Of a stretch of 64,000 bases of DNA, positions 1 to 64,000 are shown in pieces (the first letter of the stretch is position 1; each line of letters opens with the position of its first letter). The DNA is taken from NCBI RefSeq assembly GCF_020172665.1, contig NZ_CP083985.1:4016184-4080183 (forward strand), in the 5' to 3' direction. Source of the stretch: [Mycobacterium] zoologicum (GTDB lineage Bacteria; Actinomycetota; Actinomycetes; Mycobacteriales; Mycobacteriaceae). The notes below the pieces were generated by a model. The model was not told where the DNA came from and did not search any database. It worked only from the letters and a program-made list of their open reading frames with translations. The translations under genes and the position numbers were made by a program.

Positions 1-258
1 TACCACGCCGATGGGCTGCTGCTGGCCGCGCTGACCACCGCCGCGACGACGATCGCGCTGCTGACGCTGACCGGTGCGGCCACGGTGGCAGCGGCGCTGC
101 ACCGCGCCTACGCGCTGGGCTGGGTGGGCGCCACGGCCGCCTCGACCCTGCTGTTGCTGCTGCCGCTGGACCTGCCGATGCGGACCGTGGTGGCTCTGCT
201 GTGCGGGCCATTGGTGGGAATCGCCGTGCACCTGACCGCGTTACGCGCGGCCCCGTAG
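1..258 (+). CDS. Integral membrane protein, C-terminal part (gene cut by window edge)
   Basis: The first reading frame is open from the window edge to a TAG stop and gives 85 residues. They are dominated by Leu, Ala, Val and Thr, with about three hydrophobic segments (roughly residues 5-33, 38-57 and 60-80), so this is the end of a polytopic membrane protein. It lies 9 bp upstream of a GT2 glycosyltransferase in the same direction, matching the M. tuberculosis order Rv3630-Rv3631-Rv3632, where Rv3630 is an integral membrane protein. By context it could be a flippase or polymer exporter, but this fragment carries no motif that proves it. Confidence 0.75.
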   Translation, partial: YHADGLLLAALTTAATTIALLTLTGAATVAAALHRAYALGWVGATAASTLLLLLPLDLPMRTVVALLCGPLVGIAVHLTALRAAP

Positions 259-267
259 CGCCTGGGC

Positions 268-993
268 GTGTATTTTTTAGGGATCAATACCAGGTCAAAG
301 AGCCGTTACCCGGACGTCTGGATCATCGTTCCGGCCTTCGGCGAGGCGGCTGTCATCGGCGAGGTGATCGCCGGTATCCGGTCGGAGTTCGACAACGTCG
401 TCTGCGTGGACGACGGCAGCGCTGATGACACCGCCGCGATCGCCCGGCGCGCCGGCGCCTTTGTGGTGCGCCATCCGGTGAACCTCGGCCAGGGGGCAGC
501 GATTCAGACCGGGGTCGAGTTCGCCCGCCGCCGGCCCGGGGCCCGGCTGTTCGCCACCTTCGACGCCGACGGCCAGCACCGGGTGGCCGACGTGGTGCGG
601 ATGGTCGAGCGGCTCGACGACTCGGATCTGGATATCGTCATCGGCACGCGTTTCGCCGCCCCCGCGGCCGCCGCGGCCGTGCCACCGCTCAAGCGACTGG
701 TGCTGCGGACCGCGGTCTGGCTCAACCCACGGATCCGCCGGCTGGGGCTCACCGATGCGCACAACGGACTGCGGGTCTTCAACCGGCGGGTCGCCGACAG
801 TCTCGACCTCACCATGACCGGCATGAGCCACGCCGGAGAGTTCATCGCGCTGATCGCCGAAAACCATTGGCGGGTGGCCGAAGAACCCATCGAGGTGCTC
901 TACACCGACTACTCCAAGTCGAAGGGGCAGCCACTGCTCAACGGGGTCAACATCCTGTTCGACGGGATGCTGCGCAAGAGGATGTCACGATGA
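268..993 (+). CDS. Family 2 glycosyltransferase (Rv3631-like)
   Basis: This is a 241-residue GT2 enzyme, the same length as I recall for M. tuberculosis Rv3631. The GT-A fold signatures are visible: WIIVPAFGEAAVIGEV near the N-terminus, VCVDDGSADDT for nucleotide-sugar binding, and FDADGQH, whose DAD is the metal-binding DXD-type motif. No membrane segment is evident, so it is probably a cytosolic or peripheral transferase using a nucleotide- or polyprenyl-linked sugar. The start is GTG, followed by an unusually AT-rich stretch for this genome. The stop overlaps the next start as ATGA, so the two genes are translationally coupled. The acceptor is unknown. Confidence 0.9.
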   Translation: MYFLGINTRSKSRYPDVWIIVPAFGEAAVIGEVIAGIRSEFDNVVCVDDGSADDTAAIARRAGAFVVRHPVNLGQGAAIQTGVEFARRRPGARLFATFDADGQHRVADVVRMVERLDDSDLDIVIGTRFAAPAAAAAVPPLKRLVLRTAVWLNPRIRRLGLTDAHNGLRVFNRRVADSLDLTMTGMSHAGEFIALIAENHWRVAEEPIEVLYTDYSKSKGQPLLNGVNILFDGMLRKRMSR

Positions 994-1331
994 ACTGGAT
1001 CAAAATACTGCTGATCGCGTCGGTGGTGTCGCTGCTGATCTACCTGTTGCTCTCGCGGCGTTCCGCGCAGTCCCGCGCCTGGGTGAAGGTCGGCTACCTG
1101 GTGTTCGTGGTGGCGGGCATCTACGCGGTGCTGCGCCCGGATGACACCACGGTGGTGGCGAATTGGGTCGGGGTGCGCCGTGGCACCGACCTGATGCTCT
1201 ACATCCTGATCATCGCGTTCGCGTTCACCACACTGAGCACCTACATGCGTTTTCGCGACCTGGAACTGCGCTACGCCCGATTGGCCAGAGTGGTCGCACT
1301 GGCCGACGCGCAACCGCCGGACATCCAGTAA
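990..1331 (+). CDS. Small membrane protein, DUF2304-like (Rv3632-like)
   Basis: The ATG overlaps the stop of the glycosyltransferase gene (ATGA) and gives 113 residues. Three hydrophobic helices are visible: IKILLIASVVSLLIYLLLS at the N-terminus, VGYLVFVVAGIYAVL, and LMLYILIIAFAFTTLS, followed by a charged tail. A longer frame opens upstream, but coupling and hydrophobic pattern favour this start. DUF2304-type proteins typically sit beside GT2 glycosyltransferases. A role as membrane partner of the upstream transferase is an inference from that context. Confidence 0.85.
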   Translation: MNWIKILLIASVVSLLIYLLLSRRSAQSRAWVKVGYLVFVVAGIYAVLRPDDTTVVANWVGVRRGTDLMLYILIIAFAFTTLSTYMRFRDLELRYARLARVVALADAQPPDIQ

Positions 1332-1403
1332 TTAGGCGACAATTGGCCGGCCCGTCACAGTCGGTTTGCCGTCTGTCCTGCTGCGGCCGTCACCCTGAAG
1401 CTC

Positions 1404-1577
1404 ATGAGGACAACCGAGGTCCTGGCAGATCCCCTGATCGACGCCGTAGCGGTAATCCTGACAGTGCCGGCCGTCGAGTTGTACGCGCTGCTCTGGCGTG
1501 CCGGTGTCATCGAGGTGACGCATCCCGCATCGAAGCGCCCGGCGTCCGAAGTACTGGCGCTCCGACCCGCCGGATGA
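1404..1577 (+). CDS. Possible 57-residue small protein
   Basis: A 57-codon frame starts at ATG and ends at TGA in the otherwise empty space between the Rv3632-like gene and the convergent ATPase gene. The product has a central hydrophobic segment (IDAVAVILTVPAVELYALLW) and a charged C-terminus. About 70 percent of third positions are G or C, compatible with coding but not decisive at this length. Upstream there is only a weak purine stretch (TGAAG). Minus-strand frames of similar length overlap it. I do not recognise a family. Confidence 0.3.
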   Translation: MRTTEVLADPLIDAVAVILTVPAVELYALLWRAGVIEVTHPASKRPASEVLALRPAG

Positions 1578-1598
1578 ACCGGCCGCATTGGAGGTGCC

Positions 1599-4500
1599 TC
1601 AGCGCACCAACTCGAGTTTCGCGGACGACTTCTTCGCGGCGGCCTTTTTGGCCGGCGCCTTCTTGGCGGCCGTCTTCTTGGCCGCCGAAGCTTTCTTCAC
1701 CGGGGCCTTCTTGGCCACCGCGACTTTCTTCGCCGGGGCCTTCTTGGCCACCGCAACCTTCTGCACCGGGGCCTTCTTGGCGACGGCCTTCTTCGCCGGC
1801 GCCTTCTTGACAGGAGCCACCTCAGCTACGGCCTTCGCGACCTCTTTGGGGGCCGCCTCAATCTCCTTGGCCGGGGCCGAGAATCGGCTCGCCACGGCCA
1901 CCGCGGCGGTGGCCGCCGCGGCCGTGCCAACCGCCTGCGCCCAGCCGACCGGGCCGACCGGAGTGCAGCCCAGCAACTGGCTGACGCCGGGCGTGGAGAC
2001 CATCGCGGCGAACAGCACGAAGGACCCGGCCGCGGTCGCCAGCACCAGCGGCGCCCGCGAGTCGACCACGGTCTGACCGAGTTCGGTGGTCACCAGCGAG
2101 ATCAGTGCCACCGTCGACGCCCGCTGCGGGGTGCCGGTCACCGAGGCCATCGCCCAGGCGGCGGTGCCCGCCGCGCCGGTGACCCCGCCCCGGAACGCCA
2201 CGGCGCGCCACAGTTTGCGCTCGTCGAGTCCGGGCACCGCGTCACCGATCGGGCCGGCCGGCGTGCTCACCGCCACCGCGGTGGCCGGCAGCGCGTCGGT
2301 CAGGGTGTTCATCAGCAGCAGCTGGCGGGTGTTCAGCGGCGAGTTGCCGGTGATCGCGGTGCCGATGACGGAGAACATCACCTCACCGGCGTTGCCACCC
2401 AGCAGCCCGGAGATGGCCAGTTGCACACCGCGCCACAGCCTCCGGCCCTCGTCGATCGCGTCGACGAGCGCCCCGATCTTCCCGTCGGTCAGCACGACGT
2501 CGGCGGTGGCGTGCGCCGAGTCGCTGCCGTGCGCGACCACCCCGAGGCCCACGGTGGCGGCGCGAATCGCGGCGGCGTCGTTGGCACCGTCTCCGACCAT
2601 CGCCGAGACCCGGCCGGCGCGCTCCAGGGTCTGGACGATCTGCACCTTGTTCTCCGGCGACATCCGGGCGAAGATCACCCGTTCGCAGACCACCCGCTCT
2701 TGTTCCTTGCGGTTCAAGGCATTCCACTCCGAGCCGGTGATGACCTGCTCGGGGGCGACGTTCACGCCCATTTCGGCGGCGATCGCGGTGGCCGTGATCG
2801 GGTGGTCGCCGGTGATCATCCGGATGTCGACGCCGCGGGTGGCCAGATCGGCCAGCAGCTGCGGAGCGTCGGCCCGGGGCGTGTCGGCCAGGCCGAGGAA
2901 ACCGATCAGCGTCAGCCCGGCCGCGCTGACCTCCGTGAGGCGTTCGGAATCATCCCGCACGGCCCGCACCTGGGCGGCGGTCAGCTTGCCCTGCGCCACC
3001 GCGATCACCCGCAGCCCCTGGGCCGCCATCGCGTCCACCTGCTGTTCGACCTTGGCGCCGGCGTTCGTGCAAGCCCCCAGCACCACTTCCGGTGCGCCCT
3101 TGACCAGCAGCTCCGTTCCCAGCACCGACGCCGAGAAGGCCCGGCCGGAACGGAACGGCAGGTGCGCGTCCGGCTCGATCCAAGCCCTGGCGCCGGTTGC
3201 GGCCGCCGCACCCTCGACGATGGCCTGGTCGGTGGCGTGCGCGTGCGCGGCGCCGTCGGGAGCCGGGGCCGCCTGCGCGGCAGAACCGAGCACGTCGTCG
3301 TCGGAAAAGCCCGCCAGCGGGCGCACCGTGGTGACCCGCAGCCGGTTCTCGGACAGCGTTCCGGTCTTGTCGAAGCAGACCACGTCAACCCGGCCGAGCG
3401 CCTCCACCGACCGCGGGATTCGCACCAGCGCACCGGATTTCGTCAACCGCTGCGACGACGCGTGCTGGGCCAGGGTGGCCATCAGCGGCATGCCCTCCGG
3501 GACGGCGGCGATCGCGACCGCGATCGCGTTACCGAGCGCGACCCGCAGCCCGCCCTGGCGCAGCAGCCCGAGCGCACCGACCGCCACACCGCCGGCGGCG
3601 CTGTACGGGAAGGTCCGGTACATCAGCTGCGACAGGTGGTGCTGCAGGCCGACCTCGGCCAGCTCACCGGAGGCCAATTCGGAGGCCCGCCGGGCCTGGG
3701 TGTCGGCGCCCACGGCGGTCACCATCGCCAGCACCTTGCCGGCGATCACCGTGGTGCCCGCGTAGAGCATGGAGCTGCGTTCGGCCAGTTCGGCACCGGG
3801 AGTCGGGTCCAGCTGCTTGCCGACCGACAGCGATTCACCGGTCAGCGAGGACTCGTCGACCTCGACATCGGAGACCTCGAGGACCCGGGCGTCGGCGGGC
3901 ACCACCTCGTTGCTGTGCACCTCGATCAGGTCACCGGGCAGCAGTTGCTCGGCAGGGATTTCGTGATAGGTGGGGTTGTCCCCGCCGACCACCAGCACCC
4001 GGGCCGGTGGGGCCTGCTGGGCCAGCAGCGTGTTCAGCCGGCTCTCGGCCCGCAACCGCTGGTAGGCGGCCAGCATGGCGTTGCCGGTGAGCACCGTGCC
4101 CACCATCACCGCGTCGATCGGCGAACCCAGCATGGCGGTCGCCGCCGAGCACAGCGCCAGGATCGGCGTCATCGGGTCGGACAACTCCTCACGCACGGCG
4201 TGGAAGTACGGCCAGAACATGCCTTGGGATTCCGCGTCGACCGGGGCGCGTTCGGCCAGCGGTGTCACCGCGTCGGGAGCCAGCAGCTCGCGGGCCTGCT
4301 CGACCGTCATGGCGTGCCACTCGTAGGCCGGTGCCGGCTTCGGCGCGCGCGCCCGCAGCACCCGGCGGGCCAGCAGATATCCCGACAGCATGCCTGCGCC
4401 GGCACCGACGGTCACCGGGCCCGGTCCGCGGCTCGGGCCCGGCCCGACACCGGGGATGGTCGCCCGGACCCCGCGGACCAGCAGCAGCCCGGCGATGGAC

Positions 4501-6134
4501 GAGGCCCCGATCGAGATCGCGACTCCGCGCTCGCTGGCCGTCCGGGCGGCCGGCAGCGCCCGCAGCACCTGCCAGGCACCGGTCAGGTCGGTCAGCAGCA
4601 GATCGGCATAAAACGGCGGTGCGTCGTCTCCGCCGTCGGGCATGACACCCAGCCCCAGATCCGCCGACGCCAGGGCCTGCGCAGCCGAGGTCGACAGCAC
4701 CGCGACGGTGCGGCCGGCCCGCTGCAGATCGGTGACGGCCGCAGCCAGGGCTGCGTCGAGATCGTCGCCGGGTACCGGGCGGATGTCGTCGAAGCCGGGG
4801 CGCAGCTCGCCGAGGATCTCGGTGTCGACCGTGACCAGCTCCGCGCCGGAGGCACGCCCTTCGAGCACCACCGCCGAGGCCAGCGCGTGGTGCGCGGGCA
4901 GGATCAGCGCCTCCACCGGCACCTTGCGGGTCGACCCGCGGACGGTCATCCGAGGCACCCGGTGCCAGCCCGGTCGCAGTCCGGCCTTATCGAGCAGGTC
5001 CTGCGCGTTGCTCCAGGCCTTCGGCAACTCGTGTTCCCCGGCGCCGCGGATCTGCACCACTCGGCTTTGCGCACCGGTCAGCGCGCGCGGGTCGATGACC
5101 ACGGTGTCGATCTTGTCGAGGCGACGCAGGCTGCCCGGCCGCAGCGGCAGCACCCCGTGCTGATCCGCCAGCCCCTGGCCCAGGGCCGCGGCGAAGGATT
5201 CACAACTGGTGCGCACCGCCTTGGGCGACGCGGCCAGGATCGCGTTCGAGGTCATGTCCAGGTTGCGGGTGAGTCCGCCCACCACGCCGGCCCCGACGAC
5301 CTGCACCAGCGCGGTGCGCTTCAGGTGCCGCTCGGCCGGCCCGTCCGGGCGGGGAACCGGGCGCGCCGCGTCACACACCTCTGGGTGATCGGCGTATCGC
5401 GCCAGCTCCGGCTCGTAGCGGTTCCAGGCCAGCGCCCCGGCGCGGGTCTCGGACGCCTTCAGCCCCTCCACCATCATGTCCACCGCCAGGATCGCCGGGG
5501 ACATGGTGATGATGTGCGAGCCGAGCGAGGCCAGTGAGAGCACCGCTTCGGTGCGGGCCGGCCCGATCCGACTTTCCAGCGCGCTGCGGACCAGCGGCTG
5601 GTAGCGGGCCACCGACGCCGCGGCGTCGAAGATCTTCGGCGCGGCCGGCCAGCGCAGCACGCTGCCCGCGGTGGCGATCGCCAGGCCCACGGCGTTGGCG
5701 CCCACCATCGCGCCCTTGGTGGCCAGCAGCAGTCCGTCGCCCGGCAGGGCCGCCGGCACGTTCGCGGTCAGCTCGGCACCCTTTTCCACAGCTTCGACCG
5801 CCGCGCACAGGTCCGACAGCGCCGTCTGCTCGCCGACCTCGACCACCACCCGCGACAACGGGCGGTTCAGCCGCACCGAGGTGACGCCCGGCTGAGCCCG
5901 CAGGGCCTCCAGCACGGCGGTGCCGACGTCGTCGCCATCGGCCTCGTCCAGCCCGCGGACCTCGATCCAGGCCCGTCCGGCGCCGCGCCAGCTGCGCCGG
6001 CTGGTCAGATCCGAGCGTTCACCGGAGAGGATCTTGGCGCCCTCGCGCAGCGGGATGGCGGCAAGGTCCAGGCTCGCAGACGCCACTGCGCCGACGGCAT
6101 CCAGCCCGAGCCGGCCGAGTGAGAAAACGTCCAT
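1599..6134 (-). CDS. Very large cation-transporting P-type ATPase (CtpH/CtpI-like) with a degenerate second P-domain
   Basis: This 1511-residue protein is in the size range of mycobacterial CtpH and CtpI. The catalytic core is complete: TGES at residues 765-768 (actuator), DKTGT with the phosphorylated Asp at 922, and GDGANDA with Asp at 1182. An N-terminal ferredoxin-like region lacks CxxC. Upstream of the core, around residues 345-560, is a second P-domain-like stretch in which DKTGT is replaced by DPRAL (Asp 348), so that copy cannot be a normal phosphorylation site. The last 85 or so residues are a Lys/Ala/Pro-rich tail of PAKKA and VAKKA units resembling histone H1 or HupB tails. The ATG sits six bases from a GGAGG held in a hairpin downstream of an apparent Mn2+ riboswitch. 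Manganese or another divalent cation is therefore the likely substrate, with export as the inferred direction. CtpH versus CtpI cannot be decided here. Confidence 0.9.
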   Translation of the reverse strand: MDVFSLGRLGLDAVGAVASASLDLAAIPLREGAKILSGERSDLTSRRSWRGAGRAWIEVRGLDEADGDDVGTAVLEALRAQPGVTSVRLNRPLSRVVVEVGEQTALSDLCAAVEAVEKGAELTANVPAALPGDGLLLATKGAMVGANAVGLAIATAGSVLRWPAAPKIFDAAASVARYQPLVRSALESRIGPARTEAVLSLASLGSHIITMSPAILAVDMMVEGLKASETRAGALAWNRYEPELARYADHPEVCDAARPVPRPDGPAERHLKRTALVQVVGAGVVGGLTRNLDMTSNAILAASPKAVRTSCESFAAALGQGLADQHGVLPLRPGSLRRLDKIDTVVIDPRALTGAQSRVVQIRGAGEHELPKAWSNAQDLLDKAGLRPGWHRVPRMTVRGSTRKVPVEALILPAHHALASAVVLEGRASGAELVTVDTEILGELRPGFDDIRPVPGDDLDAALAAAVTDLQRAGRTVAVLSTSAAQALASADLGLGVMPDGGDDAPPFYADLLLTDLTGAWQVLRALPAARTASERGVAISIGASSIAGLLLVRGVRATIPGVGPGPSRGPGPVTVGAGAGMLSGYLLARRVLRARAPKPAPAYEWHAMTVEQARELLAPDAVTPLAERAPVDAESQGMFWPYFHAVREELSDPMTPILALCSAATAMLGSPIDAVMVGTVLTGNAMLAAYQRLRAESRLNTLLAQQAPPARVLVVGGDNPTYHEIPAEQLLPGDLIEVHSNEVVPADARVLEVSDVEVDESSLTGESLSVGKQLDPTPGAELAERSSMLYAGTTVIAGKVLAMVTAVGADTQARRASELASGELAEVGLQHHLSQLMYRTFPYSAAGGVAVGALGLLRQGGLRVALGNAIAVAIAAVPEGMPLMATLAQHASSQRLTKSGALVRIPRSVEALGRVDVVCFDKTGTLSENRLRVTTVRPLAGFSDDDVLGSAAQAAPAPDGAAHAHATDQAIVEGAAAATGARAWIEPDAHLPFRSGRAFSASVLGTELLVKGAPEVVLGACTNAGAKVEQQVDAMAAQGLRVIAVAQGKLTAAQVRAVRDDSERLTEVSAAGLTLIGFLGLADTPRADAPQLLADLATRGVDIRMITGDHPITATAIAAEMGVNVAPEQVITGSEWNALNRKEQERVVCERVIFARMSPENKVQIVQTLERAGRVSAMVGDGANDAAAIRAATVGLGVVAHGSDSAHATADVVLTDGKIGALVDAIDEGRRLWRGVQLAISGLLGGNAGEVMFSVIGTAITGNSPLNTRQLLLMNTLTDALPATAVAVSTPAGPIGDAVPGLDERKLWRAVAFRGGVTGAAGTAAWAMASVTGTPQRASTVALISLVTTELGQTVVDSRAPLVLATAAGSFVLFAAMVSTPGVSQLLGCTPVGPVGWAQAVGTAAAATAAVAVASRFSAPAKEIEAAPKEVAKAVAEVAPVKKAPAKKAVAKKAPVQKVAVAKKAPAKKVAVAKKAPVKKASAAKKTAAKKAPAKKAAAKKSSAKLELVR

Positions 6135-6140
6135 GGATTG

Positions 6141-6262
6141 CCTCCAGCGTCATAGCAGCGCTGGAGGTCTCTTCCGCCGAATGATCCGGCCCACAGCACC
6201 GGTCACCCGATAGACGGACGACGTGATGACGACACTGCGAATTGGGGAATACTCCCCTCCGA
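6141..6262 (-). promoter_or_regulatory. yybP-ykoY (Mn2+) riboswitch with ribosome-binding-site hairpin
   Basis: On the minus strand the ATPase leader opens with GGAGGGGAGTATTCC, continues with GTCGTCATCACG and GGGTGAC, and closes with GGAAGAGACCTCC. The opening GGAGG and closing CCTCC pair as P1. GGGGAGTA near the 5' end, a GTCATC segment and GAGACC at the 3' end are hallmarks of yybP-ykoY aptamers as I know them. Directly after the aptamer, CCTCCAGCG (minus-strand read of 6159-6167) can instead pair with CGCTGGAGG (6141-6149), which contains the Shine-Dalgarno GGAGG six bases before the ATG. CCTCC is thus shared: aptamer closure frees the SD, and its release masks it. That is a translational ON switch, as described for alx-type yybP-ykoY leaders. 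Confidence 0.85.
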
Positions 6263-6284
6263 CCGGCCAGTATGCCACAGAAGT

Positions 6285-9045
<2,761 letters not shown>

Positions 9046-9049
<4 letters not shown>

Positions 9050-9477
9050 ACGGCGTGCGCGAACTCCACCGGCTTAGCGTCACGCGCGCGTGCCTGCTGG
9101 CCAACAGCCGCTGAAACAACGATGCCCTGCGGATGCAGCGCCACGTAGTCGAGGAACATTCCGATGGTCGCAGTAGCCGCCGGCACGTCGGGCCCGGTCA
9201 TCGCGTCTCCGGGCTCCGAGACCGCGCAGTTGTCACCGATGATGGACGCCATCCGCACACCGCCGTCGTCCTCGCGGACGAACAGATTCACGAACCCCCC
9301 AGCGGCACGCACCCGACCGAAGACCACAGCCAGGCGCTCACCGGCCAGAGCGACCACCACCGGACATCCGCCCTCATCGCTGGTGACCGGAAGATCGACG
9401 TCAGCAAGCGGTCCCATCGCGAGGTTCCAATTCACCTCACGCCGGAAATCGTCCAGTTGCTCTTGTTTGTCCATCAT
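9046..9477 (-). CDS. Hypothetical protein, second gene of a two-gene cassette
   Basis: The product has 143 residues, is acidic and soluble, and belongs to no family I recognise. Two adjacent ATG codons begin the frame; GGAG lies upstream at good spacing for either. The preceding gene's stop overlaps the second ATG (ATGA), so the two are translationally coupled. A middle segment (CPVVVALAGERLAVVFGRV) alternates hydrophobic and charged residues, suggesting a compact beta-rich domain. The pair sits in reverse orientation between two conserved mycobacterial blocks, so it looks like an accessory insertion. Confidence 0.65.
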
Positions 9478-9896
9478 TGCGCTCCGTCTCGGATGATACG
9501 CGCTCGCTCGTGCGCTATGCCGTTAACCTGCGCGAATGCTCGTTGAACGTCACCGACGGCATCCAGGCGCTGGATGCTCTCGGGCGGCAGCTCCTCGTTC
9601 TGGGGATGTAGGTGACAGTGGCCATGACAACAGTCGAAGCGCTCAACGGTTTCCCAACCACCCGAGCCGAGGACCTGGACATTGACGACGAAATCGACAA
9701 GGCGCCCGCCATCCCGCCAGATGATGAACTGGACCCGAATGGCGCTGACGTCGTCGTAAGCCGTTTCCCACTGCCGTCGAAAGCAATCTCCGCGCGGTGG
9801 CGGCCGGTACGTCCCGTGCTTGGAATCGAGTTGTCGTTCAAGGTCGCGGCGCGCTCGTTCCACATGTTTTCGCCGCTGCTGCCCTCGGCGAACCAT
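9474..9896 (-). CDS. Hypothetical protein, possibly DUF7718-like, first gene of a two-gene cassette
   Basis: This 140-residue soluble protein has an Arg-rich N-terminus (RRGQQRRKHVERARRDLERQ) followed by RVQFIIWRDGGRLVDFVVNV and a Cys/His cluster, CCHGHCHLH. The sequence resembles small hypothetical proteins grouped as DUF7718, from memory and not certain. The Cys/His cluster could bind a metal. The stop overlaps the next start as ATGA. Its 5' end lies 53 bp from the NRPS-like gene on the opposite strand, so the gap must hold both promoters. This also argues against any longer N-terminus for that neighbour. Confidence 0.65.
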   Translation of the reverse strand: MVRRGQQRRKHVERARRDLERQLDSKHGTYRPPPRGDCFRRQWETAYDDVSAIRVQFIIWRDGGRLVDFVVNVQVLGSGGWETVERFDCCHGHCHLHPQNEELPPESIQRLDAVGDVQRAFAQVNGIAHERARIIRDGAQ

Positions 9897-9949
9897 GCAC
9901 GAACCCTAGTCACTGCGCTACCGGTCCGTGCTCGGTACGTTCTACAGTC

Positions 9950-12900
9950 GTGCCCGCACTGCAAGTCCCCAAGCAGTTTCTGCGCGCCTCGGCTGCGCCG
10001 GCGCCCCGCACCCTGATCGACATCCTGCGAGAGACCGCCGAGCGCTTCCCCGAGGCCTCCGCTATCGACGACGGCCATGTGGTGCTGACCTACGCCGAGC
10101 TGGTCACCGACATCTCCGACAGCGTCGGGTGGCTGGCCGAGCGCGGTATCGGACGCGGTGACCGGGTCGGCATCCGGATGCCCTCGGGCAGTTATTCGCT
10201 CTACACCGCGATTCTGGCGGTGCTGGCCGCCGGTGCGGCCTATGTGCCCGTCGACGCCGACGATCCCGACGAGCGCGCCGAGCTGGTGTTCGGCGAGGCA
10301 CAGGTCGCCGGGGTGATCACCGAGAAGGGCCTGGCCCGCGGCCCCGGTACGCCCGGCGGTATGCCGGCATCGTCGCCGACAGCCGACGACGACGCCTGGA
10401 TCATCTTCACCTCGGGATCGACCGGCACCCCCAAGGGCGTGGCGATCACCCACCGCAACGCGGCGGCCTTCGTCGACGCCGAGGCCCGGTTGTTCTGCCA
10501 GGATCAGCCGATCGGGCCGGGCGACCGGGTGCTGGCCGGACTGTCGGTGGCGTTCGACGCGTCGTGTGAGGAGATGTGGCTGGCGTGGCGCTACGGCGCC
10601 TGCCTGGTGCCGGCCCCGCGGTCGCTGGTGCGCAGCGGCATGGACCTGGGTCCGTGGCTGGTGGCGCGCGACGTGACCGTGGTGTCGACCGTGCCGACGC
10701 TGGCCGCGATGTGGCCGGCCGAGGCGCTGGAGGCGGTGCGGCTGCTGATCTTCGGCGGCGAGGCCTGCCCGCCGGAGCTGGCGGCCCGGCTGGCGACCGA
10801 CGGCCGCGAGGTCTGGAACACCTACGGGCCCACCGAGGCCACGGTGGTGGCCTGCGCCGCGCCGCTGGACGGCTCCGACGCGGTGCGGATCGGCCTGCCG
10901 CTGGCGGGCTGGGATCTGGCGGTGATCGGCGCCGACGGGGCGCCGGTGGACGTCGGTGAAGTCGGCGAGCTGGTGATCGGCGGGGTGGGGCTGGGCCGCT
11001 ATCTCGACGACGCCCGGGACGCCGAGAAGTACGCACCGCTGCCCGTCCTGGACTGGCCTCGGGCCTACCGCAGCGGGGATCTGGTCCGGTTGGAGACCGA
11101 CGGTCTGGTGTTCTGCGGCCGGGCCGACGACCAGGTCAAGGTCGGCGGCCGGCGCATCGAGCTGGGTGAGGTGGACACCGCGCTGATGGCGCTGCCCGGG
11201 GTCAGCGGGGGCGCCGCCGCGGTGCGGGAAAGCGCCGGCGGCACACCGCTGTTGGTCGGGTATCTGGCCAGCACCGACCCGGACTTCGACCTGGTCGCTG
11301 CACGCGAACTGCTGTGCCGGCAACTGCCGGCCGCGCTGGTTCCGCGGCTGGTGCTGGTCGGTGAGCTGCCCACCCGGACCTCAGGCAAGGTCGACCGTGA
11401 CGCACTGCCGTGGCCGGTGCCCGGTGCCGACGAGTCCTCGGCCCTGGACGGCGTCGACGGCACCCTGGGCTGGCTGGCCGGGTTGTGGCGCGACGTGCTG
11501 GGCACCCCGGTGGAGGACGAGCGGGCCGACTTCTTCGCCCTGGGCGGTGGATCGCTGGCGGCCGCGCAGCTGGTGGCCGCGGTGCGCCGGCGCTACCCGA
11601 AGCTCACCGTCGCGCAGCTCTACGACCGGCCGCGGCTCGGTTCGCTGGCCGGGTTCCTCGAGGACATGGGGGCAGTCGATCCGGCGGACGGCACCGAGGC
11701 ACCGCCGGTAGCGCTCACGCCCCGGCTGACCCAGGCCGCTCAAGTGCTGCTGTCGGTGCCGTTGGCCACCCTGGCCGGCCTGCAATGGGTGGCCTGGCTG
11801 GCGCTGATCAACAACCTGACGTCGATGTGGCACCCGCTGCCCTGGCAGATGCGGCTGAACTGGTGGTGGGTGCTCGCCGCGTTCGTGCTGTTCGTCACCC
11901 CGCTGGGCCGGATGGGCATCGCCGCGCTCGGGGCCCGAGTGCTGCTGGTCGGTCTACAGCCCGGCACCTACCGGCGCGGCGGGCCCGAGCATCTGCGGAT
12001 CTGGATCGCCGAGCGGCTGGCGGCGGCCAGCGGCGCCGAAAACCTCGCCGGCGCACCGTGGTTGGTGTATTACGCCAGGGCGCTCGGCAACACGATCGGC
12101 AAGGGCGTCGACCTGCACTCCGCCCCGCCGGTGACCGGGATGCTGACGCTGGGGCACCGCTGCTCGATCGAGCCGGAGGTCGACCTGACCGGGTACTGGG
12201 TGGACGGCGAGGACTTCCACGTCGGCCCCATCACGATCGGCAACGACGCCACCATCGGCGCTCGCACCACGTTGCTGCCGGGCGCCTCGGTCGGCAAGGA
12301 CGCCGACGTCGGCCCCGGTTCCGGGGTGGTCTGGGAGGTGCGCAAGGGCCAGTACTGGACGGGCTCGCCGGCGGTGAAATCCGGCAAGGCACGCCATCCA
12401 TGGCCCGATCATCGGCCACCGGCCCGCCCGGCGTGGGTGGCGGTCTACGGGCTGACGTCGCTGCTGCTGGGCGGCCTGCCACTGCTGGCACTGGGCGCCG
12501 GGCTGGCCGTGCTGGGCTGGTCGGTGCGCGAGGCCACCACCCTCGGTGCGGCGATCCGCCCGGTGGCGGTGTGGACACCGGTGGCCGCACTGACCGCGCT
12601 GGGCTGCTATGCCGCGCTGACGATCATCGGGGTGCGGCTGCTGTCGATCGGGCTGACCGAGGGCCATCACCCGGTGCGCAGCCGGGTGGGCTGGCAGCTG
12701 TGGGCCACCGAACGGCTGATGGACGCCGCCCGCGATTACCTGTTTCCGTTGTACGCCAGCCTGATCACCCCGTGGTGGCTGCGACTGCTGGGGGCGAAGG
12801 TCGGCGAGGGCACCGAGATCTCCACCGCGTTGTTGATCCCGAAGTTCACCGTGATCGCCGACGGCGCGTTCCTGGCCGACGACACCATGGTCGCCTCCTA

Positions 12901-13822
12901 TGAGCTGGGCGGCGGCTGGATTCACGTCGCACCGGCCACCATCGGCAAGCGCGCTTTCCTGGGCAACTCCGGGATCACCCGGCCGGGCCGGCGGGTACCC
13001 GACAAGGCTCTGGTGGCCGTGCTGTCGACCGCGCCGCACAAGGCCAAGAACGGCTCGTCGTGGCTGGGCAGCCCGCCGGTTCGGCTGCGCCGCAAGGCCG
13101 CCGACTCCGATGCCGAGCGCACCTTCGCCCCACCGGTGCGACTCAAGCTGATGCGCGCCGTCATGGAGACCTTCCGGCTGATCCCGGTCGTGGCGACCTT
13201 TGCGATCGGCGTCGCCGTACTCGGGACATTACATTGGGGTGCAATGCATTACGGCTACAAGTGGGCAGCCCTGGGCAGCGGCGTGGTGCTGCTGACCGCC
13301 GGGGCGGTTGCCGGCGGTGCCGCGGTGGTGGCGAAATGGCTTTTGGTGGGCCGGATTCAGGCGACCGAGCATCCGCTGTGGTCGTCGTTCGTGTGGCGCA
13401 ATGAGGTGTCCGACACCTTCGTCGAGACCGTGGCCGCCCCGTGGTTCGCCCGCGCCGCCACCGGTACCCCGGTGATCAACCTGTGGCTGCGGGCGCTGGG
13501 CGCCGATATCGGGCGAGGCGTGTGGTGTGAGACCTACTGGCTACCCGAAGCCGACCTGGTGACGCTGGGCCCCGGCGCCACCGTCAACCGCGGCTGCGTG
13601 GTGCAGACCCACCTGTTCCACGACCGGATCATGCAGCTCGACACCGTCACGCTGGAAGCCGGCGCCACCCTGGGGCCGCACTGTGTGGCACTGCCGGCCG
13701 CACGCCTGGGCGCGGGCACCAGCGTCGGCCCCGCTTCACTGGTGATGCGCGGCGACCAGGTGCCGCCCGCAACACGCTGGCAGGGCAACCCGATCGCACC
13801 GGCGGCCGGAGCAACACGGTGA
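9950..13822 (+). CDS. Pls/PosA-type NRPS-like protein: adenylation, carrier and hexapeptide acyltransferase domains
   Basis: The product has about 1290 residues. An adenylation domain fills residues 20-485, with FTSGSTGTPKG near 154, NTYGPTE near 290, YRSGDL, and the GKVDR core near 479. A carrier domain follows with the phosphopantetheine Ser at about 535 (LGGGSL). The remaining half has several membrane segments interleaved with left-handed beta-helix stretches (such as ITIGNDATIGARTTLLPGAS), as in hexapeptide acyltransferases. This is the layout of the Pls/PosA family, which activates an amino acid and transfers it to a membrane-linked acceptor; the substrate is unknown. The frame is open upstream to 9797 but would overlap the divergent gene, so the GTG is preferred. 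The stop overlaps the aminopeptidase start (GTGA). Confidence 0.85.
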   Translation: MPALQVPKQFLRASAAPAPRTLIDILRETAERFPEASAIDDGHVVLTYAELVTDISDSVGWLAERGIGRGDRVGIRMPSGSYSLYTAILAVLAAGAAYVPVDADDPDERAELVFGEAQVAGVITEKGLARGPGTPGGMPASSPTADDDAWIIFTSGSTGTPKGVAITHRNAAAFVDAEARLFCQDQPIGPGDRVLAGLSVAFDASCEEMWLAWRYGACLVPAPRSLVRSGMDLGPWLVARDVTVVSTVPTLAAMWPAEALEAVRLLIFGGEACPPELAARLATDGREVWNTYGPTEATVVACAAPLDGSDAVRIGLPLAGWDLAVIGADGAPVDVGEVGELVIGGVGLGRYLDDARDAEKYAPLPVLDWPRAYRSGDLVRLETDGLVFCGRADDQVKVGGRRIELGEVDTALMALPGVSGGAAAVRESAGGTPLLVGYLASTDPDFDLVAARELLCRQLPAALVPRLVLVGELPTRTSGKVDRDALPWPVPGADESSALDGVDGTLGWLAGLWRDVLGTPVEDERADFFALGGGSLAAAQLVAAVRRRYPKLTVAQLYDRPRLGSLAGFLEDMGAVDPADGTEAPPVALTPRLTQAAQVLLSVPLATLAGLQWVAWLALINNLTSMWHPLPWQMRLNWWWVLAAFVLFVTPLGRMGIAALGARVLLVGLQPGTYRRGGPEHLRIWIAERLAAASGAENLAGAPWLVYYARALGNTIGKGVDLHSAPPVTGMLTLGHRCSIEPEVDLTGYWVDGEDFHVGPITIGNDATIGARTTLLPGASVGKDADVGPGSGVVWEVRKGQYWTGSPAVKSGKARHPWPDHRPPARPAWVAVYGLTSLLLGGLPLLALGAGLAVLGWSVREATTLGAAIRPVAVWTPVAALTALGCYAALTIIGVRLLSIGLTEGHHPVRSRVGWQLWATERLMDAARDYLFPLYASLITPWWLRLLGAKVGEGTEISTALLIPKFTVIADGAFLADDTMVASYELGGGWIHVAPATIGKRAFLGNSGITRPGRRVPDKALVAVLSTAPHKAKNGSSWLGSPPVRLRRKAADSDAERTFAPPVRLKLMRAVMETFRLIPVVATFAIGVAVLGTLHWGAMHYGYKWAALGSGVVLLTAGAVAGGAAVVAKWLLVGRIQATEHPLWSSFVWRNEVSDTFVETVAAPWFARAATGTPVINLWLRALGADIGRGVWCETYWLPEADLVTLGPGATVNRGCVVQTHLFHDRIMQLDTVTLEAGATLGPHCVALPAARLGAGTSVGPASLVMRGDQVPPATRWQGNPIAPAAGATR

Positions 13823-15162
13823 GCAAACCCGTCAAGAAGAGCACCGTGAAACCCAAAGCCGAGCCGCCCGTCATCGACCCGTATCTGCCCGGCAGCGGCA
13901 ACGCCGGCTACCGGGTGTCGCGCTACGAGCTGGACCTGGAGTACAAGGTCGCCAGCAACCGGTTGTCGGGGACGGTGACCATCACCGCGGCCGCGACCAC
14001 CGCACTGCGGGTGTTCACCCTGGACCTCGCCGAGCCGATGTCGGTGTCCAAGGTGCGGGTCAACGGCCGCGCCCCCACCCGGTTCGCCACCGCAGGCGCC
14101 AAGCTGCGGATCACGCTGGCCGACCCGTTACCCGCCGGGGCCGCCCTGGTGGTCACCGTCCGCTACTCGGGATCCCCGCGGCCACGCGACACCGTTTGGG
14201 GGGAAGTCGGCTTCGAGGAACTTACGGACGGCGCCCTGGTCTCCGGACAGCCCAACGGCGCCCCGACCTGGTTCCCCTGCGATGACCACCCCGCCGCCAA
14301 GGCGAGCTACCTGGTCCAGATCAGCACCGACAGCCCGTATCGCGCGGTGGCCAACGGCGAACTGCTGTCGCGGCGGGTCCGGGCGGGGCGCACCACCTGG
14401 GTCTACGAGCAGCCCGAGCCGACACCCACCTATCTGGTCACCCTGCAGATCGGCCAGTACGTGACGCACCGGCTGGCCGGGTCCGAAGTGCCGATCAACG
14501 CGGTGCTGCCCGCCCGGCTGCGCACCGAGTTCGACCACGACTTCGCCGGCCAGCCCGAAATGATGTCATTGTTCGTACGATTGTTCGGCCCCTACCCGCT
14601 GGCCGCCGGCTACACGGTGGTGGTCACCGACGACAACCTGGACATTCCCCTTGAAGCACAGGGCATTTCGATCTTCGGCGCCAACCACTGCGACGGCACC
14701 GGCGGCTCAGAGCGGCTGATCGCCCACGAGCTGGCGCATCAGTGGTTCGGCAACAGCGTGACGGTGCGCCACTGGCGCGACATCTGGCTGCACGAGGGTT
14801 TCGCCTGCTATGCCGAATGGCTGTGGTCGGAGCATGCCGGCGGACGCAGCGCCGACGAATGGGCCCGGCACTACCACCGGCAGCTGGCGGCGCTGCCGCA
14901 GGATCTGCTGTTGGCCGATCCGGGCCCGGCCGACATGTTCGATGACCGGCTCTACAAGCGCGGCGCGCTCACCCTGCACCGGCTGCGCGTCCTGATCGGT
15001 GACGCCGACTTCTTCGCGCTGCTGCGAGGCTGGACGACGCGCCACCGGCACGGCAACGCCAGTACCGACGACTTCACCGGCCTGGCCGCCAATTACGCCA
15101 AGGTGTCGCTGCAGCCGCTGTGGCAGGCCTGGCTGTACTCCAGAGCGCTGCCGCCGCTGTAG
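13819..15162 (+). CDS. M1-family zinc aminopeptidase
   Basis: This 447-residue peptidase is shorter than classical PepN because it lacks the large C-terminal helical domain. The zinc site is complete: HELAHQW with His303, Glu304 and His307, and Glu326 in LHEGF. The exopeptidase GAMEN loop is replaced by EAQGIS in the corresponding place, so substrate choice may differ from standard aminopeptidases. There is no signal peptide; the N-terminus is Lys-rich. The GTG start overlaps the stop of the NRPS-like gene, so the two are made together. Trimming or recycling of a peptide made by its neighbour is possible but speculative. Confidence 0.9.
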   Translation: MSKPVKKSTVKPKAEPPVIDPYLPGSGNAGYRVSRYELDLEYKVASNRLSGTVTITAAATTALRVFTLDLAEPMSVSKVRVNGRAPTRFATAGAKLRITLADPLPAGAALVVTVRYSGSPRPRDTVWGEVGFEELTDGALVSGQPNGAPTWFPCDDHPAAKASYLVQISTDSPYRAVANGELLSRRVRAGRTTWVYEQPEPTPTYLVTLQIGQYVTHRLAGSEVPINAVLPARLRTEFDHDFAGQPEMMSLFVRLFGPYPLAAGYTVVVTDDNLDIPLEAQGISIFGANHCDGTGGSERLIAHELAHQWFGNSVTVRHWRDIWLHEGFACYAEWLWSEHAGGRSADEWARHYHRQLAALPQDLLLADPGPADMFDDRLYKRGALTLHRLRVLIGDADFFALLRGWTTRHRHGNASTDDFTGLAANYAKVSLQPLWQAWLYSRALPPL

Positions 15163-15168
15163 CGCGAC

Positions 15169-15184
15169 CTGCCGGCGCCGGCAG
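15169..15184 (+). terminator. 16 bp perfect palindrome after the aminopeptidase gene
   Basis: CTGCCGGCGCCGGCAG is a perfect palindrome seven bases after the aminopeptidase stop and about 70 bp before the PPE gene. It lacks a T tract, so it is at best a weak or L-shaped terminator. Confidence 0.35.
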
Positions 15185-15255
15185 ATATGCGTTTCGTATG
15201 AGTCCGCTCTGCAGAGTTGCCGGGTCCGCCGGGTCGAAAATACCGTCGTAAGACG

Positions 15256-15787
15256 ATGAACTTTGCCGCGTTGCCGCCGGAGGTCAACTCCGCGCTCATG
15301 TACGCCGGACCCGGATCCGGCCCCATCCGAGCCGCAGCCACCGCCTGGAAAACCATGGCCGCCGAACTCGAAACCGCCGCCAACTCCTACCGCACCCTGA
15401 TCACCGGACTCACCGACCAGACCTGGCAAGGCCCCGCCGCGGTCGCCATGGCCACCGCCGCAGCCCCCTACGCCACCTGGATGCACACCACCGCCACCCA
15501 AGCCGCCCACGCCGGCACCCAGGCAGCCGCCGCAGCAGCCGCCTACGAAACCGCCTTCGCCATGACCGTGCCCCCGGCCGTCATCACCGCCAACCGCACC
15601 CAACTGGCCACCCTGACCGCCACCAACCTCCTCGGCCAGAACACCGCCGCCATCGCCGCCAACGAAGCCCACTACGCCACCATGTGGGCCCAAGACGCCA
15701 CCGCCATGTACAGCTACGCCACCGGCGCCGCCGCAGCCACCCAACTCCCCACCTTCACCCCACCGGAAACCACCGCCAACCCCGCCG
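15256..15787 (+). repeat. 532 bp perfect direct repeat, copy 1 (5' half of PPE gene)
   Basis: Read side by side, these 532 bases are identical to 16854-17385 and diverge immediately after. The stretch uses C-ending codons almost exclusively (GCC, ACC, AAC, GAA, CTC), unlike the G-rich third positions that follow. Confidence 0.95.
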
Positions 15788-16533
15788 GACCCGCCGACGA
15801 CGGCTCCGGCTCCTACGCCGGCGCGGGCGAGGAGGGCTTGCTGCTCGACATCCTGGTCTCGCTGGTCGAGGTGGACAGCATCGCGCCGTTCGAGGGCGGC
15901 GGCGCAGGGCTGGAGTTCGGCGGCCTGGCCATCGAGGCGGCCAGCCTCGGGCCGTTCGCCGGGCTGGGCTTCACCGGTGACCTCGGCGCGGCCGGCAGCC
16001 TGGGCCTGATCAGCCAGACCGTGCCGCCGGTCGGGGGTCTGATGCCGGCCGCCGGGTTGCGCTCTTCGGCCGGCCGGGTCGGGGCGGCCTGGGCTTCGAT
16101 GGGCAAAGCGGTGCCGCTGAACGGACTGTCGGTGCCACAGGCTTGGGTCGCGGCCACGCCCTCGGTGGTGATGCGTGAAATCACCTTGGTGACAGCGCAA
16201 TCCGGCACCGCCAGTGCAGCTGCCGCGGCCGCCGGAGCCGAGGTCCCCTACGCCGAGATGGCGCTGTCCGGGGTGGCCGGACGCGCTCTGGCCGGCACCG
16301 TCGGCCCCGGATCCCGGCCGCAGCAGACCCAGCCCAACGCCGGCGCGGCACGGCGGCCTGCCGGCCCGGCCGAATCGGCCGAAGAGCCCCAGGCGCCGCT
16401 GGAACCGGTGACCGGCGTGGAGATCCTCGCCGAACTGCGCGGTCTGGCCGAGCTGCGCGACGCCGGGGTACTGACCGCCCAGGAATTCGATCGGCAACGC
16501 GAACGCGTCATCGCGGATTTCATCGACGAGTGA
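15256..16533 (+). CDS. PPE family protein, SVP subgroup, with a SHOCT-like C-terminus
   Basis: This 425-residue PPE protein has the PPE motif at residues 7-9 and the WxG turn as TWQG. The SVP signature reads LSVPQAW near the middle of the C-terminal region. The final 35 residues (AELRGLAELRDAGVLTAQEF and what follows) match the SHOCT short helical domain pattern, unusual for a PPE protein. The first 532 bases are identical to the second PPE gene downstream. PPE proteins of this type are type VII secretion substrates, usually paired with a PE protein; no secretion genes are in the window. A TANNNT hexamer (TACCGT at 15241) implies a near-leaderless transcript. Confidence 0.92.
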   Translation: MNFAALPPEVNSALMYAGPGSGPIRAAATAWKTMAAELETAANSYRTLITGLTDQTWQGPAAVAMATAAAPYATWMHTTATQAAHAGTQAAAAAAAYETAFAMTVPPAVITANRTQLATLTATNLLGQNTAAIAANEAHYATMWAQDATAMYSYATGAAAATQLPTFTPPETTANPAGPADDGSGSYAGAGEEGLLLDILVSLVEVDSIAPFEGGGAGLEFGGLAIEAASLGPFAGLGFTGDLGAAGSLGLISQTVPPVGGLMPAAGLRSSAGRVGAAWASMGKAVPLNGLSVPQAWVAATPSVVMREITLVTAQSGTASAAAAAAGAEVPYAEMALSGVAGRALAGTVGPGSRPQQTQPNAGAARRPAGPAESAEEPQAPLEPVTGVEILAELRGLAELRDAGVLTAQEFDRQRERVIADFIDE

Positions 16534-16557
16534 GTACTGATTAGGAGGGTTGAAGAG

Positions 16558-16857
16558 ATGTCTTTCGTTGTCGCGCAGCCGGAATCGCTGTCCGGTGCCG
16601 CCATCGACCTGCAGGGTATCGGCTCGGCGCTGCAGGCCCAGAGTGCCGCCGTGGCCGCCCCGACCACTACGATGGCGGCCCCGGCCTCCGACGCGGTGTC
16701 GGTGTCGGTCGCCACGATGTTCAACGCCAACGGCGCGCTGTTCCAGAGCGTGGCGGCCCAGGCCGCCGCCATCCACCAGATGTTCGTCAGCACCCTCGAC
16801 GGCAGCGGCACCGCATATGCGACCGCCGAAGCCGCGAACGTGCTCGCCGCCCAATGA
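16558..16857 (+). CDS. PE family protein
   Basis: This 99-residue protein is a bare PE domain: it opens MSFVVAQPE, with Pro-Glu at residues 8-9, then forms an Ala-rich helical hairpin, and it ends with no extra domain. A GAGG-type ribosome binding site lies in the short gap after the first PPE gene. Its stop overlaps the start of the second PPE gene (ATGA), which supports co-translation and heterodimer formation with that PPE, the usual arrangement for type VII substrates. The C-terminal YATAEAANV contains the YxxxD/E-type secretion signal. Confidence 0.92.
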   Translation: MSFVVAQPESLSGAAIDLQGIGSALQAQSAAVAAPTTTMAAPASDAVSVSVATMFNANGALFQSVAAQAAAIHQMFVSTLDGSGTAYATAEAANVLAAQ

Positions 16858-17385
16858 ACTTTGCCGCGTTGCCGCCGGAGGTCAACTCCGCGCTCATGTA
16901 CGCCGGACCCGGATCCGGCCCCATCCGAGCCGCAGCCACCGCCTGGAAAACCATGGCCGCCGAACTCGAAACCGCCGCCAACTCCTACCGCACCCTGATC
17001 ACCGGACTCACCGACCAGACCTGGCAAGGCCCCGCCGCGGTCGCCATGGCCACCGCCGCAGCCCCCTACGCCACCTGGATGCACACCACCGCCACCCAAG
17101 CCGCCCACGCCGGCACCCAGGCAGCCGCCGCAGCAGCCGCCTACGAAACCGCCTTCGCCATGACCGTGCCCCCGGCCGTCATCACCGCCAACCGCACCCA
17201 ACTGGCCACCCTGACCGCCACCAACCTCCTCGGCCAGAACACCGCCGCCATCGCCGCCAACGAAGCCCACTACGCCACCATGTGGGCCCAAGACGCCACC
17301 GCCATGTACAGCTACGCCACCGGCGCCGCCGCAGCCACCCAACTCCCCACCTTCACCCCACCGGAAACCACCGCCAACCCCGCCG
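16854..17385 (+). repeat. 532 bp perfect direct repeat, copy 2 (5' half of PPE gene)
   Basis: Second copy of the PPE 5' repeat. The identity begins exactly at the ATG, not upstream, and ends inside the codon after the NPA residues. Confidence 0.95.
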
Positions 17386-18095
17386 AAGCCACCGCCGCCA
17401 CCGCCGAAGCGGCCTCCGACGGAGGGATCTCACCCGGTCTGGCATTCGACCTGATCGGCGCGGTTTTCGAGGTCGGCAGCGTCGGTCCGTTCGGTGGCAT
17501 CGGCCTGGGCGGCGCGTTCGGCGGCCTGGCGATCACCCTGGGAGAACTCGCCTTCCCGGAAGAGGGCGCCCTGGGGCTGGGCGCGCTGGGCGCCCTGGAC
17601 CTGATCGGCACGGCCACGCCGACCGCTTCGATCGGGGCATCGACTGGTGCCACCGGGGCTACTTGGGCTTCCATGGGCCGGGCCGTGCCGCTGAACGGAC
17701 TGTCGGTGCCGCAGGCCTGGGCCGCAGCCACCCCGTCGGCCGCGATACGCCAAATCACCTTGGTGACAGCGCAATCCGGCACCGCCAGTGCCGCCGCCGC
17801 GGCGGCCGGCGCTGAGATCCCCTACGCCGAGATGGCACTGTCCGGGGCCGCCGGACGTGCTCTGGCCGGCACCGTCGGCCCCGGATCCCGGCCGCAGCAG
17901 ACCCAACCCAAGCCCATCGCGGCTCCGCGCCCACCCAAGCCGGCCCAGGAATCCCAAGAATCCGAAGACGCTCCCGCCCGGCCGAAGGCGATCGGCGTCG
18001 TCGCCGAACTGCGTGCGCTGGTCGAGCTGCGGGACTCCGGCGTGCTGACCCAGGAGAAATTCATCGAGCGCAAGGAACGGCTCCTCGGTGAGTGA
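16854..18095 (+). CDS. PPE family protein, SVP subgroup, with a SHOCT-like C-terminus (second copy)
   Basis: This 413-residue paralogue of the first PPE has the same 177 N-terminal residues, a divergent Gly/Ala-rich middle, the LSVPQAW signature and a second block shared with its partner (TLVTAQSGTASAAAAAAGAE). The C-terminal end again looks like SHOCT (ELRALVELRDSGVLTQEKF). It is translationally coupled to the PE gene. The identical 5' half indicates gene conversion or very recent duplication, while the middle and C-terminal regions remain distinct, so the two proteins probably differ in cargo but not in PE pairing surface. Confidence 0.92.
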   Translation: MNFAALPPEVNSALMYAGPGSGPIRAAATAWKTMAAELETAANSYRTLITGLTDQTWQGPAAVAMATAAAPYATWMHTTATQAAHAGTQAAAAAAAYETAFAMTVPPAVITANRTQLATLTATNLLGQNTAAIAANEAHYATMWAQDATAMYSYATGAAAATQLPTFTPPETTANPAEATAATAEAASDGGISPGLAFDLIGAVFEVGSVGPFGGIGLGGAFGGLAITLGELAFPEEGALGLGALGALDLIGTATPTASIGASTGATGATWASMGRAVPLNGLSVPQAWAAATPSAAIRQITLVTAQSGTASAAAAAAGAEIPYAEMALSGAAGRALAGTVGPGSRPQQTQPKPIAAPRPPKPAQESQESEDAPARPKAIGVVAELRALVELRDSGVLTQEKFIERKERLLGE

Positions 18096-18123
18096 ACGTG
18101 GCCGCGGGGGATGATGGTGACCG

Positions 18124-18885
18124 ATGGCCGATAAGACGGACACCCGCAGTCCCCGCAAAGCGATCCTCGGGCAGCTGCCGCGGATCAACCGGCCCGACGG
18201 CTCACCGATTCGGGTGCTGCTGGTCGACGACGAGCCGGCCCTGACAAACCTGGTGACGATGGCCCTGCACTACGAGGGCTGGGCCGTCGACGTCGCCCAC
18301 AACGGACGCGACGCGGTGGCCAAGTTCCACAGCGGCGAACCCGATCTGCTGGTGCTCGACATCATGCTGCCCGACATCGACGGCCTGCAGATCCTGCAGC
18401 GGATCCGCGAATCCGACCCCTACACTCCGACGTTGTTCCTGACCGCCCGCGACTCGGTCACCGACCGGGTGATCGGGCTGACCTCCGGCGCAGACGATTA
18501 CATGACCAAGCCGTTCAGCCTGGAGGAGTTGGTGGCCCGGCTGCGCGGGCTGCTGCGGCGTGGCAGTGCGCTGATGCCGCCGGTGGACGAGGTGCTCACC
18601 GTCGGTGATCTGATCCTCGACAGCGCCAGCCGCCAGGTCACCCGCGACGGCGTCCCGGTCTCGTTGAGCACCACCGAATTCGAGCTGCTGCGGTTCCTGA
18701 TGCGCCACCCGGACCGGGCGCTGACCCGCGCCGAGATCCTGGACCGGGTGTGGAACTACGACTTCGCCGGGCGCACCAGCATCGTCGATCTCTATATCTC
18801 CTACCTGCGCAAGAAGATCGACGGCGACCGTCCGATGATCCACACCGTGCGCGGGGTCGGTTACCTGCTGAAGCCGCACCCGTGA
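18124..18885 (+). CDS. OmpR/PhoB-family response regulator
   Basis: This 253-residue regulator has an N-terminal extension of about 30 residues before the receiver domain. The receiver has the acidic pair (LLVDDEPAL), the phospho-accepting Asp in VLDIMLPDIDG, the Thr in FLTARDS and the Lys in MTKPFSLEE. The winged-helix DNA-binding domain ends RTSIVDLYISYLRKKID and HTVRGVGYLL. The extended N-terminus and general sequence recall mycobacterial regulators of the TrcR/TcrX type, but I cannot assign one. The stop overlaps the kinase start (GTGA). Confidence 0.93.
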   Translation: MADKTDTRSPRKAILGQLPRINRPDGSPIRVLLVDDEPALTNLVTMALHYEGWAVDVAHNGRDAVAKFHSGEPDLLVLDIMLPDIDGLQILQRIRESDPYTPTLFLTARDSVTDRVIGLTSGADDYMTKPFSLEELVARLRGLLRRGSALMPPVDEVLTVGDLILDSASRQVTRDGVPVSLSTTEFELLRFLMRHPDRALTRAEILDRVWNYDFAGRTSIVDLYISYLRKKIDGDRPMIHTVRGVGYLLKPHP

Positions 18886-20369
18886 CCTGGCGGCCGCGGA
18901 CCCTGCGCCGCAGGTTGGTGCTCGGGGTGTCGGCGGTGGTGACGGTGGTGTTCTTGGCGGTCGGCGTGGTCTCGGTGCTGAGCGTGCGCACGTTCGTGAC
19001 CGCCACCAGTGACGCCGACGTCTCCGAGTCGCTCAACGCATTCAGCCACTCCTACGCCAAATATCGCCAGGTCGACAGCGTCGTCGGCCGCACCGGCGGG
19101 TCGGACATCGGGCAGGCAATCCTCGGTTTCAGCGATCAGACACCGGGCAACGTGCTCGCGGTGCTGCGCGACGGCGAGGTGATCGCCTCGGCGGTGTTCA
19201 CCGTGGAGGATCCCTATCCCGCACCCCCCGACGTCATCGACGCGATCACCGCACACCATCGGCGCAACGGCACGCCGGAGACCATGCAGATGGGCAGCCT
19301 GGGTTCCTACCGGGTGGAGAGCCGCGTCGTCGATGCTCACGACACCCTGTTCATCGGTGGCTCGCTGCGACTGGCCGACCGCACTGTTGTTAGCCGAATG
19401 CGTTCTGCCGCAGAATTTTACGCGCTGGCACTGCTGCTCACCGCGGGATTGACGATAACGGTGGTCAGTTACGCCTTGCGCCCGCTGCGCCGAGTCGCGA
19501 CCACCGCCGCCGCGGTGGCCGCGATGCCGCTCACCGACACCGACGAGCGCATCACCGTCCGGGTGGCCCCCGAGGACGTCGACCCCGAAAACGAGGTCGG
19601 TATTGTCGCCGGCGCACTGAATCGCCTGCTGGACAACGTCGACAGCGCCCTGGCCTATCGCAGTGCCGCCGACCGGCGGATGCGGCAGTTCATCACCGAC
19701 GCCAGCCATGAGCTGCGCACCCCGCTCGCGGCCATCCGCGGGTATGCCGAACTGACCCGCCAGGACGCCTCGACGCTGCCTCCGACCACCGAGTACGCGC
19801 TGGCCCGCATCGAATCCGAGGCGCAGCGGATGGCGTCACTGGTCGAGGAGCTGCTGCTGCTGTCGCGGCTCGGCGAAGGCCAGGATCTGCACATCGAACG
19901 CGTCGACCTGTCCGAGCTGGCGCTGGACGCCGTCAACGACGCCGCGGCCGCGGCGCCGGGCCACCACTGGGTCAAGCAGCTGCCCGAGGCCCCGGTGTGG
20001 GTGCGCGGCGACCGCGCCCGGCTGCACCAAGTGCTGACCAACCTGCTCAAGAACGCCTGGGTGCACACCCCGCCCGGGGTGACCGTCACGACCGCCCTGA
20101 CCGTGGACCGCTCGCCGGTGGGCGGACCGGTCGCGGAGCTGACGGTGGCCAACGACGGGCCCGGCATCGACCCGGAGATGGTGCCGCACCTGTTCGAGCG
20201 GTTCGTCCGCGCCGACAAGGCCCGCTCCAGCGAGCTGGGCAGCACCGGGCTGGGGCTGGCGATCGTCGCCTCGATCGTCGGCGCGCACAGCGGGAGCGTG
20301 GGGGTGGAGTCCCGCGACGGGCGGACCGTGTTCCGGGTGCGGCTGCCGGTGGCGGCGCCGCAGTCCTAG
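18882..20369 (+). CDS. Sensor histidine kinase, partner of the upstream regulator
   Basis: The protein has 495 residues from the coupled GTG. A membrane helix spans about residues 12-34, a sensor region follows outside the membrane, and a second helix lies near 180-200 (ALALLLTAGLTITVVSYAL), then a HAMP domain. The H box is DASHELRTPLAAIRGYAEL with the phosphorylated His, the N box is TNLLKNAW, and the G boxes are NDGPGIDPEM and GLGLAIVASIV. The extracytoplasmic domain has no recognised ligand motif, so the stimulus is unknown. The stop overlaps the convergent secreted-protein gene within CTAG. Confidence 0.93.
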   Translation: MTWRPRTLRRRLVLGVSAVVTVVFLAVGVVSVLSVRTFVTATSDADVSESLNAFSHSYAKYRQVDSVVGRTGGSDIGQAILGFSDQTPGNVLAVLRDGEVIASAVFTVEDPYPAPPDVIDAITAHHRRNGTPETMQMGSLGSYRVESRVVDAHDTLFIGGSLRLADRTVVSRMRSAAEFYALALLLTAGLTITVVSYALRPLRRVATTAAAVAAMPLTDTDERITVRVAPEDVDPENEVGIVAGALNRLLDNVDSALAYRSAADRRMRQFITDASHELRTPLAAIRGYAELTRQDASTLPPTTEYALARIESEAQRMASLVEELLLLSRLGEGQDLHIERVDLSELALDAVNDAAAAAPGHHWVKQLPEAPVWVRGDRARLHQVLTNLLKNAWVHTPPGVTVTTALTVDRSPVGGPVAELTVANDGPGIDPEMVPHLFERFVRADKARSSELGSTGLGLAIVASIVGAHSGSVGVESRDGRTVFRVRLPVAAPQS

Positions 20370-20944
20370 AAGGTGTGACTGCCCTCCGGAGACAGTACGA
20401 AGCCGGTGGTCCATGCCGGCGCACCGGTGGCGTCGACGGTGCAGCTCACGCTGTCCGCGGTGAGCACTCCGCAGGTGACCGTCGTCCCGGTGCCCTGCGC
20501 CGTCAGCTTCTTGCCGGCCGGCAGCAGGTGGTAGGAGGCGGGGTCGACATGGTCGACCTCCTCGGTGCTGCGGTGTTCGTAGCTGCGATAAGTCTCGAAC
20601 TTGTCCAGGTCGCCGTCACCGAAGGTCGACTGCGCCGGGTCGGCGACATAGGCGCCTTTGGCGTTGGCGTAGTTGATATTCGAGTCGACCCCGGGAAGCT
20701 TCGCACCCCAGCAGGTGGCTTGGGAGGCACTTCCCCACCGGGTGACGGTCATGATCCGGCAGCGCACCCCGTCCGGTGTGACGAACTGCCAGCCGCCGGC
20801 ACCGTAGGTGGCGTAGGTGTAGTAAGCATCCGAATCCACCGGTTGCAGCGCCCGCAGGTCCGGGGCGGGATCGGCGGACGCCGGGGCGGCACCCAGGGCC
20901 GCGGCGCCGAGTACCGCGATGATCAACGACTTCGTGGACGTCAT
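20366..20944 (-). CDS. Secreted hypothetical protein with signal peptide
   Basis: The start chosen (MTSTKSLIIAVLGAAALGAA) gives a classic signal peptide with cleavage after the ASA motif, leaving about 165 mature residues. A longer frame adds seven residues and spoils the signal. The mature part contains four Cys residues (for example VRCRIM, ATCWGAK, VTCGVL, VSCTVD) that can form two disulfides, and is rich in Tyr and Asp. It resembles small mycobacterial secreted hypotheticals of unknown function. It is convergent with the sensor kinase, sharing the overlapping stop. Confidence 0.8.
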   Translation of the reverse strand: MTSTKSLIIAVLGAAALGAAPASADPAPDLRALQPVDSDAYYTYATYGAGGWQFVTPDGVRCRIMTVTRWGSASQATCWGAKLPGVDSNINYANAKGAYVADPAQSTFGDGDLDKFETYRSYEHRSTEEVDHVDPASYHLLPAGKKLTAQGTGTTVTCGVLTADSVSCTVDATGAPAWTTGFVLSPEGSHTF

Positions 20945-21029
20945 CAGCCCAGTATGGCGGGCCACCCTGCGCCCGCTCGTCGGCGAATAGGCTCATCACC
21001 CCGCCCTCGCCATTGCGATTTTTTCGATT

Positions 21030-21566
21030 ATGGCTACCCTGGAGAGCATGGTCGCCACCCCGAAGAAGCTGTCGAGGAAGAGGACGGTCCTTCCTCCGGC
21101 GGACCTGCGGGAGCTGTCGGACCTCTCGAAGTTCCTGGACCAACACACCGAGCCCGCAGCACTACTGGGACCCGACGGTGAGCAGATCCCGCTGCCTATC
21201 GAGGTCTACGACGTACTGGTCCGTGTCGTCACCGCCATGGGCAGGCAACAGGCGGTCACCCTTGCCCCCATCGAGCAGCGCCTGACAACCCAGGAGGCCG
21301 CCGACCTGCTCGGCATCAGCCGACCCACCCTGATCAAGCTCATCGACAAGGAAGAGCTGCCCTGCGAGAAGCCGAGTGGGAGCCGTCACCGGCGAGTGCT
21401 GCTCAGCGATGTGCTCGATTACCAGATCCGCCGCGGCGCGAAGCGAGATGAGTTGTTGGCCAAGCTCGTTCACGACGCCGAGGACGACGGGCTCTACGAC
21501 ATCCCCGCCGAGCGCTACCAAGACGCCATCCGGCGAGCACGAGCGGAACGCCGCACAGAGTCCTGA
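21030..21566 (+). CDS. Excisionase-type HTH antitoxin
   Basis: This 178-residue protein has a central excisionase/MerR-like helix-turn-helix (TTQEAADLLGISRPTLIKLI) with the wing GSRHRRVLLSDVLDY. A C-terminal charged region probably binds the partner. The stop overlaps the PIN-domain gene start (TGATG), the usual layout of a type II toxin-antitoxin operon with the antitoxin first. An alternative ATG lies at 21048, but GGAGAG is only a few bases from it. The AT-rich stretch GATTTTTTCGATTATGG just upstream probably contains the promoter. The gene lies at the border of the IS-rich accessory region. Confidence 0.85.
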   Translation: MATLESMVATPKKLSRKRTVLPPADLRELSDLSKFLDQHTEPAALLGPDGEQIPLPIEVYDVLVRVVTAMGRQQAVTLAPIEQRLTTQEAADLLGISRPTLIKLIDKEELPCEKPSGSRHRRVLLSDVLDYQIRRGAKRDELLAKLVHDAEDDGLYDIPAERYQDAIRRARAERRTES

Positions 21567-22138
21567 TGTCCGGCTTCCGGGTAGTGCTGGACACCTGTGT
21601 CCTGGTCCCCATCGTCAAAGCGGACCTGCTGCTCACACTCGCGGGACGCCAAGCATTCCATCCGCTTTGGAGCAACGCCATCTTGGGCGAGTTGTCGCGA
21701 GCTATCGTGATCGCCAACCCGGCAATGACTGAGGAGCGTGCCACCGCACGCATCGCGGACATGAACGCCGCGTTCGAGGACGCCTTGATCGAGGGTTGGG
21801 AACCCATCGAGGACTGCGTCTCAGGGATGCCCGACTTCGACGATCGTCATGTGGTTGCCGCCGCAGTCCGCGGCAACGCAGCAGCAATCGTCACCGACAA
21901 CACCAAGCACTTCCCCGACGAGGCTCTTCGCGCATGGGGACTGCACGCCGTCAGCTCCGACGACTTCCTACTCGATTTACTCGATCTGAACCCGAGCGGA
22001 ATGCTGGGTTGCCTTATCGAAATGTCCGGCAGGCGAAGGAATCCGCCGATAACAGTCGATGACCTCATTGCCGCGTTGGGGCGCGCAACGGTACCGAAAT
22101 TCGCCCGCGAACTGCGCTCAATCCTCGACGACTCGTAA
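21566..22138 (+). CDS. PIN-domain toxin
   Basis: This 190-residue protein begins VVLDTCVLVP, whose Asp is the first PIN acidic residue, followed by a Glu in ILGELSRAI and acidic residues in PDFDDRHV and IVTDNTKHFP. Together these form the metal-binding nuclease site expected of an RNase toxin. A 50-residue C-terminal extension beyond the core PIN fold (NPSGMLGCLIEMSGRRR and onward) is typical of the larger PIN toxins paired with HTH antitoxins rather than of small VapC proteins. The cellular RNA target is unknown. Confidence 0.88.
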   Translation: MSGFRVVLDTCVLVPIVKADLLLTLAGRQAFHPLWSNAILGELSRAIVIANPAMTEERATARIADMNAAFEDALIEGWEPIEDCVSGMPDFDDRHVVAAAVRGNAAAIVTDNTKHFPDEALRAWGLHAVSSDDFLLDLLDLNPSGMLGCLIEMSGRRRNPPITVDDLIAALGRATVPKFARELRSILDDS

Positions 22139-22172
22139 CGCGAGCAACGCTCTCCATTGCGCGTGCCAAGAA

Positions 22173-22180
22173 CCATAACC
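22173..22180. repeat. Target-site duplication, left copy (CCATAACC)
   Basis: Eight bases repeated exactly on the other side of the ISL3-family element; eight is the family's usual duplication length. Confidence 0.9.
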
Positions 22181-23631
22181 GGCTCTTCCCGATCGGGAGT
22201 GCGTGGGCGGGTGCGGTGCTGACGGGGTGAGGCTGGGGATGTAGGCGGGCCCTGGGTGTGAAGATGAGAGCTCCTACACACACATCTCACGACCACAGGA
22301 CCCAATGTCTGAGCCTACGTGCCTTGTTGCCGACACCATCTGCCGAACCGTCGAGTTGGGGGTGACGATCACCGGCGCGGCGATCGCCGACGAGCTGACC
22401 TGGATCGACTGCGGCCCGGTCGAACACGATCCGACCTGCCCGAAATGCGGTGGGACTGGGCGTCTGCGTGATCACGTCGAGCGGGTCCTGACCGATCTGC
22501 CGGTGGTGGGGCATCCGACGCGGCTGCGGGTGCGCGTGCCGCGCTTCACCTGCGGCAATGGGGACTGCACGGTGACGATCTTCAGGCAACGCATGGACCG
22601 GGTCGCGGTACCGAAGGCATCGACCACTCGCCGGTGTGCCCGCTGGATTCTGCAGCGGTTGGCCATCGACAAGATGTCGGTCTCGGCAGTCGCCAAAGCC
22701 CTCGGATTGGGCTGGGAGACGGTGAACACCGTGGCGGCCGAGCTGACCCGTGAGCTGGTCTTCGGCTCACCGGGCCACCTCGAGGGGGTGCGCTACCTGG
22801 GCGTCGATGAGCACAAGTGGAAGCACTGCCGCGGCCAGGGCGAGGCCGACTTCGTGACCGTGCTGGTCGATCTGACTCCTGTCATCGACGGCACCGGCCC
22901 GTCACGGCTACTGGACATGGTGCCCGGCCGATCAGCCGCAGTGCTCAAGGCGTGGATTGATAAGCAGGATGCGAACTTTCGCAGCCGGGTCAAGGTGGTG
23001 GCGATGGACGGGTTCGCCGGCTACCGCACCGCCACCGCTGATGCCCTACCTGCGGCCCGGGCGGTGATGGATCCGTTCCATGTCGTGCATCTGGCCGCCG
23101 ACAAGCTCACCGCCTGCCGCCAGCGCATCCAGCAGGACACCTGCGGGCATCGCGGCCGCACCGGTGATGCGCTCTACGGGATCCGCCGCATCCTGCTCAC
23201 CCGCACCGACCTGCTGACCGACAAGCAGAAGGCCAAGCTGAACAAGGCTCTCGTGGCCCATGATGCGCATGCGGCCGTGGAGGTCACTGCCTGCTACTAC
23301 CAGGACCTGATCGGCGCCTACGCCAACCCGGATCGACGGGCGGGCAAGCTGGCGATGTTCAAGTGCCTCAAACGAATCCGATCTGGACTACCGAAGGGGC
23401 TGGAGGAGTTGGCGCAGCTGGGCCGCAGCCTATGGAAACGCCGCCGCGAGATCCTGGCCTACTTCGATGTCGGTGTCTCCAACGGGCCCGTCGAAGCCAT
23501 CAACGGCCGCCTGGAACACCTACGCGGCATCGCCCTGGGATTCCGCAACCTCAACCACTACATCCTGCGGTCCCTGATCCACTCCGGCCAGCTTCAAGAC
23601 CGGATCAACGCACTCTGAATCGGGAAGAGCC
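22181..23631 (+). mobile_element. ISL3-family insertion sequence, intact, 1451 bp
   Basis: The ends are a perfect 13 bp inverted repeat, GGCTCTTCCCGAT and ATCGGGAAGAGCC, flanked immediately by the 8 bp direct repeat CCATAACC. One full-length transposase gene fills most of the element. Precise ends, an intact duplication and an uninterrupted gene indicate a relatively recent insertion, and the element may still be mobile. Confidence 0.93.
22305..23618 (+). CDS. ISL3-family transposase
   Basis: This 437-residue transposase has an N-terminal zinc-binding segment (CPKCGGTGRLRDH plus FTCGNGDC) and helix-turn-helix, then the DDE catalytic core. The first Asp lies in GVDEHKWK, the second in VAMDGFAGY, and the Glu in the GPVEAINGRLEHLRG segment near the C-terminus. 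Length and motifs match ISL3 transposases such as those of mycobacterial IS1096-type elements. No frameshift or stop interrupts it. Confidence 0.93.
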   Translation: MSEPTCLVADTICRTVELGVTITGAAIADELTWIDCGPVEHDPTCPKCGGTGRLRDHVERVLTDLPVVGHPTRLRVRVPRFTCGNGDCTVTIFRQRMDRVAVPKASTTRRCARWILQRLAIDKMSVSAVAKALGLGWETVNTVAAELTRELVFGSPGHLEGVRYLGVDEHKWKHCRGQGEADFVTVLVDLTPVIDGTGPSRLLDMVPGRSAAVLKAWIDKQDANFRSRVKVVAMDGFAGYRTATADALPAARAVMDPFHVVHLAADKLTACRQRIQQDTCGHRGRTGDALYGIRRILLTRTDLLTDKQKAKLNKALVAHDAHAAVEVTACYYQDLIGAYANPDRRAGKLAMFKCLKRIRSGLPKGLEELAQLGRSLWKRRREILAYFDVGVSNGPVEAINGRLEHLRGIALGFRNLNHYILRSLIHSGQLQDRINAL

Positions 23632-23639
23632 CCATAACC
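23632..23639. repeat. Target-site duplication, right copy (CCATAACC)
   Basis: Exact repeat of the eight bases before the element. About 115 bp without a recognisable gene follow before the next element. Confidence 0.9.
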
Positions 23640-23754
23640 TGATGCGGTTCGGGGGGATGGAGGTTCGTTGCCCGGTGGCGCCCTGCGAACTGGATACCCA
23701 GCGTCCCCAGGAACGGACATGCTATGAACAGACCGACTTTCTCAACGCCCGAAA

Positions 23755-25394
23755 CCCGACTTTTATCAAATTAGTGCGCACCGCTTGAGCGGATTGTGGC
23801 CAGTGCGGTGGCAAGGTCGGCGGGTATGGGGTCGGCGGCGGCGAGTGTTTGGTCGCCGACGGCGATGGTGACGGTGCGGTAGCGGCGTGCGGTGCGCACG
23901 AATCGCTTGATACTCCAGCCGGTTTGGGTCTCGATGTAGTGGCTGATGGCCATCGCGGCGAACACGATCGTCAGGTGCGCGTCGATGGATTCTCGGGTCC
24001 GGTGGTAGATCGGGCGGGCGGCCAGGTCGTGTTTGGACATCCGAAACGCCTTCTCGATGCGCCAGAGTCGGTGGTAGGCCTCGATGATGAAGGTGGCGGG
24101 CTTGCTGGTCAGGTTGGTCGTGTAGCCCTTCCATCCGGCCAACGCTCGGGTCTTGGCCTCCAGACTGCGGTTCACCGATTTCGTGGCGCCGGTCAGTTGG
24201 ATGTAACGGTTGCGTTTGACTGGGGCTTTGCCGTCGACAGCGCACTGGGCCTTGGCGACCTGCTCGTCAATGCCGCGCAGCGTGCGCCGGGCCCGATCGG
24301 CGCGGTATTGGTAGTGGATCATCCGATCCGGGACTCCCCGGGTTTTCTCCGAGATGCTCGACGGCCACGGCTGGGTGAGGATCAGCCCATCTGGAATCTC
24401 CTGCCCGGGACGCTTTTTCAACCATTCAGACACCACAGACGGCAGCTGTGGTATCCGGGAGCCAAGCACATAGGTCAGCCCGGCGGCCTGCAATGCGACC
24501 TGGTTGGCCTCGGAGATCATCCCGGCATCGGCGACCACGGTGACATCGGACAGTTGATGGGCGGTCTTGAAGGCGGTGATGACCGGCAGCATCGTCGCGG
24601 CCTCGGCCTTGTTGCCCTCAAAGGCCTGCACCATCAGTGGCATCCCGAAAGCGTCGGTGAGCAGCCCGAGCGTGATTTGAGGCTCCAACCGCCGTTCCTT
24701 GGAAAAGCCCGGCTCGCGAAATCCGTCGCCGGCGTCAGTCTCGAAATACAGGGTTGAGACGTCGAACAACACGAGGCTGGTGGGGCCAAGTTGCGCATGG
24801 GCGGCACACGCACTCGAAATACCCTGCCGGAAACCGGGTTTAGCGAACTCCGGAAGCCGACGATTCAACGTCGGGTAGGTCACCGGGGTGATTCCGGCTT
24901 CCTCGATGACCCGCAGCGAGTCGGCTTTGCTGGTCGGTTCGATGATCCGGGCTGCCACCAACTGGCGGAACACCTCATCGCCACCGGCCGCCTCGTCGAA
25001 ACCGAGCGCGTCATAGACGCTGCACAGCGCACCCCACAGGTGCGCGGCCCGAGAGGAGGTGATCGGCAACGGCTCAGCATCGACCGGGGTGTCCAGTCCG
25101 AGATCAAGTTGGTCTTGGCCTGCAGCGATCTTCTGCGCCCCGGCCGCCTTCAGTGCTGCGACACCGACCGCATCATGGGCCGATCCCAGGTGCTCGATCT
25201 TGCGGGCACCGCCTCGAGACGACCACACGATCTGCACCGCGGTGGCCCCCGAGGCGGTCTTCACGGTGCGGATATAGGCCATCCGGGCAGCCTACGACCC
25301 AAAATTAGTGCGCAAATTTCGCTTCACCACCGACCAACACCGCAGCTCACAGCTCTACGGGGTCACGAACCTCCGGTTGGTGATAAAAGTCAGG
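23755..25394 (-). mobile_element. IS1634-like insertion sequence
   Basis: A transposase gene is bracketed by a 14 bp inverted repeat with one mismatch: CCCGACTTTTATCA on the left and TGATAAAAGTCAGG on the right. These are the most likely ends. A 13 bp motif, AAATTAGTGCGCA, also occurs in direct orientation near both ends (23768 and 25302). No short flanking duplication is visible. The right end abuts an IS481 remnant, so flanks may have been lost. Confidence 0.7.
23771..25282 (-). CDS. IS1634-family (IS4 superfamily) transposase
   Basis: This 503-residue protein begins MAYIRTVKTASGATAVQIVW, as IS1634-type transposases do. The DDE acidic residues are seen in LVLFDVSTLYFE, in TVVADAGMISEAN, and in the C-terminal YHRLWRIEKAFRMSKHDL, which is the YREK-like signature with the catalytic Glu. 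The frame is complete and the stop lies 16 bp from the proposed left end. It reads toward the ISL3 element. Confidence 0.88.
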   Translation of the reverse strand: MAYIRTVKTASGATAVQIVWSSRGGARKIEHLGSAHDAVGVAALKAAGAQKIAAGQDQLDLGLDTPVDAEPLPITSSRAAHLWGALCSVYDALGFDEAAGGDEVFRQLVAARIIEPTSKADSLRVIEEAGITPVTYPTLNRRLPEFAKPGFRQGISSACAAHAQLGPTSLVLFDVSTLYFETDAGDGFREPGFSKERRLEPQITLGLLTDAFGMPLMVQAFEGNKAEAATMLPVITAFKTAHQLSDVTVVADAGMISEANQVALQAAGLTYVLGSRIPQLPSVVSEWLKKRPGQEIPDGLILTQPWPSSISEKTRGVPDRMIHYQYRADRARRTLRGIDEQVAKAQCAVDGKAPVKRNRYIQLTGATKSVNRSLEAKTRALAGWKGYTTNLTSKPATFIIEAYHRLWRIEKAFRMSKHDLAARPIYHRTRESIDAHLTIVFAAMAISHYIETQTGWSIKRFVRTARRYRTVTIAVGDQTLAAADPIPADLATALATIRSSGAH

Positions 25395-25472
25395 TCTATG
25401 ACACCACCACGGACGGGCATGCGTCCTGGCCGTGGGCGGCGCCGAGGGCGAGCAGGTGACGGTGAAAGCGCC

Positions 25473-25607
25473 AACAAATCGCCACCACCACCGGGGCATC
25501 GTCTGCCGCGAGACACCCGCCTTCTCGGCGGCCTGCGTCACCGCAAGCCCGTCGGCGATCACCAACACCGCTTGATACCGCTGCTCAGCCACGCTCAACT
25601 CCCTCAT
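25473..25607 (-). pseudogene. IS481-family transposase, N-terminal fragment
   Basis: The frame begins MRELSVAEQRYQAVL and contains the helix-turn-helix AAEKAGVSRQTMPRW, the usual start of IS481 transposases. After about 45 residues it no longer resembles the family and there is no integrase core. It is a truncated relic. Confidence 0.75.
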
Positions 25608-25616
25608 GAAGGGAGT

Positions 25617-25702
25617 GTCAAGGATCAACCGAAGCAACTGTCAAGCATCAGCCGAAACACCGTCAAGCATCAACCGACACCGAAATGTCAAGCATCAACC
25701 GA
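25617..25702. repeat. Four iteron-like copies of GTCAAGCATCAACCGA
   Basis: Copies begin at 25617, 25640, 25662 and 25687, each 16 bases with at most one or two changes, at 22-25 bp spacing (about two helical turns). They lie between the IS481 transposase start and the element's outer end, so they may be transposase-binding sites. Confidence 0.85.
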
Positions 25703-25718
25703 GGTCATACAGCGAAAA

Positions 25719-25794
25719 TGGAGCCACCTAGGAGAATCGAACTCCTGACCTATTCATTACGAGTGAATTGCTCTACCGACTGAGCTAAGGTGGC
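25719..25794 (-). tRNA. tRNA-Thr (anticodon CGT)
   Basis: The minus strand folds as a complete cloverleaf: acceptor GCCACCT/AGGTGGC, D arm GCTC/GAGC, anticodon stem ATTCA/TGAAT with loop CTCGTAA (anticodon CGT, reading ACG), and T arm AGGAG/CTCCT with TTCGATT. CCA is encoded. The 3' end faces the IS-rich region, a common integration hot spot. Confidence 0.97.
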
Positions 25795-25823
25795 GCGCCC
25801 GGCGCAAACCGGGCCGGATCAGT

Positions 25824-27047
25824 CTACAGGTCCGCCCGCAGCGCCTGCCCGATGGTGGCGACCATGGCCCCCACCGCGAAGCGCGGCTTGACATTGGTCG
25901 CCAGCGCCTCGCGGCATTCGAGCACCGCCTCGATGCAGCGCAACAGCCGATCCGGCGGGGCGTAGGCCGCCATCGAGGCCACCGCGTCGGCCATATCCGG
26001 ATGGTTGGGCCTGGCCGCGCCCGCCCCCGACGCCACCATCAGGGCGTCCCGGAAGTAAGTGGCCAGGTCGATCAGGGCCCGGTCCATGGCATCACGCGAT
26101 GCCCGGGTCTGCCGCGACTTCTGCCGGCGCTCCAGGCCCTTGATCACCCCGGCGGTGCCGCGCAGCGTCCCGGCGGTGCCCTTGCCGGTGCCGCCGGCGC
26201 CCAACGCGGTGCGCAGTTCCTCGGTCTCGGCCTCGGCACGATCGGCCGTCAGCTCGCGGGCCTCGGACTCCGCGGCGGCCACCAGCTCGTCGGCGGCGGT
26301 GAAGGCCCGCGCCGGGGTGGCCGCGTCACGCGCGAGCGCCAGCGCCCGCTGGCGGCGTTGGCGAGCGTCGGCGTCGGTGGCCAACCGCCGGGCCCGCCCC
26401 ACATGCCCGCCGCTGATCGCGGCCGCCCAGTCGGCGGTCTCGGCGTCCAGACCGTCGGTGTCGACCAGCACCTGGGCGATGGCCCCCGGCGGCGGTGTCA
26501 CCAGAGCCACGTGCCGGCACCGGGACCGCAGCGTGATCGCGATGTCCTCCGGGTCCACCGAGGGGGCGCACAGCAGGAACACCGTCGACGGCGGAGGCTC
26601 CTCGACGACCTTGAGCAGAGCGTTGCCCGCACCCTCGGTGAGCCGGTCGGCATCCTCGACCACCACGATCTGCCAGCGGCCGGTCCCCGGTCGCCGCGAC
26701 GCCATCTGCACGATGGCACGCATCTCATCGACCCCGATGGACAGGCCGTCCGGCACCACCCGCCGCACGTCGGCGTGCGTGCCGGCCATCGCCGTGGTGC
26801 AGGCCCGGCACCACCCGCAGCCGGGTCCGCCGTCGGCGTCGTCGGTGGTGCACTGCAGCGCCGCGGCAAAACACAGCGCCGCGATGGATCGGCCCGAGCC
26901 GGGCGGGCCGGTGATCAGCCAGGCGTGTGACATACCGCCGGCGGTCATGCCGCTGTGAGCTGAATCATGCCGGGACGCACGGGCGGCGGCCAACAGTTCC
27001 GCTTCTACCGCCTGTTGGCCCACCAATCGCGCGAAAACCCCGGTCAT
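25824..27047 (-). CDS. holB: DNA polymerase III delta' subunit (Rv3644c-like)
   Basis: The product is an AAA+ clamp-loader subunit of about 407 residues. The Walker A reads GPPGSGRS, with Arg where an ATP-binding loader has Lys, as expected of the non-hydrolysing delta' subunit. The zinc-binding set appears as CGWCRAC together with the upstream ALQC, and the SRC trans-acting finger is seen in LRSRCRH. VVEDADRLTEGAGNALLKVVEEPP matches the sensor region. Adjacent GTG (27050) and ATG (27047) codons could both start it. A Gly/Thr/Lys-rich linker around residues 285-320 is peculiar to mycobacterial homologues. It diverges from the adenylate cyclase gene. Confidence 0.92.
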   Translation of the reverse strand: MTGVFARLVGQQAVEAELLAAARASRHDSAHSGMTAGGMSHAWLITGPPGSGRSIAALCFAAALQCTTDDADGGPGCGWCRACTTAMAGTHADVRRVVPDGLSIGVDEMRAIVQMASRRPGTGRWQIVVVEDADRLTEGAGNALLKVVEEPPPSTVFLLCAPSVDPEDIAITLRSRCRHVALVTPPPGAIAQVLVDTDGLDAETADWAAAISGGHVGRARRLATDADARQRRQRALALARDAATPARAFTAADELVAAAESEARELTADRAEAETEELRTALGAGGTGKGTAGTLRGTAGVIKGLERRQKSRQTRASRDAMDRALIDLATYFRDALMVASGAGAARPNHPDMADAVASMAAYAPPDRLLRCIEAVLECREALATNVKPRFAVGAMVATIGQALRADL

Positions 27048-27118
27048 CACCGGCCACAGTAACCGGTGGCCCCGACATCACAGCGAATAAGGACTCCGGC
27101 TTTTGTCGGCCCGCCGGA

Positions 27119-27124
27119 TACGGT
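27119..27124 (+). promoter_or_regulatory. -10 element TACGGT for a leaderless transcript
   Basis: The TANNNT hexamer sits exactly at -12 to -7 relative to the cyclase GTG, which would make the GTG the first transcribed base. Confidence 0.55.
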
Positions 27125-27130
27125 GTTCAG

Positions 27131-28723
27131 GTGAGCACCACCAGGACCCTGGGCGGGCGAATCAGCCGATTCGTCCGCTGGGTGGTCAGGACACCGTGGC
27201 CGGTGTTCACGCTGAGCATGTTGCAGGCCGACATCATCGGTTCGCTGTTCGTGTTCGGCTTCCTGCGCTTCGGTCTGCCCGAAGAGGACCGCATCAACCT
27301 GCAGGATCTGCCGCGATCCAACCTGATCATCTTCGGCCTCACCCTGCTGTTCCTGTTCGGCATCGGCTTCACGGTGAGCACCTCCCTGCTGATGCCGGTG
27401 TTCCGCTGGCAGCGCCGGGAGTCGATGCTGGCCGGGCCCGACCCCGAGCCCGAGGCCACCGAGCTGGCGCGGTCACGCGCGTTGCGGATGCCGTTCTACC
27501 GGTCGCTGATCAGCATCGGCTACTGGGCGGTGGGTGGGGTGGTGTTCGTCATCATCAGCTGGCCGGTGGTCAATGACGTTGTGCCGGTGGTGATCACCGC
27601 CACCGCACTCGGCGCGGCGGCCACCGCCATCATCGGCTATCTGCAATCCGAGCGGGTACTGCGCCCGGTGGCTGTGGCCGCACTGCGCGGCGGCGCACCG
27701 GAGAACCTGCGCGCGCCCGGGGTGATCCTGCGCCAACTGCTGACCTGGCTGCTGTCTACCGGGGTGCCGTTGGTGGCGATCGTGGTGTCGGTGCTGGCCG
27801 GCAAGGCGTCGCTGCTGAATGCCTCACCGGACAAGCTGTTCACCCCGATCCTGTTGATGGCGCTGGCCGCGCTGATCATCGGACTGTCCGGGACCGTGCT
27901 GGTGTCAATGTCGATCGCCGACCCGCTGCGCCAACTGCGCTGGGCGCTCGGCGAGGTGCAGCGCGGAAACTACAACGCGCACATGCAGATCTACGACGCC
28001 AGCGAGCTCGGTCTGCTGCAGGCCGGGTTCAACGACATGGTGCGCGACCTGGCCGAGCGGCAACGGCTGCGCGACCTGTTCGGACGCTACGTCGGCGAGG
28101 ACGTCGCCCGCCGCGCCCTGGAACGCGGCACCGAACTGGGCGGCCAAGAGCGCGACGTCGCGGTGCTCTTCGTCGACCTCGTGGGTTCCACCGAGCTGGC
28201 CGCGACCCGGCCGCCGAGCGAAGTGGTCAACCTGCTCAACGAGTTCTTCCGGGTGGTCGTCGAGGCCGTCGGCCGGCACGGCGGATTCGTCAACAAGTTC
28301 CAGGGTGACGCCGCGCTGGCGATCTTCGGCGCCCCGATCGAGCATCCGGACGCCTCCAGCGCGGCGCTGGCCGCAGCCCGCGAACTGCACGACGGCCTGG
28401 TGCCCGTGCTGGGCTCCGAAGAGTTCGGTATCGGGGTGTCGACCGGGCGCGCCATCGCCGGCCACATCGGCGCCCGGGCTCGCTTCGAGTACACCGTTAT
28501 CGGCGACCCGGTCAACGAGGCCGCCCGGTTGACCGAACTGGCCAAGATGGAGGACGGCCACGTGCTGGCTTCAGCGGTCACGGTCAGCGGCGCCGTCGAC
28601 GCCGAGGCGTTATGCTGGGAGGTCGGCGAGATCGTCGAGCTACGCGGGCGCACCGCCCCTACCCAGCTGGCGCGACCATTGAAACTCGCTGCGGCCGAAC
28701 CAGTTCCGGCCATCGCAGACTGA
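27131..28723 (+). CDS. Membrane-bound class III adenylate cyclase with HAMP domain (Rv3645-like)
   Basis: From this GTG the protein has 530 residues, with about six membrane helices in the first 280, a HAMP domain (DPLRQLRWALGEVQRGNYNA) and a class III cyclase domain. Both metal-binding Asp are present (LFVDLVGST and KFQGDAALAIFG). The adenine-specifying Lys is in NKFQGD and its partner Asp in TVIGDPVNEAARL, which also holds the transition-state Asn and Arg, so the enzyme should be an active adenylate cyclase. M. tuberculosis Rv3645 has the same layout and neighbours. The frame is open upstream, but a correctly placed -10 hexamer supports this start. The gene converges on topA with one base between stops. 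Confidence 0.92.
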   Translation: MSTTRTLGGRISRFVRWVVRTPWPVFTLSMLQADIIGSLFVFGFLRFGLPEEDRINLQDLPRSNLIIFGLTLLFLFGIGFTVSTSLLMPVFRWQRRESMLAGPDPEPEATELARSRALRMPFYRSLISIGYWAVGGVVFVIISWPVVNDVVPVVITATALGAAATAIIGYLQSERVLRPVAVAALRGGAPENLRAPGVILRQLLTWLLSTGVPLVAIVVSVLAGKASLLNASPDKLFTPILLMALAALIIGLSGTVLVSMSIADPLRQLRWALGEVQRGNYNAHMQIYDASELGLLQAGFNDMVRDLAERQRLRDLFGRYVGEDVARRALERGTELGGQERDVAVLFVDLVGSTELAATRPPSEVVNLLNEFFRVVVEAVGRHGGFVNKFQGDAALAIFGAPIEHPDASSAALAAARELHDGLVPVLGSEEFGIGVSTGRAIAGHIGARARFEYTVIGDPVNEAARLTELAKMEDGHVLASAVTVSGAVDAEALCWEVGEIVELRGRTAPTQLARPLKLAAAEPVPAIAD

Positions 28724-28724
28724 G

Positions 28725-31544
28725 TCAGCTCTTGGCGGCCTTCTTGGCCGGCGCCTTGCGGGTGGTTTTCTTCGCCGCGGTCTTCTTTGCCGCGGTCTTC
28801 TTCGCGGCCTTCTTGACCGGACCCCGCGCCCGCCGGTCGGCGAGCAGTTCGGCAGCACGCTCGTCGGTGATCGAGGCCACCTCGTCACCCTTGCGCAAGC
28901 TGGCGTTGGTCTCACCGTCGGTCACGTACGGCCCGAACCGGCCGTCCTTGATCACCATCGGCTTGCCGGACGCCGGGTCGGCGCCCAATTCGCGCAGCGG
29001 CGGAGCCGAAGCCGACTGGCGGCCACGGCGTTTCGGCTCGGCGTAGATCTTGAGTGCCTCGTCGAGGGTGATCTCGAAGATCTGTTCCTCGGTGGCCAGC
29101 GACCGAGAGTCGGTGCCGCGCTTCAGGTATGGACCGTAGCGGCCGTTCTGCGAGGTGATCTCTTCTCCGGTAGCCGGGTCCACACCGACCACCCGCGGCA
29201 GCGACAGCAGCTTCAAAGCGTCGTCGAGGGTGACGGTCTGCAGGTCCATGCTGCGCAGCAGGGAGCCAGTGCGCGGCTTGGGGCCGGTCGGTTTCTTGCC
29301 CTTTTTGGCGGTTACCCCAGGGTCGTCGTCAGGCGGTGGCGGCAGCACCTCGGTGACGTACGGGCCGTACCGGCCGTCCTTGGCGACGATCTCATGCCCG
29401 GTCTCGGGGTCCACGCCCAGCGGGCGGCCCTCCTGCGGGGTGGCGAAGCGTTCCTCGGCCAACGCCAGGGTCAGCTCGTCGGGCGGCAGCGAGTCGTCCA
29501 GGTTGGCCCGCTGGGGAGTCGGCTCACCGTCATCGCCGGTGATCATGCGCTCCAGGTACGGACCGTTCTTGCCCACCCGCACATAGACCGGCCGGCCCTC
29601 GGCATCCTCGAACAGCCGGATCGAGTTGATCTCGCGGGCGTCGATGCCCTCCAGATTGACCCCGACCAACTTCTTCAGGCCCCCGGCGCGCGAGATCGAG
29701 CCCTCCACGCCGTAGTCGCCGCCGAAGTAGAAGTTGTGCAGCCAGTCAGTGCGGCGCTGACGGCCGGCGGCGATCCCGTCGAGCTCGTCCTCCATGGCCG
29801 CGGTGAAGTCGTAGTCCACCAGCCGGCCGAAGTGCTGCTCCAACAGCCCGATCACCGCGAACGCCACCCAGGTCGGGACCAGCGCGCTGCCCTTCTTGTA
29901 GACGTAGCCGCGGTCCTGGATGGTCTTGATGATCGAGGAGTACGTCGAGGGCCGTCCGATGCCCAGCTCTTCGAGCGCCTTGACCAGCGAGGCCTCGGTG
30001 TAGCGGGCCGGCGGGTTGGTGGCGTGGCCGTCCGGGGTGAGCTCGGTGGCGTCCACCCGCTGGCCCTGGGTCAGCTGCGGCAGCCGCCGCTCGGCGTCGT
30101 CGGCCTCGCCGCCGGCCAGCTCGTCGACGGTCTCCACGTAGGCCTTGAGGAAGCCGGCGAAGGTGATGGTGCGCCCGCTGGCGGCGAACGTCACTTCGCT
30201 TGTTTGACCAAGGCGCTCGGCTGCTCCGCCGATCCGCAGGCTCAACGTGGTGCCGCGCGCATCGGCCATCTGCGAGGCGACCGTGCGCTGCCAGATCAGC
30301 TCGTAAAGCCGGAACTCGTCGCTGCCCAGCTCGTTGCGCACCGCGTCGGGGGTGGCGAAGGTCTCGCCGGCCGGGCGGATGGCCTCGTGGGCTTCCTGGG
30401 CGTTCTTGACCTTGCGGGTGTACTGCCGGGGCGTCGGCGAGACGTACTCCTCGCCGTAGAGCTGACGGGCCTGGGTGCGGGCGGCATCAATGGCCGACTG
30501 CGACAGCGTCGTCGAGTCGGTACGCATGTAGGTGATGTAGCCGTTCTCGTAGAGCCGCTGGGCGATGCTCATCGTCCGCTCGGCGGAGAACCGCAGCTTG
30601 CGGCCGGCCTCCTGCTGCAGCGTCGAGGTCATGAACGGTGCATAGGGCTTACGGGTGTAGGGCTTCTCCTCAACCGAGGTCACCGACAGCGACGAGCCGC
30701 GCAACCCGGCCGCCAGCGCGGTGGCCGCGCCCTCGTCGAGCACGGTGACTTCAGCCGGCTTCTTCAGCGCACCCAGCGAGTCGAAGTCCCGGCCGGTGGC
30801 CACCCGCAGGTTGTCCACCGAGACCAACCGCGCGCTGAAGGTTGGTGGCGATGCCGTCGGGTCGGAGACGCTGGCGTCGAGCTGGGCCACCACGTCCCAG
30901 TAGGAGGCGCTGCGAAACGCCATCCGTTCGCGTTCGCGGTCGACGATGATACGGGTCGCCACCGACTGGACCCGGCCGGCCGACAGCTTCGGTGCGACCT
31001 TCTTCCACAGCACCGGCGAGACCTCGTAACCGTACAGCCGGTCCAGGATGCGCCGGGTCTCCTGCGCGTCCACCAGGTCGTTGTCCAGGTCCCGCGGGTT
31101 CTCGGCGGCGGCCCGAATCGCCGGCTCGGTGATCTCGTGGAACACCATCCGCTTCACCGGGACGCGGGGTTTGAGGGTCTCCAGCAGATGCCAGGCGATC
31201 GCCTCGCCCTCCCGGTCACCATCTGTGGCCAGATAGAGCTCGTCGACGTCCTTGAGCAGTCCCTTGAGCTCGGTGACCGTGCTCTTCTTTTCCGGGCTGA
31301 CGATATAAAGCGGCTCGAAGTCTGCGTCGACGTTGACGCCCAGGCGCGCCCACGGCTCGGTCTTGTACTTGGCCGGTACGTCGGCGGCGTTGCGAGGCAG
31401 GTCCCGGATGTGTCCGCGGGACGACTCCACGACGTAGTTACGGCCCAGGTAACCGGCGATTTTCCGTGCCTTGGTGGGCGACTCGACTATGACGAGTCGC
31501 CGAACGTCCCTATTGGGGCCGCTATCGCGATCAAGGTCAGCCAA
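28725..31544 (-). CDS. topA: DNA topoisomerase I
   Basis: This 939-residue type IA topoisomerase relaxes negative supercoils. The TOPRIM domain starts RRLVIVESPTKARKIAGYLG and includes ATDGDREGEAIAWHLL. The nucleophilic Tyr lies in GYITYMRTDSTTLS near residue 340. The C-terminal third consists of Gly-rich repeats (NGPYLER, GPYVTEV, GPYLKRG, GPYVTDG) instead of zinc fingers, as in other mycobacterial TopA. The final 30 residues are a basic tail of KKTAA and PAKKA units. The start is TTG, giving an N-terminus (MADLDRDSG) comparable to the M. tuberculosis enzyme. Confidence 0.97.
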   Translation of the reverse strand: MADLDRDSGPNRDVRRLVIVESPTKARKIAGYLGRNYVVESSRGHIRDLPRNAADVPAKYKTEPWARLGVNVDADFEPLYIVSPEKKSTVTELKGLLKDVDELYLATDGDREGEAIAWHLLETLKPRVPVKRMVFHEITEPAIRAAAENPRDLDNDLVDAQETRRILDRLYGYEVSPVLWKKVAPKLSAGRVQSVATRIIVDRERERMAFRSASYWDVVAQLDASVSDPTASPPTFSARLVSVDNLRVATGRDFDSLGALKKPAEVTVLDEGAATALAAGLRGSSLSVTSVEEKPYTRKPYAPFMTSTLQQEAGRKLRFSAERTMSIAQRLYENGYITYMRTDSTTLSQSAIDAARTQARQLYGEEYVSPTPRQYTRKVKNAQEAHEAIRPAGETFATPDAVRNELGSDEFRLYELIWQRTVASQMADARGTTLSLRIGGAAERLGQTSEVTFAASGRTITFAGFLKAYVETVDELAGGEADDAERRLPQLTQGQRVDATELTPDGHATNPPARYTEASLVKALEELGIGRPSTYSSIIKTIQDRGYVYKKGSALVPTWVAFAVIGLLEQHFGRLVDYDFTAAMEDELDGIAAGRQRRTDWLHNFYFGGDYGVEGSISRAGGLKKLVGVNLEGIDAREINSIRLFEDAEGRPVYVRVGKNGPYLERMITGDDGEPTPQRANLDDSLPPDELTLALAEERFATPQEGRPLGVDPETGHEIVAKDGRYGPYVTEVLPPPPDDDPGVTAKKGKKPTGPKPRTGSLLRSMDLQTVTLDDALKLLSLPRVVGVDPATGEEITSQNGRYGPYLKRGTDSRSLATEEQIFEITLDEALKIYAEPKRRGRQSASAPPLRELGADPASGKPMVIKDGRFGPYVTDGETNASLRKGDEVASITDERAAELLADRRARGPVKKAAKKTAAKKTAAKKTTRKAPAKKAAKS

Positions 31545-31665
31545 CTGCGCTTACGCTCCACTTCTGTCCGCACCCGCTGGTCACGCCGCGGGTGGACAAC
31601 TGACAATCTCGCACCCGCGGCCGTGCAGATGCAAACCGGCATTCAGCGGAGAAATTGTCTCAGAG

Positions 31666-32271
31666 TTACCCCTGGTGACCCGCCATTGGTGTCCAGACAC
31701 GCGGCCACTGGGTCAACGCGTCGGGACCATCGGGTGATTCCCCGACGTTCTCCACCAGCCGCGACAGCCTACGGCGGCCGCTGATCCGCAGTGCGGGATG
31801 GCTGCCGCGGGTGCCGATCAGGGTGGGCGCGATACCCACCCTCATCAACGCCGAAGCCAACGGCTCGAAGGTGTCCGGGGCATGCGGGTCCAGCCCTAGC
31901 AGGTACCGGTCGGAGTCCACGGCGCCGGCCGCCAGCGTCCAGGCCCGCAATTCACGGGGTCCGGGCAGCCAGTTGGCCGGCACGGTCTTCACCGCACCGC
32001 GGGTCCACTGCTCGGCCAGTCGCCGAAGCCCCGAATCCACCGCGGTGCGCACCAACGGGGTGTCCTCTTCGGTGCGGGTGATCTCAGGCTGAAGGCCCGC
32101 TTCGGCGATCAACTCGGCCAGCGCAACGGCACGCCACTGCGCATCGACGACGACCGACAGCCGCGCACCGCCTCCAGTCACCACGATCTGCCCCGGAGCC
32201 GCCAGCACTCCGGTGAGGTCGGCGACGCTGGGCGGTACCGACTCCGCAGAAAAGAAGGAAAGCTGACTCAC
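31666..32271 (-). CDS. Conserved hypothetical protein (Rv3647c-like)
   Basis: The product has 201 residues, no membrane segment and no catalytic motif I recognise. It opens MSQLSFFSAESVPPSVADL and has a Trp/Arg-rich middle (LPGPRELRAWTLAAGAVDSD). M. tuberculosis Rv3647c has a similar length and the same place between cspA and topA, on the same strand. Expression from the cspA side is blocked by a strong hairpin terminator, so it probably has its own promoter in the terminator-to-start gap. Confidence 0.85.
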   Translation of the reverse strand: MSQLSFFSAESVPPSVADLTGVLAAPGQIVVTGGGARLSVVVDAQWRAVALAELIAEAGLQPEITRTEEDTPLVRTAVDSGLRRLAEQWTRGAVKTVPANWLPGPRELRAWTLAAGAVDSDRYLLGLDPHAPDTFEPLASALMRVGIAPTLIGTRGSHPALRISGRRRLSRLVENVGESPDGPDALTQWPRVWTPMAGHQG

Positions 32272-32305
32272 ATCACCGACCGTAGGCCGGTCGACCTAAA
32301 CGAAA

Positions 32306-32345
32306 CCCCCCGGCCGTGCTCCGCTGATGGGAGCTGCCCGGGGGG
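32306..32345 (-). terminator. Intrinsic terminator of cspA
   Basis: CCCCCCGG (32306-32313) pairs with CCGGGGGG (32338-32345), with an inner GCTCC/GGAGC stem; on the minus strand it is followed by TTTCGTTT. It is placed 20 bases after the cspA stop. Confidence 0.85.
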
Positions 32346-32364
32346 TGTCGTCAAATTCCGTGGC

Positions 32365-32568
32365 TCAGACGGCGCGGACGCCCGTGGCCTGGGGGCCCTT
32401 GGGGCTCTGCCCGACCTCGAACTCCACCCGCTGGTTCTCCTCGAGGGTGCGAAAGCCGCTTCCCTGGATCTCCGTGTAGTGGACAAACACGTCAGCCGAG
32501 CCGTCCTCTGGTGCGATGAAGCCGAAGCCCTTTTCCGCGTTGAACCACTTCACAGTTCCCTGTGGCAT
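32365..32568 (-). CDS. cspA: Cold-shock protein A
   Basis: This 67-residue cold-shock domain has the RNP1 motif KGFGFI and RNP2 as VFVHY, and begins [18 protein letters not shown]. Length and sequence match mycobacterial CspA, an RNA/single-strand DNA chaperone. An upstream in-frame extension exists but would not be a cold-shock protein. About 240 bp separate it from the divergent helicase; such a gap leaves room for the long 5' leader typical of csp genes. Confidence 0.96.
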
Positions 32569-32811
32569 CTGTCGATCTTTCCTTACTCTTCTTGCTCGGT
32601 GCACAGCACCGTTGTCGGGGCACCGCATTTCGCTGCCCCGGGCCTGTTCCGGCCGCACTGCCCTCGCGGACACCGCGGCCGCAGCGACGACCGTCCATCA
32701 GTCAACCATGTTCAGCTCCCCGAGGACAGACTGCGGTGCACAAAGTCCTTGAGTGAGCGATACGCAATACTGCGGCGAAGTTCTGTGCGGGCGATGTGGA
32801 GACGAAAACCG

Positions 32812-35163
32812 ATGGCAGCGAATTTCGGCGGTGAATTGCTGGCCGCCGCGCTGGCCGGCACCGAACCGGGCGAACATCCGCTGCGCCACGTCGCTGACCT
32901 GCCCGCTTCCGCCGGCGCGGTGGACTCCTGGCCGGACTGGGCCGCACCCGCGGTGATCGGCGCGTTCACCGGCCGCGGAATCGAGCTGCCGTGGTCGCAC
33001 CAACTCGCCGCCGCCGAGCACGCCCACGCCGGGCGCGACGTGGTGATCAGCACCGGCACGGCGTCGGGCAAGTCGTTGGCCTATCAACTGCCCAGCCTGA
33101 ACGCCCTGGTCGCCGATCCCCGTGCCCGGGTGCTGTACCTGTCACCGACCAAGGCGCTCGGCCATGACCAACTGCGCGCCGCCGGTGAACTGTGCGCGGC
33201 GGTGCCGGGCCTGGCCACCCCGGCGAGCGCGGTGGCACCCGCCGCCTACGACGGCGACACACCCGCCGAGATCCGCCGGTTCGCTCGGGAACGGTCTCGC
33301 TGGGTGTTCTCCAACCCGGACATGATCCACCTGTCGATGCTGCGCAACCATGCCCGCTGGGCGGTGTTCCTGCGGGGACTGCGTTTCGTGGTCGTCGACG
33401 AATGTCATTACTACCGAGGCATTTTCGGATCACATGTGGCGATGGTGCTGCGCCGGCTGCTGCGGTTGTGCGCCCGCTACTCGGGATCCGGGACAGGGCC
33501 GACGGTGATCTTCGCCAGCGCCACCACCGCCGCCCCGGGTGCCAGCGCGTCGAGGTTGATCGGCCGGCCGGTCGCCGAGGTGACCGAGGACGGCTCGCCG
33601 CACGGTGCGCGGACGGTGGCGCTGTGGGAGCCGGCGCTGCGCACCGACGTGACCGGGGAACACGGGGCTCCGGTGCGCCGCGCCGCCGGCACCGAGGCGG
33701 CCCGGGTGATGGCCGATCTGATCGCCGAGGGGGCGCGCACCCTGACCTTCGTCCGATCACGTCGCGGTGCCGAGGTCACCGCGCTGGCGGCCCGCACCCG
33801 GCTGGAGTCCATCGCGCCGGATCTGGTCGACAAGGTCGCGTCGTACCGGGCGGGTTATCTGGCCGAGGACCGCCGGGCCCTGGAACGGTCGCTGGCCGAC
33901 GGCGAGCTGTACGGCCTGGCCACCACCAACGCCCTCGAGCTCGGGGTGGACATCGCCGGGCTGGACGCGGTGGTGATCGCCGGCTTCCCCGGCACGGTGA
34001 GCTCGTTCTGGCAGCAGGCCGGCCGGTCGGGCCGCCGCGGCCAGACGGCGCTGATCGTGCTGATCGCTCGCGACGACCCGCTGGACACCTATCTGGTGCA
34101 CCATCCCGCCGCACTGCTGGACAAGCCGATCGAGCAGGTTGTGATCGACCCAGCCAACCCCTACGTGCTGGGCCCGCAGCTGCTTTGCGCAGCCACCGAA
34201 CTTCCGCTGACGGTCACCGAGGTGCGGCAACTGGGGGCCGAGCAGGTGGCCGACGACCTGGTCGGCGAGGGAATGCTGCGCCCGCGGGCCGAGAAGTACT
34301 TCCCGGCGCCGGGCCTGGACCCGCATGCGGGCGTGGATATCCGGGGGTCGGCCGGCGGGCAGGTGGTGATCCTGGAAACCGACACCGGCCGGGCGCTGGG
34401 CAGCGTCGATGCCGGGCGGGCGCCGGCCACGGTGCACACCGGCGCGGTGTATCTGCATCAGGGCGAGAGCTATCTGGTCGATTCGCTGGACACCGAGCGC
34501 CAGATCGCGTTCGTGCACGCCGCGGACCCGGGTTATGCGACGTTTGCCCGCGAGATCACCGACATCGATGTGACGGGCCCGGGTGAACGCTCCTGGTTCG
34601 GTTCGGTGAGCCTGGGCCTGGTGCCGGTGACGGTGACCCACCAGATCGTCGGTTACCTGCGCCGGCTGCCGACCGGCGAGGTGCTGGACTTCGTCGAGTT
34701 GGACATGGCGCCGGCGACGCTGTCCACCACCGCGGTGGTCTACACGGTCGCTCCCGAGGCGCTGATCGGCCGCGGGATCACCGAGACGCGGATTCCGGGG
34801 GCGCTGCATGCCGCTGAGCACGCGGCGATCGGACTGCTTCCTCTGGTGGCCAGCTGTGATCGCGGCGATATCGGCGGATTGTCCACCGCGTTGGGGCCGG
34901 CAGCGCTCGGCGGGCTGCCGAGCGTCTTCGTCTACGACGGCCATCCGGGCGGAGCCGGATTCTCTGAGCGTGGATTCCGTTCGGCGGCAACCTGGTTGGA
35001 GGCCACTGCGGCGACGATCGAGTCCTGCGAATGCCCACACGGCTGCCCGTCGTGCGTGCAGTCACCCAAGTGCGGCAACGGTAACGATCCGTTGGACAAA
35101 GAAGGCGCGGTGCAGGTGCTGCGATTAGTGCTCGCCGAACTCGACGCCGCCGGCAGAAACTGA
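32812..35163 (+). CDS. Superfamily 2 DNA helicase of the SftH/MrfA clade (Rv3649-like)
   Basis: The protein has 783 residues from the ATG preceding MAANFGGELLAAALAG. Helicase motifs are complete: Walker A STGTASGKSLAYQ, Walker B VVVDECHYYRG, motif III SATT, and motif VI QQAGRSGRRGQ. The C-terminal DUF1998-type module ends with a Cys cluster (CECPHGCPSC, then KCGNGND), the metal-binding signature of MrfA and of M. smegmatis SftH, a 3'-5' DNA translocase. A role in DNA repair is inferred from those relatives. A longer open frame upstream reaches into the cspA gene and is rejected. Confidence 0.9.
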   Translation: MAANFGGELLAAALAGTEPGEHPLRHVADLPASAGAVDSWPDWAAPAVIGAFTGRGIELPWSHQLAAAEHAHAGRDVVISTGTASGKSLAYQLPSLNALVADPRARVLYLSPTKALGHDQLRAAGELCAAVPGLATPASAVAPAAYDGDTPAEIRRFARERSRWVFSNPDMIHLSMLRNHARWAVFLRGLRFVVVDECHYYRGIFGSHVAMVLRRLLRLCARYSGSGTGPTVIFASATTAAPGASASRLIGRPVAEVTEDGSPHGARTVALWEPALRTDVTGEHGAPVRRAAGTEAARVMADLIAEGARTLTFVRSRRGAEVTALAARTRLESIAPDLVDKVASYRAGYLAEDRRALERSLADGELYGLATTNALELGVDIAGLDAVVIAGFPGTVSSFWQQAGRSGRRGQTALIVLIARDDPLDTYLVHHPAALLDKPIEQVVIDPANPYVLGPQLLCAATELPLTVTEVRQLGAEQVADDLVGEGMLRPRAEKYFPAPGLDPHAGVDIRGSAGGQVVILETDTGRALGSVDAGRAPATVHTGAVYLHQGESYLVDSLDTERQIAFVHAADPGYATFAREITDIDVTGPGERSWFGSVSLGLVPVTVTHQIVGYLRRLPTGEVLDFVELDMAPATLSTTAVVYTVAPEALIGRGITETRIPGALHAAEHAAIGLLPLVASCDRGDIGGLSTALGPAALGGLPSVFVYDGHPGGAGFSERGFRSAATWLEATAATIESCECPHGCPSCVQSPKCGNGNDPLDKEGAVQVLRLVLAELDAAGRN

Positions 35164-35477
35164 CCCGCGGCAGGAGTCGGCCGACCCCCCGAACGGCCGA
35201 CTCCACACAATGCCGCGGAGCGGCGAGCGAACGGCCGAAAAGCGATCCGTTCGACAGACCCGGCCCTAGTCCGGACGCGGCCGTAAGTTACCGGTAATTC
35301 CGAATCAGTGCAACTTCGAAACCGGGCCCCGGGCAACTCAAATCGGTGGAGCCGTCGCTGTCGACGCAGCTAGACGACCTTCGGCCGAACCATCTGCGAT
35401 ACCGCCCACGTGCGGATCGCTCGAGCACGTTCGGGGCGATGCCGGCCAGGAGACACGGACGGCGTACCGGGCTCAGC
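35164..35477. other. Intergenic region, 314 bp
   Basis: It holds a hairpin terminator near its left end. Otherwise there is no frame with coding character and no RNA structure I can support. Both neighbours end here (convergent). Confidence 0.7.
35173..35204 (+). terminator. Hairpin terminator after the helicase gene
   Basis: GGAGTCGGCCG pairs perfectly with CGGCCGACTCC around a 10-base loop of mostly C. There is no T tract, as is common for mycobacterial terminators. The perfect stem may serve both strands. Confidence 0.65.
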
Positions 35478-36197
35478 TCAGGCGCCGTGACGCCCGGCGA
35501 TCTGGCGGGCAGCGAAGTCGGCGGCCTGATCGGCCATCCCGTTGGTCACGTACGCACTGTGCGCGCCGCGGTTGAGGGCGCCGGGCTGGCAGATCGGGTC
35601 CTCCGGAGCGCACAGGTCGATGGTCTTGCCGACGAAGGCGGGACCGATGACGATCGGCGGGGCGCCACGCTGCAGCACGCTGACGACGTTGGCCGACGGC
35701 TTGCCGAACAGGGCGACGGCGGCCACGTGGTCGGCCACCGCCGGCGCCAGGGGCCCGGTCAGCCCGGCCGGCAGCGCGTAGCCCGCGGGGACGGTGTCGC
35801 TGGTGGCATAGGCGCTCACCGCGGCGCCCTGCGAATAGCCGCCGAGCACGATGTCGGTGGCCGCGCAGCGGGCGGCCATGTCGTTGAGGTGGTTGCTGAC
35901 GTCGGCGACGCCGTCGACGGCCCGGGCGAAGTCCACCGAGGCGGGATAGTTGACCGCGTAGACGTCGACGACCTGGCCGGGCAACCGGCCGCGCAGGGCG
36001 TCGACGAACGGGGTTCCGACCTTGCCGATGCCGGGGCCTTCGAAGGTTCCCCGGGCGAAGACCACCTCGACGTCGGGGCAATCGCTGGGCGTGACGGCGT
36101 TCGGGGCGGCCGAGGCCGTACCCACACCGAGTAGCGAGGCGGCACTCAAGGCGGCGGCCGCCATCGCCGCGAACAGCAGCCTTCGGAGGTTGCTCAT
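35478..36197 (-). CDS. Secreted cutinase-family serine esterase
   Basis: This 239-residue protein starts with a signal peptide (MSNLRRLLFAAMAAAALSAA, cleaved after TASA) preceded by GGGGAAG at good spacing. The mature cutinase has the nucleophile Ser in GGYSQGA, the Asp in DLCAPEDPIC and the His in RGAHSAYV, with four conserved Cys for two disulfides. Mycobacterial cutinase-like proteins hydrolyse lipid esters or act as phospholipases; the substrate here is unknown. It diverges from a MarR gene over a palindrome, so repression by that regulator is likely. Confidence 0.93.
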   Translation of the reverse strand: MSNLRRLLFAAMAAAALSAASLLGVGTASAAPNAVTPSDCPDVEVVFARGTFEGPGIGKVGTPFVDALRGRLPGQVVDVYAVNYPASVDFARAVDGVADVSNHLNDMAARCAATDIVLGGYSQGAAVSAYATSDTVPAGYALPAGLTGPLAPAVADHVAAVALFGKPSANVVSVLQRGAPPIVIGPAFVGKTIDLCAPEDPICQPGALNRGAHSAYVTNGMADQAADFAARQIAGRHGA

Positions 36198-36215
36198 GAA
36201 CTTCCCCTCAAGATC

Positions 36216-36232
36216 GTTTGCGGGTTGCAAAC
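36216..36232. promoter_or_regulatory. Palindromic operator candidate for the MarR regulator
   Basis: GTTTGC-GGGTT-GCAAAC is an inverted repeat of the size MarR dimers bind. It lies between the divergent cutinase and MarR starts, in a locally AT-rich gap that also contains TTGTATAGAC. Confidence 0.6.
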
Positions 36233-36279
36233 TATCAGAATTGTATAGACCGTCGAAATATTCCCGTAGGCTGCAAAGT

Positions 36280-36777
36280 GTGAACGATCAGACAACACTC
36301 AACGATTCGTCCGCTATGGACGAATTGCTGAGCCCCCTGCTCGATTACCTGGCCCGACGGCTGCGTGCCGAGACCGAAGCCGATCTACGGCCGTTCGGCG
36401 TGAAGATCCGCCACGTGGTCGCGTTGACGGTGCTGCGCGACCTCGGTGAGCGCGCCCAGTCCCAGATGTCCGAAGCGCTCGGAATGGATGCTACCGGGAT
36501 CGTGGCACTGCTCAACGACCTCGAGTCCCAGGGCCTGATCGAACGCCGCCGCGCAGCCCGGGATCGGCGCCGCCACAACGTGGTGATCACCGACGCGGGA
36601 TGCCGCCGCCTCGCCGAGGTCCACCGTGCCATCGCCGGCCTGGAACAGCGGATATTCGGCCTCACCGCCCACGAGTCGACCATGCTGTATCAGCTGCTGC
36701 AGAAGGCCACCGCGTCGGCGGCCGGTGGACCCGCGGAACCCTTGGAATCCGTGGCCGGCGAGGACTGCCCGCGCTAA
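36280..36777 (+). CDS. MarR-family transcriptional regulator
   Basis: This 165-residue protein starts at GTG (an ATG 12 codons downstream is possible). The winged helix is recognisable: QSQMSEALGMDATGIVALLN as the HTH, then DLESQGLIERRRAARDRRRH with the basic wing. It probably represses itself and the divergent cutinase. The effector is unknown, though lipid or phenolic ligands are common in this family. The stop overlaps the convergent pilus gene by four bases. Confidence 0.9.
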   Translation: MNDQTTLNDSSAMDELLSPLLDYLARRLRAETEADLRPFGVKIRHVVALTVLRDLGERAQSQMSEALGMDATGIVALLNDLESQGLIERRRAARDRRRHNVVITDAGCRRLAEVHRAIAGLEQRIFGLTAHESTMLYQLLQKATASAAGGPAEPLESVAGEDCPR

Positions 36778-37115
36778 CCAGAGGGCCCGGCCCGCGCCGT
36801 CGCGCGCACCTGCCCCAACCGCCGGCCGGGCAGTGCCACGGTGACGGTGACCACCACATCGAGTCCGTCCACCGCGCAGCCCACGCCGTCGGCACGGGTC
36901 ATCGCGGCGGCCAGCCGTTCCGATGCCGTACACGCCGCCTGCGGCCCGGCGGGGATCGCAGCCGCACCGGCGAGTGCGGCCAGATCGGCGACCGACTGCG
37001 CCCGGTGCCGAGCGATCACCACCGACCCCAGCAGGAAGCCCCCACCGGTGACGGTCAGCAGCACCGCGACCATGGCGGCGGCGGCCACACTGGCCGCCCC
37101 GGCCTCTCCCCTCAC
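36774..37115 (-). CDS. TadE-like / Rv3654c-like helicase-neighbourhood secreted protein
   Basis: The product has 113 residues from a GTG overlapping the previous stop (GTGA). One N-terminal hydrophobic helix (AASVAAAAMVAVLLTVTGGG) follows GEAGAAS, and the rest is a small domain with two Cys. It corresponds to Rv3654c, the last gene of the M. tuberculosis Tad-like operon. Rv3654c is reported to be exported, but a pilus-assembly role here is inferred from operon position. Confidence 0.8.
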   Translation of the reverse strand: MRGEAGAASVAAAAMVAVLLTVTGGGFLLGSVVIARHRAQSVADLAALAGAAAIPAGPQAACTASERLAAAMTRADGVGCAVDGLDVVVTVTVALPGRRLGQVRATARAGPSG

Positions 37116-37459
37116 GACGGCTCGGCGGCCGAGACCGCCTCGCCCCGGATCACCAGCCCCGGCAGCAGGGCGAGCCGGGCGGTGACGGTGGCGACCACCA
37201 AGCCGGCGTCCGAGCGCACCGCAAGCCCGGCGCCCTGCGGTGCAATGCGCCGGCCCGCCGCGATCCCGGCCGGGGTGTCTCCGCGGGCCGCGGCGCGGGC
37301 CACCTCTCGAGCAGCATCGATGCAGCGAACCTGGGTGGTGACCGCGGTCAGACCGGCCAGGCACAGCATCAACACCACCGTGAGGGCCGCCAGCGCGAAC
37401 GCCGCCTCGACCGTGCTGGCGCCGGTGTCGTCGGCGAGCCGGCGATGAACTCCCATCAC
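37112..37459 (-). CDS. TadE-family pseudopilin (Rv3655c-like)
   Basis: This roughly 115-residue protein has the TadE signature DTGASTVEAAFALAALTVVL: a short positive leader, Gly, then Glu at the +5 type position of the hydrophobic helix. Start could be GTG or the adjacent ATG; both overlap the flp stop. TadE proteins are minor pseudopilins needed for Flp pilus assembly. Members of this family in mycobacteria lack a recognisable dedicated prepilin peptidase nearby, as here. Confidence 0.85.
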   Translation of the reverse strand: MMGVHRRLADDTGASTVEAAFALAALTVVLMLCLAGLTAVTTQVRCIDAAREVARAAARGDTPAGIAAGRRIAPQGAGLAVRSDAGLVVATVTARLALLPGLVIRGEAVSAAEPS

Positions 37460-37677
37460 ACCTTGGTGTTCAGCGCACGCCCGATGACCCGGTTGAGCGC
37501 CGAGACGATCGAGTCGCCGGTGACCACCGTGTAGAGGATCGCGCCGAAGGCGGCCGCCGCGATCGTGCCGATGGCGTATTCCACGGTGGACATCCCGGAC
37601 TCATCGGATGCCAGCAGCAGCAATCTGACTTGAAGGAAGCGAAACGTATTGCGTGCCTGCGATATTTGAGTCCTCAC
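37456..37677 (-). CDS. Flp-type pilin (Rv3656c-like)
   Basis: This 73-residue precursor contains the type IVb prepilin site ESG-MSTVEYAIGTIAAAAFG, with Glu5 and Tyr6 after cleavage, followed by a short C-terminal part. The leader of about 29 residues is longer than usual. The GTG start is preceded by AAGGAGG at ideal spacing, one of the best ribosome binding sites in the window, fitting a structural subunit needed in excess. The codons at the 5' end are less G+C-rich than the surroundings. Confidence 0.88.
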   Translation of the reverse strand: MRTQISQARNTFRFLQVRLLLLASDESGMSTVEYAIGTIAAAAFGAILYTVVTGDSIVSALNRVIGRALNTKV

Positions 37678-37735
37678 TGGTCCTCCTTGTGCATCACCCG
37701 TCAGGGTTCTCGCGGTCCGTCCGCGAAGCTTCTCC

Positions 37736-38323
37736 TCACAGCAGGCCCGACTGCAGCACCTCGCCGGCCAGGCCCGCCACCACCGGCACGATGCCCAGGC
37801 ACACGAACGCCGGCAGGAAGCACAGCCCGAGCGGGCCGGCGATCAGCACGCCCGCCCGTTCGGCCGCAGCCGTGGCGGCATGCCCGGCGTCGTCGCGGCT
37901 CGCCTTGGCGAGCTCGCCGAGACCGGCGGCCAGCGCCGCCCCCGAGGTTCCGGACCGGCGGGCCAGCCGCAGCACCGCGGTCGTCGAGGGTTCCAGCGCA
38001 TCGGTCGCAGACTCCGGCGGCGACCATGCGACAGCAGGATCAGCGCCCAGCGCCAACAGGTCCGCGCCGCGACGCAACACCGCCGCCAACTGAGGGGGCG
38101 CTGATCGGGCGGTGGCAGAGGCCGCACCCGACACCGGCATGCCCGCGGTCAGGCAGAGCGCGAACACGTCCAGGCCGGCCGCCAGCGCCAGTGCGTCGGT
38201 GCCCGGTGCCGCCGGCGATGCGGCCACCCGCACCGGCGGGGACATACCGGCGCGCACCCGCACGACCGAAGGTCCGGCCGCGGCCAGCACCGCGCCCGCC
38301 AGCAGTACCGTCGCGAGCATCAT
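37736..38323 (-). CDS. TadC-like membrane protein (Rv3657c-like)
   Basis: This 195-residue protein belongs to the T2SF/GspF superfamily. It starts at ATG overlapping the tadB stop (ATGA). A membrane helix begins the protein (LATVLLAGAVLAAAGPSVV) and two further helices lie near the middle and C-terminus. The cytoplasmic segment holds ELAKASRDDAGHAATAAAERAG, typical of the family. It would form the inner-membrane platform together with TadB. Confidence 0.85.
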   Translation of the reverse strand: MMLATVLLAGAVLAAAGPSVVRVRAGMSPPVRVAASPAAPGTDALALAAGLDVFALCLTAGMPVSGAASATARSAPPQLAAVLRRGADLLALGADPAVAWSPPESATDALEPSTTAVLRLARRSGTSGAALAAGLGELAKASRDDAGHAATAAAERAGVLIAGPLGLCFLPAFVCLGIVPVVAGLAGEVLQSGLL

Positions 38324-39105
38324 CGGCCGACTCCGGTGATCCGGTCCGCCCACAGCATCCCGGCGCAGACCAGGCTCACGCCCACCACCGCCAGCACCCC
38401 GCCCGAGCCCCCGAGCAGGAAGGCCAGCGGCCGCGCTCCCACCAGCTGGCCGAGCAGCACACCCAGCACCGGCAGGCAGCCCAAGATGGTCGCCGACGCC
38501 CGCGCACCCGCCATACCGGCATCCGCACGCGCTGAAAACCGTTGCCGTGCGGTGATATCGCGCTGCGCAGCCTGCATCAGGGTGGCCACCGCCAGGCCGT
38601 GATCACCGGCCAGGCCCCAGTAGACGGCGAGGCGCTCCCAGTTCGCGGGCAGGGCCGACGAGCCGGCCGCGTACCGCAGGCCCGTCGCCACGTCGGCGCC
38701 CAGCCGCGCCCGCGCAACCACCCCGTGCAGACCCGCGGCCACCGCGGCATGGCCGGTCTCGGCGGCGGCAACGGCGAAGGCGCGCACCGGATGCGCTCCG
38801 ACCCGCAGCTCTGCAACCAGGATGTCCAGCGCGGCTTCCAGGGCGTCGGACTCCGCCCGGGCGCGGCGCTCACGTATCCGGCGGCGGTACCGCAGGGCAG
38901 TGGTGACGGCGAGCACCGCAGCGGCCACGCAGGTACTGCCCGGCAGACACACCGCGGCCGCCAGCACGCCGCAGCCCGCGAGCATCACCAGAACCGCCCG
39001 CCCACCGCCGGCCGAGCGGTCGACGGGCCGCAGCCGGCGGCGCGGCGCGGCACCCAGCAGGACCGCTGCCGCCAGCGCAAGCGCCGCGACCGTCGCGCCG
39101 CTCAC
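38320..39105 (-). CDS. TadB-like membrane protein (Rv3658c-like)
   Basis: The protein has 261 residues from the GTG overlapping the tadA stop. Hydrophobic helices lie at residues 4-22, around 40-65, and near the C-terminus; the central cytoplasmic part has ALDILVAELRVGAHPVRAF, a T2SF-domain feature. The frame is open further upstream, but that region belongs to tadA. It is the second platform component of the Tad pilus system. Confidence 0.87.
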   Translation of the reverse strand: MSGATVAALALAAAVLLGAAPRRRLRPVDRSAGGGRAVLVMLAGCGVLAAAVCLPGSTCVAAAVLAVTTALRYRRRIRERRARAESDALEAALDILVAELRVGAHPVRAFAVAAAETGHAAVAAGLHGVVARARLGADVATGLRYAAGSSALPANWERLAVYWGLAGDHGLAVATLMQAAQRDITARQRFSARADAGMAGARASATILGCLPVLGVLLGQLVGARPLAFLLGGSGGVLAVVGVSLVCAGMLWADRITGVGR

Positions 39106-40280
39106 GACGGCATCCGATCCCGAAGCAGCGCTTCGAATTCCGCGGCGTGTTCGCTCAAACCCCGCTCCAGCTGCCACACCGACGCGGCCTGTACCCGCCC
39201 GGCGGCCCCGCGGCGCAGCAGCGCGATCTCGGTGAGTCGCCGGCGGCCGGTGCGATCGCGCCCGACGTGCAGCAGCACCTGGACGGCCGCCGCGAGTTGG
39301 CTGTGCAGTCCGGCACGGTCCAGCCCGCCTAGCGCGGCCAGCGCTTCGAGCCGGGCCGGCACCTCGGCGGGGCTGTTGGCATGCACCGTGCCGGCGCCGC
39401 CGTCGTGCCCGGTGTTCAGCGCGGCCAGCAGGTCGACCACTTCGGCGCCACGGACCTCACCGACCACCAGCCGGTCCGGTCGCATCCGCAGTGCCTGCCG
39501 GACCAGGTCGCGCAGCCCGACCGCACCGGCGCCCTCGACGTTGGCCGCGCGGGCCACCAGCCGAACCAGATGCGGGTGGCGTGGTTGCAGTTCCGGTGCA
39601 TCCTCGACGCAGACCAGGCGCTCGTGCGCGTCGACGGCTCCCAGCATGGCCGCCAGCAGCGTGGTCTTTCCGGCGCCGGTGCCTCCGGAGACCAGGAATG
39701 CCAGCCGGGCGGCGATCACCTCAGCCAGCAACTCAGCCGCCACCGGGGCGATGGCGCCGACCGCACGCAGCGCGGCGATGTCCTGGGTGGCCGGCCGCAG
39801 CACCCGCAGCGACAGGCACGTCCCGCCGGCGGCTACCGGCGGCAGTATGGCGTGCAGCCGGACGCTGAATTCGCCCGCGGCGCCGCCACTGAAACCATCG
39901 AGCTGCCCGTCCACCCACGGTTGCGCGTCGTCCAGCCGACGTCCGGCGGCCACCGCCAGCCGCTGGGCCAGCCGGCGTACGGACGCCTCGTCGGCGAATC
40001 GGATCTCGGTGCGCCGCAGTCCGGCTCCGTCGTCGACCCAGACCGCATCGGGAGCGGTGACCAGCACATCGGTGGTACCGGGGGCACCCAGCAGCGGCTC
40101 GAGTGGTCCGGCGCCGGTCAACTCGGTCTGCAGCACCCGCAGGCTCGACAGCATCTCGGTCTCGCCGAGCACGCCACCGGATTCGGCGCGGATCGCCGCG
40201 GCCACCGCTTCGGGCCGCAGCTCCGCGGAGTATCCGGCAGCCAGCCGTTCACGGACCCGGTCGATCATCGAATCCTTCAT
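39102..40280 (-). CDS. tadA: TadA/CpaF secretion ATPase (Rv3659c-like)
   Basis: This 392-residue hexameric ATPase powers pilus assembly. The Walker A is SGGTGAGKTTLL, the Asp box LVCVEDAPELQP, Walker B PDRLVVGEVRGAEVVDLL, and the His box NTGHDGGAGTVHAN. The ATG start overlaps the ssd stop. A much longer open frame runs upstream in the same phase but overlaps ssd and has no family similarity. Confidence 0.93.
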   Translation of the reverse strand: MKDSMIDRVRERLAAGYSAELRPEAVAAAIRAESGGVLGETEMLSSLRVLQTELTGAGPLEPLLGAPGTTDVLVTAPDAVWVDDGAGLRRTEIRFADEASVRRLAQRLAVAAGRRLDDAQPWVDGQLDGFSGGAAGEFSVRLHAILPPVAAGGTCLSLRVLRPATQDIAALRAVGAIAPVAAELLAEVIAARLAFLVSGGTGAGKTTLLAAMLGAVDAHERLVCVEDAPELQPRHPHLVRLVARAANVEGAGAVGLRDLVRQALRMRPDRLVVGEVRGAEVVDLLAALNTGHDGGAGTVHANSPAEVPARLEALAALGGLDRAGLHSQLAAAVQVLLHVGRDRTGRRRLTEIALLRRGAAGRVQAASVWQLERGLSEHAAEFEALLRDRMPS

Positions 40281-41344
40281 GCCGCCTGAGCCTTTCGGCC
40301 GGCGACCAGTTCCAGGACCCGGGTGGCCGCTTGCGCCAGCGCGGACCGGCGACCGAGCCGCAGGCCGGCATGTTCGAGCCGCTCGGCCAGCTGCGGCTCG
40401 GCCCGCACCGCCGCCAGCAGCGGCAGCCCGACGATCTGGGCCACCTCGGTGGCACGCAGCCCGCCCGGGGCCGGCCCGCGGACCACCAGGCCGACGTTGG
40501 GGGTGACCGAACGCAGCCGCGGTGCGATCACCGCGCCGGCCGCGCAGGCCCGAACGTCGCACGGGCAGACCACCACCACGAGATCGGCGAGGCTCAGCGC
40601 GGTCTCGACCGGATCGGCCCATGCCCGGGGCAAGTCGCAGACCACGGTGACTCCGCCGCGTCGGCCCGCGTCCAAGACCGCGTCCACGGTCGGCGCGGCC
40701 ACCTGGTGGTCCCGCTGCCGGATGCCGGAGAGCACGCTGACATCGCCGTGGCGGGGCAACGCCGCTCGCAGCGCGGGCCACGTCAGCCGTCCACTGCGAC
40801 GGGTCAGGTCGCCCCAGCGCAGACCGGCGACGTTCTCGGTGCCGGCCAACAGGTCGATGCCTCCGCCCCAGGCGTCCAGATCGACCAGCAGGGCCTCTCC
40901 GGCGCGCTGCGCCAGTGCCGTCGCCATCAGTGATGCCCCGGCCCCGCCGCGCGCGCCGATCACCGCGATGACCGCGCCGCGGTGAGCACCGTCCGGTGTT
41001 GCCTCAGCCGCCTCGGCCAGCTCAGTCACCAGAGCGTCACCGTCGGTGGGCAGTGTCAGCACCCGCTGCGCCCCGATCGCTACGGCGGCCTGCCACGCGG
41101 GCGTTCCGGTGGGATCCTCGGTGAGCACCAGGACGTGCACGCGGCGCGGCAGCCCGGCGGTCGAACAGCGCGCGGCACCGTCCTCGTCGAGCACCACCGC
41201 GGTGGCGGCCGCCCACGCGGTGCGAGTGGGCACAGTGGCACCCAGGTGGATCACCCGCAGCCCGGCGGCCGCGGCCACCCGGTCGACCTCGTCGCGCAGG
41301 GCGGGTTGGGCGACCAGGGCCAACAGTCCGGGGGTGTTGCTCAC
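40277..41344 (-). CDS. ssd: Septum-site-determining protein, TadZ/CpaE-like (Rv3660c-like)
   Basis: This 355-residue MinD/ParA-superfamily protein has an N-terminal receiver-like domain (residues 1-115) and a C-terminal deviant Walker ATPase domain. The P-loop reads GARGGAGASL: the Lys of a standard P-loop is lost, as in TadZ and mycobacterial Ssd. M. tuberculosis Ssd is reported to affect septum formation, while its position at the head of the tad operon suggests it places the pilus machinery. It begins at GTG and leads a seven-gene chain of overlapping or nearly overlapping genes. Confidence 0.9.
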   Translation of the reverse strand: MSNTPGLLALVAQPALRDEVDRVAAAAGLRVIHLGATVPTRTAWAAATAVVLDEDGAARCSTAGLPRRVHVLVLTEDPTGTPAWQAAVAIGAQRVLTLPTDGDALVTELAEAAEATPDGAHRGAVIAVIGARGGAGASLMATALAQRAGEALLVDLDAWGGGIDLLAGTENVAGLRWGDLTRRSGRLTWPALRAALPRHGDVSVLSGIRQRDHQVAAPTVDAVLDAGRRGGVTVVCDLPRAWADPVETALSLADLVVVVCPCDVRACAAGAVIAPRLRSVTPNVGLVVRGPAPGGLRATEVAQIVGLPLLAAVRAEPQLAERLEHAGLRLGRRSALAQAATRVLELVAGRKAQAA

Positions 41345-41396
41345 CCCGTCACGGTGGTGGGGCGCATTCGCCCGTGCCAGCCGGACTTGGCCAATT

Positions 41397-41421
41397 GTGG
41401 ATGAAAAGATCCACTGTGGAT
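41397..41421. promoter_or_regulatory. GTGGAT box cluster upstream of ssd
   Basis: GTGGAT, six bases, then the perfect palindrome ATCCAC-T-GTGGAT. The three boxes lie 53-77 bp before the ssd start, suitable for a regulator of the tad operon. No regulator is known to me. Confidence 0.4.
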
Positions 41422-41533
41422 GGGCCTGCGGTTTGTGCAGGACAACAAATCATCCGATTCAGATGTCTATGCCTCGGATTGGAACACGTTCCACTTGGAA
41501 GAATTCGGTTCCAGCGAAGAATAGTTAGCCCGG

Positions 41534-41608
41534 AAAAAGGACGACCCCCGCCAGGGGGGGAGGAGGCGGAGGTCGTCGTGCATCAACCCCGGGGGGTCGG
41601 GCCGATAC
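41534..41608 (-). ncRNA. 6C small RNA (B11 / ncRv13660c-type)
   Basis: The minus strand forms two hairpins with C-rich loops. Hairpin 1 is ATCGGCCC with GGGGTTGAT around GACCCCCC; hairpin 2 is GACGACC-CCGCC with GGCGGGGGTCGTC around a loop containing seven C, followed by CTTTTT. A -10-like TATGCT lies at 41615-41620. Two hairpins with six or more loop C define the actinobacterial 6C RNA, and its M. tuberculosis representative lies between Rv3660c and Rv3661, exactly as here. Mycobacterial 6C RNA is reported to base-pair through its C-rich loops with G-rich target mRNAs. The 5' end is approximate. Confidence 0.87.
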
Positions 41609-41753
41609 ACCCTCAGCATAAGCCGAGTGATGCCACTATACACACGAGAGGGCGGTCTGGCGCAAGTGTCCACACCAAATGGACTCGGTTCGTTGCGCCT
41701 GTCCTGAAGTGCACTTTCCCGGATATTGCCGGGACGAATGGCGGCGGCGGACC

Positions 41754-41759
41754 TATGCT
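41754..41759 (+). promoter_or_regulatory. -10 element TATGCT for a leaderless transcript
   Basis: Placed exactly at -12 to -7 from the HAD gene GTG. Confidence 0.65.
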
Positions 41760-41765
41760 GTACCG

Positions 41766-42632
41766 GTGACGGCTTCCGACCCGGGCACCCCGAATCCGCA
41801 GTCCCCGCGACCATCGGCGGAGCCGGTGCCACCGGACACGCGGACCCGTACCGCCGCCTTCCTGGACCTCGACCACACGGTGATCGCCAAGTCCAGCGCG
41901 CTGGCCTTCAGCAAACCTTTTATGGATCAGGGACTGATCAACCGTCGTACGGTTCTGAAGTCGAGCTACGCCCAATTCCTCATGCTGTTGTCCGGTGCCG
42001 ACCACGACCAGATGGAGCGGATGCGCACCCATCTGACGAACATGTGCAAGGGGTGGGACGCCGAGCAGGTGAAGGCGATCGTCAACGAGACGATGCACGA
42101 TGTCGTCACACCCCTGGTCTTCGCCGAGGCAGCCCAGCTGATTGCCGATCACAAGCTCTGCGGCCGAGACGTGGTGGTCGTCTCGGCCTCCGGTGAGGAG
42201 ATCGTGGCGCCCATCGCCCGCGCCCTGGGCGCCACTCACGCCATGGCCACCCGGATGGTCGTCGCCGACGGCAAGTACACCGGCGAGATCGCGTTCTACT
42301 GCTACGGCGAGGGCAAGGTGCAGGCAATCCAGGAGTTGGCCGCCCGCGAGGGCTACCCGCTGGAGCACTGCTACGCCTACTCCGACTCGATCACCGACCT
42401 GCCGATGCTGCAGGCGGTGGGCCACCCCTCGGCGGTGAATCCGGACCGCGGGCTGCGCAAGGAGGCGCTCGCCAACGGGTGGCCGGTGCTCACTTTCTCC
42501 CGGCCGGTGTCGCTGCGCGACCGCCTTCCTGCCCCGTCCGGCGCTGCGGTGGCCACCACCGCAGCAGTCGGGATCAGCGCGATCGCGGCCGGGGCGCTGA
42601 CGTATTCGCTGCTGCGCCGGCTCACCACCTGA
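41766..42632 (+). CDS. HAD-IB family hydrolase, SerB-like (Rv3661-like)
   Basis: This 288-residue phosphatase matches M. tuberculosis Rv3661 in size and setting. Motif I is FLDLDHTVIAKSS with the nucleophile and acid Asp, motif II the Ser of VVVVSASGEE, and motifs III/IV the Lys of GEGKVQAI and YSDSITDLPML. A C-terminal hydrophobic helix (VATTAAVGISAIAAGALTY) may anchor it in the membrane. Relatives hydrolyse phosphoserine or lipid-linked phosphates; the substrate is not evident. The GTG start is fixed by a perfectly positioned -10 hexamer, which excludes the longer upstream frame. Confidence 0.9.
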   Translation: MTASDPGTPNPQSPRPSAEPVPPDTRTRTAAFLDLDHTVIAKSSALAFSKPFMDQGLINRRTVLKSSYAQFLMLLSGADHDQMERMRTHLTNMCKGWDAEQVKAIVNETMHDVVTPLVFAEAAQLIADHKLCGRDVVVVSASGEEIVAPIARALGATHAMATRMVVADGKYTGEIAFYCYGEGKVQAIQELAAREGYPLEHCYAYSDSITDLPMLQAVGHPSAVNPDRGLRKEALANGWPVLTFSRPVSLRDRLPAPSGAAVATTAAVGISAIAAGALTYSLLRRLTT

Positions 42633-42724
42633 GCCTCCAGCAAACCTCGGCGGTCACAATCCGATGACACCGGGCACGCCGATTGAGATTCACCCTTGCT
42701 GTGGCCTGCATCACGTAGTACAAA

Positions 42725-43028
42725 GGAAGCACGGAAGCCCGGTAAGGCCAGGGTCGACTCGGAAGAGAAGGATCGATCTCCCGAACCACGCTTCCCAGTG
42801 CGGATAGCGGTACCCACGCGGAGCCATAGCCGCGAAGATGGCAGAAGTGTTGCGGGCCTGCGTAATTGCGGAACGTGTTCGGATTTGTCAACCTCTTGGG
42901 TGGGGTTGCTCCCGAAGAACACCGCAGGAGCGCCGAGGCCACCCACGCAACCCACGTTGGACGCTTGGTAACCGTGTACCGCACTAGCGGGCGGCGAGCC
43001 GATTCATTCGGAACGCCGCCCGCTTCGT
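42725..43028 (+). ncRNA. Ms1 / MTS2823 small RNA
   Basis: A 418 bp gap without coding frames lies between the Rv3661-like and Rv3662c-like genes, where M. tuberculosis encodes MTS2823. A promoter-like CACGTAGTACAAAGG is followed by about 300 bases rich in short complementary segments (for example AGAAGGATCGATCTCCCG and GCGGATAGCGG) and ending in a strong terminator. The predicted length is close to the 304 nt reported for M. smegmatis Ms1. Ms1 binds RNA polymerase core in stationary phase, replacing 6S RNA. Identification is by position, length and architecture; ends are approximate. Confidence 0.82.
42987..43028 (+). terminator. Terminator of Ms1
   Basis: GCGGGCGGCG pairs perfectly with CGCCGCCCGC across a 17-base loop, followed by TTCGTCTGT. 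The stop of the convergent gene lies 22 bases beyond. Confidence 0.88.
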
Positions 43029-43050
43029 CTGTCCGGATCGGCCTGTCGAC

Positions 43051-43803
43051 TCAACGCTTGGCGCCGGCCTCAGCAATCCCCAGCGCGTCCATCGCGCCGG
43101 CGTGCATCGCACCGCAGCACCCCAGCAGCCATCGGGTGACACCCTTGGGCGTCCCTCCCGCGAAATCGCGCGCCGCTTGGCGGTACTCACCGGATTTGCG
43201 CATCCAGGTGACCTCCGGAACGCCCAGTCCGCGGCGGTCCAGCCCGCTGGCGATGGTCACCAGCCGGGCCGCTCCCCGCGCGACCACTCCGTCGGCACTG
43301 CCGAACGGCGCCATGGTCAGCAGCTCTCCGTGCACCACCGCGGCAAACACCGGTGCTGCCACTTCGGTGCCGCCGGCGGCCAGGTCGGCGAGCATCTCCA
43401 GCCGGCGGCCGACGGCCTCGCCACCCTCCGGCCGGCCGAGGTGGTCTTCGTCGACCAGGTCAGCGGCGGCCAGCACATGCAGCCGGGCCAGCGCCTGCAG
43501 CGGGGCACGGCGCCAGACCTCGACCAGCGAGCCCTGCCCGCCCTCGAGTGCCTGGGCCACCCGCAGCGCACCGGCGAACACCGGATTCGCCGCGGCGGAG
43601 GCATCCACATTGGTGGGACCACCGTCGAGCACCGACGACGCCCGCGCCGCCCGCAACGACGCCTCCGCTGCGCTGACCGGCCAGCCGCGAACATTTGTCT
43701 TGTGACGCAGTGCGCGGGCCAGCTCGTCACGAACCTTCTCGCTGGCCTCGGCGACACCGGGCAACTGCAGCAGCGGGGCCAGTGGATCGTCTGCGGAAAT
43801 CAC
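43051..43803 (-). CDS. Conserved hypothetical protein (Rv3662c-like)
   Basis: From this GTG the product has 250 residues; an ATG at 43839 would add 12 but lies inside the divergent acs promoter. TAGTGT (43811-43816, minus strand) sits within one base of the ideal spacing for a leaderless start here. The protein is soluble and Ala-rich, with RALRHKTNVRGWPVSAAEAS near the N-terminus and a Cys pair near the C-terminus (LLGCCGAMHAGAMDALG). I do not recognise a catalytic family. M. tuberculosis Rv3662c has the same position relative to MTS2823. Confidence 0.8.
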   Translation of the reverse strand: MISADDPLAPLLQLPGVAEASEKVRDELARALRHKTNVRGWPVSAAEASLRAARASSVLDGGPTNVDASAAANPVFAGALRVAQALEGGQGSLVEVWRRAPLQALARLHVLAAADLVDEDHLGRPEGGEAVGRRLEMLADLAAGGTEVAAPVFAAVVHGELLTMAPFGSADGVVARGAARLVTIASGLDRRGLGVPEVTWMRKSGEYRQAARDFAGGTPKGVTRWLLGCCGAMHAGAMDALGIAEAGAKR

Positions 43804-43829
43804 GGGCTGGACACTACCGCCGAGAAGAT

Positions 43830-43835
43830 TAGGCT
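43830..43835 (+). promoter_or_regulatory. -10 element TAGGCT for leaderless acs
   Basis: Placed exactly at -12 to -7 from the acs GTG, inside a 38 bp gap shared with the divergent gene. Confidence 0.6.
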
Positions 43836-43841
43836 CCATAC

Positions 43842-45847
<2,006 letters not shown>

Positions 45848-45851
<4 letters not shown>

Positions 45852-46543
45852 CTGATCGGTACGAATCCGGCGCCTGGCCGGTTCTTGCTGTCGAGGTCGC
45901 CCAGCACAGCGTTGATCGACACCACCACCGCCGGCGTGTGCAGCGGAATGTACTTGACCACGCAAGTCGGCAGCGCGTCGCTGAACGCGCCGTGGATCAT
46001 GCCGACCAGCAGGTTGTTCACCACCACGGGCCCGCCGGAGTCGCCCGGCCGGCCGCAGACCTGCATCACGATGGTGCCGGGATCCTGACCCGGACCCCAG
46101 GTGAGGCCGCAGGAGTTGCCGGTGGTGCGACCCTGCTTGCAGGCGATCTGGCCGAAGCTCGGGTCCGGGCCGATTCCGTCGATGACGAAACCACCGAAAT
46201 TGGACACCGGCGTCACCTTGGCGGCGTCGAACTCGATCACTGCGTAGTCCATCCCGTCGTTGCCGGCGACCATGCGGCCGATGATGCCGTTGCCCTCCGC
46301 ACCCTCCGCGGCCACCTCGGCACCGGGACCACCGCAGTGCGCGGAGGTGAAACCGATCAGCGCGCCGGTCCTGTCGTGGCCGATGGTGGTCAGCGTGCAC
46401 AGCGTGTCGCCGTCGACGACGATGCCGGCGCCACCGCCCATCGGCAGCTTGTCGTCGGCGGCCACCGGGCCGGCCGGCCCGGCCAGGGTGGCCAGGGTGG
46501 CGCAGATCGCCCACGTCAGCAGCGTCATCATGCTGCGTGGCAT
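45848..46543 (-). CDS. Secreted trypsin-like serine protease (Rv3668c-like)
   Basis: The protein has 231 residues from an ATG giving the signal peptide MPRSMMTLLTWAICATLATL, cleaved near VAADD. The catalytic triad is His in TSAHCGG, Asp in GMDYAVIEF and Ser in GRPGDSGGPVV. Paired Cys residues suggest disulfides. M. tuberculosis Rv3668c (about 232 residues) sits likewise after acs. The stop overlaps the convergent acs stop. A longer upstream frame exists but lacks the signal peptide at its N-terminus. Confidence 0.9.
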
Positions 46544-46714
46544 CCAGCGGTGTGCGGTCTGCACAGCGGCACCCCCTCCCTCGACCTCTGAAACCACAGC
46601 GTAGCGGTGATCCCAGGTGGTGCGGTCCGCCGACGGCTTTACCGGGCTCACGTGTCGGGACGGCAAACGCATGGCAACATTAGGCCGCGACGACGCCGAA
46701 CGGGAGGACAGCCA

Positions 46715-47248
46715 GTGAGCAAGGCCGATCGCGGGCACACACGCAAGGCGGACCGCAACGGGGTGCCCAATACGCTGACATCCATCCCGCTGTCCGATCC
46801 GCACGCGCTGTCCCCCGACCCGTCGCTGGGCGAGCTGGTCAAGGATGCCACCGCGCAGCTGTCGACGCTGGTGCGCGCGGAGGTCGAACTGGCCCGCGCC
46901 GAGATCACCCAGGACGTCAAGAAGGGCCTGACCGGCAGCGTGTTCTTCATCGCCGCCCTGGTCGTGCTGTTCTACTCGACTTTCTTTTTCTTCTTCTTCG
47001 TCGCCGAGGTGCTCGACACCTGGCTGCAGACCTGGGCCGCCTACCTGATCGTGTTCGGGATCATGCTGGCCACCACGGCCGCGCTGGCCGTGCTGGGATT
47101 CCTGCGGGTCCGGCGGATCCGGGGGCCGCGCCAGACCATCGAATCGGTGCGCGAGACCCGAGATGCGTTGCGCCCCGGCCATGATCGTCTTCCATCGTCG
47201 GGTCCGCAACAGCTGGGGACGCCGACGACCGACCCCTCGGGCTGGTAG
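46715..47248 (+). CDS. Holin-X-like membrane protein (Rv3669-like)
   Basis: This 177-residue protein has a basic N-terminus, an amphipathic helix (ELVKDATAQLSTLVRAEVEL) and two adjacent membrane helices (GSVFFIAALVVLFYSTFFFF and YLIVFGIMLATTAALAVLGF). This is the layout of actinobacterial holin-X (PF07332, phage holin superfamily III). A strong GGAGGA lies before the GTG. Despite the family name there is no phage context, and function is unknown. The stop overlaps the next start (TAGTG). Confidence 0.85.
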   Translation: MSKADRGHTRKADRNGVPNTLTSIPLSDPHALSPDPSLGELVKDATAQLSTLVRAEVELARAEITQDVKKGLTGSVFFIAALVVLFYSTFFFFFFVAEVLDTWLQTWAAYLIVFGIMLATTAALAVLGFLRVRRIRGPRQTIESVRETRDALRPGHDRLPSSGPQQLGTPTTDPSGW

Positions 47249-48201
47249 TGCCGCCACCGGATCCGTCGATCACCCGGATCGACGGGCCGTGGCGCCACTG
47301 GGACATCCACGCCAACGGCATCCGCTTCCACGTCGTCGAGGCGATCCCGGCCGATCTTCTCGGTGCCGACGGCCCGCCGACGGCGCGGCCGCTGGTGATT
47401 CTGCTGCACGGGTTCGGCTCGTTCTGGTGGACCTGGCGCCACCAATTGCGCGGGCTTGCCGGATTCCGGGTTGTCGCAGTCGATCTGCGCGGCTACGGCG
47501 GCAGCGACAAGCCACCACGGGGCTATGACGGCTGGACGCTGGCCGGCGACACCGCCGGCCTGGTCCGGGCACTGGGGCACTCCTGCGCGATCCTGGTCGG
47601 GCACGCCGACGGGGGCCTGGTGTGCTGGGCGACGGCGCTGCTGCACCCACGCATGGTCAGCGCCATCGCGCTGGTCAGCTCACCGCATCCGGCGGCGTTG
47701 CGCAGATCCGCACTGACGCAGGCCGATCAGCGTCGGGCACTGCTGCCCTGGCTGATGCGCTACCAGGTGCCGTTCTGGCCGGAGCACACGCTGACCCGCC
47801 ACGACGGCGCTGAGATCGAACACCTGGTACGCGCCAGGGCCGGAGCGGGTTGGCAAGCCACCCAGGACTTCTCCGAGACCCTTGCGCACCTGCGCACCGC
47901 GATCCGGATTCCGTCGGCGGCGCATTCCGCGCTGGAGTATCAGCGCTGGGCGGTGCGCAGCCAATTACGTTCCGAGGGAAGGCGTTTCATGAAGGCCTTG
48001 GACCTTCGCACGCTGAACATCCCGCTGCTACACGTCCGCGGCGTCGACGACCCCTACGTCCTGGCCGATCCGGTCGACCGGACCCGGCGCTACGCTCCGC
48101 ACGGCCGATACGTATCGCTGAGCGGCGTAGGGCATTTCGCCCATGAGGAAGCCCCCGACGAGTTCAACGACCACCTGATGAAGTTCCTCCAGCAGGTCTG
48201 A
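47248..48201 (+). CDS. ephE: Alpha/beta hydrolase, epoxide hydrolase EphE-like
   Basis: This 317-residue alpha/beta hydrolase has the oxyanion-hole motif LLHGFGSFWWTWRHQL. The nucleophile elbow is VGHADGGLVCW, where an Asp replaces the Ser of esterases, as in epoxide hydrolases. The His is in GVGHFAHEEAPDE. M. tuberculosis Rv3670 (EphE) lies in the same place between Rv3669 and marP. It begins directly on the holin-X stop. The cap-domain Tyr pair cannot be confirmed by eye, so epoxide specificity is inferred. Confidence 0.87.
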   Translation: MPPPDPSITRIDGPWRHWDIHANGIRFHVVEAIPADLLGADGPPTARPLVILLHGFGSFWWTWRHQLRGLAGFRVVAVDLRGYGGSDKPPRGYDGWTLAGDTAGLVRALGHSCAILVGHADGGLVCWATALLHPRMVSAIALVSSPHPAALRRSALTQADQRRALLPWLMRYQVPFWPEHTLTRHDGAEIEHLVRARAGAGWQATQDFSETLAHLRTAIRIPSAAHSALEYQRWAVRSQLRSEGRRFMKALDLRTLNIPLLHVRGVDDPYVLADPVDRTRRYAPHGRYVSLSGVGHFAHEEAPDEFNDHLMKFLQQV

Positions 48202-48202
48202 C

Positions 48203-49396
48203 TCATTCACCGCCGACGCAGGTCTGGGTGGACACCGGCTGGGTGTCGCCGGCCTTGACGAGCTGGTTGGCCACCTCTTCAGCGGTCATCACGAAGCCGG
48301 TGTCGGCGTCGTCGACAGCCGCACCGAACACCACGCCGAGCACCCGGCCGTTCATGTCGATCATGGGGCCGCCGGAATTACCCTGCTGCACAGTGCCTCT
48401 GATCGTGTAGACCCGGCGGGTGACGGTCGTATTGCGGTAGATGTCGGGTCCCTCGAGGTTGATCGTGTCACGGATCCGGGCCGGGGTCGCCTCGAACACC
48501 CCGCCGCCGGGGTAGCCCAGCACCAGTGCGTCGGTGTCGGGCTGCGCCGACTTGGACGCGAACGCCAACGGCGGCAACGGCAGGTCCGGAACGGCCAGGA
48601 TCGAGATGTCCTCATGGGGATCGAAGGAGATCACGGTGGCGTCGAAGAACTTGGCGCCGCTCTCCACCGTGACGCTGTCCGAGCCGGCGACCACGTGCGC
48701 GTTCGTCATCACCCGGTTGGGTGCGATCACGAATCCGGTGCCTTCCAACACCTTCTGACAGTTGGGCGCCACGCCGCGGATCCGCAGCACACTCGGCGCG
48801 GTGGCCTCCACCACCGGATTGGCGGCCAGCTCGGGGTCCGGAGCGTCCACCGCCGCGATCGGAGTGCGGTTGAACGGCTCGAGCACCGCCGGCAAGCCGG
48901 AGCCGTCGAGAACCGTCGACAGACGCCGTGGCACGTTCTTGAGCCACTGCGGAGCGAAGTCGTCGACCTTGCGCAACACCTGCGAGTCGTTGACAGCGGC
49001 GGCCAGGTTCGGTTGATCGGAGGCGGTCAGCGGGGTGGCCAGCAGCCAGGAGGCCACCAGTACCACCACCAGTTGCAGCACCACGCCGACGATCGAATCT
49101 GCTGCGCGCACACCAGGACTGCGGATCGCTCCCCGCACCGCCCGGCCGAGGACCACACCGGCGACCTCGCCGATGACCACCATGGCCAGGATCAGGAACA
49201 GCGCGGCGAACAGCTTCAGCCGGGCGCCGTCGAGGTGCTCGATCAGGTGCGGCGCCAGCAGCACGCCGGCCATGGCGCCCAGCGCGACGCCGACGAAGGA
49301 CAGCAACGAGCCGAGTGCGCCGGAGCGCCAGCCGGATACCGCGGCAACAAAGGCGATCGCCAGCACGGCGATGTCGAGCCACTGCGACGACGTCAT
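48203..49396 (-). CDS. marP: Membrane-anchored serine protease MarP (Rv3671c-like)
   Basis: The length of 397 residues is identical to M. tuberculosis MarP. Four membrane helices occupy the first 130 residues, followed by a periplasmic trypsin-like domain with His234 (TNAHVVAG), Asp263 (PHEDISIL) and Ser341 (QQGNSGGP). Two Cys (APNCQK and the C-terminal TQTCVGGE) can form a disulfide. MarP maintains intrabacterial pH under acid stress and processes the peptidoglycan hydrolase RipA. The ATG chosen gives the first membrane helix directly; an upstream start adds ten charged residues. Confidence 0.96.
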   Translation of the reverse strand: MTSSQWLDIAVLAIAFVAAVSGWRSGALGSLLSFVGVALGAMAGVLLAPHLIEHLDGARLKLFAALFLILAMVVIGEVAGVVLGRAVRGAIRSPGVRAADSIVGVVLQLVVVLVASWLLATPLTASDQPNLAAAVNDSQVLRKVDDFAPQWLKNVPRRLSTVLDGSGLPAVLEPFNRTPIAAVDAPDPELAANPVVEATAPSVLRIRGVAPNCQKVLEGTGFVIAPNRVMTNAHVVAGSDSVTVESGAKFFDATVISFDPHEDISILAVPDLPLPPLAFASKSAQPDTDALVLGYPGGGVFEATPARIRDTINLEGPDIYRNTTVTRRVYTIRGTVQQGNSGGPMIDMNGRVLGVVFGAAVDDADTGFVMTAEEVANQLVKAGDTQPVSTQTCVGGE

Positions 49397-49403
49397 ATTC
49401 CGG

Positions 49404-50126
49404 TCATCTCCGCTCTTCTCCTCCAACCATCGCCATGGCCTCGTCCAGCCCGCGCACCTCGCTGGTGTCCCAGGGCTGTGCCCAGCCCGCGACGTCCAGC
49501 ATCGCCGAGATCACCTGGGCGGTGAATCCCCAGACCAACATCTCGTTGAGGCGAAACGCGGGCATCGCCCAACGCCGGCTGCGCGCATCACGGTAGACCA
49601 TCAACCGGTTCTCCGGATTGATGAATGCCCGCAGCGGGACCCTGGCCACCGCGGCGGTCTCGGCGTGGTCCACCACGCTCACCGGTCCGGGGTCCGGCGA
49701 GTAGGCCAGCACCGGCACCACCTCGAAGGCCGACGGCGCGATGAACACCTTGTCCAGCGTCACCAGCGGGTGCACCCGGCTCGGGTCGATTCCGGTCTCC
49801 TCGTTGGCCTCCCGCAGCGCGGTGGCTACCGGCCCCGCATCGCCGAGATCAACCGCACCGCCGGGGAACGCCGCCTGGCCGGCATGATGGCGCAGCGTCG
49901 AGGCTCGCACCGTCACCAACAGGTCGGCGGAGTCCGGGTTCTCGCCCGACTGCGGACCGGAGAACAGCACCAGCACCGCGGCGTCGCGCCGGGCCCCGGT
50001 GAGGGTGGCCTGGGCGTTGGCCGCCTTGATCATCGCGCGCACGTCGACCGGCAGCCGGTGCACATACGCCTCGGACATCTTCGCGGCGTTGTCGACCAGC
50101 GGCCGCAGCCAGGTCGGGGCGGTCAT
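49404..50126 (-). CDS. Nudix hydrolase, CoA-pyrophosphatase type (Rv3672c-like)
   Basis: This 240-residue protein has the CoA-specific upstream motif LRHHAGQAAFPGG and a Nudix box GGAVDLGDAGPVATALREANEETGI-like, split here as GGAVDLGDAGPVATA then LREANEETGI. The first Glu of the consensus is Asp, seen in related CoA enzymes. It would cleave CoA derivatives to phosphopantetheine and adenosine bisphosphate. Its ATG overlaps the thioredoxin-like gene stop, and marP follows after seven bases, so the four genes form one operon. Confidence 0.88.
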   Translation of the reverse strand: MTAPTWLRPLVDNAAKMSEAYVHRLPVDVRAMIKAANAQATLTGARRDAAVLVLFSGPQSGENPDSADLLVTVRASTLRHHAGQAAFPGGAVDLGDAGPVATALREANEETGIDPSRVHPLVTLDKVFIAPSAFEVVPVLAYSPDPGPVSVVDHAETAAVARVPLRAFINPENRLMVYRDARSRRWAMPAFRLNEMLVWGFTAQVISAMLDVAGWAQPWDTSEVRGLDEAMAMVGGEERR

Positions 50127-50731
50127 AGCGCCTCCTCGACGGCGGTGGCGATCGCCTCGGGGGTGGCGAAGGGCTGCGGCAGGATGCGGGCAACGCTACC
50201 GTCGGCGGCCAGCACCACGGTCGCTGGCATCACGTTGGGCACCCGCAACGCCGCCGCGATCTGTCGCCGGGGGTCCTGCAGCGTGGGCAGCCGCACCCCG
50301 AGCTCGGCGAGCAGAGCCAGGGCCGCCGCCTCGTTGTCGTCCTGGTGGACGGTCACCACCGTCACGCCCGGGCCGGCGCGGCGCTGATACTCGGCCAGGG
50401 CGGGCAGTTCGTCACGGCACGGCCCGCACCAGTACGCCCACAGGTTGATCACCGCAGGGCGGCCCGCGAACATGCCGGCCACGTGCACGGGCTCGCCGTC
50501 GGCGGCGCATTCGACGCTGACCTGGCGCAGGGCGGCGGGACCCGCCCCGGGTGCGTCGGCCGCGCAGGCCGGCAGTGCGGCACCTTCACGAAGCACTGTC
50601 AGGTCCTGCCCGGCGGCGACACCGGGCACCGGCGACGCCGTCGGGTGATGGCGCAACTGCGCGAGCAGACCCACGACCAGGGCCGCCGCCACCGCCAATA
50701 CCGCGAGGGTCCACCCGGTCCGCCTGCTCAT
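50123..50731 (-). CDS. Membrane-anchored thioredoxin-like protein, TlpA/ResA type (Rv3673c-like)
   Basis: This 202-residue protein has an N-terminal anchor helix (TLAVLAVAAALVVGLLAQL) and an extracytoplasmic thioredoxin fold with the redox motif NLWAYWCGPCRDELPALAEY. The cis-Pro loop is NVMPATVV. Two extra Cys before the fold (ACAADA and VECAAD) are notable. Such proteins reduce or isomerise disulfides of exported proteins. Co-transcription with marP, itself a disulfide-containing protease, is consistent with that, as an inference. Confidence 0.9.
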   Translation of the reverse strand: MSRRTGWTLAVLAVAAALVVGLLAQLRHHPTASPVPGVAAGQDLTVLREGAALPACAADAPGAGPAALRQVSVECAADGEPVHVAGMFAGRPAVINLWAYWCGPCRDELPALAEYQRRAGPGVTVVTVHQDDNEAAALALLAELGVRLPTLQDPRRQIAAALRVPNVMPATVVLAADGSVARILPQPFATPEAIATAVEEAL

Positions 50732-50735
50732 CGCC

Positions 50736-51482
50736 CTACAGCCCGGCCAGGGCCAGCAGATGCTCGGTCTCGGGGCCTTTGACCAGGGCCGCGGCCTCGG
50801 CCGGTGCGGTGGGCCCCAGCCCGAATGACGGGCAGTCCTTGGCCAGCAGGCACACCCCGCAGGCGGGTTTGCGGGCGTGGCAGACCCGGCGGCCGTGGAA
50901 GATCACCCGGTGCGACAGCAGCGTCCACTCCTTGCGCTCGATCAGCTCACCGACGGCGTGCTCGACCTTGACCGGGTCCTCCTCGGCGGTCCAGGCCCAG
51001 CGCCGCACCAGCCGGCCGAAGTGGGTGTCGACGGTGATGCCCGGTACCCCGAACGCATTGCCCAGGATCACGTTGGCGGTCTTGCGGCCGACGCCGGGCA
51101 GTCGCACCAGCTCGTCCATGGTGTCGGGCAGTTCCCCGTCGAACCGCTCGACGAGTGCCTGGCCCAGCTTGATCAACGACGTCGTCTTGTTGCGGTAGAA
51201 GCCGGTCGGCCGGATCATCTCCTCCAGCTCGACGCGATCCGCCTGGGCGTAGTCGATCGCCGCCGGGTACCGGGCGAACAGCGCCGGCGTCGTGAGGTTC
51301 ACCCGCACGTCGGTGCACTGCGCCGAGAGCACCGTGGCGACGGCCAGCTCCAGCGGTGTGGTGAAGTCCAATTCGCAGTGGGCATCCGGAAATGCCTGCG
51401 CCAGAGTGCGATTCATCCGCCGGGCGCGCCGCACCAGCCCGGTCTTCGTCTCCGTCCGGGTGGCCCGCAACGCCTTGTCCAC
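50736..51482 (-). CDS. nth: Endonuclease III
   Basis: The product has 248 residues and excises oxidised pyrimidines by a bifunctional glycosylase/lyase mechanism. The helix-hairpin-helix is [18 protein letters not shown] with the catalytic Lys, followed by the Asp in TVDTHFGRL. The [4Fe-4S] ligands are [17 protein letters not shown] (spacing 6, 2, 5). GGAGG lies five bases before this GTG; another GTG two codons upstream overlaps the SD itself, so this start is preferred. Confidence 0.95.
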
Positions 51483-51536
51483 TGTCACCTCCGACAGGGT
51501 ACTAATTCGTGACCCCAATGAGACCTTGCCCATGTT

Positions 51537-51542
51537 TACTGT
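51537..51542 (+). promoter_or_regulatory. -10 element TACTGT for a leaderless small gene
   Basis: Placed exactly at -12 to -7 from the GTG at 51549. Confidence 0.6.
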
Positions 51543-51548
51543 CACCTT

Positions 51549-51689
51549 GTGTCCTGGCTGCTGATCACCGCCATCCCGACGCTGCTGATGCTGGCAGCCG
51601 TCGGGCTGGAGCGTATCGAAACCGGGTTGAGCCAGGTGGAGACTGCGAATCCGCAGTTTCCCCAGACTCACGGCACCAATCGTGTGTAG
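51549..51689 (+). CDS. Small membrane protein, 46 residues (Rv3675-like N-terminus)
   Basis: The GTG opens a 46-codon frame encoding one membrane helix ([19 protein letters not shown]) followed by a short polar tail [16 protein letters not shown]. It occupies the same site as M. tuberculosis Rv3675, a longer small membrane protein between nth and crp. A TANNNT hexamer is at the exact leaderless spacing. Divergent from nth and co-directional with crp. The C-terminal region is shorter than I recall for Rv3675, so truncation in this lineage is possible. Confidence 0.75.
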
Positions 51690-51793
51690 CGTTGACAGAC
51701 CACTCGACGCCTGGCTCTAGACTCACATAGCCAGTCCGGTAGAGGCTGGCGCTTGCGCTTTTCAGACCGTTACCTAGACATCTAAGGGGCAAC

Positions 51794-52468
51794 GTGGACG
51801 AGATCCTGGCCAGGGCCGGAATCTTCCAGGGAGTTGAGCCCAGCGCCGTCGCCGCGCTGACCAAGCAGCTTCAGCCCGTGGACTTTCCGCGCGGACACAC
51901 CGTGTTCGCCGAAGGCGAGCCCGGCGATCGGCTCTACATCATCGTCACCGGGAAGGTGAAGATCGGCCGGCGCTCGCCGGACGGCCGGGAGAACCTGCTG
52001 ACGATCATGGGCCCGTCGGACATGTTCGGTGAGCTGTCGATCTTCGACCCCGGCCCGCGGACCTCCAGCGCGACCACCATCACCGAGGTTCGGGCGGTCT
52101 CGATGGATCGCGACGCACTGCGGTCGTGGATCTCCGATCGGCCCGAGATCGCCGAGCAGCTGCTGCGGGTACTGGCCCGTCGGCTGCGGCGGACCAACAA
52201 CAACCTGGCCGACCTGATCTTCACCGACGTGCCCGGCCGGGTGGCCAAGCAGCTGCTGCAGCTGGCCCAGCGGTTCGGTACCCAGGAGGGCGGCGCCTTG
52301 CGGGTCACCCACGACCTGACCCAGGAAGAGATCGCTCAGCTGGTGGGGGCGTCGCGGGAGACGGTGAACAAGGCGCTGGCCGACTTCGCCCACCGCGGCT
52401 GGATCCGGCTGGAGGGCAAGAGCGTGCTGATCTCCGACTCCGAGCGGCTGGCGCGCCGAGCCCGCTAA
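51794..52468 (+). CDS. crp: cAMP receptor protein Crp (Rv3676-like)
   Basis: The length of 224 residues is identical to M. tuberculosis Crp. The cyclic-nucleotide domain includes the phosphate-binding cassette [18 protein letters not shown] with conserved Glu and Arg. The C-terminal winged HTH is [20 protein letters not shown]. The start is GTG after AAGGGG. Mycobacterial Crp binds DNA at TGTGA-N6-TCACA and regulates rpfA and whiB1 among others. Its only upstream gene is a small membrane protein; the 100 bp gap holds its own promoter. Confidence 0.97.
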
Positions 52469-52471
52469 TCT

Positions 52472-52536
52472 CCCGCCGTGCAGAAATGTCCGCACCCACC
52501 TGGCGTTTTAGTGGACCGTTCTGCACGCTCGGCGGG
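52472..52536. terminator. Bidirectional terminator between crp and the metallo-beta-lactamase gene
   Basis: CCCGCCG-TGCAGAA on the left pairs with TTCTGCA and CGGCGGG on the right with a four-base bulge, around a 33-base loop. It separates convergent genes. Confidence 0.65.
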
Positions 52537-52541
52537 TTAGG

Positions 52542-53321
52542 TTAGGTGGCCCGCAGATAGTCCAGCTGGGCCTGCACCGAGAACTCGGCGGCGCCCCACA
52601 GCTCCTCGGCCACATCGGTGTAGACGTGTTCGACCACCTGCCGGGCGGTGGCGTTCTCACCCAGCGCGGCCAGCGCCGAGCGCACCTGGTCCAGGCGCTG
52701 CTCGCGATGTGCCAGATATCCGGCGGCCACCGCGTCGATGTTCGCCAGCTCCGGTCCGTGCCCGGGCAGCACCGTCCGCCCGCCCAGCCCCCGCAGCCGC
52801 TGCAGCGAGTCCAGGTAGCGCGCCAGGTCGCCGTCTTCGCTGTCGATCACGGTGGTGCCGCGACCCAGCACCGTGTCGGCGGTCAGCACGGCGTCATCGA
52901 GCAGGAACGACAGTGAGTCCGCGGTGTGGCCGGGGGTGGCCAGCACCGTGATGCGCAGCCCGGCCGCGTCGATCACCTGACCGTCGATCAGGCCGCCGCC
53001 CATCCGGCGCTGAAATCCGCTGCCGGCCGAGTACACCGGCGCTCCGGTCGCCTCGGCCAGCTTGTCGATGCCGTCGGTGTGGTCGAAATGCCGGTGGCTG
53101 ATCAGCACCAGCGCGATCCTGCCGAGATCGGCGAGCCGGCCGATGTGCTCGTCGTCGTCGGGCCCGGGGTCGACGATCACCACCTCGTCGCTGCGGCGCC
53201 CGCGCAGCACCCAGGTGTTGGTGCCGTCCAGCGTCATCAGGCCGGGGTTGTCGGCCAGCAGCACCGACGCGGTCTCGGTGACCGGCCGCAGCTGCCCGTA
53301 CGCGGGATGACTCAGTGACAC
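52542..53321 (-). CDS. Metallo-beta-lactamase-fold hydrolase (Rv3677c-like)
   Basis: This 259-residue protein has the dinuclear metal site HRHFDHTDG, a further His in TPGHTADSL, the bridging Asp in TADTVLG and a C-terminal His in LPGHGPE. It resembles glyoxalase II/LACTB2-type hydrolases and M. tuberculosis Rv3677c. LACTB2-like relatives act on RNA or thioesters, so the substrate is open. The GTG start overlaps the RidA gene by ten bases, suggesting coupling. Confidence 0.88.
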   Translation of the reverse strand: MSLSHPAYGQLRPVTETASVLLADNPGLMTLDGTNTWVLRGRRSDEVVIVDPGPDDDEHIGRLADLGRIALVLISHRHFDHTDGIDKLAEATGAPVYSAGSGFQRRMGGGLIDGQVIDAAGLRITVLATPGHTADSLSFLLDDAVLTADTVLGRGTTVIDSEDGDLARYLDSLQRLRGLGGRTVLPGHGPELANIDAVAAGYLAHREQRLDQVRSALAALGENATARQVVEHVYTDVAEELWGAAEFSVQAQLDYLRAT

Positions 53322-53767
53322 TCGACTATGAGTTCCACTTCCACCGGCGCATCCAGCGGCAGTTCGGAGACCCCGACGGCCGAGCGGGCATGGGCGCCGG
53401 CCTCGCCGAAGATCTGGCCCAGCAGCTCGGAGGCGCCGTTGACCACGGCGGGCTGGCCGTTGAAGTTTGCTGCGGAGGCCACGAAGCCGACCACCTTGAC
53501 CACCCGGGTCACCGCGTCGAGCCCAACCAGGGCGTCGACGGCGGCCAGCGCGTTGAGCGCGCAGGTCCGGGCCAGTGCGTAGGCATCCTCGGGGCTGACA
53601 TCCGCGCCGACCTTGCCGGTGCGGACCAGCTTGCCGTCGGCGATGGGCAGCTGACCGGAGGTGTAGACCAGGTCGCCGGTGCGGACCGCCGGCACATAGG
53701 CCGCCAGCGGCGCCGCCGTCTGCGGCAATTCGATCCCCAGCTCGCTCAGCCGGGCCCGCCAGCTCAT
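53312..53767 (-). CDS. RidA/YjgF-family protein (Rv3678c-like)
   Basis: This 151-residue protein resembles the Rid family's longer actinobacterial members, with LVYTSGQLPI, ALNALAAVDALVGLD and a C-terminal EVELIVECH. RidA proteins hydrolyse reactive enamines/imines formed by PLP enzymes, but the deaminase-type Arg is not obvious here, so this may be a Rid subgroup of other function. It starts at ATG overlapping the stop of the small upstream gene (ATGA). Confidence 0.88.
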   Translation of the reverse strand: MSWRARLSELGIELPQTAAPLAAYVPAVRTGDLVYTSGQLPIADGKLVRTGKVGADVSPEDAYALARTCALNALAAVDALVGLDAVTRVVKVVGFVASAANFNGQPAVVNGASELLGQIFGEAGAHARSAVGVSELPLDAPVEVELIVECH

Positions 53768-53925
53768 TTCGGGCGTTTCATGAAGGCGATGAGCTGTTCG
53801 CCGGACGGCCCCGGCATCACCGACACCAGTTCCCAGCCGTCCTCGCCCCACTGGTCGAGAATCTGCTTGGTGGCGTGCGTGATCAAAGGGACGGTGACGT
53901 ACTCCCATACCGTGCGCTGGCTCAT
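53764..53925 (-). CDS. DUF4177-like small protein (Rv3678A-like)
   Basis: This 53-residue protein (MSQRTVWEYVTVPLITHATK at the N-terminus, ending with LIAFMKRPK) contains WGEDGWELVSV, the core of DUF4177 proteins. M. tuberculosis has a matching small gene, Rv3678A. It is the first gene of a three-gene chain with ridA-like and metallo-beta-lactamase genes, all overlapping. Function is unknown. Confidence 0.87.
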   Translation of the reverse strand: MSQRTVWEYVTVPLITHATKQILDQWGEDGWELVSVMPGPSGEQLIAFMKRPK

Positions 53926-53963
53926 GTGGGCGAGCTTATCGCTAGCCCGTGCGGGCACTTGGT

Positions 53964-53969
53964 TAGCAT
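53964..53969 (+). promoter_or_regulatory. -10 element TAGCAT
   Basis: Exactly at -12 to -7 from the second of two tandem GTG codons (53976), favouring that codon for a leaderless start. Confidence 0.5.
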
Positions 53970-53972
53970 GCA

Positions 53973-54989
53973 GTGGTGATTGCCACACCCGAGCCCGCCA
54001 TCGGCTGGCCTTCGCGCTTGACGAAGGCCAGGCTGCATTTCGTGACCGGTAAGGGCGGAACCGGCAAAACGACGGTGGCGGCCGCGCTGGCCTTGTCGCT
54101 GGCGGCAGGCGGACGCCGGGTCCTGCTGGTGGAAGTCGAAGAGCGTCAAGGCATCGCGCAACTCTTCGACGTGCCGCCGCTGCCCATTGCCCCACTGAAG
54201 GTCGCGACCGCCGAGGACGGCGGCCAGGTCGACGCGCTGGCGATGGACATCGAGGCCGCATTCCTGGAGTACCTCGACCTGTTCTACAACCTGGGCATCG
54301 CCGGGCGGGCGATGCGCCGCGTCGGGGCCGTCGAATTCGCCACCACGATCGCGCCGGGCCTGCGTGACGTGATCCTCACCGGCAAGATCAAATACCACGT
54401 CATCCAGGTCGACAAGAACAAGAAGCACGTCTACGACGCGGTCGTGGTCGACGCACCGCCGACCGGCCGGATCGCACGCTTCCTCGACGTCACCAAGGCG
54501 GTGTCGCAGCTGGCCAAGGGCGGCCCGGTGCACTCGCAGGCCGACGGCGTGGTCAAACTGCTGCATTCGGACCAGACCGCGATCCACCTGGTGACGCTGC
54601 TGGAGTCACTGCCGATGCAGGAGACGCTGGAGGCCATCGAGGAGCTGCGGGAACTGGACCTGCCGATCGGCAGTGTGATCGTCAACCGCGATATCCCCGC
54701 GCACCTGTCCTCCGCCGACCTGGCCAAGGCAGCCGAGGGCGTCGTCGACGCCGACGCGGTCCGGGCCGGCCTGGCCAAAGCAGGGATCACCCTGGACGAC
54801 GACGATTTCGCCGGCCTGCTGACCGAGACCATTCAGCACGCCACCCGGGTCAGCTCCCGGACCGAGACGGCCGAACAGCTTGAACGCCTCGACGTGCCAC
54901 GCCTGCACCTGCCGACGATCGCTGATGGGGTCGACCTGGGCAGCCTCTATGAGCTCTCCGAGATTCTCGCCCGACAGGGGGTTCGATGA
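53973..54989 (+). CDS. bagA: ArsA/GET3-like anion-transporting ATPase subunit A (Rv3679-like, BagA)
   Basis: This 338-residue SIMIBI ATPase has the deviant Walker [17 protein letters not shown], with the signature Lys, plus [17 protein letters not shown] as switch II. Tandem GTG codons begin the gene; the second matches a leaderless -10 better. It has no membrane segment and should pair with the next gene, as M. tuberculosis Rv3679 and Rv3680 do. That pair (BagA/BagB) has been described as a complex protecting against glycerol-derived and nitric-oxide stress, as I recall. It is coupled to the next gene through ATGA. Confidence 0.9.
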
Positions 54990-56110
54990 CACCCGAACCG
55001 GCCGGCCACCCGCCGGCACTGGATATGGCCGCCATCCTGGCCGACACCTCCAACCGCGTGGTGGTGTGCTGCGGCGCCGGTGGCGTCGGCAAGACCACCA
55101 CGGCCGCCGCGATGGCGCTGCGCGCCGCCGAGTACGGCCGCACCGTGGTAGTGCTGACCATCGACCCGGCGCGCCGGCTGGCACAGGCCCTGGGCATCGA
55201 CGATCTGGGCAACACCCCGCAGCGGGTGCCGTTGGGCCCGGAGGTCCCCGGCCAGCTCTACGCGATGATGCTCGACATGCGCCGCACGTTCGACGAGATG
55301 GTGACGCAGTACTCCGGCCCGGAGCGGGCGGAGGCGATCCTGAACAACCAGTTCTACCAAACGGTCGCCACCTCGCTGTCCGGCACGCAGGAGTACATGG
55401 CGATGGAGAAACTCGGCCAGTTGCTGGCCGAGGACCGTTGGGATCTGGTGGTGGTGGACACCCCGCCGTCGCGTAACGCCCTGGACTTCCTGGACGCGCC
55501 GCGGCGGCTCGGCAGCTTCATGGACAGTCGGCTGTGGAAGCTGCTGCTGGGGCCGGGCCGCGGCATCGGCAAGCTGGTGGCCGGCGCCGTCGGCCTGGCG
55601 ATGAAGGCCCTGTCGACCGTGCTCGGATCTCAGATGCTTTCCGACGCAGCGGGTTTCGTTCAGTCACTGGACGCCACCTTCGGCGGCTTCCGGGAGAAGG
55701 CGGACCGCACCTACGAGCTGCTCAAGCGCCGCGGCACCCAGTTCGTGGTGGTCTCGGCGGCCGAACCCGACGCATTGCGCGAGGCGTCGTTCTTCGTCGA
55801 CCGGCTCTCCAGTGAGCACATGCCGTTGGCCGGGCTGGTTCTCAACCGCACCCATCCGATGCTTTGCGCGCTGCCCGTCGAGCGCGCCATCGACGCCATC
55901 GAGACCCTGGACGGAACCGACGACCTCACCGTCGCGGCGCTGCGGATTCACGCCGAGCGCGGTGCCACCGCCAAGCGTGAGATCCGGTTGCTGTCGCGCT
56001 TCACCCGGGCCAACCCGCGGGTCGCGATCGTCGGGGTGCCGTCGCTACCGTTCGATGTGTCAGATCTGGACGCGCTGACCGCGATCGCCGACCAGCTGAC
56101 GGCCAAGTAA
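54986..56110 (+). CDS. bagB: ArsA/GET3-like anion-transporting ATPase subunit B (Rv3680-like, BagB)
   Basis: This 374-residue paralogue has the P-loop [20 protein letters not shown] and the switch [21 protein letters not shown]. It has an internal Gly-rich stretch ([19 protein letters not shown]) that could contact lipid or client, comparable to the hydrophobic groove of GET3. Its start overlaps the first subunit's stop, so equimolar synthesis is expected. No transmembrane partner is encoded nearby, so the substrate route is unclear. Confidence 0.9.
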
Positions 56111-56135
56111 CCGCGAAGAACGTCTCAGCGGGATA

Positions 56136-56501
56136 TCAGCCCGCGTCGCGCTGCTTGCGCTGGGCGGCGAAGTACTCCCGCCAGGAGGTCACCTCGGGGT
56201 GTTGCTTGAGCAGTGCGCGGCGCTGCCGTTCGGTCATGCCGCCCCACACGCCGAATTCGACGCGGTTGTCCAGGGCGTCGGCCAGGCAGTCGAGGACGAC
56301 CGGGCAGTGCCGACAGATCACCGCGGCCTTGCGCTGGGCGGCGCCGCGGACGAAGAGCTCGTCGGGGTCTGCGGTCCGGCAGAGTGCCTTGGAGACCCAG
56401 GCGATGCGACCCTCGTCCTGCACGCCGCGCAGGACGGGTCTTACGTCTGGGCTCGCCGGCATGGTGGTGCTGCGAACCGCGGGCTGCGTAACAACAGACA
56501 C
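56136..56501 (-). CDS. whiB4: Transcriptional regulator WhiB4
   Basis: This 121-residue Wbl protein has four cluster-binding Cys at 41, 63, 66 and 72 (SKALC, ICRHC, LDC), the GVWGG turn at 84-88 and a basic C-terminus (TERQRRALLKQHPE). Sequence and position (between Rv3680 and ponA2) match M. tuberculosis WhiB4, a [4Fe-4S] redox sensor that controls oxidative stress response. It starts at GTG and is divergent from ponA2 across 267 bp, which must contain both promoters. Confidence 0.96.
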   Translation of the reverse strand: MSVVTQPAVRSTTMPASPDVRPVLRGVQDEGRIAWVSKALCRTADPDELFVRGAAQRKAAVICRHCPVVLDCLADALDNRVEFGVWGGMTERQRRALLKQHPEVTSWREYFAAQRKQRDAG

Positions 56502-56768
56502 TGACGATCCTCCATCCCGGCCGCCCCCGCAGCCACCTGTTCAACACATCAACGCCGACCACTACTGCGATCTACGCCACATCGTGTCATCAGTGTTACC
56601 TGAATCGCACTTGTTGTCCAAGTTAGGTGGTCAGGTGGCGTCTGCGCAACCGGTAGGCGGCCCCTTTTTTGGGACAACCGTGCAGTCCGATCATGATCTG
56701 GAGCTATCCGGGGCGGGTTCGGGGTCTTCCGACAAGCAGCGTCAGGCGCCGGGGTTAGTGTGTTAGCC

Positions 56769-59183
56769 ATGTCGGAGCGTCCCCCGACCGGCCCAACTGT
56801 GTTCAAACTGGCCGGGTGTTGCCTGCTCGCCGCTGTGCTGCTCGCGGCACTGCTGTTCCCGATCGCCGGTGGCATCGGGCTGATCTCCAACCGCGCGTCC
56901 GACGTGGTGGCCAATGGTTCGGCCCAGCTGGTCAGCGGCGACGTGCCCGCGGTGACGACCATGGTCGACGCCAAGGGCAACACCATCGCGTGGCTGTACT
57001 CCCAGCGCCGGTTCGAGGTTCCCAGCGACAAGATCGCCGACACGATGAAGCTGGCGATCGTCTCCATCGAGGACAAGCGCTTCGCCGAACACAGCGGGGT
57101 GGACTGGAAGGGCACGCTGACCGGTCTGGCGGGCTATGCCTCGGGCGACGTCGACACCCGTGGCGGGTCCACTCTCGAGCAGCAGTACATCAAGAATTAT
57201 CAGCTTTTGGTGCTGGCACAGACCGATGCCGAGAAGCGTGCGGCGATCGAGACCACCCCGGCGCGCAAGCTACGTGAGATCCGGATGGCGCTCACCCTGG
57301 ACCGCACCTTCACCAAGCCGCAGCTGCTGACCCGCTATCTGAACCTGGTGTCGTTCGGCAACAACTCGTTCGGCATCCAGGACGCGGCACAGACGTACTT
57401 CGGTGTCGACGCCGTGAACCTGAACTGGCAGCAGTCCGCACTGCTGGCCGGTATGGTCCAGTCGACCAGCACGCTGAACCCGTATGACAATCCCGAAGGC
57501 GCACTGGCCCGGCGAAACCTGGTGCTGGACACCATGATCGAGAACATTCCGAACGAAGCCGACGCGCTGCGGGCCGCCAAGGAGACGCCGCTGGGCATCC
57601 TGCCGCAACCCAACGAACTGCCGAGAGGCTGCATCGCCGCCGGCGACCGGGCGTTCTTCTGCGACTACGTGCAGGAGTACCTGACCCGGGCCGGCATCGG
57701 CAAGGAACAGGTGGCCCGCGGCGGCTACGTCATCCACACGACGCTGGACCCCGACGTGCAGGGCTCGATCAAGTCGGCGATCGACAACTTCGCCAACCCG
57801 AACGTCCAGGGCATCGCCAGCGTGATGAGCGTCATCAAGCCCGGCGCTGATGCGCACCCGGTGCTGGCGATGGCCAGCAATCGCACCTACGGCCTCAACG
57901 GTGAGATCGGCGAAACCATGCGGCCGCAACCGTTCTCACTGGTCGGCGATGGCGCCGGGTCGATCTTCAAGACGTTCACGGTGGCCGCCGCCCTGGAGAT
58001 GGGCATGGGCATCAGCGCCGAATTGGAGGTGCCGGGCCGCTTCCAGACCAAGGGCATGGGCAGCGGCGGCGCCAAGGGCTGCCCCAAGGAGACCTGGTGC
58101 GTTGTCAACGTCGCGCCCTACCGGCCCTCGATGAACGTCTCCACCGCACTGGCCACCTCGCCCAACACCGCGTTCGCCAAGCTGATCTCGCAGGTCGGGG
58201 TGAGCCGCACCGTCGACATGGCGATCAAGCTGGGTCTGCGTTCCTACGCCGAACCGGGCACGGCCCGCGACTACGACCCGGACAGCAACGAGAGCCTGGC
58301 CGACTTCGTCAAACGGCAGAATCTGGGTTCGTTCACCCTCGGCCCGATCGAGGTCAACGCTCTGGAGCTGTCCAACGTCGCCGCCACCCTGGCCTCCGGC
58401 GGCGTCTGGTGCCCGCCGAGCCCGATCGACAAGGTCTTCGACCGCAACGGCAACGAGGTGCCCGTCGCGGTCGAGGCGTGTGACCGGGTGGTTCCCGAAG
58501 GCCTGGCGAACACGTTGGCCAACGCGCTGAGCAAGGACATCCAGGGCGGCGGCACCGCGGCGCCCGCCGCGGGTTCGGTGGGCTGGGACCTGCCGATGTC
58601 CGGCAAGACCGGCACCACGGAGGCGCACCGGTCCTCGGGCTTCATGGGTTTCACCAACCGCTACGCGGCGGCCAACTACATCTTCGACGACTCCAGCTCA
58701 CCGTCGGACCTGTGTTCGTTCCCGCTGCGGCACTGCGGTGACGGCGATCTGTACGGCGGCAACGAGCCGGCCCGGACCTGGTTCGCGGCGATGAAGCCGA
58801 TCGCCACCGAGTTCGGTGACGTGATCATGCCCCCGACCGACCCGCGCTACGTCGACGGCGGACCCAACTCGCGGGTGCCACCGGTGGCGGGCATGGACAT
58901 CGACGCGGCCCGCACGCGGCTCAAGGAGAGCGGATTCCAGGTCGCCGAGCAGCCGAACTGGGTCAACAGCAGTGCGCGTTCGGGGGCGGTGGTGGGCACC
59001 TCGCCGAGTGGGCAGACCATTCCCGGCTCGATCATCACCATCGACGTCAGCAACGGCATTCCGCCGCCGCCACCACCACCGCCGGAGGGCCTTCCGCCGC
59101 CGGTGGGTTCGACGGTGGTGGAGATCCCGGGGCTTCCGCCGATCACCATTCCGCTGCTGCCGCCGCCGGCCCCGCCGCCGTAA
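56769..59183 (+). CDS. ponA2: Class A penicillin-binding protein PonA2
   Basis: This 804-residue bifunctional peptidoglycan synthase has an N-terminal membrane helix (VFKLAGCCLLAAVLLAALLF). The glycosyltransferase domain has EDKRFAEHSGVD and GGSTLEQQYIKN. The transpeptidase has SIFK (catalytic Ser), SPN and KTGT. A PASTA domain follows (VPPVAGMDIDAARTRLKESG), then a Pro-rich tail (PPPPPPPEG, GLPPITIPLLPPP). Length and features match M. tuberculosis PonA2 (810 residues), which helps survive stress. The ATG lies one base after the start site predicted from TAGTGT at 56756. Confidence 0.96.
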   Translation: MSERPPTGPTVFKLAGCCLLAAVLLAALLFPIAGGIGLISNRASDVVANGSAQLVSGDVPAVTTMVDAKGNTIAWLYSQRRFEVPSDKIADTMKLAIVSIEDKRFAEHSGVDWKGTLTGLAGYASGDVDTRGGSTLEQQYIKNYQLLVLAQTDAEKRAAIETTPARKLREIRMALTLDRTFTKPQLLTRYLNLVSFGNNSFGIQDAAQTYFGVDAVNLNWQQSALLAGMVQSTSTLNPYDNPEGALARRNLVLDTMIENIPNEADALRAAKETPLGILPQPNELPRGCIAAGDRAFFCDYVQEYLTRAGIGKEQVARGGYVIHTTLDPDVQGSIKSAIDNFANPNVQGIASVMSVIKPGADAHPVLAMASNRTYGLNGEIGETMRPQPFSLVGDGAGSIFKTFTVAAALEMGMGISAELEVPGRFQTKGMGSGGAKGCPKETWCVVNVAPYRPSMNVSTALATSPNTAFAKLISQVGVSRTVDMAIKLGLRSYAEPGTARDYDPDSNESLADFVKRQNLGSFTLGPIEVNALELSNVAATLASGGVWCPPSPIDKVFDRNGNEVPVAVEACDRVVPEGLANTLANALSKDIQGGGTAAPAAGSVGWDLPMSGKTGTTEAHRSSGFMGFTNRYAAANYIFDDSSSPSDLCSFPLRHCGDGDLYGGNEPARTWFAAMKPIATEFGDVIMPPTDPRYVDGGPNSRVPPVAGMDIDAARTRLKESGFQVAEQPNWVNSSARSGAVVGTSPSGQTIPGSIITIDVSNGIPPPPPPPPEGLPPPVGSTVVEIPGLPPITIPLLPPPAPPP

Positions 59184-59189
59184 CCGGTT

Positions 59190-59239
59190 CATGCGCCGGT
59201 TCCAGCTTCGCCTCTCCTTCGCCGAGCCCCGCTGAACCG
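59190..59239 (-). repeat. 50 bp dispersed repeat, intergenic copy
   Basis: Same element as in acs, in reverse orientation, filling most of the 92 bp between ponA2 and the metallophosphoesterase gene. It ends 24 bp before the downstream -10 element. Confidence 0.85.
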
Positions 59240-59275
59240 TCGGGCAGCGGCTGCGGGCACAGTACTCTGAACCCT

Positions 59276-60241
59276 ATGGCTGCATCACCTGCCCTCACCC
59301 GGTCCGTCATCGCCGCTTCGGCGGCACTCGGTCCGGCCGCACTGGCCATCGGCTACGGCGCGATCATCGAGCGCAACGCCTTCGTGGTCCGCGAGGCGAC
59401 CATGCCGGTGCTGGATCCGGGCTCGTCGCCGCTGCGGGTACTGCACATCAGCGACATCCACATGCGTCCCGGGCAGCGCCGCAAACAGGCCTGGCTGCGG
59501 GATCTGGTCCGCCTGGAGCCGGACCTGGTGGTCAACACCGGCGACAACCTGGCGCACCCCAAGGCCGTCCCGGCGGTGGTGCAGGCGCTTGGCGACCTGT
59601 TGTCGGTGCCGGGCGTCTTCGTCTTCGGCAGCAACGACTACTTCGGGCCGCGACTGAAGAACCCGGCCAAGTACCTGACCAAGCCGACGCATCGGGTCTA
59701 TGGCACCGCGCTGCCGTGGCAGGACCTGCGGGCGGCATTCACCGAGCGGGGCTGGCTTGATCTGACCCACACCCGGCGCGAGTTCGAGGTGGCCGGTCAG
59801 CGCATCGCCGCAGCCGGCGTCGACGACCCGCACATCGAGCGGGACCGCTACGACACCATCGCCGGGCCGGCCGACGCAGGCGCCAATCTGCGGCTGGGGC
59901 TGACTCACTCCCCGGAACCGCGGGTGCTGGACCGCTTCGCGGGCGACGGCTACCAGCTGGTGATGGCCGGCCACACCCACGGCGGGCAGCTGTGTGTGCC
60001 GGGCTATGGCGCGCTGGTCACCAACTGCGGCCTGGATCGCTCGCGGGTCAAGGGGCCGTCGCAGTGGGGTTCCCACATGCGCCTGCACGTCTCGGCCGGG
60101 ATCGGGACCTCACCTTTTGCGCCGGTGCGATTCGCCTGCCGCCCGGAGGCCACCCTGCTCACATTGGTTCCGGCGCCCACCGGCGGCGACGACGCCCGGC
60201 TCAGCCGCGACTGGACGCAGCCGTCGGTGTCGGCCAGCTGA
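59276..60241 (+). CDS. Membrane-anchored metallophosphoesterase (Rv3683-like)
   Basis: This 321-residue calcineurin-like phosphoesterase has an N-terminal hydrophobic helix. The metal site reads HISDIHM (D-x-H), VVNTGDNL (GDN), FGSNDYF (variant of GNHD with Ser-Asn-Asp, so the motif His is replaced by Asp), and AGHTHGGQL (GHTH). The missing GNHD His is normally the general acid, so the mechanism may be altered, though the sequence is otherwise like YkuE-type enzymes. TACTCT at 59263 would start transcription one base before the ATG. Confidence 0.88.
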   Translation: MAASPALTRSVIAASAALGPAALAIGYGAIIERNAFVVREATMPVLDPGSSPLRVLHISDIHMRPGQRRKQAWLRDLVRLEPDLVVNTGDNLAHPKAVPAVVQALGDLLSVPGVFVFGSNDYFGPRLKNPAKYLTKPTHRVYGTALPWQDLRAAFTERGWLDLTHTRREFEVAGQRIAAAGVDDPHIERDRYDTIAGPADAGANLRLGLTHSPEPRVLDRFAGDGYQLVMAGHTHGGQLCVPGYGALVTNCGLDRSRVKGPSQWGSHMRLHVSAGIGTSPFAPVRFACRPEATLLTLVPAPTGGDDARLSRDWTQPSVSAS

Positions 60242-60242
60242 T

Positions 60243-60380
60243 CTAAGGCTTGCGTGCGCCGGACTCGGCCATGGCCGGGTTGGCGCGGTCCTGCTCAGCG
60301 GTATCAGGATTGGTCGCCACCAGCCACAGCGCGGCCAGAGTGAAGAACCCGGCATACACCGCGCCACCCAACAGCGTCAT
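60243..60380 (-). CDS. Small membrane protein, 45 residues
   Basis: ATG with GGGAG at a seven-base spacing opens a frame with one membrane helix (MTLLGGAVYAGFFTLAALWL) and a polar tail rich in Asp, Glu and Ala. Its stop is one base from the end of the convergent phosphoesterase gene. The good ribosome binding site and helix support a real gene despite its size. I do not recognise a family. Confidence 0.65.
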   Translation of the reverse strand: MTLLGGAVYAGFFTLAALWLVATNPDTAEQDRANPAMAESGARKP

Positions 60381-60565
60381 GATCTGACTCCCTCGCACTA
60401 CAGTTGTTAGCCAGTCTGCCCAACCCGGTTTGCGAATGCATCTCTCCACACCGAAATGTGGGCCTTCTCATGCCGTCGCGGACCCAGTGACCTGCGCCGC
60501 GGTCAGTGTGGGCTGGGCATTTGGTGACCGATGGGGCCGGTGCGATACGCTGTCGTGGCTTCACA

Positions 60566-60640
<75 letters not shown>

Positions 60641-60684
60641 TTAGGTTGTTGCAGTTGTATTCCGCGCATTCAACGAAGGCCATC

Positions 60685-60942
60685 ATGTCCGAGGACCAGA
60701 ACACCGACGTTCCACCGAATCACCTCTCCGTCGATCCACGCAGCGCCTTCTACAGCGAAGAGGTGCTCCGCCGCGGCGTGGGTATTCGCTTCAACGGCGC
60801 CGAGAAGACCAATGTGTACGAATACGACGTGGCCGAGGGGTGGGTGCGTGTGGAAGTCCCCACCGCCAAGGACCGCCGCGGAAATCCGATGGTCGTCAAG
60901 CTGAACGGCACGGTCGAACCGTATTTCCGCGTAGCGGAATAG
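60685..60942 (+). CDS. DUF3297 family protein
   Basis: This 85-residue protein contains LSVDPRSAFY, RGVGIRFNGAEKTNVYEYDV and KLNGTVEPYF, the whole conserved body of DUF3297. The start chosen gives MSEDQNTDVPPNHLS; a 13-residue upstream extension is unlikely. It immediately follows tRNA-Pro. The function of the family is unknown; it is common in proteobacteria as well. Confidence 0.9.
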   Translation: MSEDQNTDVPPNHLSVDPRSAFYSEEVLRRGVGIRFNGAEKTNVYEYDVAEGWVRVEVPTAKDRRGNPMVVKLNGTVEPYFRVAE

Positions 60943-60970
60943 CGGACGCACTTGGGCACGCCGGCCATCC

Positions 60971-61615
60971 TCAGTTCAGGATGTGCAGCCGCCAGCGACC
61001 CAGCAGCGGCTCGACCATCACGAACGTGGTGATGTTGTCGTCGTCTTCGGGACCGCCCATCAGGATTCCGGCCGCATTGATCGTGCCGTCCGGGTTCTTC
61101 ACGAAACCCGGACTGCCGCTGTCGCCTTCGATACTGTACAGGTTCGTCGTGAACACGTTGCCGGCGATCTCGGTCACCTCACCACAGGTCTCCCCGGACT
61201 GCGAACCCACCTTGCAGAACGGCATGCCGACCTGAATCTGGTCGGGCCGCAACACATCCCGGATGTGATACCGCCCGTCGACGCCGCCGTTGGGCGCTGG
61301 CGTTCCCGGGCGCAGCCGGATGATGGCCGCGTCGCGGTCGTCGCCGTTGTTCTCACTGGCGAAGATCCGGCCCAGTGGGGCCGCATCGGCATCGGTCCAT
61401 TCCGAGTAGTCGCCGGCGTCGCAATGCCCACTGGTCAGCAGGTAGTAGTCGCCGAAGCGGTCCTGGGCGGCAAATCCGGCGGTGCACACGCTGCTGTCGT
61501 CGCCGACTTCCATGCCTGCCGTCGGGCTGGCCGGCGCCGGTCCGGCGAACACCACGCCGGCGCTTGTGAGCGCGGCGGCGAGCAGGGCGGGTATCCACGC
61601 CCACCGGGTGGCCAT
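60971..61615 (-). CDS. Secreted S1-family serine protease (Rv1815-like)
   Basis: This 214-residue precursor has a signal peptide from ATG (MATRWAWIPALLAAALTSAG, cleaved near PASP). The triad is His in LTSGHCDAG, Asp in DRDAAIIRL and Ser in SIEGDSGSPGF. Cys pairs fit two disulfides. It resembles M. tuberculosis Rv1815-type putative proteases more than MarP or the Rv3668c-like enzyme, making it the third serine protease of the window. A GTG 15 codons upstream would place the signal peptide internally. Confidence 0.87.
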   Translation of the reverse strand: MATRWAWIPALLAAALTSAGVVFAGPAPASPTAGMEVGDDSSVCTAGFAAQDRFGDYYLLTSGHCDAGDYSEWTDADAAPLGRIFASENNGDDRDAAIIRLRPGTPAPNGGVDGRYHIRDVLRPDQIQVGMPFCKVGSQSGETCGEVTEIAGNVFTTNLYSIEGDSGSPGFVKNPDGTINAAGILMGGPEDDDNITTFVMVEPLLGRWRLHILN

Positions 61616-61704
61616 GTCGGGAGCGGCCAGGCGTCGAACCTCGCGCGAAACTGGACCCACCCGGCGATGTTAGCCGTGTGGGTTGGCCGGACCGGCGCCC
61701 CGGC

Positions 61705-63489
61705 TCACCGAGCCCGGGTCCGGGTCGACTCGCCGCTCAACGCCCGCGCGGTGTTGACCAGCCCCACCATCGAAAACGCCTGCGGCGTATTGCCGACCTG
61801 TCGGCCGGCGAGGGTGTCGTACTCCTCGCTGAGCAGCCCCACGTCGTTGCGCAGGCCCAGTAGCCGTTCGAACAGTTCGCGGGCCTCGTCACGGCGGCCG
61901 ATGCCGTGCAGCGCGTCGGCCAGCCAGAAGGTGCACACCAGAAACGCGCCCTCGGTGCCGGGCAGGCCGTCCACCGAGCCCTCGTCGGTCTGGTAACGCT
62001 TCAGGAAGCCGTCACAAGACAGCTCACGCTGCACCGCGTCGACGGTCCCGGCCACCCGCGGGTCGTCCCACGGCAGGAAACCTACCCGCGGAATCAGCAG
62101 CAACGCCGAATCCAGACCGGGCGACCCGTAGGACTGGGTGAACGTGCCCCGCTCGGCGTCGAAGCCGTGCTCGCAGACGTCGGCGTGGATGGTATCGGCC
62201 AGTGCCCGCCACTTGGCTGCCGGGCCCTGGCGGCCGTGGGCCTCGATGGCGTGCACCGCACGGTCCACCCCGGCCCAGGCCATCACCTTCGAATGCACGA
62301 AATGTCGTTGCGGGCCACGCACTTCCCACAGGCTGGCGTCGGGTTTGTCCCAGTGGCCCTCGAGGAAGTCCAGCAGGGCGCACTGGATGTCCCAGGCGGT
62401 GTCTTCGCACTCCAATCCGGAATCCAGCACCAGGTTCAGCCCGTCGAGCACCTCACCCCAGACGTCGAGCTGGAACTGTCCCGCGGCCTCGTTGCCGATC
62501 CGCACCGGCGCCGAACCCTCGTACCCCGGCAGCCAATCGAGCGTCTGCTCCGGCAGCCGGCGGGTACCGTCGAGGCCGTACATGATCTGCAGTTTGGCCG
62601 GGTCGCCGGCCACCGCACGCACCAGCCACTCCCGCCAGGCCTTGGCCTCGTCGACGTAGCCGGTGCCGATCAGCGCCTGCAGGGTGAAGGTGGCATCACG
62701 CAGCCAGCAGTATCGGTAGTCCCAATTACGAGCGCCCCCAATGCATTCCGGAAGTGATGTGGTGGCAGCGGCGACGATCCCGCCGGTTGGGGCGTAGGTG
62801 AGCGCCTTGAGGGTGATCACCGCCCGGCGCACGGCATCATCCCACTGACCCCGATAGCTGCACCGGTCGATCCAGTTGCGCCAGAACGACTCGGTCTTCG
62901 CCAGCGCGCGCTGCGCTTCCGCACGTACGGCATCCGGCAGCAGATGCGACGGCGTGTGGGTGAGAACGAAGGGCACCTTTTCGCCGGCGGACACCTCGAA
63001 CTCACCGACCGTCGTCAGGTTCTCGCCCCGGATCTCGATCTGAGTGGTCAGACACACCGTGTCCGGGCCGGCGACCGCGATCAGCCCGTAGTCACTGCGT
63101 CGTATCCAGGGCACCACATTGCCGTAGTCGAACCGGATCACCAGATCCATCCGCATCGACACCCGACCGGTCATCCCTTCGACGATTCGGACGACGTCGG
63201 CGGCCTTCCCGCGCGGCGGCATGAAGTCGGTGATCCGCACGGTGCCGGTCGGAGTGTCCCACTCGCTGTCGACGATCAGGGTGTCGCCGCGGTAGCCGCG
63301 TCGGGTGGCCGGCCCGCCGCCGGCCGGGGCGATACGCCAGAACCCGGCGGATTCGTCGTGCAGCAGCGCGGCGAAACACGCCGGGGAGTCGAACCGGGGC
63401 AGGCACAGCCAGTCGATGCTGCCGTCGCGACCCAGCAGCGCCGCAGTATGCAGGTCACCGAGTAGCGCGTAGTCCTCGATGCGTGCCAT
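61705..63489 (-). CDS. Glycoside hydrolase family 15 protein (trehalase/glucoamylase-like)
   Basis: This 594-residue protein begins MARIEDYALLGDLHTAALLG, the usual start of actinobacterial GH15 enzymes. A beta-sandwich N-terminal domain is followed by an (alpha/alpha)6 barrel with WDYRYCWLRDATFTL, GNEAAGQFQLDVWGEV and WAGVDRAVHAI, which hold the catalytic-site residues. Mycobacterial GH15 proteins include trehalases active on trehalose; which substrate this one uses cannot be read from sequence. It is co-directional with the YqeY gene 11 bp upstream, so the two may be co-transcribed. Confidence 0.9.
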   Translation of the reverse strand: MARIEDYALLGDLHTAALLGRDGSIDWLCLPRFDSPACFAALLHDESAGFWRIAPAGGGPATRRGYRGDTLIVDSEWDTPTGTVRITDFMPPRGKAADVVRIVEGMTGRVSMRMDLVIRFDYGNVVPWIRRSDYGLIAVAGPDTVCLTTQIEIRGENLTTVGEFEVSAGEKVPFVLTHTPSHLLPDAVRAEAQRALAKTESFWRNWIDRCSYRGQWDDAVRRAVITLKALTYAPTGGIVAAATTSLPECIGGARNWDYRYCWLRDATFTLQALIGTGYVDEAKAWREWLVRAVAGDPAKLQIMYGLDGTRRLPEQTLDWLPGYEGSAPVRIGNEAAGQFQLDVWGEVLDGLNLVLDSGLECEDTAWDIQCALLDFLEGHWDKPDASLWEVRGPQRHFVHSKVMAWAGVDRAVHAIEAHGRQGPAAKWRALADTIHADVCEHGFDAERGTFTQSYGSPGLDSALLLIPRVGFLPWDDPRVAGTVDAVQRELSCDGFLKRYQTDEGSVDGLPGTEGAFLVCTFWLADALHGIGRRDEARELFERLLGLRNDVGLLSEEYDTLAGRQVGNTPQAFSMVGLVNTARALSGESTRTRAR

Positions 63490-63499
63490 CAGCCCAGAA

Positions 63500-63964
63500 T
63501 TACAGGCGTTCCCTGACCGCGGCCGACAGCCGGGACCCATCGGCCTTGCCGGCGGCGATCGCGGTGGCGGCCTTCATCACCTGGCCCATGTGCTTCATGT
63601 GCGGCCGCTCCCCGATCTCCTCGGCCACCTGCGCGAGGGCGGTGTCGACGACGTCGACCAGTTCGGCATCGCTGAGCGGCGTGGGCAGGTACTCCTCGAT
63701 GATGCGTGCCTCGGCGTGCTCTTCAGCGGCCAGTTCGCCGCGGCCGTTCTCGGTGTAGATCTCGGCCGCCTCGGTACGTTTGCGGGCCTCGCGCGCCAGC
63801 ACCTTGAGCACGTCTTCGTCGGTCAGCTCCCGAGCCTGCTTTCCGGAGACCTCTTCGGTCTGGATCGCTGCCAGCAACATCCGCAGGGTCGCGGTACGCA
63901 GTTTGTCCTGCGCCTTCATCGCCGTGGTCAGGTCCGTCCGCAACTGCGACTTGAGTTCCGCCAT
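63500..63964 (-). CDS. GatB/YqeY domain protein (Rv3688c-like)
   Basis: This 154-residue protein is a stand-alone YqeY domain. It opens MAELKSQLRTDLTTAMKAQD and includes RTATLRMLLAAIQ and IIEEYLPTPLSD, and ends with the tRNA-amidase-like KHMGQVMKAATAIAAG. YqeY resembles the tRNA-binding tail of GatB, but its role alone is unknown. The ATG is 18 bp from the adapter sequence, so the native promoter is not in this contig. Confidence 0.92.
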   Translation of the reverse strand: MAELKSQLRTDLTTAMKAQDKLRTATLRMLLAAIQTEEVSGKQARELTDEDVLKVLAREARKRTEAAEIYTENGRGELAAEEHAEARIIEEYLPTPLSDAELVDVVDTALAQVAEEIGERPHMKHMGQVMKAATAIAAGKADGSRLSAAVRERL

Positions 63965-63981
63965 GCCGCATAACGCTACGC

Positions 63982-64000
63982 CTGTCTCTTATACACATCT
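63982..64000. other. Tn5/Nextera mosaic-end adapter (sequencing artefact)
   Basis: The last 19 bases are CTGTCTCTTATACACATCT, the Tn5 mosaic end used in Nextera libraries. They are not genomic. Confidence 0.98.

What the first reader, a model, noticed from the sequence alone, without database searches (positions are those of the whole stretch)
6141..6262. Manganese riboswitch with a translational ON switch in front of a giant P-type ATPase
Seen: GGAGGGGAGTA at the 5' end, GTCGTCATCAC in the middle and GAGACCTCC at the 3' end, with P1 pairing GGAGG/CCTCC; the same CCTCC can pair with the Shine-Dalgarno of the ATPase in a 9 bp hairpin. Known: yybP-ykoY aptamers bind Mn2+ and often precede MntP, TerC/Alx and P-type ATPases. 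Inference: high Mn2+ closes P1, releases the SD and turns on the pump, so this CtpH/CtpI-type ATPase would be a Mn2+ (or related cation) exporter.
Basis: partly seen in the sequence, partly recalled or inferred. Interest (0 to 1): 0.85.

Follow-up and report, generated by a model that had tools for sequence, protein, structure and literature searches.

The report
Manganese RNA switch before orphan pump
A stretch of RNA in front of a giant, poorly characterised mycobacterial ion pump looks like a manganese-sensing switch of the kind that turns on manganese exporters elsewhere, which suggests, but does not prove, that this pump exports manganese.

Summary
On the minus strand (6265-6161) lies a Mn2+ riboswitch-type (yybP-ykoY) aptamer whose 3' strand can alternatively pair, over 9 bp, with the Shine-Dalgarno of the giant P-type ATPase at 1599-6134 (CtpH type). 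Rfam RF00080 does not hit it, but also misses the known E. coli alx riboswitch at E 0.01. A model built only from TerC leaders of other genera finds the window (75.3 bits), alx (51.1) and mntP (24.6). It hits 179 of 248 genomes of the genus; of the 30 best loci 27 hold terC and 3 ctpH. All 14 named ctpH loci found, all Mycolicibacter, carry the element. Gene order suggests why: relatives have riboswitch-terC; two unnamed ones riboswitch-small gene-ctpH-terC; here ctpH lies between, and terC keeps the SD half of the old switch without the aptamer. The same genome has a second such riboswitch before a second giant ATPase (53% identical). Best reading: a translational Mn2+ ON switch captured by ctpH, so CtpH-type pumps probably export Mn2+ (perhaps also Ca2+). 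RNA class and anatomy are well supported; ligand, direction and substrate are inferred.

The parts
6161..6265 (-). Mn2+ riboswitch-type aptamer (model R1 match, positions 1-108 of 108)
   Evidence: 75.3 bits, E 5.4e-15; model trained on 35 TerC leaders, none from the window's genus
6256..6260 (-). P1 5' arm GGAGG
   Evidence: sequence
6246..6249 (-). P1.2 5' arm UUCC; pairs with GGAA
   Evidence: UCCC/GGGA, UUCC/GGAA and CCCC/GGGG occur among the leaders
6172..6175 (-). P1.2 3' arm GGAA
   Evidence: as above
6166..6171 (-). GAGACC at the 3' side of the aptamer
   Evidence: also in the E. coli alx and mntP matches. In the relatives the letters were part of the selecting pattern, so their constancy there proves nothing
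6159..6167 (-). switching strand CCUCCAGCG: P1 3' arm (first five bases) or 5' arm of the SD hairpin
6141..6149 (-). 3' arm of SD hairpin CGCUGGAGG, containing the Shine-Dalgarno GGAGG (6145-6141)
1599..6134 (-). giant P-type ATPase, CtpH type (1511 aa, ATG start)
   Evidence: PEGM motif as reported for CtpH
6269..6279 (-). TGTGGCATACT just upstream of the aptamer, present in the 14 named Mycolicibacter loci by eye; possible -10 region (inference)
   Evidence: no sigma70-type consensus match in 6080-6420

Best explanation
The leader of ctpH is a yybP-ykoY-type Mn2+ riboswitch with a translational ON platform. Without Mn2+, CCUCCAGCG of the aptamer's 3' side pairs with CGCUGGAGG and hides the Shine-Dalgarno. 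When Mn2+ is high, the aptamer closes P1 (GGAGG/CCUCC), CCUCC is no longer available, the SD is freed and CtpH is made. CtpH then lowers cytosolic Mn2+ (possibly Ca2+ as well). The switch originally controlled the neighbouring terC; ctpH entered between aptamer and terC and took it over. Shown here: sequence, aptamer homology, covariation, conserved mutually exclusive pairings, gene order. Inferred: ligand, direction, Mn2+ export, order of evolutionary events.
For: Independent model R1 hits the window at 75.3 bits and E. coli alx (51.1 bits, E 2.7e-10) and mntP (24.6 bits, E 3.7e-4), next match E 3.1. E. coli mntP/alx are reported as Mn2+-activated, mntP by freeing the RBS (PMC9603457, PMC11647493 passages). 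Aptamer covariation: 20 of 29 pairs change on both sides, 92.2% of cells paired, score 0.504 against 0.188 shuffled, 0 of 500. SD hairpin: 96.3% paired against at most 58.8% when slid; 143 of 158 distinct leaders have a hairpin of 7 bp or more there, against mean 50.5, maximum 66 in 20 letter shuffles. All 14 named ctpH loci keep aptamer and hairpin. Elsewhere the element precedes terC (35 of 35 training loci, 27 of 30 best genus loci, 11 of 18 phylum loci), GDT1 and ordinary cation P-type ATPases (5 of 18 phylum loci); these protein families are named for Mn efflux or detoxification in PMC13274385 (passages). S. pneumoniae mgtA is a P-type ATPase behind such a riboswitch (PMC11434433 passages). 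CtpH has the residues E880, N1248, E1251, N1276, T1279, D1280 in line with SERCA (their role in SERCA is recalled). Gene-order series.
Against: No RF00080 match. Plain secondary-structure folding strongly prefers OFF (-56.9 kcal/mol; -44.2 with P1 enforced), so switching would need metal binding or co-transcriptional order, and even the P1-enforced ensemble leaves the SD only partly free (9-58% unpaired per base). Of 24 double changes in the SD hairpin 19 are one change shared by the ctpH group. CtpH is tied to Ca2+ in print (PMC9180918 passages). I saw no expression or binding data for this leader.
Confidence: 0.78

Rival explanations
1. Same RNA class and ON logic, but the physiological job is Ca2+ or mixed Mn2+/Ca2+ export, so CtpH is mainly a Ca2+ pump.
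For: [quoted passage not shown] closest solved structures are Ca2+ ATPases; the S. pneumoniae mgtA riboswitch is described as Mn/Ca2+-sensing; a Na/Ca exchanger family protein follows one phylum site; the best NCBIfam match is the PMR1-type Ca2+ model, 281 bits, far below its cut-off of 798.
Against: The element mostly precedes terC, a family tied to Mn.
Confidence: 0.12
2. Vestige: the aptamer was left behind when ctpH entered, and it no longer switches.
For: Gene order shows that ctpH lies between switch and terC; the OFF hairpin is very stable.
Against: Aptamer and hairpin are kept in 14 of 14 named loci while the hairpin loop varies, and the hairpin differs from that of terC by a matching change on both sides.
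Confidence: 0.06
3. Only the SD hairpin matters: an RNA thermometer or constitutive damper without a ligand.
For: A perfect 9-bp hairpin over the SD.
Against: It would not explain the conserved aptamer 5' of it, which covaries across genera.
Confidence: 0.04

Closest known systems
E. coli alx and mntP Mn2+ riboswitches (yybP-ykoY, RF00080)
   Same: One covariance model finds both and the window; both reported as Mn2+-activated, mntP at translation
   Different: Different downstream gene; actinobacterial form that RF00080 does not report in the loci tested
S. pneumoniae mgtA/CaxP Mn/Ca riboswitch and ATPase
   Same: A yybP-ykoY riboswitch before a metal P-type ATPase used against Mn2+ excess (PMC11434433 passages)
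   Different: CtpH is a 1511-aa protein with a long N-terminal part, isolated in the P-type tree (PMC10654040, PMC3573892 passages)
C. glutamicum terC (cg2157) yybP-ykoY leader
   Same: RF00080 leader before terC with an observed transcript in a related actinobacterium (PMC3890552 passage; relation recalled)
   Different: Precedes terC, not ctpH
M. tuberculosis Mbox (Mg2+) riboswitches
   Same: Metal-ion switch with a translational platform in mycobacteria (PMC12810186, title and abstract start, passages)
   Different: Another RNA class; the main text has 0 occurrences of yybP or ctp

Membership tests
Mn2+ riboswitch (yybP-ykoY) | Conserved L1 (GGGGAGUA), L3 (CGUCA...ACG with CCGG) and 3' GAGACC (loop names recalled) | tested here: met
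   the same blocks in E. coli alx as aligned by R1
Mn2+ riboswitch (yybP-ykoY) | P1 / P1.2 / P3 / P4 architecture supported by covariation | tested here: met
   the window folds to the same helices when P1 is enforced. P1 itself hardly varies in the set (1 of 4 pairs), partly because the pattern fixed its letters
Mn2+ riboswitch (yybP-ykoY) | Homology to leaders with reported Mn2+ response | tested here: met
   R1 finds alx 51.1 bits and mntP 24.6 bits
Mn2+ riboswitch (yybP-ykoY) | Reaches the Rfam RF00080 gathering score (a detection convention, not a defining feature) | tested here: not met
   no match; but alx gives no match at E 0.01 and mntP 41.6 against 45 bits, so the threshold excludes established members
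Mn2+ riboswitch (yybP-ykoY) | Binds Mn2+ and switches expression | not testable with these tools
   needs probing and reporters
P-type ATPase, CtpH/FUPA24 type | DKTGT, TGES, GDGxND motifs, PEGM in TM4, long N-terminal part | tested here: met
   DKTGTL 922, TGES 765, GDGAND, PEGMP 879, 1511 aa; PEGM as CtpH variant
P-type ATPase, CtpH/FUPA24 type | Orthology to M. tuberculosis CtpH | not tested
   no M. tuberculosis sequence was compared; the name rests on the PEGM motif and size
Mn2+ exporter | Transports Mn2+ out of the cell | not testable with these tools
   inferred from the riboswitch and cation-site residues

The most novel reading that the evidence does not exclude
In Mycolicibacter two separate Mn2+ riboswitches each drive a giant P-type ATPase of the isolated CtpH/CtpI branch. 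One was captured from terC by insertion of ctpH between aptamer and SD. This would identify that branch as Mn2+ (or Mn2+/Ca2+) exporters, and it exposes a large actinobacterial set of Mn2+ riboswitches that Rfam's current model hardly sees.
Probability: 0.55. Interest if true: 0.75.

Novelty: new member of a known kind. Interest (0 to 1): 0.65.

Why it matters
A 2023 review states that CtpI and CtpH are uncharacterised, of unknown substrate, and might be a family of their own (PMC10654040 passage), while another paper ties CtpH to Ca2+ (PMC9180918 passages). A conserved Mn2+ riboswitch in front of such a pump gives a direct, testable substrate hypothesis. The riboswitch - small gene - ctpH - terC order in two genomes looks like the intermediate of a riboswitch changing its target gene. 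R1 finds the element in 179 of 248 genomes of the genus; RF00080 reports 2 of 151 genomes of the family, none over its cut-off (another sample, stricter filters in both), so Mn2+ regulation in mycobacteria is probably under-annotated.

Tried and rejected
RF00080 scans of window, own genome and related loci: negative for this element; rejected as a refutation because. Weak Rfam matches at the site (mir-139, RtT and others) are far below their gathering scores. Sigma70 promoter and intrinsic terminator scan: nothing. The idea that the second ATPase took its riboswitch from GDT1 was tested by comparing three second-ATPase loci with seven GDT1-type loci: no shared proteins at E 1e-12, and the L3 regions differ by eye; not claimed. 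R1 finds nothing at the Mycolicibacter terC genes of L129, L130 and L136 at E up to 1. Rows dropped: of 80 leaders prepared for the platform alignment I aligned 58; 19 are the ctpH group, of which L173 was put there by its leader, its gene not checked. The 35 leaders of A1 were chosen by me for diversity and had been selected by a pattern that fixes GGGGAGTA, CGTCA and GAGACC, so those letters cannot vary there. The 158 leaders include second-type leaders and possibly chance matches; that script stopped with an error after printing the counts, and its control shuffles letters, not dinucleotides.

Full report
What is there. On the minus strand between the epimerase-type gene (ORF ends at 6285) and the ATPase ATG (6134) lies a 150-nt leader. 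It reads GGAGG (P1), GGAGUA, UUCC, a P3 stem with GUCGUCAUCACG and ACCGG, a P4 stem, GGAA, GAGA, CCUCC (P1'); and CCUCCAGCG matches CGCUGGAGG over the Shine-Dalgarno, 6 nt before the start codon. Each pattern occurs once in the window and in 0 of 100 shuffles.

Is it a Mn2+ riboswitch? RF00080 gives nothing at the gathering score, nothing among matches up to E 10 over 216 bases and nothing at E 0.001 in the genome. I therefore looked for relatives by pattern: 120 of 301 genomes of the family, 22 of 31 genera, with the reversed pattern non-zero in 4 rows. From loci I aligned 35 leaders, none from the window's genus; all 35 loci hold a terC. The consensus fold has 29 pairs, 20 with changes on both sides; 92.2% of cells pair, against 36-51% when slid; covariation 0.504 against 0.188, 0 of 500 shuffles. 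The model R1 built from them finds the window at 75.3 bits, E 5.4e-15; of its 12 matches up to E 1 in 13 sources (197,712 bases) 11 are leaders and one (E 0.35) is not.

Bridge to known riboswitches. R1, filters off, on two E. coli K-12 regions: alx leader 51.1 bits (E 2.7e-10), mntP leader 24.6 bits (E 3.7e-4), next match E 3.1. RF00080 in the same regions gives mntP 41.6 bits, below its threshold of 45, and no match to alx at E 0.01. Both leaders are in print as Mn2+-activated riboswitches, mntP by making the RBS accessible (PMC9603457 abstract and passages; PMC11647493 passages). So the RF00080 miss says little against the window. RF00080 reports 2 of 151 genomes of the family, none over its cut-off, while ringing in 3 of 14 control genomes; R1 reports 179 of 248 genomes of the genus and 45 of 198 of the phylum, own genus included.

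What it controls elsewhere. By tblastn the 30 best genus loci hold terC in 27 and a CtpH-like ATPase in 3 (L158, L166, and L170, where a small gene comes first). Of 18 phylum loci (L222-L239) 11 hold terC and 5 a cation P-type ATPase; one of the other two, L239, is followed by a Na/Ca exchanger family protein and L222 ends near the contig end. Pfam on 9 of the downstream proteins of these 18 agrees: TerC 3, P-type ATPase 5, Na/Ca exchanger 1. A second form (GGGGAGTAGCCCC) precedes GDT1-type proteins (L072 by Pfam; others by similarity). TerC, UPF0016/MneA and P-type ATPases are named for Mn efflux or detoxification in PMC13274385 (passages); that UPF0016 and GDT1 are one family is recalled.

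How ctpH got it. In L133, L134, L135 and L137 terC stands next to its riboswitch, divergent from a 1311-1318 aa gene that resembles the window's AMP-binding gene at 9797-13822 (Pfam of the latter). In the window's genome, G285 and G187 terC lies on the far side of a block with a glycosyltransferase (window 268-993) and a flippase-like gene (by eye), and ctpH stands between, next to the riboswitch. The terC leaders of L129, L130 and L136 keep CGACCGGAGG, the SD half of the terC switch of relatives, but no aptamer. The simplest order is insertion of ctpH between aptamer and terC, then insertion of the glycosyltransferase block (inference). The protein scan for CtpH returned 14 loci, 13 titled Mycolicibacter and one 'Mycobacterium sp.'; all 14 carry leader and hairpin.

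Switching. CCUCC can be in P1 or in the SD hairpin, not both. In 58 leaders the 7-bp SD hairpin pairs in 96.3% of cells, against at most 58.8% when slid. One pair is AU in 20 rows, 19 of them the ctpH group and L062 besides, and CG in 1; so the 24 double changes are few events. Of 158 distinct leaders 143 have a hairpin of at least 7 bp there, against a mean of 50.5 (maximum 66) in 20 letter shuffles. Folding alone prefers OFF by 12.7 kcal/mol; enforcing P1 returns the helices of the consensus aptamer. This fits an OFF state without metal, and ON must then rest on Mn2+ binding or on P1 forming first during transcription. No terminator was found; Rho-dependent loss of the untranslated message, as at mntP, is possible.

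The pump. 1511 aa with E1-E2 ATPase, HAD and Cation_ATPase_C domains; best solved relatives are the Listeria Ca2+ ATPase, then SERCA and SPCA1. Aligned to SERCA it has E880, N1248, E1251, N1276, T1279 and D1280 in TM4-TM6 (their role in SERCA is recalled). PEGM is the variant reported for CtpH (PMC3573892 passages). CtpH and CtpI are called uncharacterised in one review (PMC10654040 passages), and CtpH is tied to Ca2+ in another paper (PMC9180918 passages). A Mn2+/Ca2+ pump would fit both.

Second case in the same genome. R1 finds one more site, C1:1224375-1224494, 46.5 bits, before a second giant ATPase (P0001), 53% identical to CtpH over 1301 aligned positions. Its site has NASG where CtpH has NAGE. 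The leader stands before that gene in seven other genomes (L202-L206, L208, L209, the last two cut by the fetched stretch or contig). The genome also has two TerC matches and a GDT1 gene, but R1 at E 0.001 marks only the two ATPase leaders; no MntP match at E 0.001.

In print. Searches of the open library: yybP-ykoY with mycobacterium and manganese, ctpH with riboswitch (0 papers), riboswitch/mycobacter/manganese/tuberculosis (52 papers, 30 listed), yybP-ykoY with actinobacteria, Mn riboswitch with alx/terC, Mn-sensing riboswitch with P-type ATPase, Mycolicibacter with riboswitch, ctpH with manganese. In the listings I saw no report of a Mn2+ riboswitch before ctpH; the library lacks most subscription papers. 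C. glutamicum terC has a known RF00080 leader (PMC3890552 passage), and a 2013 survey calls yybP-ykoY present in more than 75% of its taxonomic groups, two of them actinobacterial (PMC3766115 passages), so mycobacterial terC leaders may already be listed there.

Noticed in passing
own genome C1:1224375-1224494 (L132 10376-10495, minus): Second riboswitch before a second giant P-type ATPase. A 36-aa upstream ORF begins inside the SD-like hairpin loop, and the ATPase's own SD lies further down in another possible hairpin (by eye), so this platform may be two-step.
   Followed up: partly
L213 (G490) and L214 (G362): Order riboswitch - small Ala/Gly-rich protein - ctpH - terC; the small protein (143 aa in G490) has no Pfam match.
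   Followed up: partly
L172 6372-6503 and RF00080: Rfam 15 RF00080 does not report the E. coli alx riboswitch at E 0.01 and scores mntP below its own cut-off: a gap in the public model.
   Followed up: yes
window 1599-1934 (minus): The ATPase ends in a Lys/Ala-rich, histone-like tail (24% Lys in the last 111 residues) that the second ATPase lacks.
   Followed up: no
window 42731-43031 (+) and 41536-41611 (-): Ms1 small RNA and a 6C RNA over Rfam thresholds.
   Followed up: no
L239 1617-2945 (+): In an actinobacterial genome the same aptamer precedes a Na/Ca exchanger family protein, a possible further Mn2+ transporter class.
   Followed up: partly
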